This document shows, piece by piece, positions 1-64,000 of a stretch of 64,000 nt of DNA (the first letter of the stretch is position 1; the number at the start of each line of letters is the position of its first letter). The translations under genes and the position numbers were made by a program. This stretch comes from Geobacter sp. Its GTDB lineage: Bacteria > Desulfobacterota > Desulfuromonadia > Geobacterales > DSM-12255. A model generated the notes under the pieces. That model saw only the letters and a program-made list of their open reading frames with translations, made no database searches and was not told the origin of the DNA. The stretch lies in assembly GCA_009886125.1 (NCBI GenBank), contig VFJK01000016.1:1-64000 (forward strand). The letters are read 5' to 3'.

Positions 1-69
1 CCACCAGGACTCGAACCTGGGACCGACCGGTTATGAGCCGGTAGCTCTAGCCAACTGAGCTATAGGCCC
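1..69 (-). tRNA. tRNA with CAT anticodon (elongator Met or Ile2), 3' end cut by window edge
   Basis: Read on the minus strand this gives a 5' acceptor strand GGGCCTA, a D arm, the anticodon stem-loop ACCGG-CTCATAA-CCGGT with anticodon CAT, and a T arm CCAGG-TTCGAGT-CCTGG. The last four acceptor bases and the CCA lie outside the window. A CAT anticodon may be elongator Met, or Ile2 whose C34 is changed to lysidine by TilS. The CTCATAA loop is found in both, so the isotype is left open. Confidence 0.9.
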
Positions 70-119
70 GTAAAGCGAAAAGATATAATAGAATCGAACA
101 GCTCAATATGTCAAGCTTT

Positions 120-1241
120 TCAATACATCTCATACTTCAAGAGCCGGCACTCCAGAGGACCGTTCCAGATCGGGATCCTCCGGGTCGCCTTTAAACCGAT
201 ATGCTTGACCAGTTCACTGTTGCCGCAAAGGATATAGGCTGTCGAACCTGCACAACGCTTCTTCAGCAGATCGCCGAAAGCCTTGTAAAGCTCTGTCAGT
301 TCAGCCTCCTCACCCATTCTCTCCCCATACGGAGGGTTGAAAATAATCATCGAAGGTGATGTAGATGGTGCAAAGGTGCGTATGTCCGCCGAAGAGAACT
401 CGATGAATCGAGCCATGTCAGCACGACCGGCATTCTGCCGTGCCATATCAACAGCCCCCGGGGAGCGGTCACTCCCTCTCAGCCTGACGCCCAGCTCGCG
501 CTTTCTTGAATCTTTTGCCTCGGAAAGGACGTTTTTCCAGAGAGACAGGTCGTGGCCGGGCCACCGCTGGAATCCGAATCTCTCACGCAGAAGCCCCGGA
601 GCAACGTTTGCGGCAGCAAGCGCCGCCTCAATGACGATCGTTCCGGAACCGCACATAGGGTCATAAAAAGGGGTATCCCCCTGCCATCCGCTGAAAGCGA
701 CAAGAGCTGCTGCAAGGTTCTCCCTGAGCGGCGCCTTGTTTCTGTCCAGCCGGTAACCGCGCCGGTCAAGAGGGTCTCCTGCCATATCCAGACTGACAGT
801 GCATCTGTTTTTTACCAGATGCACATTCACCTGAAGATCGGGTGATTTTGTATCGACATTCGGCCTGCGGCCGCATATCTCCCTGATGGAGTCTACTATA
901 GCATCCTTCGACTTCAGGGCAACGAAACCTGAATGGGTCATTGCAGAGTCCCTAAGCACCGAGTCGACCGCCATGGTCATATCCGGTGTGAGGTAGTGGT
1001 TCCATTTTATGCTCCTGACTCCGTCGTAGAGCTCCTGCGGAGTTGTTACCGGGAACTCGGCAAGCACCAGGAGGACCCGGCTGGCGGTCCGCAGCCAGAG
1101 ACAGGCCTTGCACCCCTCCTCAAAGCTTCCGTTAAATGCGACGCCACCTTTATCGGTGCGGATATCTGATATCCCGAGCGCTAAAAGCTCTGCGGCAACA
1201 AGCTCTTCAAGCCCTTTTGCGGATGTGACGAAAAATTTCAT
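120..1241 (-). CDS. THUMP-domain class I RNA methyltransferase, RlmL type
   Basis: Predicted SAM-dependent rRNA guanine-N2 methyltransferase of the COG0116/RlmL family. RlmL modifies G2445 of 23S rRNA in E. coli; the exact target here is inferred. The N-terminal part (KFFVTSAKGLEELVAAEL) has the usual THUMP look. A Rossmann methylase follows with motif I DPMCGSGT and the catalytic NPPYGERMG motif. The start chosen is the ATG at 1241 because AAGGGACAG lies just upstream; a longer reading frame to 1316 adds 25 unrelated residues. The product is 373 aa, only the RlmL half of the fused E. coli RlmKL (about 700 aa), as is common outside gammaproteobacteria. The next gene upstream on this strand is the GspE-type ATPase, with about 215 bases between them. 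Confidence 0.88.
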   Translation of the reverse strand: MKFFVTSAKGLEELVAAELLALGISDIRTDKGGVAFNGSFEEGCKACLWLRTASRVLLVLAEFPVTTPQELYDGVRSIKWNHYLTPDMTMAVDSVLRDSAMTHSGFVALKSKDAIVDSIREICGRRPNVDTKSPDLQVNVHLVKNRCTVSLDMAGDPLDRRGYRLDRNKAPLRENLAAALVAFSGWQGDTPFYDPMCGSGTIVIEAALAAANVAPGLLRERFGFQRWPGHDLSLWKNVLSEAKDSRKRELGVRLRGSDRSPGAVDMARQNAGRADMARFIEFSSADIRTFAPSTSPSMIIFNPPYGERMGEEAELTELYKAFGDLLKKRCAGSTAYILCGNSELVKHIGLKATRRIPIWNGPLECRLLKYEMY

Positions 1242-1456
1242 ACTGTCCCTTATCAGTGATGGCATTCGTGACGGTGTGAACCGTCTCTCACTGCAACGCC
1301 TCTGCCTTTGCATCACTGATGATTGTCCGGTTACCTCACAGATCTACCTGCGTTGATTCTCCACGTTCATAGCCGGCGATCGGCCCCGGCCGTTTCCGTT
1401 CGATACGGCTCACCCCATCACGGATCTACTTCACGACAACAAGTTCCCATCAAAGA

Positions 1457-3244
1457 CTATCCCGTTATCGCCAGCACCTCTTCGTAGGTGGTGACCCCCT
1501 CAAGCATCTTGCTTACAGCCACCTGACGCAGATTTATCATGCCATCCCCCTTTGCAACAGCATACAGGGCAGAAAGATCCATCTTGTCAGAGATGACCGA
1601 CTTTACGTTTTCTGTGAAATCGAGCAGCTCGAAAATACCGGTACGACCGCGATACCCGGTTCCCCTGCACTCTCCGCACCCTGCCCCCTCCCAGACGGTC
1701 ACGTCTTTCCTGTCCATCTGAAGATAGGCGATCTCCTCAGGGGTAAGGATCCGCTCATGCTTGCATTCAACGCAGATCTTTCTCATAAGCCTCTGGGCAA
1801 TAATCCCGACAACCGTCGATGTGATCAGAAAAGAGGGGACTCCCAGATCGAGAAGCCTTGTTATGGCAGAGGGAGCATCGTTGGTATGGAGCGTGGAGAG
1901 GACAAGATGCCCGGTCAGCGCCGCCTGGACAGCATTCTCGGCTGTTTCCCGGTCACGGATCTCCCCGATCATTATTATATCGGGATCCTGACGAAGTATA
2001 TTGCGCAGGACGGTCGCAAAACTTACCCCGATTGCACTCTGCACACCGACCTGGTTGAACTCTTCCATCACCATCTCGATAGGGTCTTCAACTGTTACAA
2101 TATTGACCTCCGGTGAGGAGAGCGCCCTGAGTGACGAATAGAGCGTGGTTGTCTTGCCGCTGCCGGTCGGCCCGGTAACGAGTATTATCCCGTTCGGTTT
2201 GGATATGAAAGAGCTGTACAGCTGAAACTCGCGGGGATAAAAACCAATACTGTCAAGATCCTGCATGAGGATCTCGGGATCGAAAATACGGATAACCACC
2301 TTTTCACCGAATGCGACCGGAAGGGTCGAGACGCGGAGTTCTATCTCCTTCCCCTTGTGAGTCGTCTTGATTCTGCCATCCTGCGGCCGTCGCTTTTCAG
2401 CAAGGTCAAGACGGGAAAGCAGCTTTATCCGTGAGACCATCGGCGGGTGCAGCTGCTTGGGAACGGTATGGATGTTATGAAGGACACCGTCTACACGAAG
2501 GCGGATAAGCGACTTCTCGCGCTTCGGCTCGATATGGATATCACTGGCGCGCTGGTCGAAAGCGTACTGGAGAAGAAACTCGACCGCTGAGACTATATGC
2601 CGGTCACTCCCCTCGATCTCCCCATGCTCCCGCATCTGTACAAACTGTTCAAGATTCGAAAGGTCGGTCCCATTGACCACTTCGCTCTGCGCTGCCATGA
2701 CCGAAGCACGGAAACCGAAAAACTCGCGCAGGATCTTGAGGATGTCACTACGGGAGGCAAGGACCTGGACGGTCTGGATATTGCGCGCCTGGCGTATGTC
2801 TTCAACTGCCTGAGTATTAAAAGGGTCGGACTGGGCAAACACGACTGCACCATCTTTCATCCCGATAGGGACGATAAGATTCTTGAGCGCAAATGCTCTG
2901 GTAATATGCTCGGTCACCAACTCCAGATCCATCTTCAGCGGATCGATCTTGACATACTCCACACCGACTGCCTGGGCTACAGCTTCGGTAATAGCGTCTT
3001 CAGTCAGTATTTTCCCTGTCTCTGAGATCTCCAGATTGAACGAAGAGATTATTTCAGCCGGCGACACCTGCTCAGGCGCCTGAGAAAACCTGCGGGAATA
3101 GCCGGATTTTTGATTCGTGTGAAGTCGCGCTGCCTGGGATTCTGCCCGGGAGAGGACCATCTGGCTCTGCTCCTGGCTGATCAGCCCTTTCTTGAGAAGC
3201 ACCTGGCAGACATTTTTTACCGTTATCATCTTTTTATTGTGCAT
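1457..3244 (-). CDS. GspE/PilB-type secretion or pilus assembly ATPase
   Basis: Cytoplasmic hexameric ATPase that powers type II secretion or type IV pilus assembly. The N-terminal MshEN-like region lies before about residue 180. The motor domain has Walker A GPTGSGKTTT, a Walker B/Asp-box region ending IIMIGEIRDRETAENA, and a His box TGHLVLSTLHTNDA. A four-cysteine zinc knuckle (CVEC and CGEC) sits between the motor core and the C-terminus, which favours GspE/PilB over the PilT retraction ATPase. The ATG at 3244 is preferred because GGGGAAGAG lies just before it; a frame to 3274 adds ten residues. No other secretion or pilus genes are adjacent, so the machine it serves cannot be read from context. 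Length is about 595 aa, normal for the family. Confidence 0.9.
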   Translation of the reverse strand: MHNKKMITVKNVCQVLLKKGLISQEQSQMVLSRAESQAARLHTNQKSGYSRRFSQAPEQVSPAEIISSFNLEISETGKILTEDAITEAVAQAVGVEYVKIDPLKMDLELVTEHITRAFALKNLIVPIGMKDGAVVFAQSDPFNTQAVEDIRQARNIQTVQVLASRSDILKILREFFGFRASVMAAQSEVVNGTDLSNLEQFVQMREHGEIEGSDRHIVSAVEFLLQYAFDQRASDIHIEPKREKSLIRLRVDGVLHNIHTVPKQLHPPMVSRIKLLSRLDLAEKRRPQDGRIKTTHKGKEIELRVSTLPVAFGEKVVIRIFDPEILMQDLDSIGFYPREFQLYSSFISKPNGIILVTGPTGSGKTTTLYSSLRALSSPEVNIVTVEDPIEMVMEEFNQVGVQSAIGVSFATVLRNILRQDPDIIMIGEIRDRETAENAVQAALTGHLVLSTLHTNDAPSAITRLLDLGVPSFLITSTVVGIIAQRLMRKICVECKHERILTPEEIAYLQMDRKDVTVWEGAGCGECRGTGYRGRTGIFELLDFTENVKSVISDKMDLSALYAVAKGDGMINLRQVAVSKMLEGVTTYEEVLAITG

Positions 3245-3337
3245 ACTCTTCCCCGGGAAAGTAGATTCATGCATAGTAGCACAGATTGCGGGGATGTCTT
3301 TAAATCAGTTACTGTCATCCCGTCCGTCTGTTTTTTA

Positions 3338-3367
3338 TTGACAAAGGATCACTGCGACAGCTATAAA
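3338..3367 (+). promoter_or_regulatory. candidate sigma70 promoter for rho
   Basis: TTGACA at 3338-3343 and TATAAA at 3362-3367 are 18 bases apart. They lie in the divergent gap between the minus-strand ATPase and rho, about 180 bases before the rho start. The long leader would leave room for the autoregulation that rho shows in other bacteria, but that is inference. Confidence 0.5.
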
Positions 3368-3550
3368 CTAAACTATCTAATTATCCTCGCTTATTCCGCT
3401 AGTCAACATTTTCAATCAACCAACCGAAAAGCAGGACTCCAGAACTCTATACAGCTAACCAAAGTGCCCCTTTTCTAACCATTGGTCGAACTTTCCCGGA
3501 ATTTTTAAATGCCCTCAGGATGTGATCTCAGCAGTAAAACAGGAGTAAAG

Positions 3551-4798
3551 ATGAACCTACAGGAACTTAAAGGTAAGAAGATCAGTGAGCTTAATACCCT
3601 TGCACGGGAGCTGAATATTGAAGGGGCTTCCGGCATGCGGAAGCAGGACCTGATATTCGCACTCCTCAATGCCCAGACAGAGCAGAACGGGATGATTTAC
3701 GGTGAGGGGGTTCTCGAGACACTTCCTGACGGATTCGGATTCCTCCGCGCGCCTGACTATAACTATCTTCCCGGCCCGGATGATATCTATGTCTCCCCGA
3801 GTCAGATACGACGCTTCAATCTCCATACCGGCGATACTGTTTCCGGGCAGATACGGCCTCCAAAAGAGGGTGAGCGTTACTTTGCTCTCCTGAAAGTGGA
3901 GAAGGTAAACTTCGAGTCGCCCGATGTCGCAAAGGACAAGATATTCTTTGACAACCTGACCCCTCTTTATCCTGATGAGAAGCTCATCCTGGAAACTGAG
4001 CCCGACAATATGCCGATGCGGGTCATGGAGCTTACCGCACCTATCGGCAAGGGGCAGCGCGGACTTATTGTCGCTCCTCCCCGGACCGGCAAGACCATGC
4101 TCCTGCAGAATATTGCCAATTCGATTGCGGCAAACCATCCGGAAGTCTATCTGATCGTTCTCCTGATCGACGAGCGGCCTGAAGAGGTAACTGACATGCA
4201 GCGTTCGGTCAGGGGTGAAGTCATCTCTTCGACTTTCGACGAGCCTGCTTCGCGTCACGTCCAGGTGGCCGAGATGGTCATCGAGAAAGCAAAGCGTCTG
4301 GTGGAACACAAACGGGATGTCGTCATCCTGCTCGACTCCATTACCCGTCTTGCCCGGGCATACAACACGGTCATCCCGCCGTCAGGCAAGATTCTTTCCG
4401 GCGGCGTTGATTCAAATGCCCTTCATAAACCGAAACGTTTCTTCGGTGCAGCCAGGAATATAGAAGAGGGAGGATCTCTGACGATCATCGCCACCGCCCT
4501 TATCGATACGGGCAGCAAGATGGACGAGGTAATCTTTGAAGAGTTCAAGGGTACCGGCAACATGGAGCTTCATCTTGACCGCAAGCTGGTCGAGAAGAGG
4601 ACTTTCCCGGCGATCGACATCAACAAGTCCGGCACGCGTAAAGAGGAGCTTCTGGTTGAAAAGTCGTATCTCAATCGTACCTGGATACTCAGAAAGGTCA
4701 TCCATTCGATGAATGTCGTGGACAGCATGGAGTTTCTCCTCGACAAATTGTCGGAGACCAAGACCAATCAGGCTTTTCTTGATGCCATGAGCAAATAG
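3551..4798 (+). CDS. rho: transcription termination factor Rho
   Basis: Ring-shaped RNA-dependent ATPase that ends transcription at Rho-dependent terminators. The order is a Rho N-terminal helical domain (about 1-45), a cold-shock-like RNA-binding domain (about 48-120, with GFGFLR as RNP1-like), then the RecA-like motor with Walker A APPRTGKT at 175-182 and Walker [15 protein letters not shown]. Length is 415 aa, close to the 419 aa of E. coli. The ATG at 3551 is preferred over one at 3509 because AGGAG lies six bases upstream and the product then starts exactly where Rho proteins usually do. It begins the plus-strand housekeeping run and is followed by rpmE about 100 bases later. Confidence 0.98.
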
Positions 4799-4896
4799 GA
4801 AATAGTTCTTGTAATAATTATTCGATAATGCTAGCTTTTATACTTTACAGCACAAAAAAATATGGCAGTTGCCAGCATCTATAGGAGGGTTTAACC

Positions 4897-5097
4897 ATGA
4901 GAGAAGGAATCCACCCGAAATACACCGATATAACCGTGAAATGTCTCTGCGGCAACACCTTTGAGACCCGTTCTACAAAACCTGAGATCAATACAGAGAT
5001 CTGTTCTGCATGCCACCCGTTTTTTACCGGCAAGCAGAAGCTTATCGACACTGCCGGTCGCGTCGAGAGGTTCAAGAAGCGCTACGGCCAGATTTAA
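4897..5097 (+). CDS. rpmE: 50S ribosomal protein L31 (zinc-binding form)
   Basis: Small 50S subunit protein, 66 aa. The start [11 protein letters not shown] and the four cysteines (CLC near residues 16-18 and CSAC near 37-40) mark the zinc-binding L31 type; in bacteria with two forms the zinc-free paralogue replaces it under zinc limitation. A strong TAGGAGG ribosome site lies about ten bases before the ATG. It follows rho, a gene pair common in bacteria, and a hairpin with a T-rich tail follows it. Confidence 0.97.
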
Positions 5098-5122
5098 CAT
5101 CGCTACTGAATGATTTGCAGGG

Positions 5123-5163
5123 GGGGATTTTGTCGTGGACGGAATCCCCTTCTTGCGTTTTTT
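5123..5163 (+). terminator. possible rho-independent terminator after rpmE
   Basis: GGGGATT at 5123-5129 pairs with AATCCCC at 5143-5149. A short interval follows and then a run of T residues at about 5158-5163. The T run is not directly at the stem base, so strength is uncertain. Confidence 0.45.
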
Positions 5164-5170
5164 ATGCATT

Positions 5171-5304
5171 TAATTCCGGTTCCAGGTCAAAGATGACATC
5201 AAGGCGGCGAGGATTGAGGCGACGACGGCATACAAATAGTATGTTGAGGAGCCGAGGACGAGCCAACGAAGATGCCGCTTTGAAATGGAAATGGAAAAAG
5301 GGAC
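5171..5304. repeat. intergenic palindromic element, copy A
   Basis: A stretch of about 130 bases between rpmE and thyX has imperfect inverted ends. The left end (TTCCGGTTCCAGGTCAAAG) resembles the reverse complement of the right end (TTCCATTTCCATTTCAAAG). Inside there is a second short inverted pair around CATAC/GTATG. Its inner text (AAGGCGG near the left, CCAACG near the right) resembles the element at 6009-6150, so the two look like members of one dispersed non-coding family. No protein is likely here. Confidence 0.6.
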
Positions 5305-5308
5305 AAGG

Positions 5309-6001
5309 ATGAAAATCTCTCTTCTCCAGCACACACCCGATCCGGAGAGGGCAGTGGCTCTTGCCGCCAAGCTCTGCTACTCCTCCTCATCGATCAGCAA
5401 GCTGGGCGACAAGCTTTCTCAAGGCGACATCTCAGGATTCCTCGAAAAGATCATGTCGCTCGGGCATCAGTCAGTTCTTGAGCATATCTCGTTCACCTTC
5501 GGGATAGACGGTATATCAAGAGCATGCTCGCATCAGCTGGTACGGCACCGGCTGGCCTCTTACTCGCAGCAGTCCCAGCGTTATGTCACCTTCAAGGGGG
5601 ATGAATTCCCCCATGTCATTCCGGAGAGCATCTCCTTCTCCGAGAAGCGCACCCTGCTTTTCTCAAAAGCTGTCAAGGCAGCGGCTGAGGCCTACCGGGA
5701 GCTTGTCGAGGATGGTGTCCCTGCGGAGGATGCCCGCTTTATACTTCCCAACGCAGCAGAGACAAAGATCATCGTCACCATGAATGCCAGGGAGCTTCTG
5801 CATTTTTTCGAACTGCGCTGCTGCGAACGTGCCCAGTGGGAAATAAGGGCTATGGCGATTGAGATGCTGAGGCTCGTGAAACCCCTCGCACCGGTCGTTT
5901 TCAGCTCAGCCGGTCCCGGCTGCGTCGGAAGCGGCTGTCCGGAAGGCGCCATGACCTGCGGCAAAATCAAGGAAGTCCGGGAGAAGTTCAATAACCTCTA
6001 A
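5309..6001 (+). CDS. thyX: FAD-dependent thymidylate synthase ThyX
   Basis: Makes dTMP from dUMP using methylene-tetrahydrofolate, FAD and NADPH. The ThyX signature RHR followed by seven residues and Ser is present as RHRLASYSQQS at about residues 79-89, with the SQQSQRY part that follows. Length is 230 aa, normal for ThyX. The ATG at 5309 is used because AAGGGACAAGG lies directly upstream and the protein then starts MKISLLQH; an in-frame ATG at 5285 lies within the repeat element. It is flanked on both sides by related palindromic elements and sits between rpmE and the DUF1385 gene. A thyA gene is not visible in this window. Confidence 0.97.
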   Translation: MKISLLQHTPDPERAVALAAKLCYSSSSISKLGDKLSQGDISGFLEKIMSLGHQSVLEHISFTFGIDGISRACSHQLVRHRLASYSQQSQRYVTFKGDEFPHVIPESISFSEKRTLLFSKAVKAAAEAYRELVEDGVPAEDARFILPNAAETKIIVTMNARELLHFFELRCCERAQWEIRAMAIEMLRLVKPLAPVVFSSAGPGCVGSGCPEGAMTCGKIKEVREKFNNL

Positions 6002-6008
6002 CAACAAG

Positions 6009-6150
6009 GAACGTGGATTTTGGTCAAGGTCAAGGCGGACAAGGGGTGACGCGGAGGCGTAGTACCCACAGGGCATAAACAGAGCTACGTCGCACAAGGA
6101 AGCCCGCAGACCAACGCCGAGATTGGCCAAAAGTCGCGTTCCAGGAGAAT
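6009..6150. repeat. intergenic palindromic element, copy B
   Basis: About 140 bases fill the gap between thyX and the DUF1385 gene. The left end GGAACGTGGATTTTGGTC and the reverse complement of the right end, GGAACGCGACTTTTGGCC, match at 14 of 18 positions. A nested inverted pair lies near the middle (GCGTAG and CTACG). It resembles copy A at 5171-5304 in overall design and in short blocks. It is probably a non-autonomous mobile or structural repeat; its RNA would fold into a long hairpin. Confidence 0.65.
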
Positions 6151-6152
6151 AA

Positions 6153-7064
6153 ATGGAAAAGATAAACGTTGGCGGCCAGGCAGTCATCGAAGGTGTCATG
6201 ATGCGTGCCCCCCGCGCAATGGCAATTGCAGTCAGGCGTCCCACCGGCGAGATCGTCGTCAGGAAGGAAGAGATGATCCCGCTCTCTGAAAGGTTCCCGA
6301 TCGTAAAGCTCCCGATCGTCCGGGGGGCGGTTGCACTCTTCCACTCCCTTGTCATGGGGGTTACTGCCCTGAACTTCTCCGCAAATGAAGCCATGGTGGA
6401 AGATGAAGGAGAAGAGAAAAAAGAGCTTTCACCCTGGGCAATGGCAGGCACGATGGGATTTGCATTCGGGTTCGGGATCCTCATTTTTTTCATCATGCCG
6501 CTGTATCTCACCAAGCTGATGACCCCGGTCATCGGGGACTCGAATATCGTCTTCAACCTTGTTGACGGTGTCATCCGGGTGATCGTGTTCCTTCTGTACA
6601 TCTGGATCATCTCGCGCATGGAGGATATCCAGCGGGTGTTCCAGTACCACGGGGCAGAGCACAAATCGATATTCGCATTCGAGGCAGGCGAAGAGCTGAC
6701 AGTCGAGAATGTCCGCAAATACAGCTGCCTTCATCCTCGCTGCGGGACGAGTTTTCTCCTGATCGTGATGGTTGTAAGTATTGTCATCTTCTCCCTTATC
6801 CCCAAACTCTGGCCTTTTTATATGAAGGCTGCATCCCGGATACTGTTCCTTCCGCTTATTGCAGGGGTATCCTACGAGTTCCTGAAATGGAGTGCTAAAA
6901 ACGACCAGTCCGCCTTTGTGAAGCTGATTATCGCTCCGGGGCTTGCCTTGCAGAGGCTGACGACCAGAGAACCTGATGACAGCCAGATCGAGGTCGCCAT
7001 CCGGTCGATGGAAGAGGCTCTAGCAGTAAACGCCGGGTACAGGGATGATCGCTTAGTTATTTGA
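6153..7064 (+). CDS. DUF1385 (YqhQ-like) membrane protein
   Basis: The start NVGGQAVIEGVMMRAP is the hallmark of the DUF1385/COG3872 family, annotated only as a predicted metal-dependent enzyme. The function is not established. The 303 aa protein has hydrophobic segments at about residues 85-125, 135-155 and 205-250, and a conserved HGAEHKSI motif and a CLHPRCGTSF motif in the middle that could bind metal. It lies directly after palindromic element B and before prfA, a placement I recall for many Firmicutes and deltaproteobacteria (upstream of or among prfA-prmC). That neighbourhood hints at translation-related or envelope work but proves nothing. Confidence 0.9.
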   Translation: MEKINVGGQAVIEGVMMRAPRAMAIAVRRPTGEIVVRKEEMIPLSERFPIVKLPIVRGAVALFHSLVMGVTALNFSANEAMVEDEGEEKKELSPWAMAGTMGFAFGFGILIFFIMPLYLTKLMTPVIGDSNIVFNLVDGVIRVIVFLLYIWIISRMEDIQRVFQYHGAEHKSIFAFEAGEELTVENVRKYSCLHPRCGTSFLLIVMVVSIVIFSLIPKLWPFYMKAASRILFLPLIAGVSYEFLKWSAKNDQSAFVKLIIAPGLALQRLTTREPDDSQIEVAIRSMEEALAVNAGYRDDRLVI

Positions 7065-7066
7065 TT

Positions 7067-7102
7067 TCCGACTGATCCGACCGATCGGACCGATCAGTCG
7101 GA
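7067..7102. repeat. perfect-armed palindrome before prfA
   Basis: TCCGACTGATC at 7067-7077 is the exact reverse complement of GATCAGTCGGA at 7092-7102, and the loop itself contains CCGATCGG. It lies three bases after the DUF1385 stop. It could act as a stability hairpin or weak terminator in the transcript, or be a member of a repeat family; there is no T tail. Confidence 0.6.
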
Positions 7103-7130
7103 TTTGGATTGATTTTAAGGACGTATTTAT

Positions 7131-8192
7131 ATGCTCGACAAGATAGAAGAACTCGAACGGCGCTTTCAGGAACTTGAGGCGCTGCTCTCCGACCCGGCTA
7201 TAATTTCCAACCAACCGGAATTCAGGAAATTTTCCCGCGAACACTCCGAGCTCTCCCCGCTGGTCGATGTGTACCGCCGCTACCGGAAAGTCATGGAAGA
7301 AATTGCAGAGAACCGGGAGCTTCTTGCCGATCCTGAGATGAAGGATATGGCTGCTGAGGAACTCAGCTCCCTTGAAGAAGAGAAGGTCCGGCTGGATAGC
7401 GAGATCAGGCTGCTGCTCCTCCCCAAGGACCCGAATGACAGCCGCAACGTCATCCTGGAGATCCGTGCCGGAACAGGCGGGGATGAATCGGCGCTCTTTT
7501 CCGGCGATCTCTTCAGGATGTACTCCCGTTTTGCCGAGAAGAACCGCTGGAAGGTCGAGATGCTCTCCTGCTCCGAGTCAGAGCGCGGCGGCTATAAAGA
7601 GGTCATTGCCTCCATCGAGGGACAGGACGTCTACGCCAAACTGAAGTACGAATCAGGGACGCACCGGGTACAGCGGGTGCCGGAAACCGAAGCTCAAGGA
7701 AGGATCCACACCAGTGCCTGTACAGTCGCCATCATGGCCGAGGCCGAGGACGTTGACATCGATATCCGGCCGGATGACCTGAAAATAGATGTCTACCGCT
7801 CTTCAGGAGCTGGCGGACAGCATGTAAACACGACCGATTCCGCTGTCAGGATAACCCACATCCCTACCGGGACGATCGTCGCCTGCCAGGAGGAGCGGAG
7901 CCAGATAAAGAACCGCGCCAAGGCGATGAAGGTTCTGAAGACCCGCATACTCGACAACATCAACCAGGAACAGAACGCAAGACTGGCAGCCGACCGGAAG
8001 AGCCAGGTCGGGAGCGGAGACCGGAGCGAACGGATCCGCACCTATAATTTCCCCCAGGGGAGAATGACCGATCACCGGATCGGTCTGACGCTCTACAAGC
8101 TGGATATGATCATGCAGGGGGAGATCAACGAGATTGTCGACGGGCTCAGGCAGCATTATCAGATGGAAGCGCTTAAAGAGCAGGCAGGGTAA
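7131..8192 (+). CDS. prfA: peptide chain release factor 1
   Basis: RF1 reads UAA and UAG stop codons and triggers peptide release on the ribosome. The 353 aa product has the coiled N-terminal domain, the codon-recognition tripeptide P-E-T (in [15 protein letters not shown]. coli RF1 has P-A-T at this spot), and the universal GGQ motif in [10 protein letters not shown] at about residue 229, whose Gln is methylated by PrmC. The C-terminal [14 protein letters not shown] block is typical of RF1. prmC follows 86 bases later, so the factor and its modifying enzyme are probably co-expressed. Confidence 0.98.
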
Positions 8193-8200
8193 CAGGAGAA

Positions 8201-8263
8201 AGGAACGAGGAACGAGGATGAAACCCGGATCCGCTTTTCTCGAACCTCGCTCCTCGTGCCTCG
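8201..8263. repeat. imperfect inverted repeat between prfA and prmC
   Basis: AGGAACGAGGAACGAGG at 8201-8217 matches the reverse complement of CCTCGCTCCTCGTGCCT (8245-8261) at 15 of 17 positions. The arms are built of repeats of ACGAGG. It fills almost all of the gap between the two genes and would form a strong hairpin in the mRNA. Confidence 0.6.
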
Positions 8264-8278
8264 AACCTAAACCGTACC

Positions 8279-9130
8279 ATGACCGATAAAGAAACCTGGA
8301 CAACATTAAAGATCCTCACCTGGACCAAAGAGTACCTTGCCGGGAAAGGGATCGAGAATGCCCGCCTTGAAGCCGAATGGCTGCTTTGCGAAGCACTTTC
8401 GCTCGACCGGGTCGGGCTGTATCTGAACTTTGACAAACCGCTTCTGGAAAGTGAGCTGGCAGCATATCGCAGCATGGTCTCCAGGCGTGCAAAACGTGAG
8501 CCTCTTCAGCATATTCTCGGGACCCAGGAGTTCATGGGGCTTGAGTTCAGGACTACTGCTGCTGCGCTTATCCCGCGCCATGACACGGAAACCCTCGTCA
8601 GAGAAGCCCTGAAAGCCGCACCGGCTGCGCAGAGCGTGCTGGATATCGGCAGCGGCAGCGGCTGCGTCGCCATAGCACTGGCAAAGGATCTTCCCGATGC
8701 TACAGTTGTCTCCATCGATATTTCACCGGATTCGTTAGAGCTGGCCCGGAGGAATGCGGAGCTGAACGCTGTTTCGGTGGAGTTCAGACAGGGGTCGCTC
8801 TTTGAACCGGTCAAAGATGAGCGATTCGATCTGGTCGTCAGCAATCCCCCCTACATCCCTGCAGCTGAGATTGAACATCTCGAGCCTGAAGTCCGCGACT
8901 TCGAACCCAGATCAGCTCTTGACGGAGGTGTTGACGGACTAGACTTTTATCGGACGATTATCCCCGGAGCACCTGATCATCTGATGCCCGGCGGATGGCT
9001 TCTTCTGGAAGTCGGAGCAGGGCAGGCTGGTGATGTGACAGAAATGTTCGCCAGAAACGGTTTTTCTGCTATATTCTCCGCAAAAGATCCCAGCGGGATC
9101 GAACGGGTAGTCGGCGGCTGTTTCAAGTAA
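8279..9130 (+). CDS. prmC: release factor glutamine methyltransferase PrmC
   Basis: SAM-dependent enzyme that methylates the glutamine of the GGQ motif in release factors RF1 and RF2. The 283 aa product has the N-terminal helical release-factor-binding domain (about 1-95), motif I LDIGSGSG at 121-128 and the catalytic NPPY at 189-192 that holds the glutamine side chain. It follows its substrate gene prfA and precedes murA by 21 bases, where AAGGATCC serves as the murA ribosome site. Confidence 0.96.
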   Translation: MTDKETWTTLKILTWTKEYLAGKGIENARLEAEWLLCEALSLDRVGLYLNFDKPLLESELAAYRSMVSRRAKREPLQHILGTQEFMGLEFRTTAAALIPRHDTETLVREALKAAPAAQSVLDIGSGSGCVAIALAKDLPDATVVSIDISPDSLELARRNAELNAVSVEFRQGSLFEPVKDERFDLVVSNPPYIPAAEIEHLEPEVRDFEPRSALDGGVDGLDFYRTIIPGAPDHLMPGGWLLLEVGAGQAGDVTEMFARNGFSAIFSAKDPSGIERVVGGCFK

Positions 9131-9151
9131 TCAATTTTACAAGGATCCATC

Positions 9152-10405
9152 ATGGACAAACTCATCATAAACGGCGGCAGAAAGCTGAAAGGCGACGTAT
9201 CAGTCAGCGGATCGAAGAATGCCGCCCTCCCCATATTTGTCGCCACCATCCTCGCTCCGGGAAAATTCGAAATAAGCAATGTGCCCTTTCTGCGCGACAT
9301 CAATACGACCATCAAGGTCCTTGATTCGCTCGGTGCACGGATCGAGGGGAACGGGAATGTCGTCAGGATCGACACCACCGGCCTGAACAACGTCGAAGCG
9401 ACCTATGAGCTCGTCAAGACCATGAGAGCTTCGGTTCTGGTCCTCGGGCCTCTTCTGGCACGGCACGGCAGGGCACGGGTGTCACTCCCCGGCGGCTGTG
9501 CCATCGGCGCCAGGCCGATCGATCAGCATCTGAAAGGGCTCAAAGCTCTGGGAGCGGAGATCCGGCTTGAGCACGGCTATGTCGAGGCGACCGCTAAAAA
9601 GCTCAAAGGGACCCGGATCAATTTCGATATGCCGACCGTCGGCGGGACAGAGCATCTGATGATGACCGCTACCCTTGCCAAAGGGGTGACCCTGCTGGAG
9701 AATGCTGCCCGTGAACCGGAGATCGTCGACCTCGCGAACATGCTGAACCTGATGGGCGCACAAATAGAAGGTGCCGGAACCGACACGATCAGGATCGAAG
9801 GGGTCAAAGAGCTTTCACCGGTCGATTACCGGGTCATGCCTGACCGTATCGAGGCCGGCACGTTTATGGTCGCTGCTGCGATAACCGGTGGCGATGTTCG
9901 GATCAGCAACATGCAGCTTGAACATCTCGATGCGCTCGTATTCAAACTGCAGGATGCCGGTGTCGAGATACTCAACAAGGACGGGATCGTCCGGGTGAAG
10001 GGGCCGAAGAAGCTCCGGAGCATCAACATCAAGACCAGACCATACCCAGGGTTTCCGACCGACATGCAGGCGCAGTTCATGGCCCTGATGTGCATTGCCG
10101 ACGGCGCAAGCGTCATTGCCGAGAACATCTTCGAGAACCGTTTCATGCACGTCTCCGAACTGATCCGCTTCGGCGCTGACATAACGATCGACGGCAAAAG
10201 TGCCATTGTCAAAGGGATCAAGAAGCTTTCCGGAGCTCCGGTCATGGCAACCGACCTGCGCGCTTCCGCCTCCCTCATCCTGGCAGGACTGGCAGCAGAA
10301 GGGCAGACCGAGATCACCAGGATCTACCATCTCGATCGTGGGTATGAGGCGATCGAGAAGAAACTGGCGGGGCTCGGAGCGGATATAGTGCGAGTCAAGG
10401 AGTAG
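9152..10405 (+). CDS. murA: UDP-N-acetylglucosamine 1-carboxyvinyltransferase
   Basis: First committed step of peptidoglycan precursor synthesis: transfers enolpyruvate from PEP to UDP-GlcNAc in the cytoplasm. The 417 aa length is standard. The conserved Lys of SGSKNAALP is at about 22, and the catalytic Cys is at about residue 116 in [12 protein letters not shown]. Because it is Cys and not Asp, the enzyme should belong to the fosfomycin-sensitive class. It sits between prmC and hisG, and a palindromic REP-like pair begins at its stop codon. Confidence 0.97.
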
Positions 10406-10470
10406 GGGCGCATGGCATGCGCCCTTGATGAAGGCTGAATTGAAGCAGGGCGAACGCCGTTCGCCCCTAC
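10403..10470. repeat. REP-like double hairpin between murA and hisG
   Basis: Two hairpins lie head to tail: GGGCGCATG/CATGCGCCC at 10406-10424 and GGGCGAACG/CGTTCGCCC at about 10448-10466. The outermost bases also pair as a whole (TAGGGGCG at 10403 and CGCCCCTA ending at 10469). This is the build of a bacterial interspersed repeat (a REP pair). It overlaps the last bases of murA and ends just before the hisG ribosome site AAGGTG. Confidence 0.7.
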
Positions 10471-10483
10471 AAGGTGAAAAATC

Positions 10484-11122
10484 GTGAACGATTTTATAAC
10501 AATTGCCATTCCCAAGGGTCGCATCCTCGAAGAGTCCGTCGCACTTTTCAAAAAGATCGGCATCGACTGTGACGAGTTGCTCGGCAGTTCGCGGAAACTC
10601 ATATTCGAGAATCCCGAACAGAAGATGCGCTATATGATCGTCCGCGCCACCGATGTGCCGACGTATGTCGAATACGGCTCGGCAGACCTGGGGATCGTCG
10701 GGAAAGATACGCTTCTGGAGCAGGGGAAAGACCTGTATGAGCCGCTTGACCTGAAGTTCGGCTACTGCCGGATGATGGTCGCCGAACCGGTCGGCCTTGC
10801 CGAGAAGGACGACCCGTCACGCTGGGCGAATATCAGGATCGCAACAAAATATCCCAACATAACCGAAAAGTACTTCTCTTCACGCGGTATTCAGGTCGAG
10901 ATCATAAAACTGTACGGCTCTATCGAGCTTGCGCCGCTTGTCGGCCTCTCGGAGCGGATCGTCGATCTGGTCTCCACCGGCGAGACTCTGAAGCAGAACG
11001 GACTGGTAGAGGTCGAGACCATCGCCGAGATCACCACCCGGCTGGTGGTGAACCGTGCCAGCCTGAAGACCAAGCATGAACGGATTATCGGCATCATCGA
11101 GGGACTGGAGAGATTTCTATGA
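10484..11122 (+). CDS. hisG: ATP phosphoribosyltransferase, short form
   Basis: First step of histidine synthesis: joins ATP and PRPP. The 212 aa product starts with the typical AIPKGRILEE and contains the PRPP-loop region DLVSTGETLKQNGL. At this length it is the short HisG type, which lacks the C-terminal ACT-like regulatory domain and in known cases works only with HisZ, a HisRS-like partner. hisZ is not in this window. The start is a GTG at 10484 with AAGGTG upstream. The stop overlaps the hisD start by four bases (ATGA), so the two are translationally coupled. Confidence 0.96.
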   Translation: MNDFITIAIPKGRILEESVALFKKIGIDCDELLGSSRKLIFENPEQKMRYMIVRATDVPTYVEYGSADLGIVGKDTLLEQGKDLYEPLDLKFGYCRMMVAEPVGLAEKDDPSRWANIRIATKYPNITEKYFSSRGIQVEIIKLYGSIELAPLVGLSERIVDLVSTGETLKQNGLVEVETIAEITTRLVVNRASLKTKHERIIGIIEGLERFL

Positions 11123-12417
11123 AATTCCTTGATATCACTGACAAAGATTTTGACGGGCAGTTTGCCGCTATACTTGGCCGTGGCGAGGAGTCTGGCCGGG
11201 ACGTCGAGCAGGTTGTGCTCGACATAATCGCTGATGTAAGAAATCGCGGTGATGCGGCAGTCCTTGAGTACACGGGGCGTTTCGACCGTCTGGATGCAGC
11301 ATCCGTCACTGAACTCGAGGTGACCGATGACGAAATCGACGAAGCAGTCGCCCGTTGCAGTCCAGAGGATCTTGCCGCCCTGAAGCTGGCTGTCGAACGC
11401 GTGGCACGGTTCCATGAAAAGCAGAAGCAGCAGACCTGGATCAGCACCGAAGAGCCGGATGTCATGCTCGGGCAGATGATCACCCCCCTCTCCCGCGTCG
11501 GCATCTATGTGCCGGGAGGAAAAGCGTGCTATCCGTCGAGCGTCATCATGAACGCGGTCCCCGCCAAAGTGGCTGGGGTCCCGGACGTGATCATGGTCGT
11601 GCCGTCGCCGGATGGAGAGATAAACCCGCATGTACTTGCAGCAGCCCGTCTTTCGGGGGTCGACAGGATCTTCAGGATCGGCGGCGCCCAGGCGGTCGCT
11701 GCTCTTGCCTACGGGACAGCAATGATCCCGAAAGTGGACAAGATCACCGGACCGGGGAACATCTATGTCGCCACTGCGAAGAAACTGGTGTTCGGGCAGG
11801 TCGGGATCGACATGATCGCAGGACCATCCGAGATCCTGGTGATAAACGACGGCAGCGGGAATCCGGCTCACCTGGCAGCTGATCTGCTTTCGCAGGCAGA
11901 GCATGACGAACTTGCATCTTCGATCCTGATAACGACAAGCAGGAAATTCGGGGAAGCGGTTGCCGGTGAAGTTGAAAAACAGCTGAAGGGACTTTCACGG
12001 GAGAGCATCGCCCGGAAGTCGTGGGAGAGTTACGGCGCGGTCATCATTGCCGGCAGCCTGACCGAAGCGATAGAGTTCTCCAACCGGATCGCTCCGGAGC
12101 ATCTGGAGCTGGCAGTCAGCGACCCTTTTGCGATACTGCCACAGATAAAAAATGCCGGCGCCATCTTCATGGGACACTTTACCCCGGAAGCTGCCGGTGA
12201 CTATCTGGCCGGCCCGAACCACACCCTCCCCACCGGCGGGACAGCCCGTTTCTTCTCCCCGCTCTCTGTAGATGATTTTGTGAAGAAATCGTCGATAGTC
12301 TACTTCAGCCGTGAAGGTTTGAACCGGCTGGGTGACGACATCGTCAGGATCGCCGGACTCGAAGGGCTTGAAGCGCACGGGAAATCAGTCAGTATCCGGT
12401 TGGCGCAACAGAAGTAA
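11119..12417 (+). CDS. hisD: histidinol dehydrogenase
   Basis: Zinc enzyme that carries out the last two oxidations from histidinol to histidine with NAD. The 432 aa product has the conserved GPGNIYVATAKK segment and the LSQAEHDE block holding the catalytic/metal Gln and His residues, plus the C-terminal GPNHTLPTGGTARF signature. It overlaps hisG by four bases. In relatives further his genes often follow; here the next gene is a small secreted protein, so this his cluster stops at hisD. Confidence 0.98.
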   Translation: MKFLDITDKDFDGQFAAILGRGEESGRDVEQVVLDIIADVRNRGDAAVLEYTGRFDRLDAASVTELEVTDDEIDEAVARCSPEDLAALKLAVERVARFHEKQKQQTWISTEEPDVMLGQMITPLSRVGIYVPGGKACYPSSVIMNAVPAKVAGVPDVIMVVPSPDGEINPHVLAAARLSGVDRIFRIGGAQAVAALAYGTAMIPKVDKITGPGNIYVATAKKLVFGQVGIDMIAGPSEILVINDGSGNPAHLAADLLSQAEHDELASSILITTSRKFGEAVAGEVEKQLKGLSRESIARKSWESYGAVIIAGSLTEAIEFSNRIAPEHLELAVSDPFAILPQIKNAGAIFMGHFTPEAAGDYLAGPNHTLPTGGTARFFSPLSVDDFVKKSSIVYFSREGLNRLGDDIVRIAGLEGLEAHGKSVSIRLAQQK

Positions 12418-12440
12418 ATTCCAGCAGGGAGTCATAATCG

Positions 12441-12932
12441 ATGAGAAGACCAGCTGCCGGAATTGCTCTGCTCCTTTGTCTCCATACACCTGCAATTGCG
12501 GCAATGGATGCGATCAAAAACCCGGCAGACAAGATCAGGAATCCTGCCGACAGGATGTATAACCCGGCCACCGATGTAAAAAACCCCGCAGATACCATGT
12601 ACAACCCGGCCACTCAGATCGATAACCCGAATCCCCTGGTACCACCTGTCCAGCCTGCTCCTCCGCCGACAGTGATTGCAAAACCTGCCGAACTGTCGCC
12701 GCTTAAACCGGTCATCCCGCAAAAAAGTTATTACCTGAAAACAGTCAGGGCGTATCTGAATGCCGCTAAAAAAGCCTTTGTTCAGGATGACTATATTACA
12801 TTCATTTCCGTGACCGAAGATGCGCTCCGGCGGATAGAGGCAGGGACCCTGAAGGCCTCCAAAAAATCAAAACAGAAGCTGGTAAAATTCAAGGCGTTTG
12901 GCTATTCACTGCTGGACAAGAGCGCCGAGTAA
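12441..12932 (+). CDS. secreted protein with tandem 7-residue NPA repeats
   Basis: I do not recognise a named family. The 163 aa product starts with a signal peptide (RRPAAGIALLLCLHTPAIAA, cut after about residue 21). From about residue 26 a heptad pattern runs for five or six units, each of the form NPA(D/T)xxx: NPADKIR, NPADRMY, NPATDVK, NPADTMY, NPATQID. A Pro-rich linker follows, then a basic helical tail of about 85 residues. A ribosome site GGGAGT lies upstream, 23 bases after the hisD stop, so it may be read through from the his genes. The repeats differ at many third codon positions, so the pattern looks held by selection on protein. Role unknown; probably periplasmic or surface. Confidence 0.75.
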   Translation: MRRPAAGIALLLCLHTPAIAAMDAIKNPADKIRNPADRMYNPATDVKNPADTMYNPATQIDNPNPLVPPVQPAPPPTVIAKPAELSPLKPVIPQKSYYLKTVRAYLNAAKKAFVQDDYITFISVTEDALRRIEAGTLKASKKSKQKLVKFKAFGYSLLDKSAE

Positions 12933-12998
12933 CAGTCGGGTGAAAAGCTGATGTGCTATTATTGTGGCTTGGGTTTTCAGGGACACGACGAGATCAAT

Positions 12999-13026
12999 AG
13001 GCGGTCGATCGGCCGCCTTTTCTGTT
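12999..13026 (+). terminator. rho-independent terminator
   Basis: AGGCGGTC and GGCCGCCT form a stem with loop GATC, followed by TTTTCTGTTGTT. It lies about 70 bases after the NPA-repeat gene and probably ends the murA-his transcript. Confidence 0.75.
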
Positions 13027-13067
13027 GTTAATTCGCTTTTGCAATCAAGATGACATTTATTCTTGGC

Positions 13068-13102
13068 AAAACCTCCGAGGTTTCAAAAACCTCGGAGGTT
13101 TA
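13068..13102. repeat. perfect palindrome of the AAACCTCCGAGG type
   Basis: AAACCTCCGAGG at 13068-13080 is followed by TTTCAAA and then the reverse complement CCTCGGAGGTTT. It can also be read as repeats of AAACCTC(C/G)GAGGTTT. It sits in a non-coding gap of about 260 bases between convergent genes and has no T tail of its own; it looks like a dispersed repeat. Confidence 0.55.
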
Positions 13103-13191
13103 AAACTGACAACTTGAATGCAACTTGGAATAAGAGATATAGAGAATGTGAGAAGTCTTGAAAGATTTTATGAAGGGGGCGGGTCGTTCGA

Positions 13192-13659
13192 TCAGCCTTT
13201 CTGACGCAGGGCTACTCCCTTTATGAAGCCGCGAAGCAGCTGGTCGGAGCACTCTGTGTAGTGTTTGTGCCCCTGCTTTCTGAACAGCGCGGTCAGTTCA
13301 TGTTTCGAGATCGTGACCCCGGCCAGTTTGAATATCCCGACCAGGTCATCCTCTTTCAGATCGAGCGCGATCCGCAGCTTCTTCAGGATAGCATTTCTGC
13401 TCAACTCGGCAAGCGGCGCTGCTGCCGGAGCCGTGCCCCCTTCCTGCCTCCCCCTTTTGTGGATGATGAGGCCATCCAGGAAAAACCCCATGATCGGGTT
13501 ACTGCACGGGATATAGTCGTCCTCGTCTTCCGTCTTCAGAAAGGCATCGAGCGCGGACTGTCCGACCTCGCGTCCCGCTTCCCTGAATATCTTTATCATG
13601 GTCGCATCGTCAAGCTCCAGCGCATCCCGGATACTGCGTAATATATCGTTATTGGCCAT
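13192..13659 (-). CDS. DUF1456 (YehS-like) protein
   Basis: 155 aa cytoplasmic protein made of two copies of the DUF1456 unit. The first unit starts NNDILRSIRDALELDDATM and the second RNAILKKLRIALDLKEDD; each ends with a short segment of the form SN/SDQ-(I/L)(M/L)-x-F-(L/I)-x-G. E. coli YehS has the same design but no established function; the fold looks like a helical regulatory or nucleic-acid-binding module, which is inference. An Ala-rich linker joins the units. The gene is alone on this strand, tail to tail with the NPA-repeat gene. Confidence 0.85.
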   Translation of the reverse strand: MANNDILRSIRDALELDDATMIKIFREAGREVGQSALDAFLKTEDEDDYIPCSNPIMGFFLDGLIIHKRGRQEGGTAPAAAPLAELSRNAILKKLRIALDLKEDDLVGIFKLAGVTISKHELTALFRKQGHKHYTECSDQLLRGFIKGVALRQKG

Positions 13660-13727
13660 TTTGGTCTCCGTATTTGAACAGGCCCAACCTAGCAGATATT
13701 TCCGCTAATATCCATGGCAAAGACCGG

Positions 13728-14579
13728 CTAATCAAGTTTTACAGTTTGCTTCGGGTATATCTCCACTCCGTTCAGAATCTCTTTGATCTGGAAATCCGGG
13801 AAACTGTTCCCGCTCACCTCGAAGACGATCCGCAGTCTATCAGCGCTTTTTCCCAGACGACAACGGACAATACCGAAGCGGTTCGCCGTGACCGGGACCT
13901 TCTCCAGCGCGCTGCTGAGTCCGACCAGGTCCAGCACCAGCCGCCCGGGCCTGTTCAGAAGCATCGGCGCCGGCAGCGCGATCCTGCCGTCTGCTTCGAT
14001 CCTGATGGAGTCGGCTGTTATGCGTACCGCCGACACTGTTTTCGCCGGTGCTGCATTGGCAGGAGCGGCTGCAACAGGCTTCGCCGTAACCGTTGTGCTG
14101 CTTTGAGTCTGGGGAGTAGACGGGGGAGCAGTGGCCAGTGGAGCGGTTGCGGGCGGCTTTTGCAAAGCCGGCTTCTTCGGGGTCATGACTGCCACGAGAT
14201 GCCCCTTGTCAAGCGGGTCCACTGCCAGCGAAAAATCGACTTCACCCTTGAAGTCGAGGCCGATCCGGGTGAACAGATCCCCGTTCACCTCTTTCTGCCG
14301 GACGGTGATCCGTTCCAGCGGCGGGGTCCGCATCTTTTTCGATTCATCATCGGTATAGGTGGTTTTCGCCCCGGGCAGATCGATGACCCATTTTGCCAGT
14401 TCGGGCATCAGGTAGCTGGTGAACCTGAGCGGCAGGTCAGCCCTGATCTCGACACGGGCACCACTCCCCTCCTGAGTCACCAGCACCTCCCGCACGACCG
14501 GGCGCTCTGCGGCAATGACGGCTCCGGCTGCCAAAAGCTGGGCCAGAATGATACATAGTAACCGGATTCTCCTGAACAT
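13728..14579 (-). CDS. periplasmic AMIN-domain protein
   Basis: 283 aa exported protein. A signal peptide (FRRIRLLCIILAQLLAAGAVIAA) is followed by one AMIN-like beta domain (about 25-120, with RFTSYLMPELAKWVIDLPGA), a low-complexity Ala/Pro/Thr linker, and a second AMIN-like domain (LVLDLVGLSSALEKVPV and RLRIVFEVSG). AMIN domains place proteins at the septum or at pilus secretins and bind peptidoglycan; PilQ carries similar tandem copies but this protein has no secretin domain. The ATG at 14579 is chosen so that the signal peptide is N-terminal, with GAGGTCAGGAC before it; the frame runs to 14615. Function is inferred from domains only. Confidence 0.8.
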   Translation of the reverse strand: MFRRIRLLCIILAQLLAAGAVIAAERPVVREVLVTQEGSGARVEIRADLPLRFTSYLMPELAKWVIDLPGAKTTYTDDESKKMRTPPLERITVRQKEVNGDLFTRIGLDFKGEVDFSLAVDPLDKGHLVAVMTPKKPALQKPPATAPLATAPPSTPQTQSSTTVTAKPVAAAPANAAPAKTVSAVRITADSIRIEADGRIALPAPMLLNRPGRLVLDLVGLSSALEKVPVTANRFGIVRCRLGKSADRLRIVFEVSGNSFPDFQIKEILNGVEIYPKQTVKLD

Positions 14580-14690
14580 ACGTCCTGACCTCTTCCGTTC
14601 AGAGTAGTTTTGCATACAGCGGTTTCATGATTTGCTGTTAGCATATGCAGCGATACAATGTCAATCCGCTGGTGCAGACGACTCCTGACA

Positions 14691-15605
14691 TCAGTCCGTC
14701 ACCCTGCTCCCCTGCGCTGTCCCCCGCCGCTCCAGTTCAGCATCGATCGCATTCAGCGCCTCGAACTTGGCAGCCGACCAGAGCGGCGCGATCAGGTCCT
14801 TGCCGCCGTCCCCGGTCAAGCGGTGGATGAAGATCCGCGGTTGAAGCCGCTCCAGAAAATCGCAGACCAGTCCGATGTACTCGGCTTTTTCCAGCACCGT
14901 CACCTCTCCCCGCTCATACATCCCTGCCAGCTCCGTTCCCCTGCTCACGTGCAGCAGGTGGATCTTGACCCCGTCGACCCCCAGTCCGTTCAGAAGCGCG
15001 GGTGTGGCCAGCATCTCCTCCCGACTCTCACCGGGCAGCCCGAGGATGACATGGACACAGAGGCGGATGCCGAGAGCCTTGACCCTCCGGACTGCATCCA
15101 GGAAGGCAGCGCTGTCATGCCCCCGCCTGATCTTTTCCAGGGTCCGGTCAAGGGGGGACTGCATCCCCAGTTCAAGCCAGAAATAGGTACTCCGGTGGTA
15201 TTCAGCAAGAAGGTCGAGCGTCTGCAACGGCAGGCAGTCCGGACGGGTGCCGACGATCAGACCGACGACATCCGGGACCGAGAGCGCTTCATCGTAGATC
15301 CTCTGCAGCTGCTCCGGCGGGGCATAGGTGTTCGAGTAAGGCTGGAGATAGGCGATGAACCGTTTAGCCTTGTACTTGCGGACCATCACCTCTTTGCCAT
15401 GTTCAAGCTGCCCGGCGATGCTCATCTCCCGGGCTATGCCGAACGAGCCGGAGCCGTGGTCGCTACAGAAGATGCAGCCGCCGGTCCCGACTGAGCCGTC
15501 GCGGTTCGGACAGGTGAAGCCCGCATCGACCGAGATCCGGTGGACGCGGCAGCCGAACACTCTCTTCAGCTCTTCGGAAATCGGATTGTAGCGCTTGGGG
15601 TTCAT
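14691..15605 (-). CDS. radical SAM protein of the TIGR01212/YhcC family
   Basis: 304 aa predicted radical SAM enzyme. The iron-sulfur cluster motif is the family form with long first spacing: CPNRDGSVGTGGCIFC. Other family marks are YNPISEELKRVFG at the start, QPYSNTYAP and GLPGESREEM. The reaction of this family is not established. The start MNPKRYN at 15605 is used because similar proteins begin there; an open frame continues to 15695 but I see no clear ribosome site for either. It is convergent with nothing and followed upstream by the RAYT unit on the other strand. Confidence 0.88.
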   Translation of the reverse strand: MNPKRYNPISEELKRVFGCRVHRISVDAGFTCPNRDGSVGTGGCIFCSDHGSGSFGIAREMSIAGQLEHGKEVMVRKYKAKRFIAYLQPYSNTYAPPEQLQRIYDEALSVPDVVGLIVGTRPDCLPLQTLDLLAEYHRSTYFWLELGMQSPLDRTLEKIRRGHDSAAFLDAVRRVKALGIRLCVHVILGLPGESREEMLATPALLNGLGVDGVKIHLLHVSRGTELAGMYERGEVTVLEKAEYIGLVCDFLERLQPRIFIHRLTGDGGKDLIAPLWSAAKFEALNAIDAELERRGTAQGSRVTD

Positions 15606-15775
15606 GGTTGGGATGATAGCCGATTCCTGACGGAGGCGCAACAGCTCGCTGCAAGTCCGACCATAGGCCATCCACTGGCATTTTGATATTGACATTCAAT
15701 ACCGAGTAGGCGCATGGTTTAATTAAGAAAAGAGTTTACAAGGACATTAGGGACATTAGGAACATTAGAACATTA

Positions 15776-16849
15776 GGGGGACGTTGCTTGCTAATTAACT
15801 ATTGTCACTTGACTGCTGTTCTGCTATCCTTCCTTCATGCCACGCCAGCCACGTCTTGACATACCTGACGTCCTGCATCACGTCATTGTCCGCGGCATCG
15901 AACGCCGCGATATTTTCGCCGATGAAGCTGACAAGGAACGTTTTGTCGCCAGCCTTTCTGCCCTGCTCACCAAAAGTGCCACCAAATGCTTTGCCTGGGC
16001 ACTCATGTCAAACCATTTCCATCTGCTCCTCATGCCGACCAGAATCACCCTTGCTGAAACCATGCGCCGCCTGCTGACAGGTTATGCAGTCTACTTCAAC
16101 CGCAAATATAAACGTTGCGGACATCTATTTCAAAACCGCTACAAGTCGATTCTCTGTGAAGAGGAACCCTACTTTCTCGAACTGGTGCGCTATATCCATT
16201 TGAATCCGCTCCGCGCCAGCATAGTTGCCGACCTGGATGGACTGGAAAACTACCACTGGAGCGGGCATGCGGTTTTGCTCGGCAAGCGGACTATGGAAGG
16301 GCAGGAAACGGACGAGGTACTGGCACGGTTCGGCAATGGCAAAGACCGCTCCCTGCGCGGCTATCGGCAGTTCATCGCCGACGGCATAGCCACAGGGAAG
16401 CGTGATGATCTGGTGGGTGGCGGTCTTAAACGGAGCCAGCCCGATTGTCTGGAAAGCGGGGAAATCACTCGATTTGATGAACGCATCCTCGGCAGCGGTG
16501 GTTTTGTCGAACTACTGACCCAGGGAGACAATCTGCGGGTGAATAGCAAAGCACCTCTTGCCCTGGACGCCCTTCTCGACAAAGTTTGCCTGGTGACCGG
16601 TGTGGCTGCGGAGCGGCTGCAATATCCCGGCAAGGAGCGGGCCGTTGCCCGGGCAAGGGCCATCTTCTGCTGCCTGGCTGTGCGTGAGTACGGCTATTCG
16701 GCGACAGAAGCAGGCAAGTCAATAGGGCTCGGCTCGGCAGGTGGTTCCATTGCGGTCAGGCGTGGCGGGGAGTTGCTGAAATGTGATCCGGCACTGCGGG
16801 ATGAAATCACGGGAAAAGCAAGTTAGTTGATTAGTTAGCAACGTCCCCC
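15776..16849. mobile_element. RAYT transposase unit with terminal inverted repeats
   Basis: The transposase gene is bounded by GGGGGACGTTGC plus TTGCTAATTAACTA on the left (15776-15801) and the inverse copy on the right (16824-16849, which reads GGGGGACGTTGCTAACTAAT on the other strand). The first 12 bases of the ends are identical. Just outside the left end four near copies of GACATTAG stand in tandem (15742-15775). Single-copy genes with such ends are typical of REP-associated tyrosine transposases, where the ends are relatives of dispersed REP sequences. Confidence 0.8.
15837..16826 (+). CDS. REP-associated tyrosine transposase (IS200-like Y1 family)
   Basis: 329 aa single-strand DNA transposase. 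The Y1 domain has the HUH motif as SNHFHLLL (His at 60 and 62) and the family block RYIHLNPLRA with the likely nucleophile Tyr nearby (about 119). The C-terminal third (about 225-329) looks like a helix-turn-helix of the DnaA/HTH type (REYGYSATEAGKSIGLGSAGGSIAVRR), which in this subfamily helps bind the hairpin ends. The frame is intact from ATG to stop, so the unit may still be active. It is flanked by inverted repeats and does not share a transcript with its neighbours. Confidence 0.9.
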   Translation: MPRQPRLDIPDVLHHVIVRGIERRDIFADEADKERFVASLSALLTKSATKCFAWALMSNHFHLLLMPTRITLAETMRRLLTGYAVYFNRKYKRCGHLFQNRYKSILCEEEPYFLELVRYIHLNPLRASIVADLDGLENYHWSGHAVLLGKRTMEGQETDEVLARFGNGKDRSLRGYRQFIADGIATGKRDDLVGGGLKRSQPDCLESGEITRFDERILGSGGFVELLTQGDNLRVNSKAPLALDALLDKVCLVTGVAAERLQYPGKERAVARARAIFCCLAVREYGYSATEAGKSIGLGSAGGSIAVRRGGELLKCDPALRDEITGKAS

Positions 16850-16954
16850 AATCGTCAATCGTCTGATTCCGGCTGACAGAGCAACCACTGAGGGGCACTG
16901 TTTTATATCAGCACAGACCGGCGCAAGACCGCTCCCTGAGGCGATTGTGAAACA

Positions 16955-17019
16955 TTATCAAAATATTATGATAATCCGCTAAAAATAGGCTTGACAGTAA
17001 AAATAGAACAGAGTACGAA
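16955..17019 (+). promoter_or_regulatory. operator-like palindrome and sigma70 promoter before the cNMP-CBS gene
   Basis: TTATCA (16955-16960) and TGATAA (16969-16974) form a palindrome. A promoter follows: TTGACA at 16991-16996, 17 bases of spacer, and TACGAA at 17014-17019. A transcript from here would have a leader of about 220 bases with a strong hairpin before the start codon. Confidence 0.5.
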
Positions 17020-17093
17020 AGAATATTGTTTTTTAATGTGATGATAATCAGGAGGGAGAGGTGTCGTGTCTTGTGATACCATACTCTTGGTGC

Positions 17094-17144
17094 CGGGCCG
17101 ACAGAATCAGCAAAGAAGCTGATGAAGCGGCCCTTTGTTGTTTT
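17094..17144 (+). terminator. leader hairpin with T-rich tail (possible attenuator)
   Basis: GGGCCG (17095-17100) pairs with CGGCCC (17128-17133); an inner stem ATCAGC/GCTGAT is nested inside; TTTGTTGTTTT follows. It lies between the promoter and the start codon at 17248, so it would stop transcription before the gene unless read through. No known riboswitch consensus was recognised. Confidence 0.55.
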
Positions 17145-17247
17145 ACAGAATTATTCATTAATTACTGAAATCAGGACGGGCGGCGGCACCGCAACGCTAC
17201 GCAGAGCTACTTGATCCGGGCAGACCAAAAAAGGTGAAGGAGAGGCA

Positions 17248-19149
17248 ATGAAGAGCAAGGATACCAGCAAGTTTATCAAGGAGTTGAGTCGTCGGCAGCC
17301 ATTCGACCGGATAGCCAAAGCGCATCTCAGCTGGCTGGCTGACCGGATGGAACAGGTGCTCTTCGCGGATGAAGACGTTATCCTCGTCCCCGGCGGCATG
17401 TGCGACGATCTTTTCTTTATCTACTCCGGCACAGTCCAGCTGGAAGCAGTCGGCAGCACTCCCGAAAACCTCAAGGTGCTGGCCGAGCTGGTGGAAGGGG
17501 AGAGTTTTCCGCTTGAAGCGCTGGAAGAAGAGCGCCCCGTGTTCTCCACCTTCCGCGCCAAGGGTGCAACAATCTGTTTCAAGCTGTCGAAAGCCGGTTT
17601 TGACGAGTTCAAGAAATTAAGCAATGTCTTTGCCGAGTTCTGCAAATACCGTTCGCAGAGCTTTCTCGAACAGTCCCGCCGGGTCTACCGGCTGCACTAC
17701 TCCCATCAGAGCGAGGAGCAGCAGCGGCTCAGCACCTCGGTGGTCATCATCATGCGTCCCGATCCGCCTACCGCGCATCCGGGTGATTCGGTGCGGCAGG
17801 TGGTTGCCATGATGTTCGAACGGGATGTGGATGCAGCGGTGATTATCAATGAAGAGCGCAAGATCCTCGGGATCTTCACCATGCGCGACCTGCTCCGCAA
17901 GGTGGTGGTACCCTGCGGCGACCTCGATGGCGCCATCGACATCGTCATGACGCCGGCACCCCGCACCCTGCCGATATCAGCCATGGGCTATGAAGCCGCT
18001 CTGGTCATGGCCGAAGAGGGTTTCCATCACATCATCATCGAAGATAACGGCAAACTGGCCGGTATGGTCTCGGAGCAGGACCTCTTCAATCTCCAGCGGG
18101 TCTCCCTCACCCAGATCACCAGTCAAATCCGCACCGCCGACACGCTGGAATGGCTCAAGCAGTGCCATCGCGACATCCACCTCCTCTCCGAGAACATGCT
18201 GGTGCAGGGGGTTACCGCTGACCAGATCACCCACATTATCTCGTCGCTCAATGACCAGATTATGTGCCGGGTACTGGAAATTGAGCTGGCAGGGCATGAT
18301 CTGAGCGACCTGCAGCTCAGCTGGATTGCTTTCGGCAGTGAAGGCCGTTTCGAGCAGACCCTGACAACTGATCAGGATAACGGCATCATCTTCGTACCGC
18401 CGAAAGGGATGACCGCTGACCAGGTCCGCGAACGGCTTATCCCGCTGGCCCAAAAGGTCAACAGGGCCCTCGACGTGGTCGGCTTCCCCTTGTGCAAAGG
18501 GAACGTCATGGCCGGCAACCCGGACTGCTGCCTCAGCTACACCGAATGGCAAAAACGCTTCAACACATGGATCGGCGAGCCGACTCCCGAGGCGCTGCTG
18601 AATGCCTCCATCTTCTTTGATTTCCGTCACATGAGCGGCGCCACCGAGCTGTCCGACAAGCTCCGCACCTGGCTGGCCGGCGCCTGCAAAGGTCAGAGCC
18701 GCTTCCTCAATCTGCTGATGGAAAACGCCCTCCAGCGGACGCCGCCCATCGGCTTCTTCCGCGATTTCGTGGTCGAGGACCACGAGGAGTGCCTCAACTC
18801 CATCGACCTGAAGACCAGCGGTGTTACCCTCTTCGTTGATGCCGCCCGGGTCTTCGCCCTGGCCAGCGGCGTCACCCGCGGCAACACCAAGCAGCGGCTC
18901 ATCTCAGTGGGGGATCTGCACAAATGGCCGCAGAGCGAAGTCAACGCCTGGGCCGACTCCTTCTCCTTCCTCCAGTCGCTCAGGATCAGGCAGCAGTATG
19001 CCCTGCAGCGGACCGGCGGCAAGGTCCACAACCGGATCAGCCCCTATGAACTGAACAACCTCGACCGGAAATTCTTTCTTGAATCACTCCGCCAGGCGGG
19101 CAAGCTGCAGAAAAAGCTGCAGAGCGATCATAAAATGATGTCGATGTAG
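17248..19149 (+). CDS. cNMP-binding / CBS pair / DUF294 nucleotidyltransferase-like signalling protein
   Basis: 633 aa cytoplasmic protein. In order: a cyclic-nucleotide-binding domain (about 15-140), two CBS domains (about 165-285, with FERDVDAAVIINEERKILGIF and AGMVSEQDL), a DUF294 nucleotidyltransferase-like domain (about 310-450, with the GSEGRFEQTLTTDQDN motif that resembles the GlnD active site), and the DUF294 C-terminal substrate-like domain. Proteins of this build are widespread but their reaction is not known; ligand-sensing of nucleotides is inferred from CNMP and CBS domains. The start is well supported by AAGGAGAGGCA. It stands behind a structured leader and before a terminator, so it is likely its own transcription unit. 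Confidence 0.9.
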   Translation: MKSKDTSKFIKELSRRQPFDRIAKAHLSWLADRMEQVLFADEDVILVPGGMCDDLFFIYSGTVQLEAVGSTPENLKVLAELVEGESFPLEALEEERPVFSTFRAKGATICFKLSKAGFDEFKKLSNVFAEFCKYRSQSFLEQSRRVYRLHYSHQSEEQQRLSTSVVIIMRPDPPTAHPGDSVRQVVAMMFERDVDAAVIINEERKILGIFTMRDLLRKVVVPCGDLDGAIDIVMTPAPRTLPISAMGYEAALVMAEEGFHHIIIEDNGKLAGMVSEQDLFNLQRVSLTQITSQIRTADTLEWLKQCHRDIHLLSENMLVQGVTADQITHIISSLNDQIMCRVLEIELAGHDLSDLQLSWIAFGSEGRFEQTLTTDQDNGIIFVPPKGMTADQVRERLIPLAQKVNRALDVVGFPLCKGNVMAGNPDCCLSYTEWQKRFNTWIGEPTPEALLNASIFFDFRHMSGATELSDKLRTWLAGACKGQSRFLNLLMENALQRTPPIGFFRDFVVEDHEECLNSIDLKTSGVTLFVDAARVFALASGVTRGNTKQRLISVGDLHKWPQSEVNAWADSFSFLQSLRIRQQYALQRTGGKVHNRISPYELNNLDRKFFLESLRQAGKLQKKLQSDHKMMSM

Positions 19150-19164
19150 GGACGACGGGTCAAG

Positions 19165-19206
19165 GGCCGTCAGGATCAGCATACAGGCTGACCGGACGGC
19201 CTTTTT
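19165..19206 (+). terminator. rho-independent terminator after the DUF294 gene
   Basis: GGCCGTC (19165-19171) pairs with GACGGCC (19195-19201), with an inner TCAGC/GCTGA stem, followed by TTTTTC. The design is much like the leader hairpin at 17094. Confidence 0.75.
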
Positions 19207-19224
19207 CTTTATGGAGGCGGAGCT

Positions 19225-20364
19225 ATGCCGCAACTGAATCTGTTTTATGCGACCAACCGCAATCACGAGGGGGAGCGCTGGAACCCGACCGGCTACGGAG
19301 CTTCGTTCAGCGCCGACGGCATTGAGAATCTCCGTTTCGGGAAAGTATCGGTTGACGCTGATGAACGCACGGTCGACTGGCACCTCGCCACGAGCGGCAG
19401 CTTCGGTATCGGCCAGGGGATCGATCTTGCCGACTACCTGGCAGAGCAGGCAGAACAGGCAACCATCAAGGCCTACCCGGAATCGATCCCGGACCGGCAG
19501 ATAGCTGAAAAAGACCAGCCGGGAACTAAACTCGGCTCACGGGCCATGTTCGACGAGATCAAGGAGGCCATGGAGGGGAAGAGCGATCTTTTGCTCTACA
19601 TCCACGGTTTCAACGTCTCGTGGCGTGAAGCGGTCGGCTCGGCCCTGGCGCTGCAGGAGATGCTCAACAACAGCCCAGAAAGGTCACCGGATCAGAGCGT
19701 ACTGGTCGTCCTCTTCACCTGGCCGTCAGACGGGCAGGCGCTCCCCTTCGTCTCCTACAAATCGGACCGGAGCGAAGCCAAAGGGTCGAGCGGCGCTTTC
19801 GGTCGCGGCCTGCTCAAGCTGCGCGACTTCCTCGCCGAGATCTGCAAGGTCACCTGCAATCCGTGCGGACAGAATATCCACCTGCTCTGCCACTCCATGG
19901 GAAACTACCTGCTGCAGGAAGCGCTGCAGCGTATCGATGACTTCACGCCGGGCAACGCCCTCCCCCGCATCTTCGAACAGATCTTCATGTGCGCTCCGGA
20001 TGTGGATGACAACGTCCTGGAGCTGGACAAACCGCTGGCACGGCTCCCCGAACTCGCCCGCTGCGTCACGGTCTACCACAACAGGCACGACAAGGCGATG
20101 TACATCTCGGACTACACCAAGGGGAACCCCGAGCGTCTGGGCTGCAGCGGCACGGCCCGCCCCGGCCAGCTGCACAACAAGGTACAGCAGGTGGACTGCA
20201 CACTAATCGTCCAGGGAGAAGGTTTTGTCGGGCACAGCTACTATCAGGTCGGGTTGGTGAATGCCGATATCAGGCTGAGCCTCGACGGTGCAGCGCTGGA
20301 TGACGAGCGCCGCAAGCGGACCCGGTGCGGGCAGTGGGCGAATGTCTGGACGATGGGGGGATAG
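19225..20364 (+). CDS. DUF900 alpha/beta hydrolase
   Basis: 379 aa protein of the COG4782/DUF900 family. It has the DLLLYIHGFNVSW oxyanion strand, a VLFTWPSDG segment, a nucleophile elbow CHSMGNYLL with the likely catalytic Ser, an acidic residue in CAPDVDDN and a His late in the chain (GHSYY). Esterase or lipase activity is inferred; the substrate is unknown. No signal peptide is seen. A GGAGGCGGAG ribosome site precedes the ATG. The downstream gap is filled by a long palindrome. Confidence 0.85.
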   Translation: MPQLNLFYATNRNHEGERWNPTGYGASFSADGIENLRFGKVSVDADERTVDWHLATSGSFGIGQGIDLADYLAEQAEQATIKAYPESIPDRQIAEKDQPGTKLGSRAMFDEIKEAMEGKSDLLLYIHGFNVSWREAVGSALALQEMLNNSPERSPDQSVLVVLFTWPSDGQALPFVSYKSDRSEAKGSSGAFGRGLLKLRDFLAEICKVTCNPCGQNIHLLCHSMGNYLLQEALQRIDDFTPGNALPRIFEQIFMCAPDVDDNVLELDKPLARLPELARCVTVYHNRHDKAMYISDYTKGNPERLGCSGTARPGQLHNKVQQVDCTLIVQGEGFVGHSYYQVGLVNADIRLSLDGAALDDERRKRTRCGQWANVWTMGG

Positions 20365-20380
20365 GCACGCAAGACATTAC

Positions 20381-20469
20381 TCACGCGACGACGCGACGCC
20401 ACAACGTTTAAAATCTGAACCAAGGATTTGTTTAAATGCCTTTCGTCGCGTCGTTGCGTCGTCGCGTGA
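20381..20469. repeat. long CG-rich palindromic repeat
   Basis: TCACGCGACGACGC at 20381 is repeated as its reverse complement ending at 20469, and the arms continue for about 35 bases with some mismatches, to a TTTAAA near the centre of each arm. The arms are made of GACG/CGACG units. It fills the gap between two genes and is probably another dispersed palindromic element. Confidence 0.65.
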
Positions 20470-20533
20470 ATCAGGTTTTTTGTTTCCGATTTTCCGAGTT
20501 TTTTTGTTTTCAGATGCACAAAAAGGAAACCCA

Positions 20534-21235
20534 ATGGCTATGGTAACAAGCCGGTCAGTCGCACTAATCTCCGCGCTTCTGTTATTCTCGACTGCGCTCT
20601 CCGCTCCGGCCTTTGCAGCCAAAGACCGGGACATCCTCTGGAATATCGTCACCACCTGCCTCGACCCTGGTGCTCCGGATTATAGCGCTACCTGCCGCTG
20701 GCCAATCGTCACCAGCGCCGCTGCGTGCAGGAAGACAACGGACGTATGGGATATCAGCAGCGACTACGTGACGCTTCGTGACATCAAGATGTGCGACTGC
20801 CTGGACGACAGCTCATTTGTCCATGGCCTCGTTATGCCGCGCAAGAAAGTCACCGGCTCGGAAGACCCGAACCGTCCGGCAGGGATATGGCAATTTGCCT
20901 GGAACAGTGCGATGAAGCGGATCGATAAAGAAGAAGAGATCGCCCTTGTGGTGAATGCCCCCGGTGAATACCGACGCCAGGACCAGCTGCATATTCACAT
21001 CGTCCGGGCAAACAGCCCTGCTGTCGAGAAACTGGCTGAAGGTTCCCGGATGGCAGTCGTGAAAGATATAGCCGATGTCTGGAAGGAAGCGAAGCAGGCG
21101 GCAAAAAAGAGCGTACTGGATTCATACGGGGTTCTTGTCGTCAAAAATGCAGCAGGCGGTTTCAAGGTTTTTGTCGAAAACAGTAATATGGAGTCCGAGT
21201 ATACCCGGGCAAAGTGCAGTAAGAAATCGAGGTAA
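20534..21235 (+). CDS. CDP-diacylglycerol pyrophosphatase-like exported protein
   Basis: 233 aa protein related to E. coli Cdh, which splits CDP-diacylglycerol to phosphatidate and CMP. A signal peptide or membrane anchor is visible at 1-28 (ALISALLLFSTALSAPAFAA). The HIT-like active motif DQLHIHIVR is present at about residue 150, and the preceding layout (VLLKDIK-like YVTLRDIKMCDC, GIESP-like GSEDPNRPAGIWQFAW) follows Cdh. Six or more cysteines suggest disulfides in the periplasm. The ATG at 20534 follows AAAAGGAAAC. The assignment is by motif and layout, so activity on another nucleotide-lipid is possible. Confidence 0.78.
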   Translation: MAMVTSRSVALISALLLFSTALSAPAFAAKDRDILWNIVTTCLDPGAPDYSATCRWPIVTSAAACRKTTDVWDISSDYVTLRDIKMCDCLDDSSFVHGLVMPRKKVTGSEDPNRPAGIWQFAWNSAMKRIDKEEEIALVVNAPGEYRRQDQLHIHIVRANSPAVEKLAEGSRMAVVKDIADVWKEAKQAAKKSVLDSYGVLVVKNAAGGFKVFVENSNMESEYTRAKCSKKSR

Positions 21236-21309
21236 GACAAGGAAAAGGGAGAGGTTTTTCCGCATAAAAGGCCCCTCTGACTCTGTCAGATGGATAGGAT
21301 ATTAAGAGA

Positions 21310-21972
21310 TTGGATACTGCTCTAGCTGGCTTACACTGTGACCACCCTGGCGTCTGGCTGTACCTCCTGCGCACTCTGGCGCAGGGGCAGCCCGTATCCC
21401 TTACAAACATAGCCAATGCTCTTAAAATGTCCCTGTCCGATGTCGAAGTAGCGTTAAACACTTTTGCTGACACCGTGTATAACGAGAAAGGCGACGTAGT
21501 AGCTTGCGGTTTATCGCTTCTCCCAACCCCGCATGCATTTAATGTTTGCGGAAATGAGTTGTACACCTGGTGTGCCTTGGATGCTCTCATGTATCCCGTG
21601 GCACTGGATCAGGTGGCGCAGGTTGAATCAAGCTGCCCGGTTACGGGTAGTCCGATTCGATTGACGGCGACTCCGACGGGAGTCAGTCACTTGTTTCCGG
21701 CTGGTGCTGTTCTTTCTATGGTGACACCTGTAATGCAAGTTGGCTGTTGCAATGTCCGTAACAGTTTTTGCAGTCGGGTGCATTTCATCAGTTCCACAGA
21801 AGCTGCTACCGCCTGGCTGTCGCGGCATCCTGATGCGACCATTGTGTCAGTGGAGAAAGCATGGCAACTCGGATATGCAGTAATGAGGCAACGACTGGAA
21901 GAAGCCTGGACTGAGGACTTGGGAAATCTTGACACGTACAACACTCCAGTGGTGTCCAACCTACACTCTTGA
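21310..21972 (+). CDS. merB: organomercurial lyase MerB
   Basis: Breaks carbon-mercury bonds to give Hg(II) and a hydrocarbon, in the cytoplasm. All three catalytic residues are seen: Cys88 and Asp91 in the WCALD motif (Cys96/Asp99 in the plasmid enzyme) and Cys154 in NSFCSRVHF (Cys159). The YNEKGDVVACGLSLLPTPH segment also fits. Length is 220 aa, slightly longer than the classic 212. The start is unclear: a TTG at 21310 is the first usable codon after an in-frame TAG at 21295, with only a weak AAGAGA upstream. No merA, merR or merT is adjacent, so mercury handling must rely on genes elsewhere or the gene serves another purpose. Confidence 0.88.
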   Translation: MDTALAGLHCDHPGVWLYLLRTLAQGQPVSLTNIANALKMSLSDVEVALNTFADTVYNEKGDVVACGLSLLPTPHAFNVCGNELYTWCALDALMYPVALDQVAQVESSCPVTGSPIRLTATPTGVSHLFPAGAVLSMVTPVMQVGCCNVRNSFCSRVHFISSTEAATAWLSRHPDATIVSVEKAWQLGYAVMRQRLEEAWTEDLGNLDTYNTPVVSNLHS

Positions 21973-22223
21973 CAAAGTAAAATGTGTAGGTTTGACACCA
22001 GATCTTTAGACCAGCTGTTTCTTGTTATAAAGGTTTGTTTTTATCCGCGTTTATCCTGTTTATCTGTGGTTAACTGCCATTTTTTTGATTCAATGAGAGT
22101 CTCCCCCCAATTTGGTTCGCGGCAACAAGCGCTTAAGTATTCGAATTTCGTCGCCTGGAAGCGCCTCCTTTTGACAGTGCCTCTGTGTGAAATGTTTTTG
22201 GTTCAGGCTTGTCCGATTACCCG
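21973..22223. other. non-coding gap between merB and the TPR membrane protein
   Basis: About 250 bases between convergent genes with no credible reading frame. It contains ATCCGCGTTTATCCTGTTTA and TCTGTGGTTAA, a wording I have seen in dispersed bacterial repeats. No clear terminator was found. Confidence 0.5.
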
Positions 22224-24017
22224 CTATTTTTTGCCAAGCCACTGCAGCAGAGCCTGCAACTCGGCATCGGCCAGCGGATAACCTAGCTCACGCGCTCGAT
22301 AACAGTCCTCAATGGCTTTGGCATAATTCCCCAGGTTTACCTGGACGGTCATCCTCTCAATGTACCCTTCCGCAAGAGTCGGATCGAGCCTGATCGCCAT
22401 CTCTGCATCGGCCAGCGCCTCTGTCATCAACCCGGCTATCCGCCTGGCTTTGCATCTGTTCAGGTAGAAGTCTGCTCGTTTCGGCTGAAGCGCCACAGAT
22501 GTATCAAAATCCGCCAGCGCCCGGTCAAACAGTTTCCGCTTCAGCAAAATTGCCCCTCTGCACTGTAAAGCGTTTGCTTCGTTGGGGTTGAGCGCCAGGG
22601 CCGTTTCAAGGTCTGCCAAAGCCAGATCATCGCTGCCGGCAAGGGCATAGTCCCTGCCTCTGTTGGCATAACTCAGCCAACTGGCAGGGTTTTTTGCAAT
22701 CGTATCTGAGAACAGGGTCAATCTGTCTCTGTAGACATGGCCCTGCGACCAGGTAAGAGCAGCGGCAACCATTGCCAGCAGGATGAAAACGGCGCCTTGT
22801 CCGAAAGGGCGCAGGCCGCTTCGTGACAGTCCCCTCTCGATTCCGGTAACTATCAGAATCAGTATGCCTATGCCAGCTGCATACTGGAAGTGATCGGCCA
22901 CGAATGAATAGCGCATGGGATAGACGTTAAAAAAACCGAGGGCAGGGAAGAGGGTGCCGACAAAAAAAAGTGCTGCGGCCAGCGGCCCCCTGCCGATACT
23001 GCTGCGTAGCCGCCAGAGAACGAACAGCATAGCGGCAAGAGCCAGGGGGAACAGGTACTGCCACCAGACACCGGCGTCAATACTCCATCGCGGGTAGTTG
23101 AACATGAGCGGCTGCGGCCAGACCAGCTTGCCCAGATAGAACCAAACCGCCCGTCCGGCTATCAGGATGCGGTCAATAAGGGAAAAATCCCATTCCGGCC
23201 CGCTGGCCAGTACATGGCTGACCTCCAAGCGGGCCGTCACGCCACCGAAGATAATCGCCAGGAAGAAGAACGGGAGCAGGCTGACCACGGTCCGTTTTTC
23301 AATCCTTCCGTTTTGCCACCAGTGCAGAACGAGTATGGCTGCAGGCAGGGAGCCGCTCACGGTTTTGCTGAAAAGGGCCAGCAGGAAAAAGAGCAGTGAT
23401 GCTGCATACGCGAGTCGTCTGTTTACTGTTGTCGGCGCGCCGGCGCTGGCCTCCTCATACCGGCAATACGCCAGCAGGGAGAGCAGGTAGAAAAAGAGCG
23501 AGAGGAGATTTTTTAGCTCAGTCACCCAGGCCACCGATTCTACCTGTAGCGGATGCAGGGCAAAGAGAAGGGCCACCCAGTATGCCGTCGGCAGGTGCAG
23601 CCGCCGCAGAAACAACCAGAGAAGCAGGGCATTGGCGGCGTGGAGCAGGATATTGACCAGATGATAGCCGAACGGATTCAGCCCCCAGAGTTGAAACTGC
23701 ACCCAGAAAAGGGTAAAGACCATCGGGTAGTACTGCGGCGTTGTGCCAGGCTCAAACCAGATGCTGCCAAGCCCGGCAAGCGAGCGCAGATACTGGTTGT
23801 TGAGCACATAGTCGTCATCGTCCCAGATGAATCCTGCTGAAAATACGGACGAGTAGGCGGCGACAGTCAGCACGACAAGCATAATCAGGAATATCAATAG
23901 ATACCGCTTCGTTGCAGGTCGAAGGTCCTGCGGTGACAGGGCAGATGTATCGTCGTGTTGGGGCATTTCTGGCGCTTTCATCGACATTGAATTCCGGTGA
24001 CTACGGTTCAGTAGCAT
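22224..24017 (-). CDS. polytopic membrane protein with C-terminal TPR repeats (TMTC/GT-C like)
   Basis: 597 aa inner-membrane protein. After a hydrophilic start come about ten membrane segments (first at about 38-60), an acidic DDDD loop just after the first one (GFIWDDDDYVLNN), and a luminal/periplasmic loop typical of GT-C glycosyltransferases. The last 180 residues form TPR units (ASWLSYANRGRDYALAGSDD; ANALQCRGAILLKRKLFDRA; TLAEGYIERMTVQVNLGNYA). Similar proteins are annotated only as TPR proteins; a role as a protein O-glycosyltransferase like eukaryotic TMTC is inferred. The start is uncertain (22224..24017 uses the longest frame; internal Met codons follow at residues 11, 13 and 18). 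Confidence 0.8.
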   Translation of the reverse strand: MLLNRSHRNSMSMKAPEMPQHDDTSALSPQDLRPATKRYLLIFLIMLVVLTVAAYSSVFSAGFIWDDDDYVLNNQYLRSLAGLGSIWFEPGTTPQYYPMVFTLFWVQFQLWGLNPFGYHLVNILLHAANALLLWLFLRRLHLPTAYWVALLFALHPLQVESVAWVTELKNLLSLFFYLLSLLAYCRYEEASAGAPTTVNRRLAYAASLLFFLLALFSKTVSGSLPAAILVLHWWQNGRIEKRTVVSLLPFFFLAIIFGGVTARLEVSHVLASGPEWDFSLIDRILIAGRAVWFYLGKLVWPQPLMFNYPRWSIDAGVWWQYLFPLALAAMLFVLWRLRSSIGRGPLAAALFFVGTLFPALGFFNVYPMRYSFVADHFQYAAGIGILILIVTGIERGLSRSGLRPFGQGAVFILLAMVAAALTWSQGHVYRDRLTLFSDTIAKNPASWLSYANRGRDYALAGSDDLALADLETALALNPNEANALQCRGAILLKRKLFDRALADFDTSVALQPKRADFYLNRCKARRIAGLMTEALADAEMAIRLDPTLAEGYIERMTVQVNLGNYAKAIEDCYRARELGYPLADAELQALLQWLGKK

Positions 24018-24400
24018 ATCCTGGCGTGAGTCTCTGCGAGAGGATTATTGCTTGCCATCTGTTGTTAACAGTGAGCTGCCTCACCGATTGTACTTTTACC
24101 GGGAGCAGTCAATCAAGACTAATCCACACATTTTGGGAGATCAATCTCTTTTGTGTAAGGATAAGAGACTGCCTAAGAGGTGCACTCTGGCGACAGGGTG
24201 TGCGGAATTAATCTGGTGCTGTCAAAAAACTTGACAACTCTGCCGTGCGCCTGCCATGAGTAACTAGTAGAAATGTAAAGAGTATTCGAAGTGTCATCAG
24301 GTGGCTAACATATTGCAATACAAAAAGGCTATTATGTGAAGGTATCTATCCTCTTCCGCTCAATCTGGTCATTTGCTCCATTGTCAGGAGAAATCAAGTT
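24018..24400. other. non-coding divergent gap
   Basis: About 380 bases between the TPR gene and the hemerythrin remnant. I see no gene. TGTCAA and TTGACA with a five-base AAAAC spacer form an inverted repeat near 24225-24240. An AGGAG ribosome site precedes 24401. Confidence 0.5.
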
Positions 24401-24631
24401 ATGATGTACCATGAGGATGAAAAGCATATTGAGGCGTTTCACTGGGACGACTGCTTTATTACCGGGCTGCCGGAGATTGATGCCCAGCACCAGCGGCTGG
24501 TGGAGATTACCAATGAACTCGGCAATCTGATCATGGCGGGTGCCGATGTCTCCCCTGATCAGTATGTTGAAAAAGGCCACAAAAAGGGGAATGTGATCAT
24601 AACGGTCAGGGATAATATAGCCCGCAATTAA
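24401..24631 (+). pseudogene. truncated bacteriohemerythrin
   Basis: 76 aa. Residues 10-52 (FHWDDCFITGLPEIDAQHQR, then LVEITNELGNLI) are the first helix and first iron-binding His block of a bacteriohemerythrin, a diiron oxygen-binding protein. After about residue 55 the family pattern stops: the remaining iron ligands (HxxxH and HxxxxD) are missing and the tail (KGHKKGNVIITVRDN) is unrelated. A normal single-domain hemerythrin is about 130 aa. It has a good ribosome site (CAGGAG), so a short peptide may still be made, but it cannot hold a diiron site. Most likely a remnant left by a deletion. Confidence 0.7.
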
Positions 24632-24641
24632 GGAGTCTCAT

Positions 24642-25112
24642 ATGAACTATGTTCGAGCACTAACGCTCATCTGCTCTATCGTCTGTCTGCCTCTGGTTAA
24701 TCATCAGGTCGCCCATGCTCTTGATCATACAACGGTCAAGGTCCATCCGGACCGTTCGTTTTCCACCGGCTGGACACACGCAGTTGCTAATCCCAACGGG
24801 ATATTCTGGTACAACGCTCAAACCGGTTCAGGTGTATTAGGGAAGCTCGATAGCGCTGGCAATCATACGAGCTTCAAGACAACTGCTTATGCAAAGGGAT
24901 GGACTCATATTGTCAACACACCTCAAGGCATCCTCTGGTAGAACTCGCAGACGGGTGCCGGCGCAGTAGGTCGATTTGACGAAGCCGGTAATTATACCAA
25001 CTCCAGATCATTGAACTTTTCAGCAGGATGGACAAATGTTGTCAGCACTCCTGAAGGGCTTATCTGGTACAACGCCAGGACAGGATCTGCTGCTGTCGGT
25101 CGTTTGGAGTAA
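24642..25112 (+). pseudogene. exported repeat protein interrupted by an in-frame TAG
   Basis: The first frame gives 99 aa and ends at TAG (24939-24941). Reading past it in the same frame gives 156 aa ending TAA at 25110-25112. The protein has a signal peptide (about 1-26) and three copies of a unit of about 40 residues of the form GWTxxVxxPxGIxWYNxxTG...GxxDxAGNxT (units near residues 43, 86 and 126). In the first and third units the sequence is WYN; in the second it is W-stop-N, so the TAG replaces the conserved Tyr codon by a single base change. The unit resembles blades of tachylectin-like beta-propellers. Recent nonsense mutation is the simplest reading. The ribosome site is AAGGAG. Confidence 0.75.
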
Positions 25113-25252
25113 GTAGGCCGGGAGAATCCCGCGAGGGACGACCGGAGATAATCCGGAACGGACATGAAAAGATGAAAAGATCGAAAGGGTCTTGTTTACA
25201 TTTTTCATAAAAAGAATGTTGTATACGCGATTTGAAAAGAAAGGATTTTACC

Positions 25253-25834
25253 ATGCGTCACCTTACATTCGCCTTATTACTGATTCTGCTTGCCGGTTGC
25301 GCAGCCAAACCAGCAACGCAGGCCTTTAAAACGTTTGCCGACAAGCAGAACTGGGTACTCGTTGAAGATCTTCCCTACTCTATCGGCGATACCGGCGTCA
25401 CGATCATCGTCCCTGCCGGCTTTGTAACGGACTTTGCAAGCATTCCTCACCCCCTGTGGTGGTGGCATTCTCCCCAGGACAATCAGATCAAGGCCGCTGT
25501 TGTCCACGACTACCTGTACTGGGTACAGGTATGCACACGCAAACAGGCTGACAATATCCTGAATATTGCCATGCAGGAGAGCGACGTCCCTCTGGCGAAA
25601 CGAAATGCTCTGTACGTCGCAGTCCGCAAAGAGAGCGGCGAAGCATGGGAGATGAATCAGACCGAACGTTTCAGAGGTCTTATCCACATCATCCCAAAAC
25701 AGAAACTGAATTTTCCTCCGGACGCTTTATGGGCTGATTACCGCAAAAGCCTTATCAGGGCAGGAGTCACGGACCCCGAATCCCGTACATCAGCAGACTT
25801 CTGCTCGCTCGGGAATACGACAAACCTGCCGTAG
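25253..25834 (+). CDS. DUF1353 lipoprotein
   Basis: 193 aa. An N-terminal lipoprotein signal with lipobox LAGC (Cys17 or so) leads to a DUF1353 domain marked by VPAGFVTDFASIP and AAVVHDYLYW. DUF1353 proteins are usually phage or hypothetical proteins of unknown function; the conserved Asp and His residues suggest a metal-dependent hydrolase, which is inference. The ATG at 25253 follows AAAGGA; the longer frame from 25232 would spoil the signal peptide. It stands alone between the decayed repeat gene and dgkA. Confidence 0.82.
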   Translation: MRHLTFALLLILLAGCAAKPATQAFKTFADKQNWVLVEDLPYSIGDTGVTIIVPAGFVTDFASIPHPLWWWHSPQDNQIKAAVVHDYLYWVQVCTRKQADNILNIAMQESDVPLAKRNALYVAVRKESGEAWEMNQTERFRGLIHIIPKQKLNFPPDALWADYRKSLIRAGVTDPESRTSADFCSLGNTTNLP

Positions 25835-25896
25835 GAGTCTGTCGGACTTAGAATAAAGATTCTGACGTACCGATGAGCGGATAATGGAGAAGCAGT

Positions 25897-26265
25897 ATGG
25901 AAAACACCTTGAAAGGGAAAACCGGCCTGAGGAGAATCCTGAACGCACTGAACTACTCCCTGTCCGGCCTTTGCGAAGCCTTTCGCAATGAAGCTGCGTT
26001 TCGGCAGGAGCTCCTGCTGGCTGTCATACTGATCCCGGTTGCGCTCATAAGCGGAAAGTCAGGCGGTGAAAAAGCGCTCCTTGTCGGCTCTGTCATGCTG
26101 GTGATCATTGTGGAGCTTATGAACTCTGCAGTCGAGAACCTCACCGACCGCGTTTCACTTGAGATCCATCCACTTGCCAAGAGGGCAAAAGACCTGGGGA
26201 GCGCGGCAGTTCTTATCTCTCTCCTCTCCCTGGCTCTGGTCTGGGCGCTGATTTTTCTGGGTTAG
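25897..26265 (+). CDS. dgkA: diacylglycerol kinase, DgkA type
   Basis: Small inner-membrane kinase that phosphorylates diacylglycerol (or undecaprenol in some bacteria). 122 aa with three membrane helices. The family core EAFRNEAAFRQELLLA and VELMNSAVENLTDRVS (the ATP/Mg-binding Glu and Asn) are both present, and the GSAAVLISLL helix follows. It is 15 bases before the YdcF-like gene, so the two are likely one operon concerned with lipid or envelope turnover. Confidence 0.95.
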   Translation: MENTLKGKTGLRRILNALNYSLSGLCEAFRNEAAFRQELLLAVILIPVALISGKSGGEKALLVGSVMLVIIVELMNSAVENLTDRVSLEIHPLAKRAKDLGSAAVLISLLSLALVWALIFLG

Positions 26266-26280
26266 GAAGAGACACGATCT

Positions 26281-27063
26281 ATGCTGTTTATCCTGAAAAA
26301 ATGCATAAGCGCCGTCCTGCTGCCGCCCGGCATGTTCATCCTGATCCTGCTGATCGCGGCATGGTGGCTCAGACGGACGCGACGCTCATTTGCCGCCTGC
26401 TACTGCCTCCTGTTAGCCCTGCTGATCTGGGTACTCTCAACAGCAGTGATGGCTGGAGCGCTCATCAGCCGACTGGAACAGGGTCTTGCCATCCCTTTCC
26501 GTCCGCAGGGAGATGTTATCGTCCTCCTGGGAGGCGGAGTCATCGATAAAGTCCCCGATCTGACCGGCAGCGGCGCACCATCCGACGGGATGATGACCCG
26601 CATGGTCACGGCGATCCGCCTGCAGCGACAACTGGACGTGCCGATCCTGGTTTCCGGCGGTGTCGTCTATGCCGGTCGATCTGCAGAGTCGCCGGTCGTC
26701 CGTCGCTTCCTGCTTGATCTCGGGGTTCCGGCCCGGCAGATACTTGTCGAGGATAAAAGCCGCGACACTGTCGAAAACGCCCGTTTCTGCAAGGTGCTCC
26801 TGCAACAGCACCACTTCCGGCAGCCGCTGCTGGTCACCTCCGCCTTTCACATGCGCCGCTCGCTGGCAGCATTCCGCAGGGAAGGCATTGCCGTAACAGC
26901 GGTTCCGGCCAGCTTCAGCACAACGCCGGAAAGAACGACCATCTGGGCCGACCTGCTGCCGGAAGCCGCTGCACTTCACGAAACCGCAACCGCTCTGCGG
27001 GAATATCTCGGGCTTCTCTATAACCATTTCAGCGAGAAAAGGAGCCCTCCGGGCATACGGTGA
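26281..27063 (+). CDS. DUF218 membrane protein (YdcF/ElyC/SanA family)
   Basis: 260 aa. Two hydrophobic segments at about 14-30 and 36-60 precede a DUF218 domain with the signatures VIVLLGGGV, VSGGVVYAG, RDTVENARF and VTSAFHMRRS. Members such as ElyC are linked to envelope and lipid-carrier homeostasis; the reaction here is not known. It follows dgkA closely and precedes the PilZ gene by about 125 bases. Confidence 0.88.
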   Translation: MLFILKKCISAVLLPPGMFILILLIAAWWLRRTRRSFAACYCLLLALLIWVLSTAVMAGALISRLEQGLAIPFRPQGDVIVLLGGGVIDKVPDLTGSGAPSDGMMTRMVTAIRLQRQLDVPILVSGGVVYAGRSAESPVVRRFLLDLGVPARQILVEDKSRDTVENARFCKVLLQQHHFRQPLLVTSAFHMRRSLAAFRREGIAVTAVPASFSTTPERTTIWADLLPEAAALHETATALREYLGLLYNHFSEKRSPPGIR

Positions 27064-27189
27064 GATTAAAAAGAACTTCAGCTTGCCGGTTTATTTTCTG
27101 ACGTACCTGTGGTAAACAGTATCCTACCTGAAACTCCGGGTCAGATCCTGCTGTATGAGCCGAAGAATTTTAGCGCCAAGGGAGGTGCC

Positions 27190-27735
27190 ATGGAAAATCG
27201 AGCGACCAGTAACGAGGATAAACGGGGCACCCCGCGGGTGAAGAAACTCTTCATGATCGCCTACCTCCCGAAGGATGACGGTCCGTCACGCACACCGGTC
27301 TCGCTTGGCCGCACTGTCGACATCAGTCCCTCCGGTGTCGGGATGGAGATCTACAAGGAAATCGCCGTTGGTACGGTTATGGAGATGGAGATCGACCTGG
27401 AGGCTGTCCCGCTTTCGGCTCTGGGGAAAGTCGTCCGTGTCGACCCGCTTGAAAACGGCAACTTTCACATCGGGATCAGTTTCGATGATCAACAGGAGCT
27501 GTTGCAGACAAGGATAGCACTGTCCGAGATATCAGCTCTCCGTCAGCAGGTGGAACTGCTGGAAAGAGTCATGACAAAGCTGGCGAGAACCGGCTGGCCA
27601 TGGGATGAGCATGGTAGGCCCAACGAGATTCTCCGCTGCTGCAAGGATGGCTTTGCCCCTGCCATGCTTGAAGCAAAGAAGCTGCTGGGCCGGACACATC
27701 AGAGCATTGCCGACCTGAAAGAGCCGAAGTCCTGA
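27190..27735 (+). CDS. PilZ-domain protein
   Basis: 181 aa. Contains a PilZ-like beta-barrel (about 12-105): the first motif is RGTPRVKK (weak RxxxR form) and the second is DISPSGVGMEI (D/NxSxxG). These two motifs bind cyclic di-GMP in known PilZ proteins, so it is a likely c-di-GMP receptor. The C-terminal 70 residues are helical. The ATG at 27190 is used because GGGAGG stands before it; the frame is open from 27109. No output domain is attached, so it probably acts by protein contact. Confidence 0.82.
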   Translation: MENRATSNEDKRGTPRVKKLFMIAYLPKDDGPSRTPVSLGRTVDISPSGVGMEIYKEIAVGTVMEMEIDLEAVPLSALGKVVRVDPLENGNFHIGISFDDQQELLQTRIALSEISALRQQVELLERVMTKLARTGWPWDEHGRPNEILRCCKDGFAPAMLEAKKLLGRTHQSIADLKEPKS

Positions 27736-27759
27736 CATGACGAGAAGCATCTGTAGCAT

Positions 27760-28323
27760 ATGAATGGACTGAAATATCTGGCAGGATATTCTGAAAAGCT
27801 GACCGGCCAGGTGGAACTACTCCTCGCAGAAAACAGGCTTGCCGGTTTCCTGCTGGGGAAATACCCGACGACGCACGAGATCAGGACAGACAGGGCACTC
27901 TACGAATTTACCCTGGAGATCAAGACCGAATTCCTCCGCAATGCCCAGCCGCTCAGCCGGGTCACCTATGACGGTAAAATCAATGTGATCAATAATGCCC
28001 TCGGCCTGCATACCTTTATTTCAAGGGTGCAGGGGGGAAGACTCAAAGCCAAGAACGAAATAAGGATCGCCGCTGTCTTCAGGCAGGCACCGCTCCAGTT
28101 CTTGCGAATGATCGTCGTGCACGAACTGGCACATCTGAAAGAGCGGGAACATAACAAGGCCTTTTACCGGCTCTGTGAGTATATGGAACCGGCTTACCAC
28201 CAGCTGGAGTTCGATGCGCGTATCTACCTGACCCAGCTGGAACTTGCCGGGCCGCTTTACCGGGAAAACAGCGAAATGACAGATGAGGATGGAAAGAGCC
28301 CGACTGATCCGGTGCCTGCATGA
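27760..28323 (+). CDS. YgjP-like metallopeptidase (DUF45)
   Basis: 187 aa. Zinc-protease motif HELAHLKEREHNKAFY with His121, Glu122, His125 and the third His131, as in the YgjP/DUF45 (WLM-like, SprT-like) family. Roles in other systems include cleaving DNA-protein crosslinks, but for this subfamily it is unproved. It overlaps the next gene by four bases (ATGA), so the two are translationally coupled. Confidence 0.85.
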   Translation: MNGLKYLAGYSEKLTGQVELLLAENRLAGFLLGKYPTTHEIRTDRALYEFTLEIKTEFLRNAQPLSRVTYDGKINVINNALGLHTFISRVQGGRLKAKNEIRIAAVFRQAPLQFLRMIVVHELAHLKEREHNKAFYRLCEYMEPAYHQLEFDARIYLTQLELAGPLYRENSEMTDEDGKSPTDPVPA

Positions 28324-28892
28324 CGAGGAATGAATCACTGGACAGGTGTGCCCTGTTCAGTGATGTCAGTGTGAACCCGAAGCAGCGGCTCGGCATCGGC
28401 AGCTGCCTGCTGTTACCGCAACAGTTCCTGGACGACCCTCAGTACGATCCTGATCCGGCAGGACTCTCAGCGCAGCTCTGCTTCAGAAGATTCACGGACA
28501 CATCTTCGACAAAACTTGAACTGCAGACAATTTTGTGGGGAGTTGAGCTTTTCCGGTCTCAGCTGACAGAGGCGGTTCGCGGCGCACTGCAGCTGTACAC
28601 CGACTCCCAGGCTGTTACCGGACTTCCCGGACGAAGGCTGCACCTGGAAAGATGTAACTACTGCGGCGGAAGATCCGGAAAGCCGCTGGCCAACGCCTCC
28701 CTGTATGTCGACTTTTTCGCTGCCAGCGACGAACTCGGTTTCGAGATTTTCAAGGTGGCCGGGCACTCCCGCACATCCTCCCGCGACACTGTCCAGCGGA
28801 TCTTCTCGATTGTCGATCGGGGCGCGCGCAGAGCGCTGAAGCTCTGGCTGGCTGAAAAACCGGATGATGGGTCAGACAGCAGGGACCTGTAG
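28320..28892 (+). CDS. RNase H-like protein
   Basis: 190 aa. The RNase H fold residues can be placed: Asp15 in LFSDVSVNP, Glu67 in STKLELQT, Asp95 in LYTDSQAV and a late Asp at about 166 (SIVDRGARRAL), with the catalytic-loop His149 in VAGHS. This fits an RNase HI-type nuclease for RNA in RNA-DNA hybrids. The sequence is diverged from classic RnhA. It starts within the end of the YgjP-type gene, so the pair may act together in nucleic-acid maintenance. Confidence 0.75.
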   Translation: MTRNESLDRCALFSDVSVNPKQRLGIGSCLLLPQQFLDDPQYDPDPAGLSAQLCFRRFTDTSSTKLELQTILWGVELFRSQLTEAVRGALQLYTDSQAVTGLPGRRLHLERCNYCGGRSGKPLANASLYVDFFAASDELGFEIFKVAGHSRTSSRDTVQRIFSIVDRGARRALKLWLAEKPDDGSDSRDL

Positions 28893-28933
28893 CAGCAACA
28901 TGTTCGGAGATGACTGCTCCCCTTTAAATATTT

Positions 28934-29305
28934 TCAGGGCTTCCGTATGGCAAAGTCGTGATTATGACCGGTAATGCTGCTTGAACTGATTGTATCGGTT
29001 CTTCCTGCGTTGATATCGTTGATCTGCGCCGCGGTGAGGGTAACCGAATGTGAATGAGCCAGCACCACGGTAGAAGTATACGTCACCTGCCCGCCGGCGA
29101 GCAGATCGGCCCCCCTGACGGTGATGTCATGCGTGTGGCCACTGGTTGTTGTTGAAGTCACCAGGAAATCCCCTGATGCAGTTACGACAGGGGATGAACT
29201 TCCACCACCGCCGCAGCCGCCAAGAAAAACAGCCAGTGGCAGGACGAGTGCCGCGCTGCCAGTCAGTATCAAAAATTCACGTCTCTTCATCTCATTTGTG
29301 TTCAT
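28934..29305 (-). CDS. Tat-exported lipoprotein with three HxH motifs
   Basis: 123 aa. The start KRREFLILTGSAALVLPLAV is a twin-arginine signal (RRxFL) and ends in a lipobox-like LGGC followed by GGGGSSS. The mature part of about 90 residues has three repeated motifs, SGHTHDITV, LAHSHSVTLT and TGHNHDFAI, each with a His-x-His pair, spaced about 33 residues apart. Such His pairs could bind metal, possibly a cupin-like or beta-roll set of ligands. No family name is recognised. The Tat signal suggests folding before export, as for cofactor-binding proteins. Confidence 0.7.
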   Translation of the reverse strand: MNTNEMKRREFLILTGSAALVLPLAVFLGGCGGGGSSSPVVTASGDFLVTSTTTSGHTHDITVRGADLLAGGQVTYTSTVVLAHSHSVTLTAAQINDINAGRTDTISSSSITGHNHDFAIRKP

Positions 29306-29345
29306 AGCTCCTCCTTTGGCTTGAAACTACCATTTGACCAGCATT

Positions 29346-29690
29346 TCAGGCAAAGAACTCGTCATCGATGATAGTCATGATCCCTTCCGGGGTAAAGGGA
29401 TAGAACGTCTTCTTCTCGCTGCCGTCACTGTCCTGCCAGTCCCATTCGATAACCTCGCTCTCGCCCTTCTTCACCCGCACCAGCTTGTCCGGATCCAGTT
29501 CGATGAGGATCTGCCACATCTGCTCCATGTCGAGCAGTTCAAATCCCTTGATCTCTTCTTCGTGACCCTGCTTACGGATGAAACGGTCGATCAGGTCATA
29601 GTCAACGAATGTCTGCCCGGTTTCCCAGGACTTGATAAAGAACTGCTCTTCCCCGCGTTGCGCTTCTATCCTGTCGATGAGTTCACTCAT
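29346..29690 (-). CDS. hypothetical acidic protein
   Basis: 114 aa with no family I recognise. It is rich in acidic and aromatic residues (EEQFFIKSWETGQTFVDYDL; ELDPDKLVRVKKGESEVIEW). The ATG at 29690 follows AGGATC; the frame extends to 29747 but the extra residues look unrelated. It sits alone between the Tat lipoprotein and the MFS transporter, and has the base composition of the surrounding chromosome. Confidence 0.6.
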   Translation of the reverse strand: MSELIDRIEAQRGEEQFFIKSWETGQTFVDYDLIDRFIRKQGHEEEIKGFELLDMEQMWQILIELDPDKLVRVKKGESEVIEWDWQDSDGSEKKTFYPFTPEGIMTIIDDEFFA

Positions 29691-29887
29691 GATCCTGATA
29701 CCCCCTGGCTCGATAGTTGACCGCGCTCTTGAGAACTCTGCGCGCAAGGTTATATTTTAGCATCGGCTGTCAACATATCAAGTTAAGAGTAGCAGCGGAG
29801 GTAACGTCTGTGTCTAACTGTCGGCTATCTGCGGAGCTGTTCGGCTTTTCTCTTGTTTACCGGCTCGCCCGAAGCTAAACTCACCCC

Positions 29888-31108
29888 ATGTCAACCGTTC
29901 TCACAACCGGCTACCGGCGCTATGCGCTTGCCCTTTTTCTGGCGGTCAACCTGCTGAACTACATCGACCGACAGGTCCTGTATGCGGTCTTCCCGCTGGT
30001 CAAGGAGTCGCTTCGGGTCTCCGACACCTCGCTCGGGCTTTTGGGCAGCGCCTTTATGGTCGTCTACATGTGCGCAGCTCCGATCTTCGGCTGGATCGGA
30101 GACAGAGGGAGCAAAGTCCGTCTTGCTGCAGGCGGTCTCGGAGTTTGGAGCCTGTCAACCATGCTCGCAGGTGTGACGACCGGCTACAGTCAACTGCTCG
30201 GGGCCCGTTCACTGGTCGGCATCGGTGAGGCCAGCTTCGGAACAGTCGCGCCGGGGATCATTTCAGACTATTTCCCGAAAGAACGGAGGGGCAGGATCCT
30301 CTCCAGGTTTTACCTTGCGATACCGGTCGGTAGCGCTCTCGGCTATCTGCTTGGGGGAGTCATCGGCCAGCATTTCGGTTGGCATACCGCTTTTCTGATG
30401 GTCGGTGCACCGGGACTTCTGCTCGTAATCCCGATGGCTCTCTTGAAAACCGTTGACCTGCCCGAAAAAGATAGCCAGCGCTCGACCGGTTACTCAGCGC
30501 TCCTGAAAAACCGCTCTTTTGTTCTCAACACACTTGCCATGACTGCTATGACCTTTGCCATGGGCGGCATGGCGCAGTGGATACCGACGTTCCTGAACCG
30601 TGTTCACGGACTGAGCGTCGCACGGGGGAATCTGCTTTTCGGCGGACTTACCGTTGTCGCCGGGATCATCGGGACACTTCTGGGCGGTTGGCTTGGAGAC
30701 CATTTTCAGAAAAAACGCCCGGACGGCTACCTTCTGGTTTCCGGCTGGGGCTTTATCCTTGGTATACCGGCGATGCTTCTCGCCCTGACAGCTCCGGACC
30801 TGCAGAGCGCACTTTCCGGGATGTTTCTGGCCGAGCTCTGTCTCTTTCTGAATACCGGGCCGCTCAATACGGTCATTGTGAATGTGACCCGACACGACAT
30901 CCGGGCAATGGCGTTCGCCGCAAACATCTTTGTCATTCATGCACTGGGGGATGCGATATCCCCGGCATTCATAGGCTTTCTTTCCGACCGGTGGGGGCTT
31001 GGCAATGCACTCCTTTCTACAGTCGCGGCAATAATGCTCGCAGCACTTTTCTGTTTTATCTGCGCACGGAAAATCTCCGGTGATCTGGAGGCTGACAATC
31101 AGAGCTGA
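29888..31108 (+). CDS. MFS transporter (spinster-like)
   Basis: 406 aa, 12 membrane helices expected. The MFS motif A is GWIGDRGSKVRL after helix 2 and the second half has GGWLGDHFQKKR. The start LLNYIDRQVLYAVFPLVKE is close to the spinster/hexuronate-like branch. Substrate unknown. It ends 48 bases before tRNA-Ser. Confidence 0.88.
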   Translation: MSTVLTTGYRRYALALFLAVNLLNYIDRQVLYAVFPLVKESLRVSDTSLGLLGSAFMVVYMCAAPIFGWIGDRGSKVRLAAGGLGVWSLSTMLAGVTTGYSQLLGARSLVGIGEASFGTVAPGIISDYFPKERRGRILSRFYLAIPVGSALGYLLGGVIGQHFGWHTAFLMVGAPGLLLVIPMALLKTVDLPEKDSQRSTGYSALLKNRSFVLNTLAMTAMTFAMGGMAQWIPTFLNRVHGLSVARGNLLFGGLTVVAGIIGTLLGGWLGDHFQKKRPDGYLLVSGWGFILGIPAMLLALTAPDLQSALSGMFLAELCLFLNTGPLNTVIVNVTRHDIRAMAFAANIFVIHALGDAISPAFIGFLSDRWGLGNALLSTVAAIMLAALFCFICARKISGDLEADNQS

Positions 31109-31156
31109 TAATATTCTTTACAATCCACGCCCTGTTGCAGTATATTTCGTCTTTCT

Positions 31157-31247
31157 GGAGAGATGTCCGAGCGGCTGAAGGAGCACGCCTGGAAAGCGTG
31201 TGTATGTTAATAGCGTACCGAGGGTTCGAATCCCTCTCTCTCCGCCA
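31157..31247 (+). tRNA. tRNA-Ser(GGA)
   Basis: GGAGAGA acceptor, long variable arm, anticodon loop CTGGAAA with anticodon GGA, T arm, TCTCTCC and an encoded CCA. The genomic island starts right after it, and it is the likely target of the integrase. Confidence 0.97.
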
Positions 31248-31280
31248 GTAAAAATTCCATTGTAGTCCGATGTAGTACGA

Positions 31281-31308
31281 AACCCACTAGAAATAGTGGG
31301 TTTTTTAT
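31281..31308 (+). terminator. terminator after tRNA-Ser
   Basis: AACCCACTA and TAGTGGGTT form a stem with GAAA loop, followed by TTTTATTTTT. It lies within what should be the island side of the junction, so the element brings its own terminator for the tRNA. Confidence 0.8.
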
Positions 31309-31359
31309 TTTTATTAGTCCGATAGCGTGCTATGATTACCATCAACATCCAGTGTAAAT

Positions 31360-31379
31360 GGGGGTATTCCTGGGGGTAT
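31360..31379 (+). repeat. left double repeat GGGGGTATTCCTGGGGGTAT (probable integrase arm site)
   Basis: Two copies of GGGGGTAT; an inverted third copy (ATACCCCC) follows at 31400-31406. The right end of the island has 19 of 20 identical bases at 53291-53310 in the same orientation. Such repeats are often found between tRNA and integrase in islands of this type. Confidence 0.6.
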
Positions 31380-31432
31380 TTTATATCCCCTGACAAGAAT
31401 ACCCCCAACCACTCACTTTATTGGAGGTTGTC

Positions 31433-32647
31433 ATGGCACTAACGGATATGCAGGTACGCACGGCGAAGCCTACGGAGAAGTCATATAAATTGACTGACTC
31501 TGGCGGGCTTTTTCTTTTTGTCAGCCCTTCGGGCGGAAAGTTGTGGCGAATGAAATACAGGGTTGCTGGCAAAGAAAAGCTTCTGTCATTTGGCATGTAT
31601 CCAGATATTTCACTAGCTGAGGCACGTGAACAAAGGGACGCTGCCAGAAAACAGATCGCTAACGGTATTGACCCCAGCGAAGTCCGCAAGGCAAAGAAAG
31701 AAGCGCAGACAGAACAAGAGACGACTTTTGAAGTTGTGGCCCGAGAATGGTTTTCCAGAAAAGAACCCGAGTGGAGCCCAGGCCATGCCGTTACTGTCAA
31801 AAGCAGATTAATTCGTGACGTCTATCCGGTTATCGGCAATAGAGTCATAACCGAGATCAAAGCCCCGGAGATTCTGGCAATGCTTCAGAAGATCGAAGCC
31901 CGTGGGAATTTTGAAACCGCATACAGGATCAAGGTTATCTGCGGGCAAGTTTTTCAATATGCAGGACAAACGGGGCGGACTGAAATAGATCCCACCAGGA
32001 TGTTAAAGGGTGCTTTGGCAAAACGCAAAGAGAAGCACCATGCCGCAATCACTGACCCTAAAGAAGTTGCGAAGCTACTCAGAGATATCGACGCATACGG
32101 AGGGAGTTTTATCGTCAAGTGTGCTCTTCAGCTTGCGCCATTAGTATTCGTTCGGCCTGGAGAACTTCAGAAAGCCGAATGGGCTGAATTCGATCTTGAT
32201 TCTGCAGAATGGAATATCCCGGCTGAAAGGATGAAGATGAAACAGGCTCATCTTGTTCCGCTCTCTTCTCAGGCCGTCAAAATTCTTAAGGCACTCCACG
32301 AGGTGACAGGTGACTGTAAATATGTTTTTACGAATTATCGAACACATACAAGGCCGATGAGTGATGTTGCCATGCTTGCCGCGTTACGCAGTATGGGGTA
32401 TGACAAGGACACCATGACAACTCACGGCTTCAGAGCTATGGCGAGAACAATCACGGAAGAAGTCTTACATGTGCCGTATGAATTGATTGAGCATCAACTT
32501 GCTCATACTGTGCGCGATCCGAATGGTCGGGCATATAATCGCACGACACACCTTGAGGCTCGTAAGGCAATGATGCAAAGATGGTCTAACTACCTCTATG
32601 ACCTTAAAAGCGTCGCAAAGGTCATTCCTATTAGCAAAAGTGCGTAA
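31433..32647 (+). CDS. P4-type tyrosine integrase
   Basis: 404 aa site-specific recombinase. The N-terminal DUF4102 arm-binding domain (ALTDMQVRTAKPTEKSYKLT) leads to a catalytic domain with R in LVFVRPGELQKAEW, HxxR in HGFRAMART, a His about 28 residues later and the nucleophile Tyr in GRAYNRTTHLEARK. Starts at 31433 after GGAGG. It points away from the tRNA and should catalyse insertion and loss of the island at tRNA-Ser. The frame is intact. Confidence 0.95.
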   Translation: MALTDMQVRTAKPTEKSYKLTDSGGLFLFVSPSGGKLWRMKYRVAGKEKLLSFGMYPDISLAEAREQRDAARKQIANGIDPSEVRKAKKEAQTEQETTFEVVAREWFSRKEPEWSPGHAVTVKSRLIRDVYPVIGNRVITEIKAPEILAMLQKIEARGNFETAYRIKVICGQVFQYAGQTGRTEIDPTRMLKGALAKRKEKHHAAITDPKEVAKLLRDIDAYGGSFIVKCALQLAPLVFVRPGELQKAEWAEFDLDSAEWNIPAERMKMKQAHLVPLSSQAVKILKALHEVTGDCKYVFTNYRTHTRPMSDVAMLAALRSMGYDKDTMTTHGFRAMARTITEEVLHVPYELIEHQLAHTVRDPNGRAYNRTTHLEARKAMMQRWSNYLYDLKSVAKVIPISKSA

Positions 32648-32653
32648 GATTTA

Positions 32654-32752
32654 GTTGTATCGTCTGGCAAGTATTCAGACAGTTTTGTTGCATCGTCTGG
32701 CAAGTAATGAAGTAGTTTTTATGCTTCGTCTATACAACTATCTGTTATCGTT
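32654..32752 (+). repeat. 33-base-period direct repeats, locus 1
   Basis: CGTCTGGCAA occurs at 32661 and 32694, and a weaker CGTCTATACAA at 32727, exactly 33 bases apart. The second and third copies with their spacers are closely similar to the pair at 36231/36264. The repeat lies after the integrase stop and before the AlpA-like gene, so it may be an operator array. Confidence 0.65.
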
Positions 32753-32928
32753 AAATATTTATTGACAATCTATGTAGGCCTGATACAATCCTACTCAGAA
32801 CTTAAGAGACAATAAGTTTTAACTAGCAAGTGAATAGCCTCACTATGCATCCAGGGACGGTAAGAAGTATGTCTGGGTGTATTGTGGGGCTTTTTTGTTG
32901 CTGGGGAATTCAAGTGGAGGGCTTAACC

Positions 32929-33099
32929 ATGGCCAAAATGTTGAGATTGAAACAAGTGTTGGAAATTATCCCCGTCAAGAAAAGCACGATCTACAAATGG
33001 ATTCAGGAAGGCAAGTTTCCGGAACCATTGCGGCCTTCTTCCCGCTGTTCGCTATGGAGTTCCGATTCTGTTGAACAGTTTATGAATAACGCATTCTGA
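32929..33099 (+). CDS. AlpA-like excisionase/regulator
   Basis: 56 aa helix-turn-helix protein. LKQVLEIIPVKKSTIYKWIQ is the MerR-like DNA-binding helix pair of the AlpA/Xis family, which activates P4-type integrases or helps excision. The start at 32929 follows a strong GGAGGG. Downstream of the 33-base repeats, which could be its target. It follows the integrase by about 280 bases. Confidence 0.82.
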   Translation: MAKMLRLKQVLEIIPVKKSTIYKWIQEGKFPEPLRPSSRCSLWSSDSVEQFMNNAF

Positions 33100-33471
33100 T
33101 AATCTCCGTTTAAATTTTGTCTCTATCTGCGGGCGGCTAGATACGCTGGCGCAGATAGAAGTTAGCCGCTACCAGGGAACTCGACAGAGCGGCACCGTGG
33201 GGCAATTTCAGAACGGGTCGAGGGCGGTCTTGCAGATCGTTATAGTCTGAAAGAACCAGAATCACTGCAAGGGGTATTCTGGCCTCAGGTGGATACACTT
33301 ATTTTGAGGAACAAGCCGTCACTCTATTTTTACAAATGGGGTTGGGGGCTTTGTTCCTAGGTGGACCTGAAAGAAAGATTGAAAGTTTTTACGAGCCCAA
33401 AGGGCAAGTGAGATTTACGAAGCCCGAAGGGCGAGTGGGGCTTGTTGCCCCTTGAAACAAATGGAGGAAGC
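33100..33471. other. non-coding stretch with tandem GCCC-GGGC hairpins
   Basis: About 370 bases with no credible gene. At 33391-33410 and 33417-33437 two near-identical units, each a small hairpin GCCCNAAGGGC followed by (A/G)AGTG, stand 26 bases apart just before the ribosome site of the next gene. The rest has short inverted repeats (ATCTGCG...CGCAGAT near 33127-33157) and may encode an RNA. Confidence 0.45.
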
Positions 33472-33951
33472 ATGAACCCTGCAGAGGCAACCATCGACTG
33501 TAATCATTATCCCAAGAGAAACGTCCTCTCTTTGGAGCAACTATGGAAAGACAAGAGAAGCTCAAATCAACAATTCCAGAAGGAATTTACGCAGAAGGAT
33601 CGAGGCATGCTCAGGCACTTTATCAGATTTGTAGCTCCCCATGATCCGTATGCTGTTATGGGAACTGTGCTCAAGAACTGGTCTCAATATGCTGATAGCG
33701 TTAGATATACAGCGGGGCTTTGCGGAGTTCCATCTCAACCATCAATCCCGTTCTTACTCAAATACTGCGAGCAGGCGGTCAATTATCATTTGCATCAGGC
33801 TAAATATACTATGAGATCAGTCGTTAATCTGACAACCCCGCCAAAACCAGTGTTAATGGAAGAAGCGGAGTTCGAGGGGCAAATCACTCTTGAAGAAATA
33901 GAGGCTCTTGAAGCACAATGGGCTCTTGGAAAGGAGTTGGAATATGAATGA
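33472..33951 (+). CDS. hypothetical island protein
   Basis: 159 aa, no family recognised. It starts MNPAEATIDCNHYPKRNV after GGAGGAAGC and ends in an acidic helix (EEIEALEAQWALGKELEYE). The middle part (RGMLRHFIRFVAPHDPYAVM) looks helical and similar in flavour to phage replication-linked proteins, but I cannot support a function. It overlaps the start of a 23-codon frame (33944-34015) that is probably not a gene. Confidence 0.6.
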   Translation: MNPAEATIDCNHYPKRNVLSLEQLWKDKRSSNQQFQKEFTQKDRGMLRHFIRFVAPHDPYAVMGTVLKNWSQYADSVRYTAGLCGVPSQPSIPFLLKYCEQAVNYHLHQAKYTMRSVVNLTTPPKPVLMEEAEFEGQITLEEIEALEAQWALGKELEYE

Positions 33952-34029
33952 CTTCGCGGACAGCTCTATCAAACACAAATCGAAGGGAAGTGCGGGCAAA
34001 AATCACAGGGGCTAACTATCGGAATGGAG

Positions 34030-34152
34030 ATGTTCTTTAGGCACATAAATTCAAAAGCGAAAAAACCGTTAAAGATAAGTCCGGTTAGATTTGAACGCTT
34101 TCTGAAGCATATAGACGAATACTTGCAGAAGAATAATGCTAATGGCGGATAG
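34030..34152 (+). CDS. possible small basic protein
   Basis: A frame from ATG 34030 (or 34024) gives MFFRHINSKAKKPLKISP and ends at TAG 34150-34152; 40 to 42 aa, basic. It runs into the end of the opposite-strand regulator gene by 14 bases. The ribosome site is weak (GGAATGGAG). It may be real, since small basic proteins are common in such islands. Confidence 0.35.
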   Translation: MFFRHINSKAKKPLKISPVRFERFLKHIDEYLQKNNANGG

Positions 34153-34462
34153 CCTTGATTATCTTGTATACCAGCCTCAGTTCTTCCCTGCTTGCCCCTG
34201 AAATAGCACTTTCAATACCCCGAGGACTTGTTAGATCATTGTCATGATGAGCGAAGTCAAACAAATCTCGCAACTCGACTGCAAGAGAATCAGCAACATG
34301 CTCCAGGACAACCACCGATGGATAACACCCTCCAACCTCAATGCGACTTAAATATTTGGGCTCGATTCCTACCCTTTCGGCAAGCTGATCCTGAGACAAG
34401 CCTGCCTGCTTTCTCAGCTCTTTAATCCTCGCACCCAACAACTTTCTTCTTTCGTTCATCAT
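34139..34462 (-). CDS. XRE-family transcription regulator
   Basis: 107 aa with a helix-turn-helix near the start (IKELRKQAGLSQDQLAERVG, then IEPKYLSRIE). A short helical tail follows (SREELRLVYKIIKAIRH). It is likely a repressor of this part of the island. A strong GGGGGGA ribosome site stands before the ATG pair at 34462/34459; the frame starts at 34486. The palindrome at 34514-34533 lies just upstream and could be its own operator. Confidence 0.85.
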   Translation of the reverse strand: MMNERRKLLGARIKELRKQAGLSQDQLAERVGIEPKYLSRIEVGGCYPSVVVLEHVADSLAVELRDLFDFAHHDNDLTSPRGIESAISGASREELRLVYKIIKAIRH

Positions 34463-34513
34463 TCCCCCCGCCGATTGAATCTTCATTCTTTCAGGAGGTT
34501 TTATGAACGCATG

Positions 34514-34533
34514 GTCAAGTAGATTAGCTTGAC
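34514..34533. promoter_or_regulatory. operator-like palindrome before the XRE gene
   Basis: GTCAAG and CTTGAC flank an eight-base spacer (TAGATTAG). It lies in the divergent gap between the XRE gene and the zinc-ribbon gene; a TTGACA promoter element for the latter is near 34594. Confidence 0.4.
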
Positions 34534-34650
34534 TTTATCTCATTGAACGTTAGAATTGTCGCCCTGTGCGTTTGTATTTTGATAAATATTCCGCTTGACA
34601 ATATCCCCTGGCACTTGTCATTGGGATAACCTTTTCGAGGGAGGACACTA

Positions 34651-35388
34651 ATGAATTATTGGGTGTGTGTATGCGGTAAAAAGGTTTCCGAAAACAAAAA
34701 AGAGTGTCCCTATTGCAAGGCACTGCGACTGGAAGAAATCAATGTTGTATCAGCCGACACGCAGTACCTTAAAATAATCATCGCCCTGCTCTCTGTGGTC
34801 ATCGTTGCCGGGGCGATCTATATGTTCACACGCGGTGGCAATGCTCCCACTGCCGCCGAGTCAAAGCCAATGTATGTCGGCCTGCAACAGCCTTCTCAAA
34901 GCACCCCAGGGAATCAATCTTCCACCCCCGCCAAGAAAATCGTGCCGCCAGTTGCTATAGAGGCCGTCAATGCCCTCAAGAAGCTCCAGGCGAGGACACA
35001 GGTAGGCATCACTTACAAAGACTACGCTCCAGCCCTGGGTGAGGCAAAATTTGCCCTGAACCTATTTTCAGAAAGTACCCAGGCGAAAGAGTTTCCCGAA
35101 CTGGCCCAACTGCTGACCAGTGCCTATGACACCTTCAAGATGGCGGGGGCGGTCTGGGACGACAAATTCAGCGGCAGAAGGTATGCCTATCTCGATGACC
35201 ACACTTTCAAGTCATACTATCCCGAGCTGTTTGCAAAGTATCCCGACGCTGATCAAGAGACGGCAAACGGTGGCATCCTGTTCAGGACTGATGGGAAAGA
35301 GTTGATCAACATAGGAACTGCCGTTTCGTTCCTTTTCTCCAAAGCCAACCAGGACATACAGAAAGCCTCAGCGTTGATCGAACGCTAA
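34651..35388 (+). CDS. zinc-ribbon membrane protein
   Basis: 245 aa. The N-terminus has CxC and CPYC motifs (CVCGKKVSENKKECPYC), a zinc-ribbon likely to sit in the cytoplasm, then one membrane helix at about 40-60 (YLKIIIALLSVVIVAGAIYM) and a 180-residue domain outside. The outer domain has no family I recognise. The start follows GAGGGAGG. Role unknown; it may be part of the island's regulated set, divergent from the XRE regulator. Confidence 0.7.
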   Translation: MNYWVCVCGKKVSENKKECPYCKALRLEEINVVSADTQYLKIIIALLSVVIVAGAIYMFTRGGNAPTAAESKPMYVGLQQPSQSTPGNQSSTPAKKIVPPVAIEAVNALKKLQARTQVGITYKDYAPALGEAKFALNLFSESTQAKEFPELAQLLTSAYDTFKMAGAVWDDKFSGRRYAYLDDHTFKSYYPELFAKYPDADQETANGGILFRTDGKELINIGTAVSFLFSKANQDIQKASALIER

Positions 35389-35461
35389 AGACCTTTCATA
35401 GCGCCATTTGATGAACCAGCCGCCTGTCTTTCCCTGACATGCGGCATGACAGGGAGGTCAC

Positions 35462-36091
35462 ATGCTACTGCAAAACCGGGTGACACCGGATGGGACGATA
35501 GTTGCCAGCAACAAACGGGGAACCCTCATGGGAAATCGAGGCATCCTGCATGACCATGGCAAACGCCTTGTTAGGGTTTCGGCCAACAAAGCATGGATTG
35601 CATGCAGTCTTGAGTTTCAGGGAATCAGGCGGGAGCTTATGAAGCCGGGGAGCTATACTGAACTTTTTTTCCTAGATGAACCAACGGCCTATGCTGCTGG
35701 ACATAGACCCTGCAATTATTGCCAGAAAGACCGGCTCAGAGCGTTCAAAACCTGCTGGATTGCTGCCAACGCAGCGAGGCACAATCTGCAATCACCGACC
35801 ATGCCCCTCATAGACAATGTATTGCACGCTGAGAGGATCGACAAGGCAAAAGGCAAAGTCACGTATACTGACAAAATCGCTAACCTGCCGGATGGAACCT
35901 TTATCAACTACAATGGCGGTTGTTACCTCAAGTGGGGCGGGAGGCTTCATCAGTGGTCAGTCGCTGGCTACGGAGAATCAATCACCTTGCCTGCGGATCA
36001 ATCCGTAACAGTCCTGACACCGAAATCTATCGTTGAATGTTTTCGAAATGGCCTTGTGCCCGAAGTGCATAGCTCAATAAACAAGTCGTAG
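35462..36091 (+). CDS. unknown protein with HRPCxxC motif, paralogue 1
   Basis: 209 aa, a paralogue of the protein at 36300-36953. Shared blocks: QNRVTP, IVASN, RGxLMGNRGILHD, G(R/S)YTELFFLDE, AAGHRPC followed by xxC, IPDGTF/LPDGTF and VVLTP/TVLTP. The HRPCxxC segment looks like the second half of an Ada-type zinc site but the other Cys pair is not obvious. I know similar proteins only as hypotheticals. The ATG at 35462 follows GGGAGG. A terminator follows it, so each paralogue is its own unit. Confidence 0.7.
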   Translation: MLLQNRVTPDGTIVASNKRGTLMGNRGILHDHGKRLVRVSANKAWIACSLEFQGIRRELMKPGSYTELFFLDEPTAYAAGHRPCNYCQKDRLRAFKTCWIAANAARHNLQSPTMPLIDNVLHAERIDKAKGKVTYTDKIANLPDGTFINYNGGCYLKWGGRLHQWSVAGYGESITLPADQSVTVLTPKSIVECFRNGLVPEVHSSINKS

Positions 36092-36119
36092 CGAGTCACA
36101 ACATCACGGAAACTGTGGA

Positions 36120-36155
36120 GCCGGTCCCTGCTAAGGGTATCGGCTTTTTTGTTTT
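36120..36155 (+). terminator. terminator between the paralogues
   Basis: GCCG (36120) pairs with CGGC (36141) with an inner CCCT/AGGG stem, followed by TTTTTTGTTTTT. Confidence 0.65.
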
Positions 36156-36223
36156 TGCATAGATTTTACTGGATACCCTCACAATACTAGAGCATGTAAC
36201 TATCTGTATTTACTATGAATTTT

Positions 36224-36289
36224 ATTGCACCGTCTTGCAAAAAATGATATAGTTTTTATAAATCGTCTTGCAAAAATATGGCGGAGTGA
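36224..36289 (+). repeat. 33-base-period direct repeats, locus 2
   Basis: CGTCTTGCAA occurs at 36231 and 36264, exactly 33 bases apart. Across about 50 bases (TTGCACCGTCTTGCAA, AATGA, TAGTTTTTAT, TCGTCT) it closely matches locus 1 at 32690-32737. The second copy is 26 bases before the start codon of paralogue 2, so a role as operator or promoter element is likely. Confidence 0.65.
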
Positions 36290-36299
36290 AAGGAAATAG

Positions 36300-36953
36300 A
36301 TGCCCCTTCAAAATCGAGTTACCCCTATAGGAGAAATTGTAGCTTCGAATGAACGAGGAGCTTTAATGGGTAATCGTGGAATCCTTCATGACGAACACGG
36401 ACGGATAATCAGGCAATCATTTTATGATGGCTGGAAGTTCTGCAAACTTGAGCATGAAGGGAACAGACGGAAGGTTATGTCTGCAGGTCGATATACGGAG
36501 CTATTTTTTCTGGATGAAGCAACGGCCCTGGCAGCTGGACATAGACCTTGCTTCGAATGTCACGAGGCTCAGTTCTATAGATTCCGTACGATCTGGACAA
36601 GATCTAATGCCAGGTTATTCAACCTTGTTTCACCTCCAATAGCGAAGATCGACAGAATCCTTCATAAAGAACGGATTGACAGAATTGGGAGAAAAGTCTT
36701 CTTCCGTGACCAGGTCTCCAATATCCCAGATGGTACCTTCATAGAGTTCAGAGGGGATTTCTATTTGCGGTGGCAAGGGATATTTCATCTCTGGTCGTTT
36801 GCAGGATACGTTTCGGCGAGAACGTTCCCGCCGAATCTTGAGGTTGTCGTTTTAACTCCCGAATCCATTGTCAGATGTTTCCGGAACGGCCTGAAACCTG
36901 CCGTCCATGAATCTATCAAGAGCAGTCAATCTCAGCTGGAATTCCGGTTCTGA
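36300..36953 (+). CDS. unknown protein with HRPCxxC motif, paralogue 2
   Basis: 217 aa, paralogue of 35462-36091, with Cys84 and Cys87 in GHRPCFEC. It begins MPLQNRVTPIGEIVASNERG and ends in a basic/aromatic tail. The 33-base repeats stand just before its ribosome site (GGAGTGAAAGG). The presence of two diverged copies, each in its own unit, suggests duplicated function under different control. No activity can be assigned. Confidence 0.7.
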   Translation: MPLQNRVTPIGEIVASNERGALMGNRGILHDEHGRIIRQSFYDGWKFCKLEHEGNRRKVMSAGRYTELFFLDEATALAAGHRPCFECHEAQFYRFRTIWTRSNARLFNLVSPPIAKIDRILHKERIDRIGRKVFFRDQVSNIPDGTFIEFRGDFYLRWQGIFHLWSFAGYVSARTFPPNLEVVVLTPESIVRCFRNGLKPAVHESIKSSQSQLEFRF

Positions 36954-36983
36954 TGAGCTGCTACAGTGACATTCAAGCCTGTG

Positions 36984-37013
36984 TAACAACCATAAACGGT
37001 CATTAGGTTGTTA
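36984..37013. promoter_or_regulatory. possible resolvase binding site (res-like)
   Basis: TAACAACC (36984-36991) and GGTTGTTA (37006-37013) are exact inverted repeats with a 14-base spacer, 18 bases before the resolvase start. Resolvase genes usually lie beside such dimer sites; only one site is seen. Confidence 0.45.
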
Positions 37014-37030
37014 TATGTGAGGTAATTGCC

Positions 37031-37702
37031 ATGAGGTATATAGCCTACTATCGTGTATCAACGCAGAAGCAAGGCAAGTCAGGCCTCGGGCTTGACGCTC
37101 AGCGCAAAATGGTCATGGACTTCGTAGCCATGAACGGTGGGGAGATTGTCAAGGAGTTCACTGAGATCGAATCCGGCAAATGTGCTGACCGACCGGAACT
37201 GGCAAAGGCCATAAAGCAAGCCACCCTGATCGGCGGACGTCTCTTGGTGGGCAAGTTAGACAGGCTCAGCCGTGATCTTCATTTTATTCTCTCACTCCAG
37301 AAAAGCAACATTGACTTCACAGTTGTTGACCTTCCCGGTTGCGATTCGTTCACGATACATATTTATGGTGCTCTTGCTCAAAGAGAAAGGGAGCTGATCG
37401 CATCCAGAACTAAAGCGGGACTCGCAGCAGCGAAAGCAAGAGGTGTCAAGCTGGGAACGAATAATCTGAAGCCTGAACTTGTGCAAGCGGCAAGTGCCAA
37501 GGGCGTTCAAGTTCGCCGAAAGAACGCTGACAGGTTCGCGGCTAGGGTAAGGCCTGTCATTGAGGCAATGCTTGCTCAGGGGCGAAGTTTGCGGGCCGTG
37601 GCAGACGAGCTTGACGTACTTGGGGTGCAGACGGCGAGAGGCGGTAAATGGACTGCTACAGCAGTGAGAAATGCCATGGGAAGGAATAATTCATGTCAGT
37701 AA
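37031..37702 (+). CDS. small serine recombinase (resolvase/invertase family)
   Basis: 223 aa. The N-terminal domain has YRVSTQKQGKSGLGLDAQ with the catalytic Ser at about 9, and KLDRLSRDLHFI and RERELIASRTKAGL follow. The C-terminal part is a helix-turn-helix region (SLRAVADELDVLGVQTARGG). It may resolve multimers or invert a segment within the island. It lies before the short RadC gene; the palindrome upstream is a possible target. Confidence 0.92.
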   Translation: MRYIAYYRVSTQKQGKSGLGLDAQRKMVMDFVAMNGGEIVKEFTEIESGKCADRPELAKAIKQATLIGGRLLVGKLDRLSRDLHFILSLQKSNIDFTVVDLPGCDSFTIHIYGALAQRERELIASRTKAGLAAAKARGVKLGTNNLKPELVQAASAKGVQVRRKNADRFAARVRPVIEAMLAQGRSLRAVADELDVLGVQTARGGKWTATAVRNAMGRNNSCQ

Positions 37703-37753
37703 ACTAACAGTCGTCAATATTTTGACATCAATGTCAAATCCGGGGGTCGCAGC

Positions 37754-38254
37754 ATGACGGTCAACACACTATTCGGGAATGAGGAAATACCGGCCAAACC
37801 CAGGAGCATAAAGCTCAAGCGGATAAAGGCGGTATTCGACACTTTTACCATCAGAGAGGAAATTGCACGCTACCTCCCCCCGAGTGATAGATTTACAAGC
37901 CCCCTTCAGCTGTTCCAGTTATTCAGCTTTCTGCAACACGAGACCAAAGAACATTTCATCACTCTGCATCTTGATGGTAAGAACAGAATCTCGTGCATGG
38001 AAGAGGTATCAGTTGGTAGTCTTAATCAAAGCATCGTTCACCCAAGAGAGGTATTCAAGACAGCGTTGCTCTCAAGTGCAGCAGCGATAGTTCTGATTCA
38101 CAATCACCCCAGTGGTGATCCAACATGCTCAAGAGAAGATCGTGAGATAACCAGGAGGCTGAAAGAGGCGGGAGAAATTTTGGGTATCAGAGTGCTCGAT
38201 CACGTCATAGTGGGAGATAGCTACTTCTCTTTTGTAGAGCAAGGGCTGTTATAG
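37754..38254 (+). CDS. RadC-like JAB/MPN domain protein (short form)
   Basis: 166 aa. The MPN zinc motif is HNHPSGD with a later Asp, preceded by the RadC hallmark VGSLNQSIVHPREVFK. The N-terminal helix-hairpin-helix seen in chromosomal RadC is missing. Such short RadC genes are frequent on plasmids and islands, where they are often called DNA repair proteins without proof. It follows the resolvase by 50 bases and may be co-transcribed. Confidence 0.88.
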   Translation: MTVNTLFGNEEIPAKPRSIKLKRIKAVFDTFTIREEIARYLPPSDRFTSPLQLFQLFSFLQHETKEHFITLHLDGKNRISCMEEVSVGSLNQSIVHPREVFKTALLSSAAAIVLIHNHPSGDPTCSREDREITRRLKEAGEILGIRVLDHVIVGDSYFSFVEQGLL

Positions 38255-38489
38255 CGGGAACTATTGGGAGGCGAGCTTATGGAGTGCTCTGCTGCCATTT
38301 TACATCATTGAAATTTCAATGTATCTGATTTTACATTACTTTATAGTGAATTGTTGTCATTTCAGATAGTTGCGTGCTTTGAGGTGACATCTCATTAGTC
38401 AATATCTCACATTTTCATATCTTGTCCAAATCAAGCAAAAAGTTTGACATCATTGCAATAATCAGATTGAAAAAGTGTCCTTAAATGTG

Positions 38490-40901
38490 TCATTTTCTAA
38501 CCTGTGGCTGATACAAATACTTCTGGAACCCGGCAAAAGCCTTTCCGATCTCTACAGGTGTCTGCCCCAGATCAGCGACGGCATCCGGTATCGAATCGTG
38601 ATACTTAAGCTTCAGTAGTGGTGTCAGCTTCGCCTGATCCAGTTCGTCCACGCCGATCTCCACGTAATGCGCCAGAACGAAGTCTAGGAAGACCTGCAAC
38701 TTGTCATTGAAGTGCTGGGTGATGATGGTCCTTGCCTTTGTTGCCCGTTCTTCTCTGGTAAGTGGTGGCAGGGCATAGGCCACATTAGCCAGCACATCGA
38801 AGAGGTCGCTTCTTTCTGCTTCTATGATCTTCTGCATCTCTGCCAGTTGGTCATGACCGAACCCTTTTTCTGCCAACCCTTCAAGCAGTTTCCTGCGGGT
38901 ATCCGGTCGGCTCCATAACGCCCGTAGCTCTTCCTCGTTCTTGAAAAACTCCGGTAGTCTGCCGAACAGCATCTCCATGAACTGTTGTGACGACATCGGC
39001 GTACCGTCTGGATGCCAGAAACTCGTCATTATCATGTGCTGTATAGTGCGTTCCTTACCGTCGGCGAGTTTTATCTTTGCCTTCTTCTTGCAGACACAAG
39101 GAGACTGACCACACTTCCAGCACGGCATGGGCGGCTCTTTCACGCAGATACAGGGGCGCTCTCCGCATACGGAGCATGGTTCTGGTGGAAGTTTTACGCA
39201 CTCGCAGGGATAACAGCCACACTTAGGGCAGGCTTCAGGTTCAATCGGTTCTCCATCCCATTCAGGATCGTTGAAGTGGTGGTGTGCCTTCACAAAATCG
39301 TAAATGGTGAAGTAGTCCTTACCGTCATAGAGCCTCGTACCCCGTCCTATGATCTGCTTGAACTCGATCATGGAGTTGATCGGGCGCATCAGGACGATGT
39401 TGCGGATGTTACGGGCATCAACGCCGGTGGAGAGTTTCTGTGACGTGGTAAGGATGGTGGGGATGGTCTTTTCGTTGTCCTGAAAGTCTCTGAGGTGCTG
39501 TTCACCCAGTACGCCATCATTGGCCGTTACCCGTTGGCAGTAATTCGGCTCTTTGCTGGTCTTCATCTGGTTGATAAGGTCACGAACTGCCAGGGCATGA
39601 TCTTGGGTAGCGCAGAACACAAGGGTCTTCTCTCTCTGGTCGATCTTCCCCATGAAGATTGCAACCCGCTTATTCTCCCTCTCCTTGATCTCGATGATCT
39701 TGTTGAAGTCCGATTCTTCGTACCGCTTCCCTGTCTCTATCTCACCCTCAATAATCTTGTCGTCAGGTGTATAGACGTAATCATCCAGCGTAGTGGAAAT
39801 CTGCTTCACTCTGAAGGGGGTAAGATAGCCGTCATTGATGCCGTCCTTCAGCGAGTAGATATAGACCGGCTCTCCGAAATAAGCATAGGTATCAATATTG
39901 TCCTTACGCTTGGGGGTAGCGGTAAGACCTAGCTGCACAGCAGGGGCGAAGTAGTCCATGATACTGCGCCAGTTGCTTTCGTCATTGGCACCGCCACGGT
40001 GACACTCATCTATGACAATGAAATCGAAGAAGTCCTTCGGGTACTCGCCGAAATAGGGGCTGGGGTGTCCGTCCTTTGGTGGGCCACTCATGAAGGTCTG
40101 GAAGATGGTGAAGAAGATGCTGCCGTTCTTGGGCACCTTGCCTTTCTTCTTGATCTCGTCAGGGGCAATGCGTACCAGAGCATCTTCGGGAAAGGCTGAA
40201 AAGGCATTGTATGCCTGATCTGCCAGAATGTTACGGTCAGCCAAGAACAGGATACGTGGACGGCGGGTAGGCTCGCTCTCCTTCTTCCAGTCAGTCAGGT
40301 TCCAGCGACTATGAAACAGCTTCCATGCAATCTGGAAGGCGATGAAGGTCTTTCCGGTTCCTGTTGCCAGCGTCAGGAGGATACGGTCTTTGTTATCGGC
40401 GATAGCTTCCAGTACTCGTTCAATGGCTATGTCCTGATAGTAGCGCCCTTGGAAGTAGCCGCCCCGATCCTCGAAAGGTACAGCGGCGAAGCGGTCACGC
40501 CATGCGTTCTGTGTGGCAAAGGTTATGTTCCAGAGGACATCCGGTGTCGGGTACTGCGTCTGATCCCCCTCAACGCCGGTTTCCATGTCAATACAATAGA
40601 TGCCCTGTCCGTTGGTGGCATAGGTAAAGCGTATTTCCAGCTTACCTGCATAATCCTTGGCCTGTCCTACACCTTCCGTCAGCAGTTTATCCCATGCCTT
40701 CGCTTCTACCACCGCCAGTTTAGTGTTGCGATACTCAAGCACATAATCAGCGGTGAAAGCCTTACCCCTCTTGCCGTTGCCTTCGATACGACCAAGAGTG
40801 ATAGGGTACTCACGGCGGATACGGCTGCCTTCGACCACACCCCAGCCAGCAGCTTTCAGGGCGGGGTCAATATATTCGGCTCGGGTTTCGGCTTCGTTCA
40901 T
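38490..40901 (-). CDS. hsdR: type I restriction enzyme, R subunit (EcoEI-like)
   Basis: 803 aa motor and nuclease subunit. A PD-(D/E)xK nuclease region is near residues 52-68 (Asp52, Glu66, Lys68), followed by a superfamily 2 helicase with Walker A ATGTGKTF at 179-186, DECH at 298-301 and QIIGRGTRL in motif VI. At about 558-605 there is a Cys-rich insertion of three units of the form PCxxCGxxPCxC. The C-terminal third is the EcoEI R domain. Last gene of the hsdM-hsdS-AlbA-hsdR operon, 98 bases after the AlbA gene. The frame is intact, so restriction is probably active. Confidence 0.93.
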   Translation of the reverse strand: MNEAETRAEYIDPALKAAGWGVVEGSRIRREYPITLGRIEGNGKRGKAFTADYVLEYRNTKLAVVEAKAWDKLLTEGVGQAKDYAGKLEIRFTYATNGQGIYCIDMETGVEGDQTQYPTPDVLWNITFATQNAWRDRFAAVPFEDRGGYFQGRYYQDIAIERVLEAIADNKDRILLTLATGTGKTFIAFQIAWKLFHSRWNLTDWKKESEPTRRPRILFLADRNILADQAYNAFSAFPEDALVRIAPDEIKKKGKVPKNGSIFFTIFQTFMSGPPKDGHPSPYFGEYPKDFFDFIVIDECHRGGANDESNWRSIMDYFAPAVQLGLTATPKRKDNIDTYAYFGEPVYIYSLKDGINDGYLTPFRVKQISTTLDDYVYTPDDKIIEGEIETGKRYEESDFNKIIEIKERENKRVAIFMGKIDQREKTLVFCATQDHALAVRDLINQMKTSKEPNYCQRVTANDGVLGEQHLRDFQDNEKTIPTILTTSQKLSTGVDARNIRNIVLMRPINSMIEFKQIIGRGTRLYDGKDYFTIYDFVKAHHHFNDPEWDGEPIEPEACPKCGCYPCECVKLPPEPCSVCGERPCICVKEPPMPCWKCGQSPCVCKKKAKIKLADGKERTIQHMIMTSFWHPDGTPMSSQQFMEMLFGRLPEFFKNEEELRALWSRPDTRRKLLEGLAEKGFGHDQLAEMQKIIEAERSDLFDVLANVAYALPPLTREERATKARTIITQHFNDKLQVFLDFVLAHYVEIGVDELDQAKLTPLLKLKYHDSIPDAVADLGQTPVEIGKAFAGFQKYLYQPQVRK

Positions 40902-40999
40902 GCTTACCCCACGATTTGCTTTAAAACACTTATCAGTATGATTTTATTCAATTTATTAATTCGTAAACCCGTTGCAGAGGTTGTGCATTAAAGCACTTA

Positions 41000-42418
41000 T
41001 CAAGCCCAGAACGGCAGATAACGGGCATAACGAGTCGAGTTGGTTTCAGATTCGTCAGCCTTTATCAATCCGGCATCCTTGGCCGCACCTATGACTAGGG
41101 AGACCGTTGCCGCCTTAGACTCCGGCAATCCAAACCGCTCACGAAGAGATTGATTCGACATCCTCTGATTGCTTACATACATAAGGCAACAGTGCTGATA
41201 GCAGGCCCTGACCCGATCCGTTTTGCTCATGGCTGCAAAATCCTGATGAGCAAAAAGCATGGCGGTGGTACGCAATTCGCCGACACGAAAATCAGGAGCA
41301 GGCAACTGATAAACCTCCGCAGCCTTAATAACCTTGTCGATACCGCTGCCCTTTTCCTCGCAAATGCCAAGCCGTCGCATAAGGTCAGCCAAGCGCTCAT
41401 TTAGCGATCTAAATTCGTCAATAAAACGATCAACACTAATCGGAGGTATGCCGGGGTTTGATATTTCTAAACGGTCGGAATACATCTCAATCATCACAGA
41501 TGCTCCAGAAGCCTGATAATCCTGATGCACCAGAGCATTGGCAATTAGCTCACGGATAGCCTGTTTGGGGAACATTTTTACTTCTTCGCGGACGACCTGC
41601 TCAATGCTCCGGTTCTGTGGTGCAGCTGAGTGCACAAATTCAACCAGACTTTCAAAGCCGACTGCATACCCTTTAACCCCAGGCTTATCCTCTCGGGTAT
41701 CTGTCTTATCAATACCTCCGTAAATTACAACTCGGGGAGCCTTTCTGGCTAAAGAAGGAGAAAAAGCATCAAGTCTTTTGGCAAGAAGAATTGCTGCCAG
41801 ATTAGTGATCGTCCAACCGGATGATGTCTTTAGGATCAACTCTTCGCCGCTCAGGCGAGTCAGTACACCATCCCTTGAAGTCGGATACGGTAGGTTGGAA
41901 AGCTCGAAATAAGCCTGAGTATCAAGCAAGGCAATTACTTCATCAGGGCTCACCCCTTTCTTTGCAGGTTGAGAGAACCAGTCCGGCTGTCCTTCAGCAA
42001 ATATGCGGCGTAACTGATCTGGGGTCATGGCAACAAGATCTTCACCGGCTCGCATAAGATATGCACCGTCGAAATCCAATGGATGTCCGACCGGACGGGA
42101 AGGAATCTCGAATACCAGTACTCGCCCAGAGGGGTGCATAAGCTCTATCGTATCAACACGGATATGCAGTTTATCTACAATGCGGGCTTTGATGTCGTTG
42201 AGGTCGGAGGCTGTAGCGAAGGCTTGTGAGCCGACCACCTGACGTGGAGGCTTGTCGGAAACTCCAAACACTAGATGACCACCGCCTTCGTTGGCCAATG
42301 CCACGCAGTAGCGCAGCAACTTGGTAGTGTCGAATTGCTGTTTGGCCTCCTTGAACTCCAGATGTTCGTTTTCTGCCGGAGTAGTCAGCCATTGTTGGAG
42401 AGTGGTAAGGTTTGTCAT
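41000..42418 (-). CDS. AlbA_2/Schlafen-type ATP-binding protein within the RM operon
   Basis: 472 aa. The N-terminal AlbA_2 domain (ENEHLEFKEAKQQFD; ANEGGGHLVFGVSD) and a central HATPase-related part (IRELIANALVHQDYQ; SDRLEISNPG) are the pattern of COG2865-type proteins, usually called ATP-dependent DNA helicase-like or transcriptional regulators. It overlaps hsdS by four bases (ATGA-like), so it is translated with the RM genes. Such genes are seen with type I RM in other genomes and may regulate or assist them; this is inference. Confidence 0.82.
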   Translation of the reverse strand: MTNLTTLQQWLTTPAENEHLEFKEAKQQFDTTKLLRYCVALANEGGGHLVFGVSDKPPRQVVGSQAFATASDLNDIKARIVDKLHIRVDTIELMHPSGRVLVFEIPSRPVGHPLDFDGAYLMRAGEDLVAMTPDQLRRIFAEGQPDWFSQPAKKGVSPDEVIALLDTQAYFELSNLPYPTSRDGVLTRLSGEELILKTSSGWTITNLAAILLAKRLDAFSPSLARKAPRVVIYGGIDKTDTREDKPGVKGYAVGFESLVEFVHSAAPQNRSIEQVVREEVKMFPKQAIRELIANALVHQDYQASGASVMIEMYSDRLEISNPGIPPISVDRFIDEFRSLNERLADLMRRLGICEEKGSGIDKVIKAAEVYQLPAPDFRVGELRTTAMLFAHQDFAAMSKTDRVRACYQHCCLMYVSNQRMSNQSLRERFGLPESKAATVSLVIGAAKDAGLIKADESETNSTRYARYLPFWA

Positions 42419-43620
42419 AGTGCCCCCGTGAAGGCTTGATCCAGCAGCGACTTCTTCAGTGCGTCGAGGGCAGAGAGTTTCTGCTGGTAGATAGATTCGA
42501 GGCGTTGGGTTTCCTCCTGAAGAGAGTCCAAATGTTTAACTATTTCTGACTGTTTATTTAATGCTGGAGCCTTTACTGGCAATAGGCGGAGGTCCTCTAA
42601 GTTTATGCCGACATAGGCCGCACCCTTCTTTACTCCACCAAGCCATTGTTGACTTACGCCTGACCCTATCAGGTAGCAAATAAATAAAGGATTTGCCTGA
42701 GATGAGTCAATAGGCACTACAGCAACTTCTCTGGACACGTTCCAACCAAGCATCTCTTCTGAAACGACAGCTACACCACCAAGCGTCCCACGAACATTTA
42801 CCAGCACCTCCCCACCTTTAAGGATGGTTCGAGAGTAATCACAAGAGAGAGCAGGAGCAATTCTCTTCATTCCTTCGGTGTCGATACGCAACCAACGAAC
42901 GTTACTTGTGCGGAGACATGGCACCCCATCAGAAACTTCCTCACCAAGTTTGATGACTCCGTATGTGATGCCTCGTTTAGTATCACAAAGTTCTGAAAGC
43001 GGTTTCTCCACCCATCCCTCACCACACTGAGTAAAGATGGATTGCAGGTGACTTTCGAAAAGCGCACGGGCATTCTGGAGGTTCTTTTCGGCGTTGGCCT
43101 TGGCGGTAGCGATGCCGTCAAATGCTTCATCGAGGATGCCGACTATGCGCTGCTGTTCGTTGATTGGAAGCAGATCAACAATCACACTTTTCAGCTTTTG
43201 GATTGTGAGAGTATCTACAGTCGCACCATTTCCCTTGTCGAGCTGGTCAAAAAACCTTGGTGATTTAAGCCAGAGATTTATAAAGTTGCTGCGTACATCA
43301 GCAACCTTTTTGAGCCAGAGTACGCTGGCATCCTTGAAATAGAACCTGTCTCCTTCCTTGACAATGTACGAGTTACCAATCGTTCCTATTGCAGTGATCA
43401 TGATGTCACCGCACGTAGGCACTCCATACTTTTCTGCATATTCTGTATATTGATGCTCAGAGATGAAAAGCTCGTTATTAACAAAGCCATCCGAAGCAAG
43501 TTTTGTTATCTCCCGTCCCCTATAAAAAGGAACACCCTCATTTCTCCATTGTGACTGAAGGACTCTTTTACTAGACCCAATATCAAATAGCTCGCACAGT
43601 GCAACCTTTTGCTTGGTCAT
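42415..43620 (-). CDS. hsdS: type I restriction enzyme, specificity subunit
   Basis: 401 aa. Two target-recognition halves: the first about 1-170 with conserved end INEQQRIVGILDEAF, and the second about 205-375 ending in KQSEIVKHLDSLQEE. Each half is followed by a helical spacer that sets the distance between the two half-sites. The target sequence cannot be read from this. Overlaps hsdM and the AlbA gene by four bases on each side. Confidence 0.93.
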   Translation of the reverse strand: MTKQKVALCELFDIGSSKRVLQSQWRNEGVPFYRGREITKLASDGFVNNELFISEHQYTEYAEKYGVPTCGDIMITAIGTIGNSYIVKEGDRFYFKDASVLWLKKVADVRSNFINLWLKSPRFFDQLDKGNGATVDTLTIQKLKSVIVDLLPINEQQRIVGILDEAFDGIATAKANAEKNLQNARALFESHLQSIFTQCGEGWVEKPLSELCDTKRGITYGVIKLGEEVSDGVPCLRTSNVRWLRIDTEGMKRIAPALSCDYSRTILKGGEVLVNVRGTLGGVAVVSEEMLGWNVSREVAVVPIDSSQANPLFICYLIGSGVSQQWLGGVKKGAAYVGINLEDLRLLPVKAPALNKQSEIVKHLDSLQEETQRLESIYQQKLSALDALKKSLLDQAFTGAL

Positions 43621-45071
43621 AGCAACGCCCTGATGTTCGCTAACACTTCTGCACTCTCAGCATCCAGTACGGCGATCTCGTCCATGATCTCTTGCGGGGT
43701 GCGGTGGGTGATTACCTCGCCGCCGTCAGGGTTCTTCACTGACAGGTCATAGGTGGTCTGGTCGATACCGGCGACATCAACACTCCAACTTTTGGGGGAG
43801 TCAGCACAGGTCTTTTGCAGTTCGACGAACTCTGCCATGTCAGCATCATTGAGGGGGTTGGTCTTGCCCATGTTGCGACCGGGATCAAGGGAGTAGTACC
43901 AGACCTTGCGGGTAGGTGCACCCTTCTCGAAGAACAGCACCACGGTCTTGACTCCTGCACCTTGGAACGTACCCCCAGGACAATCAAGGACAGTGTGCAG
44001 GTTACAGCTTTCCAGTAGCAGCTTCCGCAGACTCACCGAAGCATTGTCAGTATTGGAGAGGAAGGTATTTTTGATAACCACGCCAGCCCTACCACCAGCC
44101 CTGAGCATCTTTATGAAGTGTTGCAGGAAGAGGAAGGCTGTCTCGCCAGTACGGATAGGAAAGTTCTGCTGTACCTCCTTGCGCTCTTTACCGCCGAAGG
44201 GTGGATTAGCAAGGATGATGTCGTAACGGTCTTTCTCCTGAACGTCAGCAAGGTTCTCTGCCAGTGTGTTGGTGTGGATGATGTTGGGTGCCTCTATGCC
44301 ATGAAGAATCATATTCATAATGGCGATGACATAAGCCAGCGACTTCTTCTCCTTGCCGTAGAAGGTGCATTCCTGAAGGGTCTTCAAGTCGTCGGTGGTC
44401 AGGTTGGGTCTATCCTTCAGGTAATCGAAAGCCTCACACAAGAAGCCTGCGGAACCTACCGCGCCGTCATAGATACGCTTGCCGATCTCTGGCTTCACCA
44501 CCTGAACAATGGCACGGATCAAAGGGCGTGGGGTGTAATACTCGCCGCCGTTCCTGCCAGCATTACCCATGTTCTTGATCTTGGCTTCGTAGAGGTGGGA
44601 CAGTTCGTGTTTCTCTGTCTGGGAGCGAAAGCGTAGTTCGTCTATGTGGTCGATGATCTCCCGCAGGTTGTAGCCGCTGTGAATCTTGTTCTTGATCTCG
44701 CCGAAAATCTGACCGATCTTGTATTCGATGGTGTTGGGGCCACTGGCCTTCTGCTTGAAGCCGTGGAGGTAGGGGAACAGTTTACGATCTACAAAGTCCC
44801 GCAGATCATCGCCGGTCAGTGCCTTGTTATGGTCGAGCTTGCCGTCTCCGGTCTTAGGTGCTGCCCAACTTTCCCAGCGATAAGGCTCGTCAAGTATGAA
44901 GGTGTACTGCTTCCCCTCAAGGTCGGCCTCCATAGCCTTGTCCTGCTCCAGACCGTCAAGGTATTTCAGGAACAGCAACCACGAAGTCTGTTCTGCATAA
45001 TCAAGTTCACTACCGCAACCGGCCTCTTTCCAGAGAACGTCATCTATATTCTTGAATGCCTGTTCAAACAT
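43617..45071 (-). CDS. hsdM: type I restriction enzyme, modification subunit
   Basis: 484 aa N6-adenine methylase. Domain order: HsdM N-terminal, then the methylase with motif I in YDGAVGSAGFLCEAF and catalytic NPPFGGKERKEV. Motif I has DGAVGSAG in place of the usual DPACGSGG, within family variation. First gene of the operon; the promoter should lie in the 127-base gap at 45072-45198. Confidence 0.95.
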   Translation of the reverse strand: MFEQAFKNIDDVLWKEAGCGSELDYAEQTSWLLFLKYLDGLEQDKAMEADLEGKQYTFILDEPYRWESWAAPKTGDGKLDHNKALTGDDLRDFVDRKLFPYLHGFKQKASGPNTIEYKIGQIFGEIKNKIHSGYNLREIIDHIDELRFRSQTEKHELSHLYEAKIKNMGNAGRNGGEYYTPRPLIRAIVQVVKPEIGKRIYDGAVGSAGFLCEAFDYLKDRPNLTTDDLKTLQECTFYGKEKKSLAYVIAIMNMILHGIEAPNIIHTNTLAENLADVQEKDRYDIILANPPFGGKERKEVQQNFPIRTGETAFLFLQHFIKMLRAGGRAGVVIKNTFLSNTDNASVSLRKLLLESCNLHTVLDCPGGTFQGAGVKTVVLFFEKGAPTRKVWYYSLDPGRNMGKTNPLNDADMAEFVELQKTCADSPKSWSVDVAGIDQTTYDLSVKNPDGGEVITHRTPQEIMDEIAVLDAESAEVLANIRALL

Positions 45072-45198
45072 GGGACTCCTTCAGGTGGGGCAAAGTAAGG
45101 GGAGCATGAATTGGAACTCTACAATTTTTTGACAATCTTTACAACGGGAGATGGAAAGAGTCTGAAATTATTGAAATACTCGAAGGGCGAAAGCTTTC

Positions 45199-46092
45199 TC
45201 ACTCCATATTTTTCAATCTGAAAAAGTCAAGTGCAGCAATTTCCTTAAATTTATCACAAATCGGCTCATTAAATTCACGCAAATACTTTGCAACCGCTTC
45301 GTTACCGAGCAATCTTTTCAAATATGCCTGCATAGATGTCATGTCTATCATTGCTGTTCCATACTGCTCCTTCAATGAGCCTATTTCACTGGACAAGGCA
45401 AGACTCTCTTCTTCAAGACGAGCCTGGCGCGCCAGAATTGCCGGAGTTTCCTTTTTGGGTTTGCCATTATTGACAAGCTGATGTGTGGGCGTTGCTTCCA
45501 GAAGTGCCTTGGCATAGCTGGAGGTGAACTTATTCTGGTCATTCATCAGCATGGCAGCGGTAATTTGCCGAGGAGCTTTCATTTTTCTCAACACCCTGAA
45601 AACCGGTTCCGGCACAGCCTTATCCTTCAGTAAATCGACAGCCTCCGGGCAGATACCACCAAGCAGATACCTCTTGTTTCTGATTGTTCGGATATCAAGA
45701 TTCAAAGCACTGGCAAGCTTATCTTCAGAAACTCCTGATTGCACAGCCTTCACAATCATACGATGTTCCTGAATTGCTGAAAGTCGATTGATGTATTTAT
45801 TGTAAGTGTAGGTCTCATCATCAGTGGAGATAAGGCAGAAGACTCGCTCCATTCCCAATTCCTTCAGAGCCATTATACGCAAATGTCCATCTAGCAGAAG
45901 ATATCCTTCTCCTTTCTTAACCGGAGCGACCACAGGGGCTTCAATAAGTCCCACTTCCCGTATGGAAGAAAGAACCTGAGCATACTTTCTACCTTGCCTT
46001 ACATAAGTAGAAATAATTTTTGTGGGGAGCAGCTCCTCCACGGCAAGTTCTATCAGATTTTCCTGGAATCCCTGTTTAATTCTGTTTGCCAT
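45199..46092 (-). CDS. ParB/RepB-like partition family protein
   Basis: 297 aa. An N-terminal ParB-type nuclease-like fold (LLPTKIISTYVR; YLLLDGHLRIMALKELG) is followed by a helix-turn-helix (SEDKLASALNLDIRTIRNKR) and a C-terminal RepB-type domain. Chromosomal or plasmid ParB acts with ParA; no ParA is near. It is the third gene of a tightly packed recombinase-ParB-RepB set, five bases after the ParB-like gene, and points to a recurring cassette rather than to plasmid partition. Confidence 0.85.
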   Translation of the reverse strand: MANRIKQGFQENLIELAVEELLPTKIISTYVRQGRKYAQVLSSIREVGLIEAPVVAPVKKGEGYLLLDGHLRIMALKELGMERVFCLISTDDETYTYNKYINRLSAIQEHRMIVKAVQSGVSEDKLASALNLDIRTIRNKRYLLGGICPEAVDLLKDKAVPEPVFRVLRKMKAPRQITAAMLMNDQNKFTSSYAKALLEATPTHQLVNNGKPKKETPAILARQARLEEESLALSSEIGSLKEQYGTAMIDMTSMQAYLKRLLGNEAVAKYLREFNEPICDKFKEIAALDFFRLKNME

Positions 46093-46097
46093 AGCCG

Positions 46098-46964
46098 TTA
46101 CCTTTTCAAAATATCCGTTACATGTAGAGGAATTTCATTCATGCCGACGGCTTTTAGTTGATTGGTAAAATGGACATCATTCAATAACTGGCGAAGGACC
46201 ATGGACGTGTAGTCCAAAACATGCTTAATATAGTTTGATTGAGCCAGTAACCGCTTCTTCTCCTTAGCGCCCTTTTCATAGGCTGCAATCAAATCTTCTG
46301 CGGAAACTTTGGCATTATTACGTTGTGGAGTTGAAAGCCCTTTACCGTAGTGTTGACGACGAGAGATAATTTTTTGCGCAGCAACAAGCTTTTTCCCGGA
46401 CAATGCTCCCGATTCATACGCTTCTGTCAAGGCTCTCTGTACGGCTGTGTCATCTTCCGAAGCTATGTTCAGCGCCTGATATAAAGGGATTCGTCCCTTT
46501 TCTACTGCATTGACCAAGTATTCCTCTCCCTGTTCGAGCAGGCGGATGATGCCTCGAATATAGTCTTTACCAAGATTGGTCTTGGCAGCAATGGCATCAT
46601 CTTCGTAACCCTGACTTTTCAGATACTTGATGCTTTGAAGGAGTTCCAAAGCATTACCATTGCGCCGGGCGATATTCTCCACCAGACTCATAATATGCGC
46701 ATCTTCTTCACTTACTTCGCGAACGATAGCGGGGATTTCCGTTTCTCCAGCACTAACAAAGGCCTCAAGCCTGCCCTGCCCACAAACAAGGTCATATTTC
46801 TTGCCATTTTTAGCATCTTGCCTGGGAGTTACCGTTATGGGCCGTTTCAAGCCGACGCTCAGAATGTTTTGCCGTATTTCTTCGGCAATAATTTGATTGC
46901 GTACCCTTGGATTCAAGATGTGAATATTTTCAATGGGAATAAGTACTATTGCCCCTGGATCCAT
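46098..46964 (-). CDS. ParB-like protein
   Basis: 288 aa. ParB N-domain with IPIENIHILNPRVRNQIIAE, VCGQGRLEAFVSAGETEIPA and IMSLVENIARRN (the ParB box II form), then a helix-turn-helix (DDAIAAKTNLGKDYIRG). It overlaps the end of the recombinase by 35 bases and precedes the RepB-type gene by five. Likely DNA-binding partner of the recombinase; ParA is absent. Confidence 0.88.
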   Translation of the reverse strand: MDPGAIVLIPIENIHILNPRVRNQIIAEEIRQNILSVGLKRPITVTPRQDAKNGKKYDLVCGQGRLEAFVSAGETEIPAIVREVSEEDAHIMSLVENIARRNGNALELLQSIKYLKSQGYEDDAIAAKTNLGKDYIRGIIRLLEQGEEYLVNAVEKGRIPLYQALNIASEDDTAVQRALTEAYESGALSGKKLVAAQKIISRRQHYGKGLSTPQRNNAKVSAEDLIAAYEKGAKEKKRLLAQSNYIKHVLDYTSMVLRQLLNDVHFTNQLKAVGMNEIPLHVTDILKR

Positions 46965-48561
46965 CTTCTACCGCCTTATCTAGGGAAATGTTAATGCTCA
47001 AATTAAGCAAGTAATCCAAAGTGTCAGTACGAAAGCTGTCCAGAAACCCTACATTGTCTTCCGAGAGCCTTATCTGTTCATATGAACATTCCAACGCGGG
47101 CAGGATATAGTAATCGTGGATTGCTTCATTACGGGTGTCCATGCGTACCGCTACGGTGATGTCAGGATGAAGGCCACTATCAAAACGGATTTTCCAGCGC
47201 CGGGTTCCGGCTGGCGTGGTAAAGCAACGGCTGATGACAACCGAAATACATAGATTGTAATTCAATTCCAACAGGCCGCTTTCCGGATCTATGGGAATTT
47301 GTCTGCCGCAAAGATTCTCTATGCAGCGAACAACATCAGCCACAATCTCGGCATGGAGGGCGCGCAACCGTTGGTTTATGGCAACATACTGATAGTCGCG
47401 CTCTGGGGTATAGCCGATCATCCGATAGGCCCGCAAAAGTCCTCCGAAGCGTGTGCGAATCATACTGCTAGGAGGCAAAAAATCAGCTTCGTCAATGATT
47501 AGCGCGGAAAGGCGTCCCTGCCTGGCATATAAGTCCCGTAGCCCCTGCAACAGTTCTTCGTCGGTAGTCTTCTTGTTCCGCTCCCGGTAAATCCCTTGGA
47601 CAGTATAGAAACGCTCCACATCCACTATGGGTTCAAAGGCGTGATCCTTGCGGACCCACTTGCTTTCCGGATTCGGCTTAGCTTTGCTCTTCATCTTGCC
47701 CGATGTGCGGTTGAATAAGTTGTTGCCGACATATTTTTCATTGGTGAGTACTTCGCACACAGTCCCTCGTGACCATGGACGGCCAAAATGGTTTTTCACT
47801 CCTTGTGCGTTCAGTTGCGTCGCAATTTCAGTTTCACTTATCCCGGCAATGAACTGGTCATAAATCCAGAGCACAATCCCACGTTCTTCGTCTGAGCCCG
47901 GCATCAGAATCACCCGCTCGGTGAGCAGGCTTTTACGCTGACCCATTGCCAATTCCTGCTTGGGTCTACCGGTTTCGTCCAGCAACATGCGCCGTAGCCC
48001 AAAACCCGCCACACCTCCCTGCCTGAATCCTTTTGTCACCAGGTTGCATTGTCCCACCCACACCTTCTGTGAAAGCTGTCTGCAATAGTCGCTGGCGCTT
48101 TCGTCTCGAAGCAGCGTCATAATACGGTCGGCAATGTTGCTGGTTAACGTAAGTGGCTTTTCGCACGACTGGCACAAAACGTTTTTGCGTTCCAGTCGCA
48201 TGCGGTGATAATCAGCCTCACGACTGTCTACAAACCGTCCCCAACGGCTTTCATCCAGATACAAGACAATGTTGAACGCACTGCGTCCTTGCTCCACATC
48301 ATCAATCAAGGTCTGAAACTGTTCCCGCTTTTCCGTGTTTATTCCGCTAACCCCCAGGTCAGCATAGGTTTTGATAATTTCAATGCCATATTGAGCGGCA
48401 TAGGCACGTATTGCTCGTTCCTGATTTTCCGGCGACTCCACCTGCAATTCTGTGGACATACGGATATACATGGCCCCCTTCAGGCGAAGGCTCATTATTT
48501 GACTTGGAGTATATGCCGTTCCCGTTTGCAGCATTTTCTGCGTATCTCCTTGTTTACACAT
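46930..48561 (-). CDS. large serine recombinase
   Basis: 543 aa. The catalytic domain has YIRMSTELQVESPENQ with Ser at about 36 and DLGVSGINTEKREQFQ; then a Recombinase domain (GISETEIATQLNAQGVKNHFG) and a zinc-ribbon-type C-terminal region. The start ATG at 48561 has GGAG upstream; an internal ATG at residue 10 follows AAGGAG. It is the first gene of the three-gene set with ParB and RepB proteins. It may move this set or a larger segment; the target site is unknown. Confidence 0.9.
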   Translation of the reverse strand: MCKQGDTQKMLQTGTAYTPSQIMSLRLKGAMYIRMSTELQVESPENQERAIRAYAAQYGIEIIKTYADLGVSGINTEKREQFQTLIDDVEQGRSAFNIVLYLDESRWGRFVDSREADYHRMRLERKNVLCQSCEKPLTLTSNIADRIMTLLRDESASDYCRQLSQKVWVGQCNLVTKGFRQGGVAGFGLRRMLLDETGRPKQELAMGQRKSLLTERVILMPGSDEERGIVLWIYDQFIAGISETEIATQLNAQGVKNHFGRPWSRGTVCEVLTNEKYVGNNLFNRTSGKMKSKAKPNPESKWVRKDHAFEPIVDVERFYTVQGIYRERNKKTTDEELLQGLRDLYARQGRLSALIIDEADFLPPSSMIRTRFGGLLRAYRMIGYTPERDYQYVAINQRLRALHAEIVADVVRCIENLCGRQIPIDPESGLLELNYNLCISVVISRCFTTPAGTRRWKIRFDSGLHPDITVAVRMDTRNEAIHDYYILPALECSYEQIRLSEDNVGFLDSFRTDTLDYLLNLSINISLDKAVEDGSRGNSTYSH

Positions 48562-48600
48562 CAGAATACTCCAGAAATACTTTCAACCAACAAGGGCCGT

Positions 48601-48864
48601 ATGTCTAGAAAGATTCTGTGGCAGATTTGCCACAAAAACGAACTCAACAATGGCGAGCTAACGAGATATATTGTGAAGATGCTACGAGAGCAGGGGATTA
48701 CGACAAAGCAGGCGGCTCGTGACCTCAACATACCTGTCGAACGGGCACGGAACTGGTATTATCGGGATACTGGAATGACAGCTCTTGATTTGCTAAGGAT
48801 GATGCAGACGTATGAGTGTCTCAGGCAGGCAGTTGAAAGTTCATTGTCACTCGAATCCAGTTGA
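48601..48864 (+). CDS. small helix-turn-helix protein
   Basis: 87 aa, divergent from the recombinase with only 39 bases between start codons. The sequence REQGITTKQAARDLNIPVERARNWYYRDTGM is a helix-turn-helix. It probably regulates the recombinase operon or its own promoter. An open frame continues upstream over the recombinase gene but ATG 48601 is the first plausible start. Confidence 0.7.
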   Translation: MSRKILWQICHKNELNNGELTRYIVKMLREQGITTKQAARDLNIPVERARNWYYRDTGMTALDLLRMMQTYECLRQAVESSLSLESS

Positions 48865-48986
48865 AAAGACTTGCCTAAAGATGCTCCCGAGCTACTGCGA
48901 CAACTGCACCGTCAAGTACAACTATCGTAACGTGACGCGCCGGATTTATCTTTAGAACCGTGCAGCGGCATACCCCTCATGAATTC

Positions 48987-49304
48987 TCAAGCCCTATCAG
49001 TAAGCTCTTTTTTTTCTTCACTTAAAATAATGTTCATGATCTGAGATCTCGCTCTAGCATGCTGTGGAGAGCTAAAGCCACTCTTAAGTTTTACAATTAT
49101 ATTATCCACTGACGGCCCAAACCCCTCCTCCCGGCCACTAATTATATTCATCATATGAATAATAAATGAGCCCGGAGGATCAACCAAATTCCTCTCATAT
49201 TTTGAAATCTCACCTTGCGCCCGGCCCAGAAGTTTAGCAAACTCTTTCTGAGTTAAGCAGCACAATTTACGAGCTTTCTTAACAATATCCCCAGACTGTT
49301 TCAT
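48987..49304 (-). CDS. XRE-family regulator of the QueC-like operon
   Basis: 105 aa. The helix-turn-helix reads LTQKEFAKLLGRAQGEISKYER. It is divergent from the OGG-like gene, with two palindromes in the gap of about 110 bases, so it is the likely repressor of that operon. The rest of the protein has no recognised ligand-binding domain. Confidence 0.85.
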   Translation of the reverse strand: MKQSGDIVKKARKLCCLTQKEFAKLLGRAQGEISKYERNLVDPPGSFIIHMMNIISGREEGFGPSVDNIIVKLKSGFSSPQHARARSQIMNIILSEEKKELTDRA

Positions 49305-49312
49305 GAAAACAA

Positions 49313-49368
49313 TATTCCGTATTTTGAGGAATAAACGCGAAGTAAATAATATTCATTTATTGAATATT
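49313..49368. promoter_or_regulatory. two operator-like palindromes before the OGG-like gene
   Basis: TATTCC-(9)-GGAATA at 49313-49333 and AATATTCA-(5)-TGAATATT at 49348-49368 (exact arms) lie in the divergent gap. Both share the TATTC/GAATA half, as expected for one XRE-type dimer binding two sites. Confidence 0.5.
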
Positions 49369-49417
49369 TTGTCAAGATGAGTTATGTATTGTAAAATTAA
49401 ATAATTCGGTGATTGTC

Positions 49418-50236
49418 ATGGCTCAAGCAGTTTTAGGAATAATAGCTGGAGAAGTAAGGGAGTTATTTCTTCCAGACCCAAGTAAAAAGCTAATGGACGG
49501 AGTTGTTTGGGGAGAGTTTGATGTTTTTTTTACCCCTGCATTCTGGGCCGTCCAAGCGTGGCTTGACAGTGACCAGAATAAGTACAGCTTATACAGGCTG
49601 GGGAATTCACTTCAGGAGGAGGTTGCAGCTTGTCTCTTAGGTGGACACGGAATACCTTCAGAAGTTGGATTGGCTGCTTACAGGAGAGTAAAAGAAAAAG
49701 GATTACTGGCTAAAGAATCACTCACCATGGAAGAGGTAGCTGAAGTATTAAAGGAGCCGCTTAAAGTTAATGAGCGACAAATCCACTACCGATTTTGGAA
49801 ACAAAAATCTCGTTATCTGTGCGAATCACTGAAAGCTATCTCAAAAGGCGTACCTTCTTACGATGACCATAAAGCTTTTCGAAACTGGTTAGTAGAAAAT
49901 CTACAGGGCGTCGGACCAAAGACAGCATCGTGGATAACCCGTAATTGGCTATCGAGCGATGATGTAGCTATAATTGATATCCATATCCAGCGGGCGGGGT
50001 TACATGCAGGTTTCTTTGAACAAGGCTTTTCCGTCGAGAAAAATTACTACCTGATGGAAGATCGATTTTTGCAATTTGCCTCCGCTCTCAACATAAAGCC
50101 AGCAATGCTAGATACGCTTATATGGCGTCAGATGAAAGATTTTAGTTCCACCCCTCTCAGAGTAAAATCGAATCATAATTACCCTATTCAACAGCCCTCC
50201 CTGTTCAACCACTATCCCCATGCGGCAGCATGCTAG
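49418..50236 (+). CDS. OGG-like helix-hairpin-helix DNA glycosylase
   Basis: 272 aa. The HhH-GPD core is GVGPKTASWITRNWL with the catalytic Lys at about 168, and IIDIHIQRAG with the catalytic Asp at about 187, as in 8-oxoguanine glycosylase/lyases. The N-terminal 120 residues are not the classic OGG1 part. OGG-like genes occur in type IV CBASS next to QueC-like and TGT-like genes, which makes the context here notable. Start ATG at 49418 with GGTGA; a GTG nine bases upstream is possible. First gene of the operon. Confidence 0.82.
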   Translation: MAQAVLGIIAGEVRELFLPDPSKKLMDGVVWGEFDVFFTPAFWAVQAWLDSDQNKYSLYRLGNSLQEEVAACLLGGHGIPSEVGLAAYRRVKEKGLLAKESLTMEEVAEVLKEPLKVNERQIHYRFWKQKSRYLCESLKAISKGVPSYDDHKAFRNWLVENLQGVGPKTASWITRNWLSSDDVAIIDIHIQRAGLHAGFFEQGFSVEKNYYLMEDRFLQFASALNIKPAMLDTLIWRQMKDFSSTPLRVKSNHNYPIQQPSLFNHYPHAAAC

Positions 50237-50331
50237 TCATCAACGCATATCTTATTTACAACAAATTAAAAAACCATTAAGGTGCTGAAATAATATCTGT
50301 CAATAATTACATTTGTTGATTAGGGGGACTT

Positions 50332-50667
50332 ATGTCTGGTGGGGATTTTTCAGGTGGAGGCGGAGGTCCTGACGAAGTATTTGATTGTGCTTCAATATTT
50401 GAAAAAACGATCCTTAATTCGCCAAAACCTGATGTTATCTCTAAATTAAAAGTGGGAGACGTTTTAACTCTCGAATTAAAGCAATATGATGAGAAAAAAA
50501 GCCTAGTTGCAGTTACAAGTGATAATGAGGTTGCTGGCTCAATAACTTCAGCTACATTATCCAAAATAAAAAATTGCATAGATCAAGGTTTTAGTTATAT
50601 CTCAATAGTAGAAAGCATTGAAGGCGGAAGATGCACTGTTCTTTTAAGGCCGGAAACGGCATTATGA
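50332..50667 (+). CDS. small protein with Gly-rich N-terminus
   Basis: 111 aa. It begins MSGGDFSGGGGGPDEVFDC, a flexible Gly-rich tail, followed by a compact beta-rich part (SKLKVGDVLTLELKQYD; VAGSITSATLSKI; GGRCTVLLRP) that may resemble the HIRAN or another small beta barrel. I have an impression of similar proteins near QueC-like genes but cannot check. It overlaps the next gene by four bases (ATGA), so it is translated with it in step. The GGGGGA ribosome site is strong. A Gly-rich exposed N-terminus suits a protein whose N-terminus is modified by a partner enzyme; that is inference. Confidence 0.65.
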   Translation: MSGGDFSGGGGGPDEVFDCASIFEKTILNSPKPDVISKLKVGDVLTLELKQYDEKKSLVAVTSDNEVAGSITSATLSKIKNCIDQGFSYISIVESIEGGRCTVLLRPETAL

Positions 50668-51887
50668 TCTCCATTGCCGGAGGTGCATATTACGAATACT
50701 GCATTTCACCAGAGTGGAAGTATCTATATGGCTCAGGCTTGCGGGCCGCTGCTGCGATTTCTGCTTTATGTAATAAAATCAGCCTCTATGCCTATGTCGA
50801 TGAAGCATCTTCAGATCAGGTTTGTTCGTTAGCTGACGCATTTGGAATAACTGTAATACCTCAAACTTCAACCAAGACTATAAGATTCAATTATTTCCAT
50901 GGGCTGTCCGTTCCAGTAATAACCCCTTCGCTTCATGCGATCACTAAGCAAAAACCTTTGGTTGTAAACGACAATGTAGTCTTAAGATTTGGAATGCTTG
51001 AAGGAGAGGCGGTCGTACATGGCGATAAGGTTGTCTATGACCCCCAGGCTGCAGAACAGATAGCACCTTTCCATTACAACGGATCTACCGCTAAACAATT
51101 GGCCATTGTGGCAAATATGAGGGAATGCCGGATGCTAACCGGCAAAGACGACTTTTTGGAGATTATAAAAGATCTTTTCAGCAACCATGCTTGTGATGTT
51201 GCCGTAATCAAACGTGGCAGTTTAGGGACTTGCGTAGTAACAAAAGCTAATAGCGACCATATAGAAACAATACCGGCATTTAAAACTGATAGGGTCTGGC
51301 CTATAGGTTCGGGAGATATTTTTTCTGCAATCTTTTCTTTTTACTGGGGAGTCCAGAACTGCGACCCAGTGAGTGCTGCAAAATCCGCTTCGCTAGCTAC
51401 TGCTACATATTGTTCAAACCAAGTACTACCGATTCCCGAAGACTTTATGTCGAACTTCTCAAAACTTACTCCAATTGCTCCTAAAGTTAAGATCGAGACA
51501 GACAAGAAACTAATCTACTTGGCAGGACCTTTTTTCAATCTAAGTCAGCGTTGGTTGGTAGAAGAAGCCCGAAATTCGTTGATGCATCAAGGAATGAAGG
51601 TCTTTTCTCCACTCCATGATGTTGGAAGGGGAACGGGCCGTGATGTTGCCCCTGCCGATCTAAATGGACTCGACGAGTCAGCAGTGGTTCTTGCACTTGT
51701 CGATGGATTGGACCCTGGAACAATCTTCGAAATAGGTTATGCAAGAGCCAAAAACATTCCAGTAATCTGTTTCGTCCAGACTGAAAAGGAAGAAGACTTG
51801 AAAATGATGGTGGGGAGTGAATGCAAAATGGTCAACGACTTCACAACAGCAATTTATCAAACTGCATGGACATTCCTAGAACTATGA
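50664..51887 (+). CDS. PfkB-type kinase fused to nucleoside 2-deoxyribosyltransferase
   Basis: 407 aa. Residues 1-265 are a PfkB/ribokinase-type fold with the anion-hole/catalytic motif GSGD at 215-218; the N-terminal motif is atypical. Residues 283-407 are a nucleoside 2-deoxyribosyltransferase-like domain with LIYLAGPFF and the D-x5-GT-x2-E-x-GYA catalytic block (Glu356). The fusion suggests a step that takes apart or rebuilds a nucleoside or nucleotide. The substrate is unknown, and a deazapurine is possible given the QueC-like neighbour. It overlaps the genes on both sides by four bases. Confidence 0.8.
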   Translation: MISIAGGAYYEYCISPEWKYLYGSGLRAAAAISALCNKISLYAYVDEASSDQVCSLADAFGITVIPQTSTKTIRFNYFHGLSVPVITPSLHAITKQKPLVVNDNVVLRFGMLEGEAVVHGDKVVYDPQAAEQIAPFHYNGSTAKQLAIVANMRECRMLTGKDDFLEIIKDLFSNHACDVAVIKRGSLGTCVVTKANSDHIETIPAFKTDRVWPIGSGDIFSAIFSFYWGVQNCDPVSAAKSASLATATYCSNQVLPIPEDFMSNFSKLTPIAPKVKIETDKKLIYLAGPFFNLSQRWLVEEARNSLMHQGMKVFSPLHDVGRGTGRDVAPADLNGLDESAVVLALVDGLDPGTIFEIGYARAKNIPVICFVQTEKEEDLKMMVGSECKMVNDFTTAIYQTAWTFLEL

Positions 51888-52480
51888 AAAAATCAATACT
51901 ATTATCCGGCGGTATCGATTCTGTTGCTTTGTGTTATTGGCTTCGCCCTGATGTTGCAATAACCATTGACTACGGTCAGTTGCCAGCACCTGCAGAAATT
52001 GAAGTGTCCAGGAAGATTTGCAAAGAATTAGACATCCCGCATGAGGTGGTTTCCGTGGATTGTCGTCGTCTTGGCAGTGGCGACTTGGCTGGGACAGAAT
52101 CTTTAGGGATATCACCGTCACGGGAATGGTGGCCGTACCGAAACCAGCTTTTAGCAACCATTGCTGCTATGAAATCAATTGAGCTTGGGGTTGGTGAAAT
52201 AATTTTCGGTTCTGTTAAGTCTGATAGTTTCCACGCTGACGGAACTTTCGCTTTTTACACTCAACTTAATAGTTTATTAAAGATGCAAGAAGGAGGATTA
52301 ACGGTATCTGTCCCGGCTATCACAATGTCGTCAGGAGAACTCGTTCTTGCTTCGGGCATACCATCCTCACTGTTGTGCTGGGCGCACTCTTGCCATATTA
52401 GTGATGTTGCATGCGGCAATTGTAGGGGTTGCTTCAAACATCAGTCAGTAATGCATGAAATCGGATATGGATTTTATTGA
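51884..52480 (+). CDS. QueC-like 7-cyano-7-deazaguanine synthase homologue
   Basis: 198 aa, shorter than QueC (about 230). The PP-loop motif is SGGIDS at 8-13; a WPYRNQLL block stands where QueC has VPGRN; the zinc site is Cys170, 177, 180, 183 (C-x6-C-x2-C-x2-C; QueC has C-x8-C-x2-C-x2-C). QueC makes preQ0 from 7-carboxy-7-deazaguanine with ammonia and ATP. Here no queD, queE, folE or tgt is near, so the product is probably used for a separate purpose. Type IV CBASS carries a QueC-like protein (Cap9). Overlaps both neighbours. Confidence 0.85.
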   Translation: MKKSILLSGGIDSVALCYWLRPDVAITIDYGQLPAPAEIEVSRKICKELDIPHEVVSVDCRRLGSGDLAGTESLGISPSREWWPYRNQLLATIAAMKSIELGVGEIIFGSVKSDSFHADGTFAFYTQLNSLLKMQEGGLTVSVPAITMSSGELVLASGIPSSLLCWAHSCHISDVACGNCRGCFKHQSVMHEIGYGFY

Positions 52481-53156
52481 ACTGGAAAGCCCTGAACGTA
52501 GGGCACATTTGATACCCTTCCGAACTTTTCGCTACCCTGTCACTGAAATTATCTATCTTTCCCCTCCTTCCCAAAATGAAGCAGTTGACTTTTTTCGAGT
52601 AGTCAAATCGAGGTCAACGCGAAGGGACTTTGGCCAAATTTCCCTACAGCAACTATCGAAACTATTTTGGTTCAGCGCTAAAACATCCTTGGAAATTAAT
52701 TTGGATGAAGGTCACAAATGGTATCACAAGCCCTCACCTTCTGGGGGAGGCCGTCATCCTATTGACCACATCATATTTCGTTATGAAAGGGATAAATGGA
52801 TCGCCTTTCTTTATGATTCAATCGCCCATGCTCTTGGCAAGCTGAAGATAGATAGCGCCGACATTGGTTTTTGGATAGACGATTTATTTAGTACGCTGGG
52901 GATTAATGCGACCACCATTGTTTGGAACGTAGCGCAGTTTCATCGATCTACAAGTGTTTACAAGAATGCATCTGCCTTAATCTATCGTGATGAGGGAGCG
53001 ATACAAGGAACATTTGGTTTGGTTGCTGAAGCACTAAATTTAAATTTTTGCACAATTGGAGTTTCTGGAGAACCCACCATTTCCAAACTATTAATGTCAA
53101 GAGAGTTAATAAGGGGAATCGGAGGGTTTTATATTGGTTCTAAAAATGCGCAATAA
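52455..53156 (+). CDS. SagB/nitroreductase-like flavoprotein
   Basis: 233 aa. The RSTRRDFGQISLQQLSKLFWFS block and the KPSPSGGGRHPI segment are the mark of SagB-type nitroreductase-like oxidases, which use FMN and, in peptide natural products, oxidise azolines. No peptide precursor or cyclodehydratase is nearby. It begins inside the QueC-like gene (26-base overlap) and ends the operon. It may oxidise the deazapurine or a protein adduct; unproved. Confidence 0.75.
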   Translation: MKSDMDFIELESPERRAHLIPFRTFRYPVTEIIYLSPPSQNEAVDFFRVVKSRSTRRDFGQISLQQLSKLFWFSAKTSLEINLDEGHKWYHKPSPSGGGRHPIDHIIFRYERDKWIAFLYDSIAHALGKLKIDSADIGFWIDDLFSTLGINATTIVWNVAQFHRSTSVYKNASALIYRDEGAIQGTFGLVAEALNLNFCTIGVSGEPTISKLLMSRELIRGIGGFYIGSKNAQ

Positions 53157-53290
53157 CGGTTCAAGTGCGCGGCTTCAGTGCTTGCCGTTAAGCAACTTGT
53201 CCTATAATTTCTCTGATGACACTTGAGAGAATTTGTGTTATTGGTTTTGTTCCAGTTTAATTCGAGTCAAATCGTCTATGCGTGCTGTCA

Positions 53291-53310
53291 GGGGGTATTT
53301 CTGGGGGTAT
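53291..53310 (+). repeat. right double repeat GGGGGTATTTCTGGGGGTAT
   Basis: Nineteen of 20 bases are the same as the left copy at 31360-31379 and in the same direction. It is 60 to 80 bases before the suspected right junction, as the left copy is about 110 after the tRNA. Confidence 0.6.
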
Positions 53311-53370
53311 CGCAAATAAGCGATTTACGAATTACATTGTAAGGTTGAGAGGTTATCTATGTAATTCAAT

Positions 53371-53395
53371 GGACTCTCTCGCCATTTAAATTTAG
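53371..53395. other. candidate attR (degraded tRNA-Ser 3' end)
   Basis: ACTCTCTCGCCATTTAAATT resembles CTCTCTCCGCCAGTAAAAAT at the end of tRNA-Ser (31233-31252), with one gap and a few mismatches. Weak, but in the right place between the right-arm repeat and the SRP RNA. Confidence 0.3.
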
Positions 53396-53411
53396 TAGCT
53401 GTTTTTTTTGC

Positions 53412-53532
53412 GGGCAGAGCTGATAGCTGGGTCCTGCGCAACGGCAGGTTATGAATCCCGTCAGGTCCGGAAGGAAGCAGCGGCAGTAACTGATACGTGT
53501 GCCGCGGGGTAACCCAGCTATCATTTCTGCCC
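53412..53532 (+). ncRNA. ffs: signal recognition particle RNA (4.5S/small SRP RNA)
   Basis: The apical domain signature GGTCCGGAAGGAAGCAGC is present, with the matching CAGGT/AGGTC and GTGCCGCGGGG strands, and a long end stem GGGCAGA...TCTGCCC closes the RNA. It lies directly before dnaX, as in relatives. The island ends just upstream, so its promoter region may have been changed by the insertion. Confidence 0.95.
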
Positions 53533-53589
53533 GTAAATAATTCCACCCTTTCAATCCAGACCCCCCGGCACGGAGCAAAAGGAATAAGC

Positions 53590-55230
53590 GTGTCGTATCT
53601 TGTACTTGCCCGCAAATGGCGTCCTCAGACATTTCATGACCTTATAGGTCAGGAACATGTCACCCTTACCCTGAAAAACGCGATCGAATCAGGCCGTGTC
53701 GCTCATGCCTTTCTGTTTACCGGTGCCCGTGGCGTCGGCAAGACCAGTTCAGCACGGATTCTGGCTAAAACCCTGAACTGCGAGAAGGGTCCCACGACCG
53801 AGCCCTGCAACGAATGCCCTGTCTGTCGCGAAATCACTGAAGGGAATTCGGTCGATGTATTCGAGATCGATGGCGCTTCGAACAACGGCGTCGATGAAAT
53901 CCGCGAACTGCGCGATAATGTCAAGTATCTCCCCGCCCACAGCCGCTACAAGATCTTTATCATTGACGAAGTCCACATGCTCTCCAACAGTGCGTTCAAC
54001 GCACTCCTGAAGACCCTTGAAGAGCCGCCTCCCCACATAAAGTTCATCTTTGCCACGACCGAGCCTCACAAGGTTCCCATAACCATACTCTCCCGCTGCC
54101 AGCGTTTCGATTTCAAGCGGATCCCGCTGGCGAAGATGATCGCCCGTCTCCGCTTCATCCTCGACCAGGAGAAGGTATCCATGAGCGATACCGCCCTCAC
54201 GATGGTCGCCCGGAAAGGTGACGGCAGCATGAGGGATTCTCTCTCAGCCCTGGACCAGGTGCTCGCCTTCTGCGGTGAAGAGGTGGATGATCCTGCTGTG
54301 ATCTCGCTTCTGGGTGTCGTTGACAGGACCCTCCTGCTATCTGCGATCAATGCGATCCTTGCACGTGACACTGCTCCGCTCATGAACATCGTCAAAACAG
54401 TCGATGATTCAGGCTACAACATCAGGCAGTTCTGCCGTGAGCTCATAGATCTGATGCGGACACAGCTGCTTATAAAGACCGTCGGCTCGACCACCGACCT
54501 GCTCGACCTCTCCGACAAAGAGCTTGAAGAAAGTACGGCCCTTGCCGAAAAGAGCGACCTGCAGACGATTCAGCGCTGCATTTCAATCCTGTTGAAGACC
54601 GATGCAGAGATGGCACACTCATCGTTCACCAGACTTCTCCTGGAGATGGCCATGATCAAGATGGCCACCCTTGCGCCGGTGATTCCGGTTCATGAGCTTA
54701 TTGAAAGGCTGAAAGCCCTTGAATCATCCCCCCGGCAGCCGTCTGTAGCAGCAGAGCCGGCATCACCCGGTTACAAGCCTGCTGCACGAAAAGCTCCTGA
54801 GACGCATATAACTCCTGCAGCTCCTCCGGAGGCACCCCCTCAAACCAGAGACTGGCAGGGCTTTGTGGCTTTTGTGAAAACCAGAAAACCGATGCTGGCG
54901 ACTAAACTTGAAAAAGGAAGTCCGATCAAAGTCTCGGAGGGGACCCTTCATATAGGCTATCCAAAGGATACTCTCGAGTTCAGCATGCTGCAGGAACCTG
55001 ACTACCAGAAGCAGTTGGGCGATCTCTCCGAATCCTTCTTCGGTCATCCAGTGAGCATAAAGATACTGCATCTCTCCGGAAGCAACGGAGATACACCCCT
55101 CTCTATTGCTGAAAAAAAAAATGCTGATGCCTCAAAGAGAGAGAGCGCTGTAAAAGACGCTGCTGACAGCCATCCACTTGTCAAAGCGGCTCTTGAGGTT
55201 TTTGGCGGAGAAGTGGTAGCGTACAGATAA
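53590..55230 (+). CDS. dnaX: DNA polymerase III subunits gamma/tau
   Basis: Clamp-loader ATPase, 546 aa. Starts with GTG at 53590 after AAGGAA, giving VSYLVLARKWRPQTF, the conserved DnaX start. Walker A is GARGVGKTSSAR, the zinc site has CEKGPTTEPCNECPVC, Walker B is IIDEVHML and the SRC motif is LSRCQRF. The C-terminal part has a Pro/Ala linker (about 410-445) then the tau domain. A run of ten A residues at 55112-55121 may allow a shortened product (see separate entry). Followed by ybaB and recR, the usual trio. Confidence 0.97.
   Translation: MSYLVLARKWRPQTFHDLIGQEHVTLTLKNAIESGRVAHAFLFTGARGVGKTSSARILAKTLNCEKGPTTEPCNECPVCREITEGNSVDVFEIDGASNNGVDEIRELRDNVKYLPAHSRYKIFIIDEVHMLSNSAFNALLKTLEEPPPHIKFIFATTEPHKVPITILSRCQRFDFKRIPLAKMIARLRFILDQEKVSMSDTALTMVARKGDGSMRDSLSALDQVLAFCGEEVDDPAVISLLGVVDRTLLLSAINAILARDTAPLMNIVKTVDDSGYNIRQFCRELIDLMRTQLLIKTVGSTTDLLDLSDKELEESTALAEKSDLQTIQRCISILLKTDAEMAHSSFTRLLLEMAMIKMATLAPVIPVHELIERLKALESSPRQPSVAAEPASPGYKPAARKAPETHITPAAPPEAPPQTRDWQGFVAFVKTRKPMLATKLEKGSPIKVSEGTLHIGYPKDTLEFSMLQEPDYQKQLGDLSESFFGHPVSIKILHLSGSNGDTPLSIAEKKNADASKRESAVKDAADSHPLVKAALEVFGGEVVAYR
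55111..55127 (+). other. possible slippage site in dnaX
   Basis: GAAAAAAAAAATGCTGA: ten A residues, codons 508-510 in frame. A shift to -1 (or one added A in the mRNA) gives AAA TGC TGA, so translation would stop directly after at 55125-55127. This would make a product of about 512 instead of 546 residues. Slippage on an A run is known for dnaX of Thermus and frameshifting for E. coli dnaX. Confidence 0.45.
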
Positions 55231-55303
55231 ACCAATTTATCAAAACGATGTTATAAAGTTGTCAAATTTTCAGCACGACTAAAAGAAAGCGAGGGGAGCA
55301 GGG

Positions 55304-55618
55304 ATGTCAAAAGGATTGGCTGGCATAATGAAGCAGGCTCAGATGATGCAGCAGAGAATGGCAAAACTTCAGGAAGAGGCGTTAAACCGTACCGCATCTG
55401 CATCAGCTGGCGGAGGTGCAGTAACGGCTGAAGTAACCGGCAAGAACCAGCTCGTTGCCCTGACTATCAAGAAAGAGGCTGTCGATCCCGAAGATGTCGA
55501 GATGCTTCAGGACCTGATAGTAGCCGCAGTCAATGAAGCGCTGACTAAGGTTCAGGCCGAGATGGCGCAGGAGATGAGCAAGGTCACCGGCGGGATAAGC
55601 ATACCAGGTCTTTTCTGA
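55304..55618 (+). CDS. YbaB/EbfC nucleoid-associated protein
   Basis: 104 aa DNA-binding protein of the YbaB/EbfC family, a small dimer often encoded between dnaX and recR. The Gly-Met rich start (KGLAGIMKQAQMMQQRMAKL), then VTAEVTGKNQLVALTI and the C-terminal MSKVTGGISIPGLF are typical. A GAGGGGAGCAGGG ribosome site precedes the ATG. Role in nucleoid structure or gene control is known only in broad terms. Confidence 0.95.
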   Translation: MSKGLAGIMKQAQMMQQRMAKLQEEALNRTASASAGGGAVTAEVTGKNQLVALTIKKEAVDPEDVEMLQDLIVAAVNEALTKVQAEMAQEMSKVTGGISIPGLF

Positions 55619-55651
55619 CAGTGACCCCATGCAGCATTTTATTTTTATTAA

Positions 55652-55690
55652 AACAGCCGATTGAACCTGAGTTTCATCGGCTGTTTTTTT
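55652..55690 (+). terminator. rho-independent terminator between ybaB and recR
   Basis: AACAGCCGAT pairs with ATCGGCTGTT, followed by TTTTTT. Thus recR has its own promoter in the AT-rich 110 bases that follow. Confidence 0.85.
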
Positions 55691-55805
55691 AAAAACAGTG
55701 CTACTAAAATTATATTGTATTTCTTGTAGTTAGACTAAATTTACTTAAATTGAATTATTTTATTCACACTATAATTCAAAAAATGTTTTATGTTTACAGG
55801 AAAAT

Positions 55806-56399
55806 ATGCTACATAATTCGCACTCTTTGACAAGGCTTGTCGGTGAACTGAAAAAACTTCCCGGAATCGGTGAAAAAAGCGCGTGCCGGCTTGCCTTCCA
55901 CCTGCTCCGCTCACCTGCAAACATTATAGCGCTGGCAGAAGCCCTGAATGAGGTGAAAAGCAGAGTCAGATTTTGCTCGGTCTGTTTTTCTATCACCGAA
56001 GACGACCCGTGCGCTATTTGCAGAGGAAACAGGGATGACTCGATAATCTGTGTTGTCGAAGAGCCGCAGGATGTTCTGGCTATCGAAAGAAGCGGTGCGT
56101 TCCGGGGAAAGTATCACGTGCTTCATGGCGTACTCTCCCCTCTTTCAGGAATCACCCCTGCTGACTTGAAAATAGCTCAACTCCTTGAACGGGTGAGCAA
56201 CAGCAGCATCAAAGAGGTCGTAATCGCTACCAACTTTTCGGTAGAAGGGGAAGCCACAGCGATCTACCTCACCGGACTGTTCAGAAATCACGGAGTAAGG
56301 GTCACACGCCTTGCACACGGCATTCCTATTGGCAGCGACCTCGAGTATATCGATTCAGCTACCATGCAGAGGGCTGTCCAGGGGCGTTCCGAAGTTTAA
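55806..56399 (+). CDS. recR: recombination protein RecR
   Basis: 197 aa. HhH region (LKKLPGIGEKSACRLAF), C4 zinc finger with C-x2-C...C-x2-C (CSVCFSITEDDPCAIC) and a Toprim domain (VVEEPQDVLAIERSGAFRG). Works with RecO to load RecA at gaps. ATG at 55806; no strong ribosome site (AGGAAAAT). Followed 36 bases later by the pyruvate oxidoreductase gene. Confidence 0.97.
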   Translation: MLHNSHSLTRLVGELKKLPGIGEKSACRLAFHLLRSPANIIALAEALNEVKSRVRFCSVCFSITEDDPCAICRGNRDDSIICVVEEPQDVLAIERSGAFRGKYHVLHGVLSPLSGITPADLKIAQLLERVSNSSIKEVVIATNFSVEGEATAIYLTGLFRNHGVRVTRLAHGIPIGSDLEYIDSATMQRAVQGRSEV

Positions 56400-56435
56400 A
56401 ACCATAGCAGCATATAAACAATGAGGAGGAGCTGT

Positions 56436-59400
56436 ATGAGCAAGAAAATGGTAACAATCGACGGCAACACCGCTGCCGCGCACGTAGCCCACGCAACGAA
56501 CGAGGTCATAGCCATCTACCCGATCACACCCTCATCCGTAATGGGCGAGATCTCAGACGCCAAGAGTGCTGCCGGCGAAAAGAATATCTGGGGGACCATC
56601 CCACTGGTAGCTGAGCTGCAGTCCGAAGGTGGCGCAGCCGGCACCGTCCACGGAGCCCTTCAGTCCGGTGCCTTGACCACAACCTTCACCGCCAGCCAGG
56701 GTCTGCTGCTGATGATTCCGAACATGTACAAGATCGCCGGCGAGCTCACCTCCACCGTTTTTCATGTTTCCGCCCGGGCTATCTCCGCTGCCGCTCTGAA
56801 TATCTTCGGTGATCACTCCGACGTCATGTCCTGCCGTTCGACCGGCTGGGCCATGCTCTGCTCCAACAACGTTCAGGAAGTCATGGACTTCGCCCTGATC
56901 GCCCAGGCAGCAACACTCCGCAGCCGGGTTCCGTTCCTGCACTTTTTCGACGGTTTCCGCACCTCGCACGAAGTACAGAAAGTCGAAGAGCTCTCTTTTT
57001 ACGACATGCGCACCATGATGGATGACGAGCTGATTAACGCCCACCGTCTGCGTGGGCTCTCCCCTGATCGTCCCGTTATGCGCGGAACCGCCCAGAACCC
57101 GGACGTCTACTTCCAGGGCCGCGAAACGGTCAACCAGTTCTATGCTCCCTGTGTCAAAATCGTCCAGGAAGAGATGGATAAATTCGGCAAGCTCACCGGC
57201 CGTAAATACAAGCTGGTCGACTATGCCGGAGCCAAAGATGCCGAACGGATTGTCGTTGTCATGGGCTCTGCTGCAGATACCGTGCAGGAAACCGTCAACA
57301 GTCTTGTCAAGAAGGGCGAGAAGGTCGGCGTCGTAAAAGTGCACCTCTATCGGCCTTTCCCACTGGATGCCTTCATCAAGGCACTGCCAAAGACCGTCAA
57401 AAGTATTGCCGTGCTTGACCGGACAAAAGAGCCCGGCGCTCTCGGCGAGCCGCTTTACCTTGATGTGCGTACCGCCATTGGTGAAGCCATGTCTGAAGGT
57501 AAATTCAGCTTCAAGGGCTATCCTACCATCGTCGGCGGCCGCTATGGGCTTGGCTCGAAAGAGTTTACTCCGGCCATGGCCAAATCAGTCCTGGATAACC
57601 TTAAAAAAGCCAAACCGAAAAACCATTTTGTTGTCGGCATCAAAGAGGACGTCACTAATTGCAGCCTCGATTACAACCCTGACTTTCGCAACGCCATGGA
57701 TGGCACTTACGAGGCCATGTTCTACGGACTCGGCTCCGACGGCACTGTCGGTGCCAACAAAAACACCATCAAGATCATTGGCGAGACCACCAAGAACTTT
57801 GCCCAGGCCTATTTCGTTTATGACTCCAAAAAAGCCGGCACCATCACCATCTCGCACCTGCGCTTCGGGAAAAAGGCCATCAACGCCCCCTACCTGATCG
57901 ACCACGCCGACTTCATAGCCTGCCACAACTTCTCTTTCCTGGAGAAGTATGACATGGTCTCCAAAGCGAAACCGGGCGGCACTTTCCTTCTCTGCTCCCC
58001 CTTCGAGCAGGCTGAAGTATGGGACAAAATGCCCAGGGAAGTTCAGCAGCAGATTATTGACAAGAAGCTGAAATTCTACGTAATCAACGCTATCAAGCTG
58101 GGCGAAGAGCTGGGGTTAGGCGCCCGCATCAATGTCATCATGCAGACCGCCTTCTTCAAGATCTCCAACATCATCCCACTGACGCAGGCTATCGGCGAGA
58201 TTAAGGATGCCATCAAGAAGAGCTATGGCAAATCCGGCGACAAAGTTGTTGCCATGAACAACGCAGCCGTAGACGCGGCCCTCAAGAATATTTACGAAGT
58301 CAAAGTTCCGGCCAAAGCCACCAGCAAACTGACGATGCCCCCGGCTGTTGCCAAGAGTGCGCCAAAGTTCGTTCAGGATGTTACCGGCCGGATCATTGCC
58401 GGCTTCGGCGATGATCTGCCGGTATCCCTCATGCCGGCTGACGGCACCTTCCCGACTGCCACCTCGCAGTACGAGAAGCGTAATATCGCTGTTGACATCC
58501 CGGTCTGGGATGAGGAACTCTGCATTCAGTGCGGCATCTGCTCCTTTGTCTGCCCGCACGCCACGATCCGGATGAAAGCTTATGACGCTAAACTTCTGAA
58601 AGGTGCACCCAAAACCTTCAAATCAACCGACTGCAAGCTCCCCGAATTCAAGGGGATGAAATACACCCTGCAAGTCGCTCCTGAAGACTGCACCGGCTGC
58701 GGCGCCTGTGTCTACAACTGTCCGGCAAAAAGCAAGGAAGACGCCAATCACAAGGCGATTAACATGAAGTTCCAATCGCCCCTGCGTGTCGAGGAGGCTA
58801 AAAACTTCGAATTCTTCCTGTCGCTGCCCGATATGGATCCGACCAAGCTCAAGCTTGACACTCTCCGCGGAAGCCAGCTGGTACGGCCGATATTCGAATT
58901 CTCCGGCGCCTGTGCCGGTTGCGGAGAGACACCGTACCTCAAACTGTTGTCACAGCTGTTCGGTGACCGCGCCATGATCGCCAACGCCACCGGCTGCACC
59001 TCAATCTACGGCGGCAACCTGCCGACCACCCCGTGGGCAAAACGTGCCGATGGTCGTGGCCCGGCCTGGTCAAACTCACTGTTCGAGGACAATGCCGAAT
59101 TCGGATTCGGTATGCGACTGGCAGTGGATAAATTCACCGAGTCGGCACGCGAACTTGTAACCCAGCTCACCAACTGCAGCTGCAAATCCTGCAAACCGGT
59201 TCTCCCGTTGATGAAGGAGATACTGGGCGCTGACCAGTCTGACCAGACCGGCATTGAAGCGCAGCGGGAACGTGTCGCAACACTGAAGAAAGCCCTCAAA
59301 GGGTGCAAGGAAAGAGCTGCGGTTCAACTGCTGCCGCTGACTGACTACCTGGTCAAAAAATCTGTCTGGTGCGTCGGTGGCGACGGCTGGGCATACGACA

Positions 59401-60017
59401 TCGGCTACGGTGGCCTTGACCATGTCATCGCTTCTGGCAAGAACGTCAACCTGCTGGTCCTTGACACTGAGGTCTACTCCAACACGGGAGGCCAGGCATC
59501 CAAAGCGACCCCTATCGGCGCTGTGGCACAGTTTGCCGCCGGTGGCAAAGCAATGGCCAAGAAAGACCTCGGCATGATGGCTATGGCCTATGGCAACGTC
59601 TATGTGGCCAATGTCGCACTCTCCAATCCGGGGCAAGTAGTCAAAGCCTTTATCGAGGCCGAGGCCTACGACGGACCGTCGCTCATCGTCGCCTACTCGC
59701 ACTGCATTGCCCATGGCATTGACATGACAAAAGGTGTGGACGAGAACAAGAAAGCCGTATCCTGTGGCTACTGGCCGCTGTACCGCTACAATCCGGCACT
59801 GGCAGCAGAAGGTAAGAACCCGCTGCAGCTGGACAGCAAATCCCCGACCACCTCATTCGAGGATTACGCCTACGGTGAAAACCGCTACAAGGTCCTGCAG
59901 AAAACCAACCCGGAAGCAGCTGCAGTACTTATGAAAAAGGCTACAGCCTGGACCGCCAGCCGCTTTGAATATTATCAGAAACTTGCCGCTCTCAGCTTCG
60001 AAGATAAAGGCAAGTAG
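56436..60017 (+). CDS. pyruvate:ferredoxin (flavodoxin) oxidoreductase, single chain
   Basis: 1193 aa homodimeric enzyme that converts pyruvate and CoA to acetyl-CoA and CO2 (or the reverse in carbon fixation) with ferredoxin; central to acetate use in Geobacter. Domain order: pyruvate-binding domain I (AIYPITPSSVMGE), domain II, gamma-like domain (about 410-620), EKR segment, two [4Fe-4S] clusters with CIQCGICSFVCPHA at about 694 and CTGCGACVYNCPA at about 751, and the thiamine domain with a third cluster Cys set (GACAGCGETP at about 823; CSCKSC) and the TPP-binding GDGWAYDIGYGG-NTGG motif. Start ATG at 56436 after GAGGAGG; a longer frame to 56421 exists. Terminator follows. Confidence 0.97.
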   Translation: MSKKMVTIDGNTAAAHVAHATNEVIAIYPITPSSVMGEISDAKSAAGEKNIWGTIPLVAELQSEGGAAGTVHGALQSGALTTTFTASQGLLLMIPNMYKIAGELTSTVFHVSARAISAAALNIFGDHSDVMSCRSTGWAMLCSNNVQEVMDFALIAQAATLRSRVPFLHFFDGFRTSHEVQKVEELSFYDMRTMMDDELINAHRLRGLSPDRPVMRGTAQNPDVYFQGRETVNQFYAPCVKIVQEEMDKFGKLTGRKYKLVDYAGAKDAERIVVVMGSAADTVQETVNSLVKKGEKVGVVKVHLYRPFPLDAFIKALPKTVKSIAVLDRTKEPGALGEPLYLDVRTAIGEAMSEGKFSFKGYPTIVGGRYGLGSKEFTPAMAKSVLDNLKKAKPKNHFVVGIKEDVTNCSLDYNPDFRNAMDGTYEAMFYGLGSDGTVGANKNTIKIIGETTKNFAQAYFVYDSKKAGTITISHLRFGKKAINAPYLIDHADFIACHNFSFLEKYDMVSKAKPGGTFLLCSPFEQAEVWDKMPREVQQQIIDKKLKFYVINAIKLGEELGLGARINVIMQTAFFKISNIIPLTQAIGEIKDAIKKSYGKSGDKVVAMNNAAVDAALKNIYEVKVPAKATSKLTMPPAVAKSAPKFVQDVTGRIIAGFGDDLPVSLMPADGTFPTATSQYEKRNIAVDIPVWDEELCIQCGICSFVCPHATIRMKAYDAKLLKGAPKTFKSTDCKLPEFKGMKYTLQVAPEDCTGCGACVYNCPAKSKEDANHKAINMKFQSPLRVEEAKNFEFFLSLPDMDPTKLKLDTLRGSQLVRPIFEFSGACAGCGETPYLKLLSQLFGDRAMIANATGCTSIYGGNLPTTPWAKRADGRGPAWSNSLFEDNAEFGFGMRLAVDKFTESARELVTQLTNCSCKSCKPVLPLMKEILGADQSDQTGIEAQRERVATLKKALKGCKERAAVQLLPLTDYLVKKSVWCVGGDGWAYDIGYGGLDHVIASGKNVNLLVLDTEVYSNTGGQASKATPIGAVAQFAAGGKAMAKKDLGMMAMAYGNVYVANVALSNPGQVVKAFIEAEAYDGPSLIVAYSHCIAHGIDMTKGVDENKKAVSCGYWPLYRYNPALAAEGKNPLQLDSKSPTTSFEDYAYGENRYKVLQKTNPEAAAVLMKKATAWTASRFEYYQKLAALSFEDKGK

Positions 60018-60041
60018 CAACCAGTTCATCTGAAAATAACT

Positions 60042-60076
60042 AAAAAGCCTCCGGATTAATCTCCGGAGGCTTTTTA
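60042..60076 (+). terminator. rho-independent terminator after the pyruvate oxidoreductase gene
   Basis: AAAAAGCCTCCGGA and TCCGGAGGCTTTTT form a perfect stem with TTAATC in the loop; works in both directions. Confidence 0.9.
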
Positions 60077-60152
60077 GTTACTTGAAAGGGTATGACTTTT
60101 CTGTTATATAAACACTTTAATACTGAAAAATGCTCGGCTTAAGGAGTAATAA

Positions 60153-60644
60153 ATGGCGAGTCCTCAGTTGGTTATGTACGATGAGGAGTTCAAGCAGATA
60201 AACATCGTCATTGACAAGCTGCTTCGTGAAGCAAATGCGAAGGTGATCTTCCTTGTTGACAAAAACGGGCAGCTTATCTCCGGTGTCGGCGAAGTCGAGA
60301 GATTCGACACTACTTCTCTGGCATCACTTACAGCCGGCAACATCGCTGCAACAGGCGGTCTTGCCAAGCTGATCGGCGAGAAGGAGTTCTCGATCCTCTT
60401 CCATGAAGGAGAGAAGGACAATCTTCACATCTCAATTGTCGGCGGGCGGGTAATCCTGGTCGTCCTCTTTGATAACCGCTCCTCTCTCGGGCTGGTACGA
60501 CTTCGGGTAAAAAAGGCTTCTGATGAACTGACTATCATTTTTGACGGGCTGATGAAGAAAGCAGAAGAGAAGGAAAAAAGCGGCACGACCGATTTCCCCT
60601 TCGCAGAGATAACCGATGACGACATCGATAACCTGTTCAGTTAA
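60153..60644 (+). CDS. mglB: MglB-like roadblock/LC7 protein
   Basis: 163 aa. Roadblock/LC7 fold (IDKLLREANAKVIFLVDKNG; FDTTSLASLTAGNIAATGGL; SSLGLVRLRVKKA). In Myxococcus MglB is the GTPase-activating partner of MglA and sets cell polarity. It is directly before mglA (18 bases). The long acidic tail (AEITDDDIDNLF) is seen in homologues. Exact polarity role in this organism is inferred. Confidence 0.92.
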   Translation: MASPQLVMYDEEFKQINIVIDKLLREANAKVIFLVDKNGQLISGVGEVERFDTTSLASLTAGNIAATGGLAKLIGEKEFSILFHEGEKDNLHISIVGGRVILVVLFDNRSSLGLVRLRVKKASDELTIIFDGLMKKAEEKEKSGTTDFPFAEITDDDIDNLFS

Positions 60645-60662
60645 ATCGCACGGAGTTGACAC

Positions 60663-61250
60663 ATGTCGTTCATAAACTACGCATCCAGAGAGATCAACTG
60701 CAAGATCGTCTATTACGGACCGGGGCTTTGCGGTAAGACGACAAATCTTCAGTATGTCTATCAGAAGACCGCTGCCGACGCGAAAGGGAAGATGATCTCG
60801 CTTGCGACAGAGACCGAGCGGACACTTTTTTTCGACTTTCTCCCCCTATCCCTTGGCGAAATTCGCGGCTTCAAAACCCGCTTTCATCTCTACACTGTAC
60901 CAGGGCAGGTATTTTACGATGCATCCAGAAAACTTATCCTGAAAGGTGTCGATGGAGTCGTTTTCGTAGCCGACTCCCAGGAAGAGCGCTACGATGCGAA
61001 TATCGAATCGCTTGACAACCTTCGCTTCAACCTTGACGAGCAGGGATACGACCTCGACAAGCTCCCTTTCATCATCCAGTACAACAAGCGGGACCTCCCG
61101 AATGTCATGCCGCTCGATGAGCTGAGAAAAGACTTGAACCTTAAAGGAGTTCCTGATTTCGAGGCCTGTGCTGCAACCGGTGAAGGGGTTTTCGAGACGC
61201 TCAAAGCTGTCGCAAAATTGATCCTGATCGACCTGAAGAAAGGGTCGTAA
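60663..61250 (+). CDS. mglA: MglA-type small GTPase
   Basis: 195 aa Ras-like GTPase. G1 is [10 protein letters not shown]3 is VPGQVFYD (with Pro and Gln as in MglA, no canonical DxxG), G4 is NKRDLPN. In Myxococcus it controls gliding and pilus polarity with MglB. Ends with a bidirectional terminator shared with the convergent EamA gene. Confidence 0.95.
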
Positions 61251-61280
61251 TTCTATAGTCGCTTGAATATGAAACAGTTC

Positions 61281-61317
61281 AAAGGGCTGCGGATAATCCG
61301 CAGCCCTTTTTATTTTC
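61281..61317. terminator. terminator between mglA and the EamA gene
   Basis: AAAGGGCTGCGGA and TCCGCAGCCCTTT with TAA loop, then TATTTT; the end of the minus-strand gene lies inside it, so it may serve both strands. Confidence 0.85.
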
Positions 61318-62227
61318 CGTTATTGAATGAGGCTTGATTGAGTCCCCTTTCCCGATACAGCCGGATGCAGAGCGGCACCAGAACCGCGCTGAAAATAAGC
61401 AGGCAGCCGAACCACTCTCGCAGGTTCATCCTTTCTCCCAGCACAAGATAGCCGCCGATCATGCTCCAGACCGGATCAAGGGTATAAATAAGGCCGGCCT
61501 GTGTCGGGTTTGTATGCCTCTGCCAGGTATTCTGCAGGGTAAAACAGATAACCGTCGGGAATATTGCGCAGTATGCCAGCGCACCTGAGCCAGCCAGCCC
61601 TATGCTGAAGTCTGGTGGAGGGAACGCCAGCACCAGTACCCATCCGAAGATCATGACTGTGGCGAACTGTACCAGAGATACCAGATACACATCTTCATCC
61701 TTCAGTATCCTTGATACCGTTATAATATGGATAGCTATAAAGAGCGCACAGATCGTCGAAACGAGATCCCCTCTGCTGAATCCCCCTGCACCTCCTTGTG
61801 CCAACTGCCAGATCCCTCCCAGTGCAAGCAGTATCCCGGTCAGGCTACCGCCGCCCACCCGTTCCCTCCAGAGGAGAAAACAGATAAGAGGGATTAACAG
61901 GACAAAAAGATTGTTAAGGAATCCGGCTCTTGTCGCGGAGGTCCCGGAAAGCCCCATGACAAAAGTGAAATTAGTCGCTGCCAGGGCAAGCCCGACAAGA
62001 AATCCCCGTTTCAATGTATCCATGGAAAACATTCGCAGGCGGGGGATACATATGCAGGCCATGATTATGGTAGCAACCGTGAATCTGATCGCAAGAAAGG
62101 CGACAGGAGGGACTTCACGAAAGCCTATCTTGTTGAATACAAAACTGCCGCCCCAGAAGATCGTGGTAAGAATGAGGAAAAAATGGACTTTTACTTGCGA
62201 GATGCCTTCATCGGGGCTGTTTTTCAT
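61310..62227 (-). CDS. EamA/DMT family transporter
   Basis: 305 aa with ten membrane helices as two EamA repeats (about 12-145 and 155-290). The motif ATNFTFVMGLSGTSATRAGFLNNLFVLLIPL is typical of repeat 1 and NTWQRHTNPTQAGLIYTLDPVWSMIGG of repeat 2. Metabolite export is likely but substrate is unknown. Convergent with mglA; upstream lies the GGDEF gene. Confidence 0.92.
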   Translation of the reverse strand: MKNSPDEGISQVKVHFFLILTTIFWGGSFVFNKIGFREVPPVAFLAIRFTVATIIMACICIPRLRMFSMDTLKRGFLVGLALAATNFTFVMGLSGTSATRAGFLNNLFVLLIPLICFLLWRERVGGGSLTGILLALGGIWQLAQGGAGGFSRGDLVSTICALFIAIHIITVSRILKDEDVYLVSLVQFATVMIFGWVLVLAFPPPDFSIGLAGSGALAYCAIFPTVICFTLQNTWQRHTNPTQAGLIYTLDPVWSMIGGYLVLGERMNLREWFGCLLIFSAVLVPLCIRLYRERGLNQASFNNGK

Positions 62228-62276
62228 TGAGGGATTAAAGACTGTAGAACGCGGTAAATCAATAAAAAAGAGTGGA

Positions 62277-63206
62277 TCATTTGCGGTTCATTGAAAAGAC
62301 TCGGTTCCTTCCTGCAACCTTTGCCCGATACATGGCTTCATCAGCTTCCCTGATCAGATCCGGGACCGAGGTGATAAAATCTGTCGGATAGGTGGCGACT
62401 CCCATGCTGGCAGTGACTTTAAGAGCCTTGAGTGAGCCGGTGTACGAGTGGTTCTGAATAAGATTGCGAAGACGCTCTGCAATGATAAGTGCATCTTCAT
62501 GGCTGGTCTCCGGCATAGTTAGGACGAACTCCTCTCCGCCGTAGCGGGAGACAAAATCGTAACTGCGCAGACCGGACTGAGAGAGCCTGGCTATGGAAGC
62601 CAGTATCTCATCGCCTCTCTGGTGGCCGTACTGGTCGTTTACATGTTTAAAATGATCAATATCGATCATCACTAAAGAGAGATGCCCCCCCTTTCTCTCG
62701 GCCCGCTGCATCTCCTTCTCCAGCATATTCATCATGTAGCGGCGATTGTAGATCAGGGTCAACGGGTCAGTATCAGAGAGCTGCTTCAGCCGGTCGTTGG
62801 ATTTTTTCAGTTCATCCTGGAGGCCCTTGATTTTCAGATGGACTTTAACCCGGGCGATCAGCTCAGGAGCATCGAAGGGCTTGGTAACGTAGTCACTGGC
62901 CCCATGCCCCAACAGCTTGACCTTCAACTCGCGATCAGCATGACCGGTAAGCATAATGACCGGAATATCAGATAACTGCTTGTTGCTGCTGATCATCCCC
63001 AACAGCTTGAACCCATCGATGCGCGGCATTTCAAGATCACAGAGGATCAGGTCGATCGGGGTAGTCAGGAGCAGCTTGAAAGCCTCTATTCCGTCGCCGG
63101 CCTGAAGGATCCGGTCGCAGAGTGCGGCACTCATCAGCTCGTGCGCAATCTGGGCCCGGACAGTTTCAGAATCATCTATGATCAGGATGGCTTTTGCCAC
63201 GTACAC
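62277..63206 (-). CDS. response regulator with diguanylate cyclase output
   Basis: 309 aa. Receiver domain 1-125 with acidic pocket DD at 11-12, phosphoacceptor Asp57 (LCDLEMP), Thr87 and Lys109. A coiled linker follows, then a GGDEF domain with active site RYGGEEF at 221-227 and the inhibitory RxxD site (RSYD at 214-217) five residues before it. It should make cyclic di-GMP under phosphorelay control and be subject to product inhibition. GTG start. It lies 14 bases after rpe on the same strand, so it may share its transcript. A PilZ receptor lies elsewhere in the window. Confidence 0.93.
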   Translation of the reverse strand: MYVAKAILIIDDSETVRAQIAHELMSAALCDRILQAGDGIEAFKLLLTTPIDLILCDLEMPRIDGFKLLGMISSNKQLSDIPVIMLTGHADRELKVKLLGHGASDYVTKPFDAPELIARVKVHLKIKGLQDELKKSNDRLKQLSDTDPLTLIYNRRYMMNMLEKEMQRAERKGGHLSLVMIDIDHFKHVNDQYGHQRGDEILASIARLSQSGLRSYDFVSRYGGEEFVLTMPETSHEDALIIAERLRNLIQNHSYTGSLKALKVTASMGVATYPTDFITSVPDLIREADEAMYRAKVAGRNRVFSMNRK

Positions 63207-63220
63207 TCACAAACCAGCTG

Positions 63221-63886
63221 TTAGAGAACCGGCTCTTTAGCCTGCGCCTTCAAAGCTTTTATCGTAGCTGCATAATCAGCGTTCCCGAACACCGCACTTC
63301 CGGCAACAAAGACGTCAGCACCGGCATGAGATATCCTGGCGATATTATCCACTTTCACGCCACCATCGACCTCAAGCTCAGCCTCCAGCCCCCGCTTATC
63401 GAGCATCGCCCGGAGAGATTTTATTTTCGGGATGCACTCCTCGATGAAAGACTGCCCGCCGAATCCCGGATTAACGGTCATGAGGAGCACCAGGTCGAGA
63501 TCGGCAAGCAGATACTCCAGAACGTTGAGAGGCGTTGCCGGGTTCAGCGAGACTCCGGCTCTCTTGCCGAGACTCTTTATCAGCTGGATGCTTCTATGGA
63601 GATGCGTCGATGCCTCTGCATGAACAACGATTATATCGGCTCCTGCCTCGGCAAAATCAGGGATGAATCTGTCAGGGTCCGCGATCATCAGGTGGACGTC
63701 GAGCGGCAGCTTCGTAACTTTCCGCAGAGCAGCAACTACAGGAGGACCGATCGTTATGTTCGGCACAAAATGCCCATCCATTACATCGACATGAATATAA
63801 TCCGCTCCGGCGGCCTCAACAGCTCTGACCTCATCTCCGAGTCGGCAAAAATCTGCAGAAAGTATGGATGGCGCAATTTTTTTCAT
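63221..63886 (-). CDS. rpe: ribulose-phosphate 3-epimerase
   Basis: 221 aa TIM-barrel enzyme linking ribulose-5-P and xylulose-5-P in the pentose phosphate pathway. The [10 protein letters not shown] start, [12 protein letters not shown] and [20 protein letters not shown] and ELEVDGGV blocks hold the metal His and Asp residues. Start at 63886 after AGGAG. It follows the RsmB gene with a ten-base gap, an arrangement seen in relatives. Confidence 0.97.
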
Positions 63887-63896
63887 CAGTAAACTC

Positions 63897-64000
63897 CTAT
63901 GATCTCTTTCTGAGCCTTGCCGCATAAAAGCCGTCCATTCCGTCCCTATGAGGCCAACTGCGGAAAAACCCGGCAGCGGTTTCCATCTGTCCAAGCTGTG
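63897..64000 (-). CDS. rsmB: RsmB/Sun-like 16S rRNA m5C methyltransferase, C-terminal end only
   Basis: The reading frame on the minus strand ends at TAG 63897 and reads [19 protein letters not shown] then [14 protein letters not shown]. The DGFYAARL block is the standard end of RsmB/Fmu rRNA cytosine-5 methyltransferases. The rest of the gene is outside the window. Upstream of and close to rpe. Confidence 0.8.

Follow-up and report, generated by a model that had tools for sequence, protein, structure and literature searches.

Within the stretch of Geobacter sp. DNA that we analysed (64,000 nucleotides; referred to as the window), genes for a DNA glycosylase, a small Gly-rich protein, a kinase-glycosidase fusion, a QueC-like enzyme and a flavoenzyme homologue follow one another beside a divergent, putative regulator gene. 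What could such a set of proteins be doing together? In the literature surveyed, joining of a nucleobase to a protein N-terminus has been shown only for type IV CBASS and proposed for Qat; a relative of QueC acts on an MGGS N-terminus in the former and, likely, on MGTS in the latter. Does the window operon perform chemistry of this kind? Its features, with those next to it, are as follows.

46930..48561, minus strand: serine recombinase, neighbour of the module (Recombinase 77.4 bits, Resolvase 60.1 bits)
48987..49304, minus strand: divergent XRE-type HTH gene (HTH_3 25.7 bits, cut-off 23)
49348..49368, no strand assigned: palindrome AATATTCA-n5-TGAATATT, 8-nt arms and 5-nt spacer, in the divergent intergenic region
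49418..50236, plus strand: OGG-like HhH DNA glycosylase (Ogg-HhH 66.7 bits, cut-off 27; 3fhf, E=4.2e-12)
50332..50667, plus strand: small protein with MSGGD N-terminus, Gly-rich tail and HIRAN-fold domain, the proposed base acceptor
50664..51887, plus strand: PfkB-like kinase / nucleoside 2-deoxyribosyltransferase fusion (PfkB-NDT)
51884..52480, plus strand: QueC-like PP-loop enzyme with HxDG for YPDC, the proposed N-terminal ligase
52455..53156, plus strand: SagB-like flavoenzyme homologue, accessory (TIGR03605 55.0 bits, below the cut-off of 78.4)

The likely start codons are ATG at 49418 (or GTG at 49409) for OGG, and 50332, 50664, 51884 and 52455 for the small protein, PfkB-NDT, QueC-like and SagB-like genes, respectively. 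With these starts, a 95-base gap follows OGG, and the successive overlaps among the last four genes are 4, 4 and 26 bases. Five genes with a divergent XRE gene, the last four linked by 4- or 26-base overlaps, had been described by an earlier sequence-only reading; the open reading frames are real and the overlaps were confirmed. Of the two palindromes that it listed, the one at 49348–49368 is clear and likely a regulator site, and the other, read by eye, has arms of 6 nt only. The G+C content of the module is 41.8%, against 53%. Across 49009–53145 it matches the DNA of Geobacter H2geo at 80.6%, and the similarity ends at the module limits; the XRE gene lies mostly within the matching stretch and is common to the H2geo copy. 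The serine recombinase may possibly be tied to mobility of the module.

The QueC-like protein scored 68.8 bits with Pfam QueC (cut-off 22) and 58.5 bits with TIGR00364, below the cut-off of 150.3 for that model. All four zinc cysteines are invariant in 18/18 rows, so the PP-loop enzyme with an intact zinc site proposed from the letters alone was borne out. The canonical YPDC motif occurs in none of the 120 listed relatives; the window protein has HxDG instead. The guanine-reading Asp is retained and the base-stacking Tyr of Cap9 is replaced by His; therefore, the substrate could differ from CDG. Among the listed structure matches, the best fit of the model was to Cap9, and by Foldseek E-value QueC 2pg3 ranks just ahead of it. 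The sequence-only reading had also raised a mere role in the queuosine pathway. Pfam searches found a canonical QueC (243 bits, with YPDC) elsewhere in the host genome, which also has a QueD; the QueC-like protein is therefore not needed for the host queuosine pathway, and we rejected it as the lone QueC of the host. It is the only operon protein with a clear match in PADLOC-DB 2023, and the operon is therefore not a catalogued system there.

The N-terminus of the small protein is nearly invariant across relatives, being mostly MSGS and sometimes MGGS. Among the 120 listed small proteins, residue 2 is Ser in 118, Gly in one and Cys in one, and Gly3 is present in all 120. Among the 32 counted loci described below, L013 and L014 both start with MSGSGG, whereas position 3 of L029 is occupied by Ser. 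The tail is predicted to be disordered (pLDDT 51–58). A small residue 2, a Gly motif and a disordered tail are also features of the partners of QueC-type conjugation, and all were found here except in L038 (Azospirillum brasilense), in which the frame before the main PfkB-NDT encodes the domain without any MSGS or MGGS start; this locus is either a counter-example or a decayed copy. The small Gly-rich protein of the sequence-only reading is thus real, with an N-terminal motif resembling the acceptors of QueC ligases. By comparison with the listed structures, the domain after the tail has a HIRAN fold, its sequence identity being 4–6% to HLTF HIRAN chains and 15% to lp_0118 (3k2y). The Pfam HIRAN model matched 0/46 members at E<=1, and a PDB sequence search with the small protein gave nothing convincing. 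DNA binding is therefore putative, given the HLTF identity of just 4–6% and the lack of any Pfam HIRAN match among the 46 members.

The remaining enzymes largely agree with what had been read from the sequence. The kinase-glycosidase fusion scored 65.2 bits with Nuc_deoxyrib_tr (cut-off 28.8) and a sub-threshold 20.8 with PfkB (25.8), and the Asp of GSGD/GTGD and the NDT Glu are invariant in 15 rows. The HhH glycosylase keeps its Lys and Asp columns in 24/24 homologues; we take these residues to be catalytic, partly from the alignment with 3fhf. For the SagB-like flavoprotein, the similarity to TIGR03605, and so to the SagB/McbC azoline dehydrogenases, stood at a score below the curated cut-off; its Tyr, which presumably has the role of the one in McbC, is invariant in 17/17 rows, and a PDB sequence search gave nothing convincing.

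We observed the triad of small protein, PfkB-NDT and QueC-like genes in the same order in 32/32 counted loci, from E. coli to haloarchaea; because this order is always kept, the arrangement is beyond chance. The sequence-only reading had asked whether other genomes carry the gene set, and it recurs in distant bacteria and archaea. Left out of the 32 were duplicates (L001, L003, which equals L013, L008, L021–L024, L026, L047, L048 and L050–L052), two E. coli copies interrupted by an IS (L016 and L017), a locus at a contig edge (L040), two sister systems (L032 and L054) and L055–L088, which match through part of the NDT region only. The near-identical pairs L013/L014, L030/L036, L031/L039, L041/L042 and L043/L044 were kept. 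The partners of the triad are exchangeable: OGG is present in 24/32 loci, SagB-like in 17, Dam in 6 and the Mrr nuclease in 3, and dGTPase also occurs. OGG was not found within 6.5 kb in 8/32 loci, and in two of these, L004 and L049, the sequence available downstream is short; three haloarchaeal plasmids carry the triad alone. SagB-like was not found in 14/31 loci (L049 excluded), L004 offering only 1.9 kb downstream. A Rhodobacterales transporter is confined to a single lineage and lends little support.

The operon is sporadic, occurring in 3/395 genomes of the phylum and, for most of its length, in 18/5426 E. coli genomes, and its setting is plasmids and islands. The copy on a Citrobacter wastewater plasmid (L003) is shared at 100% identity by E. 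coli KMi029. A single-sequence scan of genome contigs gave 2 loci only. Of 8000 candidates scored, 4625 were QueC-like relatives at E<=1e-20, a count of individually unchecked members. In 37 plasmid records, the gene next to PfkB-NDT is either QueC-like (24) or, as in the sister system, TIR-TGT (13). Co-occurrence with defence genes, another check proposed earlier, was seen in part: some copies have genes for Gabija, Thoeris ThsB or dGTPase close by, in chosen loci and without a random-locus control. Among the 10 neighbours put to the test, a match was lacking for 2 and weak for 1. Phages as carriers were rejected, as the small protein had no match in phage records and QueC matches there were only distant (at most about 30% identical). 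The SagB-like protein had no match in viral contigs.

Type IV CBASS includes an OGG-like gene besides the QueC-like Cap9, the TGT-like Cap10 and a CD-NTase. The window operon resembles it in the Cap9-like enzyme, the OGG-like protein and a partner with an MGGS-like N-terminus. It differs in its acceptor, which has a HIRAN fold, in the presence of PfkB-NDT and often of SagB-like, in HxDG where Cap9 has YxDC, and in lacking a CD-NTase, cyclic-nucleotide effector or Cap10; family profile searches with its proteins gave no CD-NTase or TGT match, in agreement with the earlier statement that cyclase, TGT and effector are absent. Like qatABCD, it pairs a QueC-fold enzyme with a neighbouring protein whose N-terminal tail is disordered and whose start is highly conserved (MGTS in QatB). 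However, no match to the QatA ATPase or the QatD TatD nuclease was found in the window operon, its 198-aa QueC-like protein lacks the N- and C-terminal extensions of QatC and has HxDG without the two substrate-site Thr, and the acceptor is HIRAN-fold, whereas QatB is helical. In a sister QueC system, a TIR protein bears a similar N-terminal tail, and a Cap10/TGT-like protein, which was not matched in the window operon, is also present. The window protein fits QueC 'cluster 4' of PMC13329287, a 2026 paper, with which it shares the signature SGGxDS, YGQ, CH(x)5CxxCxGCxK and a PfkB-NDT neighbour; the terms OGG, SagB, glycosylase, nitroreductase and HIRAN each occur 0 times in the text available. 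The accessible literature, outside which lie supplements and most subscription journals, has no description of the acceptor or the whole operon.

We consider it probable (about 60%) that the mobile operon acts against phages and that its QueC-like enzyme joins 7-deazaguanine carboxylate to the N-terminus of the HIRAN-fold protein. At the level of sequence, this reading draws on the fixed triad, a nearly invariant MSGS/MGGS tail, a ligase core that is conserved and partners that can be exchanged, as well as on the module limits and the defence genes beside some copies. Met removal would free the N-terminus, and the QueC-like enzyme, with ATP, would attach host CDG, the presumed substrate, by analogy with Cap9 and QatC. 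PfkB-NDT may handle the sugar on the base or free the base from a nucleotide, and SagB-like, where present, might finish or oxidise the adduct. The tagged protein would then be a sensor or switch that governs partners directed at DNA or dNTPs, namely the OGG glycosylase, Dam, Mrr nuclease and dGTPase. Residue 2 is mostly Ser, whereas both known acceptors have Gly, and this counts against conjugation. The sequence-only reading had proposed defence by deazaguanine or nucleotide chemistry, on DNA or on a protein; tagging of a protein fits best because of the acceptor-like motif, the Cap9 fit, the defence neighbours and the tail of the TIR sister, and activity, identity of the base and phage protection are predictions. 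The OGG-like protein may still remove a base from DNA. A more elaborate scheme, which we regard as a long shot, has a nucleotide built on the protein: QueC-like would write 7-deazaguanine on Ser2, SagB-like would lock it as an oxazole, PfkB-NDT would supply a phosphorylated deoxyribose to the base on the protein, HIRAN would carry this dGMP mimic to DNA ends, OGG would read or erase it and dGTPase or nuclease would be gated. More widely, one QueC writer would serve interchangeable tailed acceptors (CD-NTase, QatB, HIRAN and TIR).

The chemistry could instead be directed at DNA, with OGG cutting out an unusual base that phage DNA contains, or a tag set by the host itself, NDT and PfkB recycling the nucleoside, QueC-like processing the base and HIRAN guiding the system to DNA ends. 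The frequency of OGG and its kept Lys/Asp, the HIRAN fold and the Dam and Mrr genes agree with this; we nevertheless think it unlikely, as it leaves the N-terminal motif unexplained, 8/32 loci (the triad-only haloarchaeal plasmids among them) have no OGG within 6.5 kb, and the window operon proteins have no TGT- or DpdA-type match. A RiPP-like pathway without any base, where the Gly/Ser-rich tail is the core peptide, QueC-like an ATP-dependent cyclodehydratase and SagB-like an azoline oxidase, appears improbable. In its favour are the residue 2 counts over 30/32 loci, L038 (no motif found) and L049 (which ends 74 bases after QueC) being dropped: Ser in 17 and another residue in 0 with SagB-like; Ser in 7 and Gly/Cys in 6 without it (Fisher p 0.0029). 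This link is not established, because just 2–3 independent pairs differ on the tree; the loci with Ser2 and no SagB-like are L018, L031, L035, L039, L041, L042 and L045. Moreover, 14/31 loci show no SagB-like gene, QueC-like retains the base-reading Asp, and no YcaO-type, transporter or protease match was found in the window operon.

Purine or nucleoside salvage, in which PfkB-NDT interconverts nucleosides and QueC-like acts on a metabolic purine by amidation or another modification, is suggested for cluster 4 from its PfkB-NDT neighbour in the part of PMC13329287 available, and the retained Asp and Glu columns suit it. The sporadic occurrence on plasmids and islands, at some loci near defence genes, speaks against it, and salvage accounts neither for OGG, Mrr or dGTPase nor for a constant partner protein whose N-terminus hardly varies; we hold salvage to be very improbable. 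Still less probable is a toxin-antitoxin-like or plasmid-maintenance module with no specific anti-phage role: the XRE regulator and the plasmid and island setting point that way, but several enzymes kept in fixed order across bacteria and archaea, some near defence systems, do not, and no toxin-like pair was recognised in the window operon.

If protein tagging by the QueC-like enzyme is true, the operon would be a third form of nucleobase-protein tagging besides type IV CBASS and Qat, widespread and richer, with an acceptor whose fold is of a nucleic-acid-binding type and with enzymes acting on the base-sugar bond. The TIR sister system suggests that an N-terminal tag may be a general immunity switch. 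Because the operon occurs in some strains of E. coli, a species in wide laboratory use, the purpose of the tag would be open to direct testing there.

The sequence-only reading had described a five-gene operon under a divergent XRE gene, and gene and family calls confirmed both the arrangement and its content. The five plus-strand genes encode, in order, an OGG-like glycosylase, a small protein (111 aa), a PfkB-NDT fusion, an enzyme of QueC type and a SagB-like protein. The 4-base or 26-base overlaps said to link the last four genes were also recovered (4, 4 and 26 bases, using the likely starts). The module lies between a serine recombinase and an SRP RNA gene, and its G+C content is 41.8%, versus 53.1% for the window's first 40 kb. 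The surrounding features are as follows.

38490-45071: genes of a type I restriction system (HsdR, HsdS, HsdM), the R and S genes flanking a Schlafen/AlbA gene
45199-48561: two RepB/ParB-type genes plus the serine recombinase, adjoining the module and resembling the core of a mobile element
46930-48561, minus strand: serine recombinase, neighbour of the module
48601-48864: 87-aa reading frame between the recombinase and XRE genes, HTH-like in look as judged by eye
53425-53522: SRP RNA gene, on the far side of the module

When 20 kb around the module were compared with Geobacter H2geo, DNA similarity (80.6%) was confined to 49009-53145; therefore, the stretch from the XRE to the SagB-like gene is likely to have moved as a single unit. 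Another genome from this order, L096, matched in two pieces at about 70%, both within 49487-52780. The QueC-like gene is carried by 4 of 141 genomes in the order and 3 of 395 in the phylum.

The window's QueC-like protein matched 24 plasmid records in tblastn, 20 among the matches listed. The Citrobacter query matched 37, 24 of them at ≥42% identity and including all those 20, and the PfkB-NDT query matched 37, namely the same 24 and 13 others. The PfkB-NDT and QueC-like genes are adjacent in 24/24 shared records. Among 5426 E. coli genomes, 22 had a match and 18 retain 80% or more of the four-gene stretch, in each case on the chromosome; the three copies read with that stretch intact occupy three separate islands or prophages, and in one of them (L014) an insertion sequence interrupts the Dam gene. 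Another two E. coli copies (L016, L017) are broken by insertion sequences in the small-protein/PfkB-NDT part and lack the rest of the operon. Both lie near a HEPN gene, and L017 also near a NACHT gene.

The proposed neighbourhood search across genomes found the order small protein, PfkB-NDT, QueC-like in 32/32 loci, plasmids and E. coli chromosomes included. Partners within 6.5 kb were OGG (24 loci), SagB-like (17), Dam (6), dGTPase (6), Mrr nuclease (3) and the Vut_1 transporter (2); three haloarchaeal plasmids have the triad only, among the families scored. In L031 and L039 the Mrr-type gene occupies the SagB-like position with a 4-base overlap. The main small protein of Azospirillum brasilense (L038) has no readable tail motif. 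Features of these relatives are listed below.

L029:10303-11385, L031:9582-10304, L039:9582-10301: Mrr-type nuclease gene, 3' of the QueC-like gene
L030:10308-10847, L036:10272-10847: Vut_1 gene, directly 3' of the SagB-like gene
L038:2253-3784, L045:9666-11128: second, diverged small protein and PfkB-NDT pair near the main triad

The suggested check for co-occurrence with defence genes found such genes near some copies. PADLOC models identified GajA (851 bits) and GajB (503 bits) of Gabija ∼2 kb from the triad in L013, ThsB in L002 and L027 (both within 3 kb) and in L031 (∼7 kb away), and dGTPase near the triad in L003 (the Citrobacter plasmid) and L018. Of the 10 neighbour genes run against these models, two matched none and a third matched E1-E2 weakly; the loci had been picked for looking promising, not at random.

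A sister operon was found in Rhizobium sophoriradicis (L032:3700-8062), a viral-collection contig (L054:8956-13362) and 13 plasmid records. In the first two it encodes a PfkB whose NDT region is degenerate and a TIR-TGT protein (matching Cap10 at E=6e-8 in L032), along with OGG, a QueC-like enzyme and a TIR protein of the ThsB type. The parts resemble those of type IV CBASS, but the TIR protein stands in the place of the CD-NTase. PADLOC matched the QueC and TGT parts, with no match for PfkB or OGG. The TIR-TGT fusion and tailed TIR protein occur in 13/13 extra records of the PfkB-NDT search; the QueC-like gene is present in 11 of these, all 11 that were checked (Citrobacter-query search). The TIR proteins of L032 and L054 begin MGGGSSGSW or MGGSSTGGW, the longer L054 frame allowing earlier starts. 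The search gave 840 TIR homologues (E≤1e-10), and 118 of the 120 listed have Gly at residue 2. Hence this QueC operon, whose parts resemble those of type IV CBASS, bears a similar MGG[GS] tail on its TIR protein. The QueC-like proteins of the HIRAN and TIR systems share only 23% identity.

What was observed is the set of genes, the tail, the conserved core of the ligase, the partners and the limits of the module. By analogy, we propose that the QueC-like enzyme would attach a deazaguanine to the HIRAN-fold small protein, at the Ser or Gly that Met removal leaves at its N-terminus. PfkB-NDT would work on the sugar of the base, and oxidation of the Ser adduct may fall to the SagB-like enzyme; the association between Ser2 and SagB is suggestive, its occurrences not being independent. 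OGG, Dam, Mrr and dGTPase are, going by family, putative DNA- or dNTP-directed partners. QueD was found in 3/3 genomes tested and a canonical QueC is also present in the window's own genome; in two related Rhodobacterales plasmids, the Vut_1 gene adjoining the operon is annotated for queuosine salvage.

The finding is real and reaches further than first described: the operon is widespread, and its predicted chemistry is of a known kind. The whole reading is a prediction. What is new is the proposed acceptor and the partners, and the likely role differs from the purine salvage suggested in print for QueC cluster 4 (PMC13329287).
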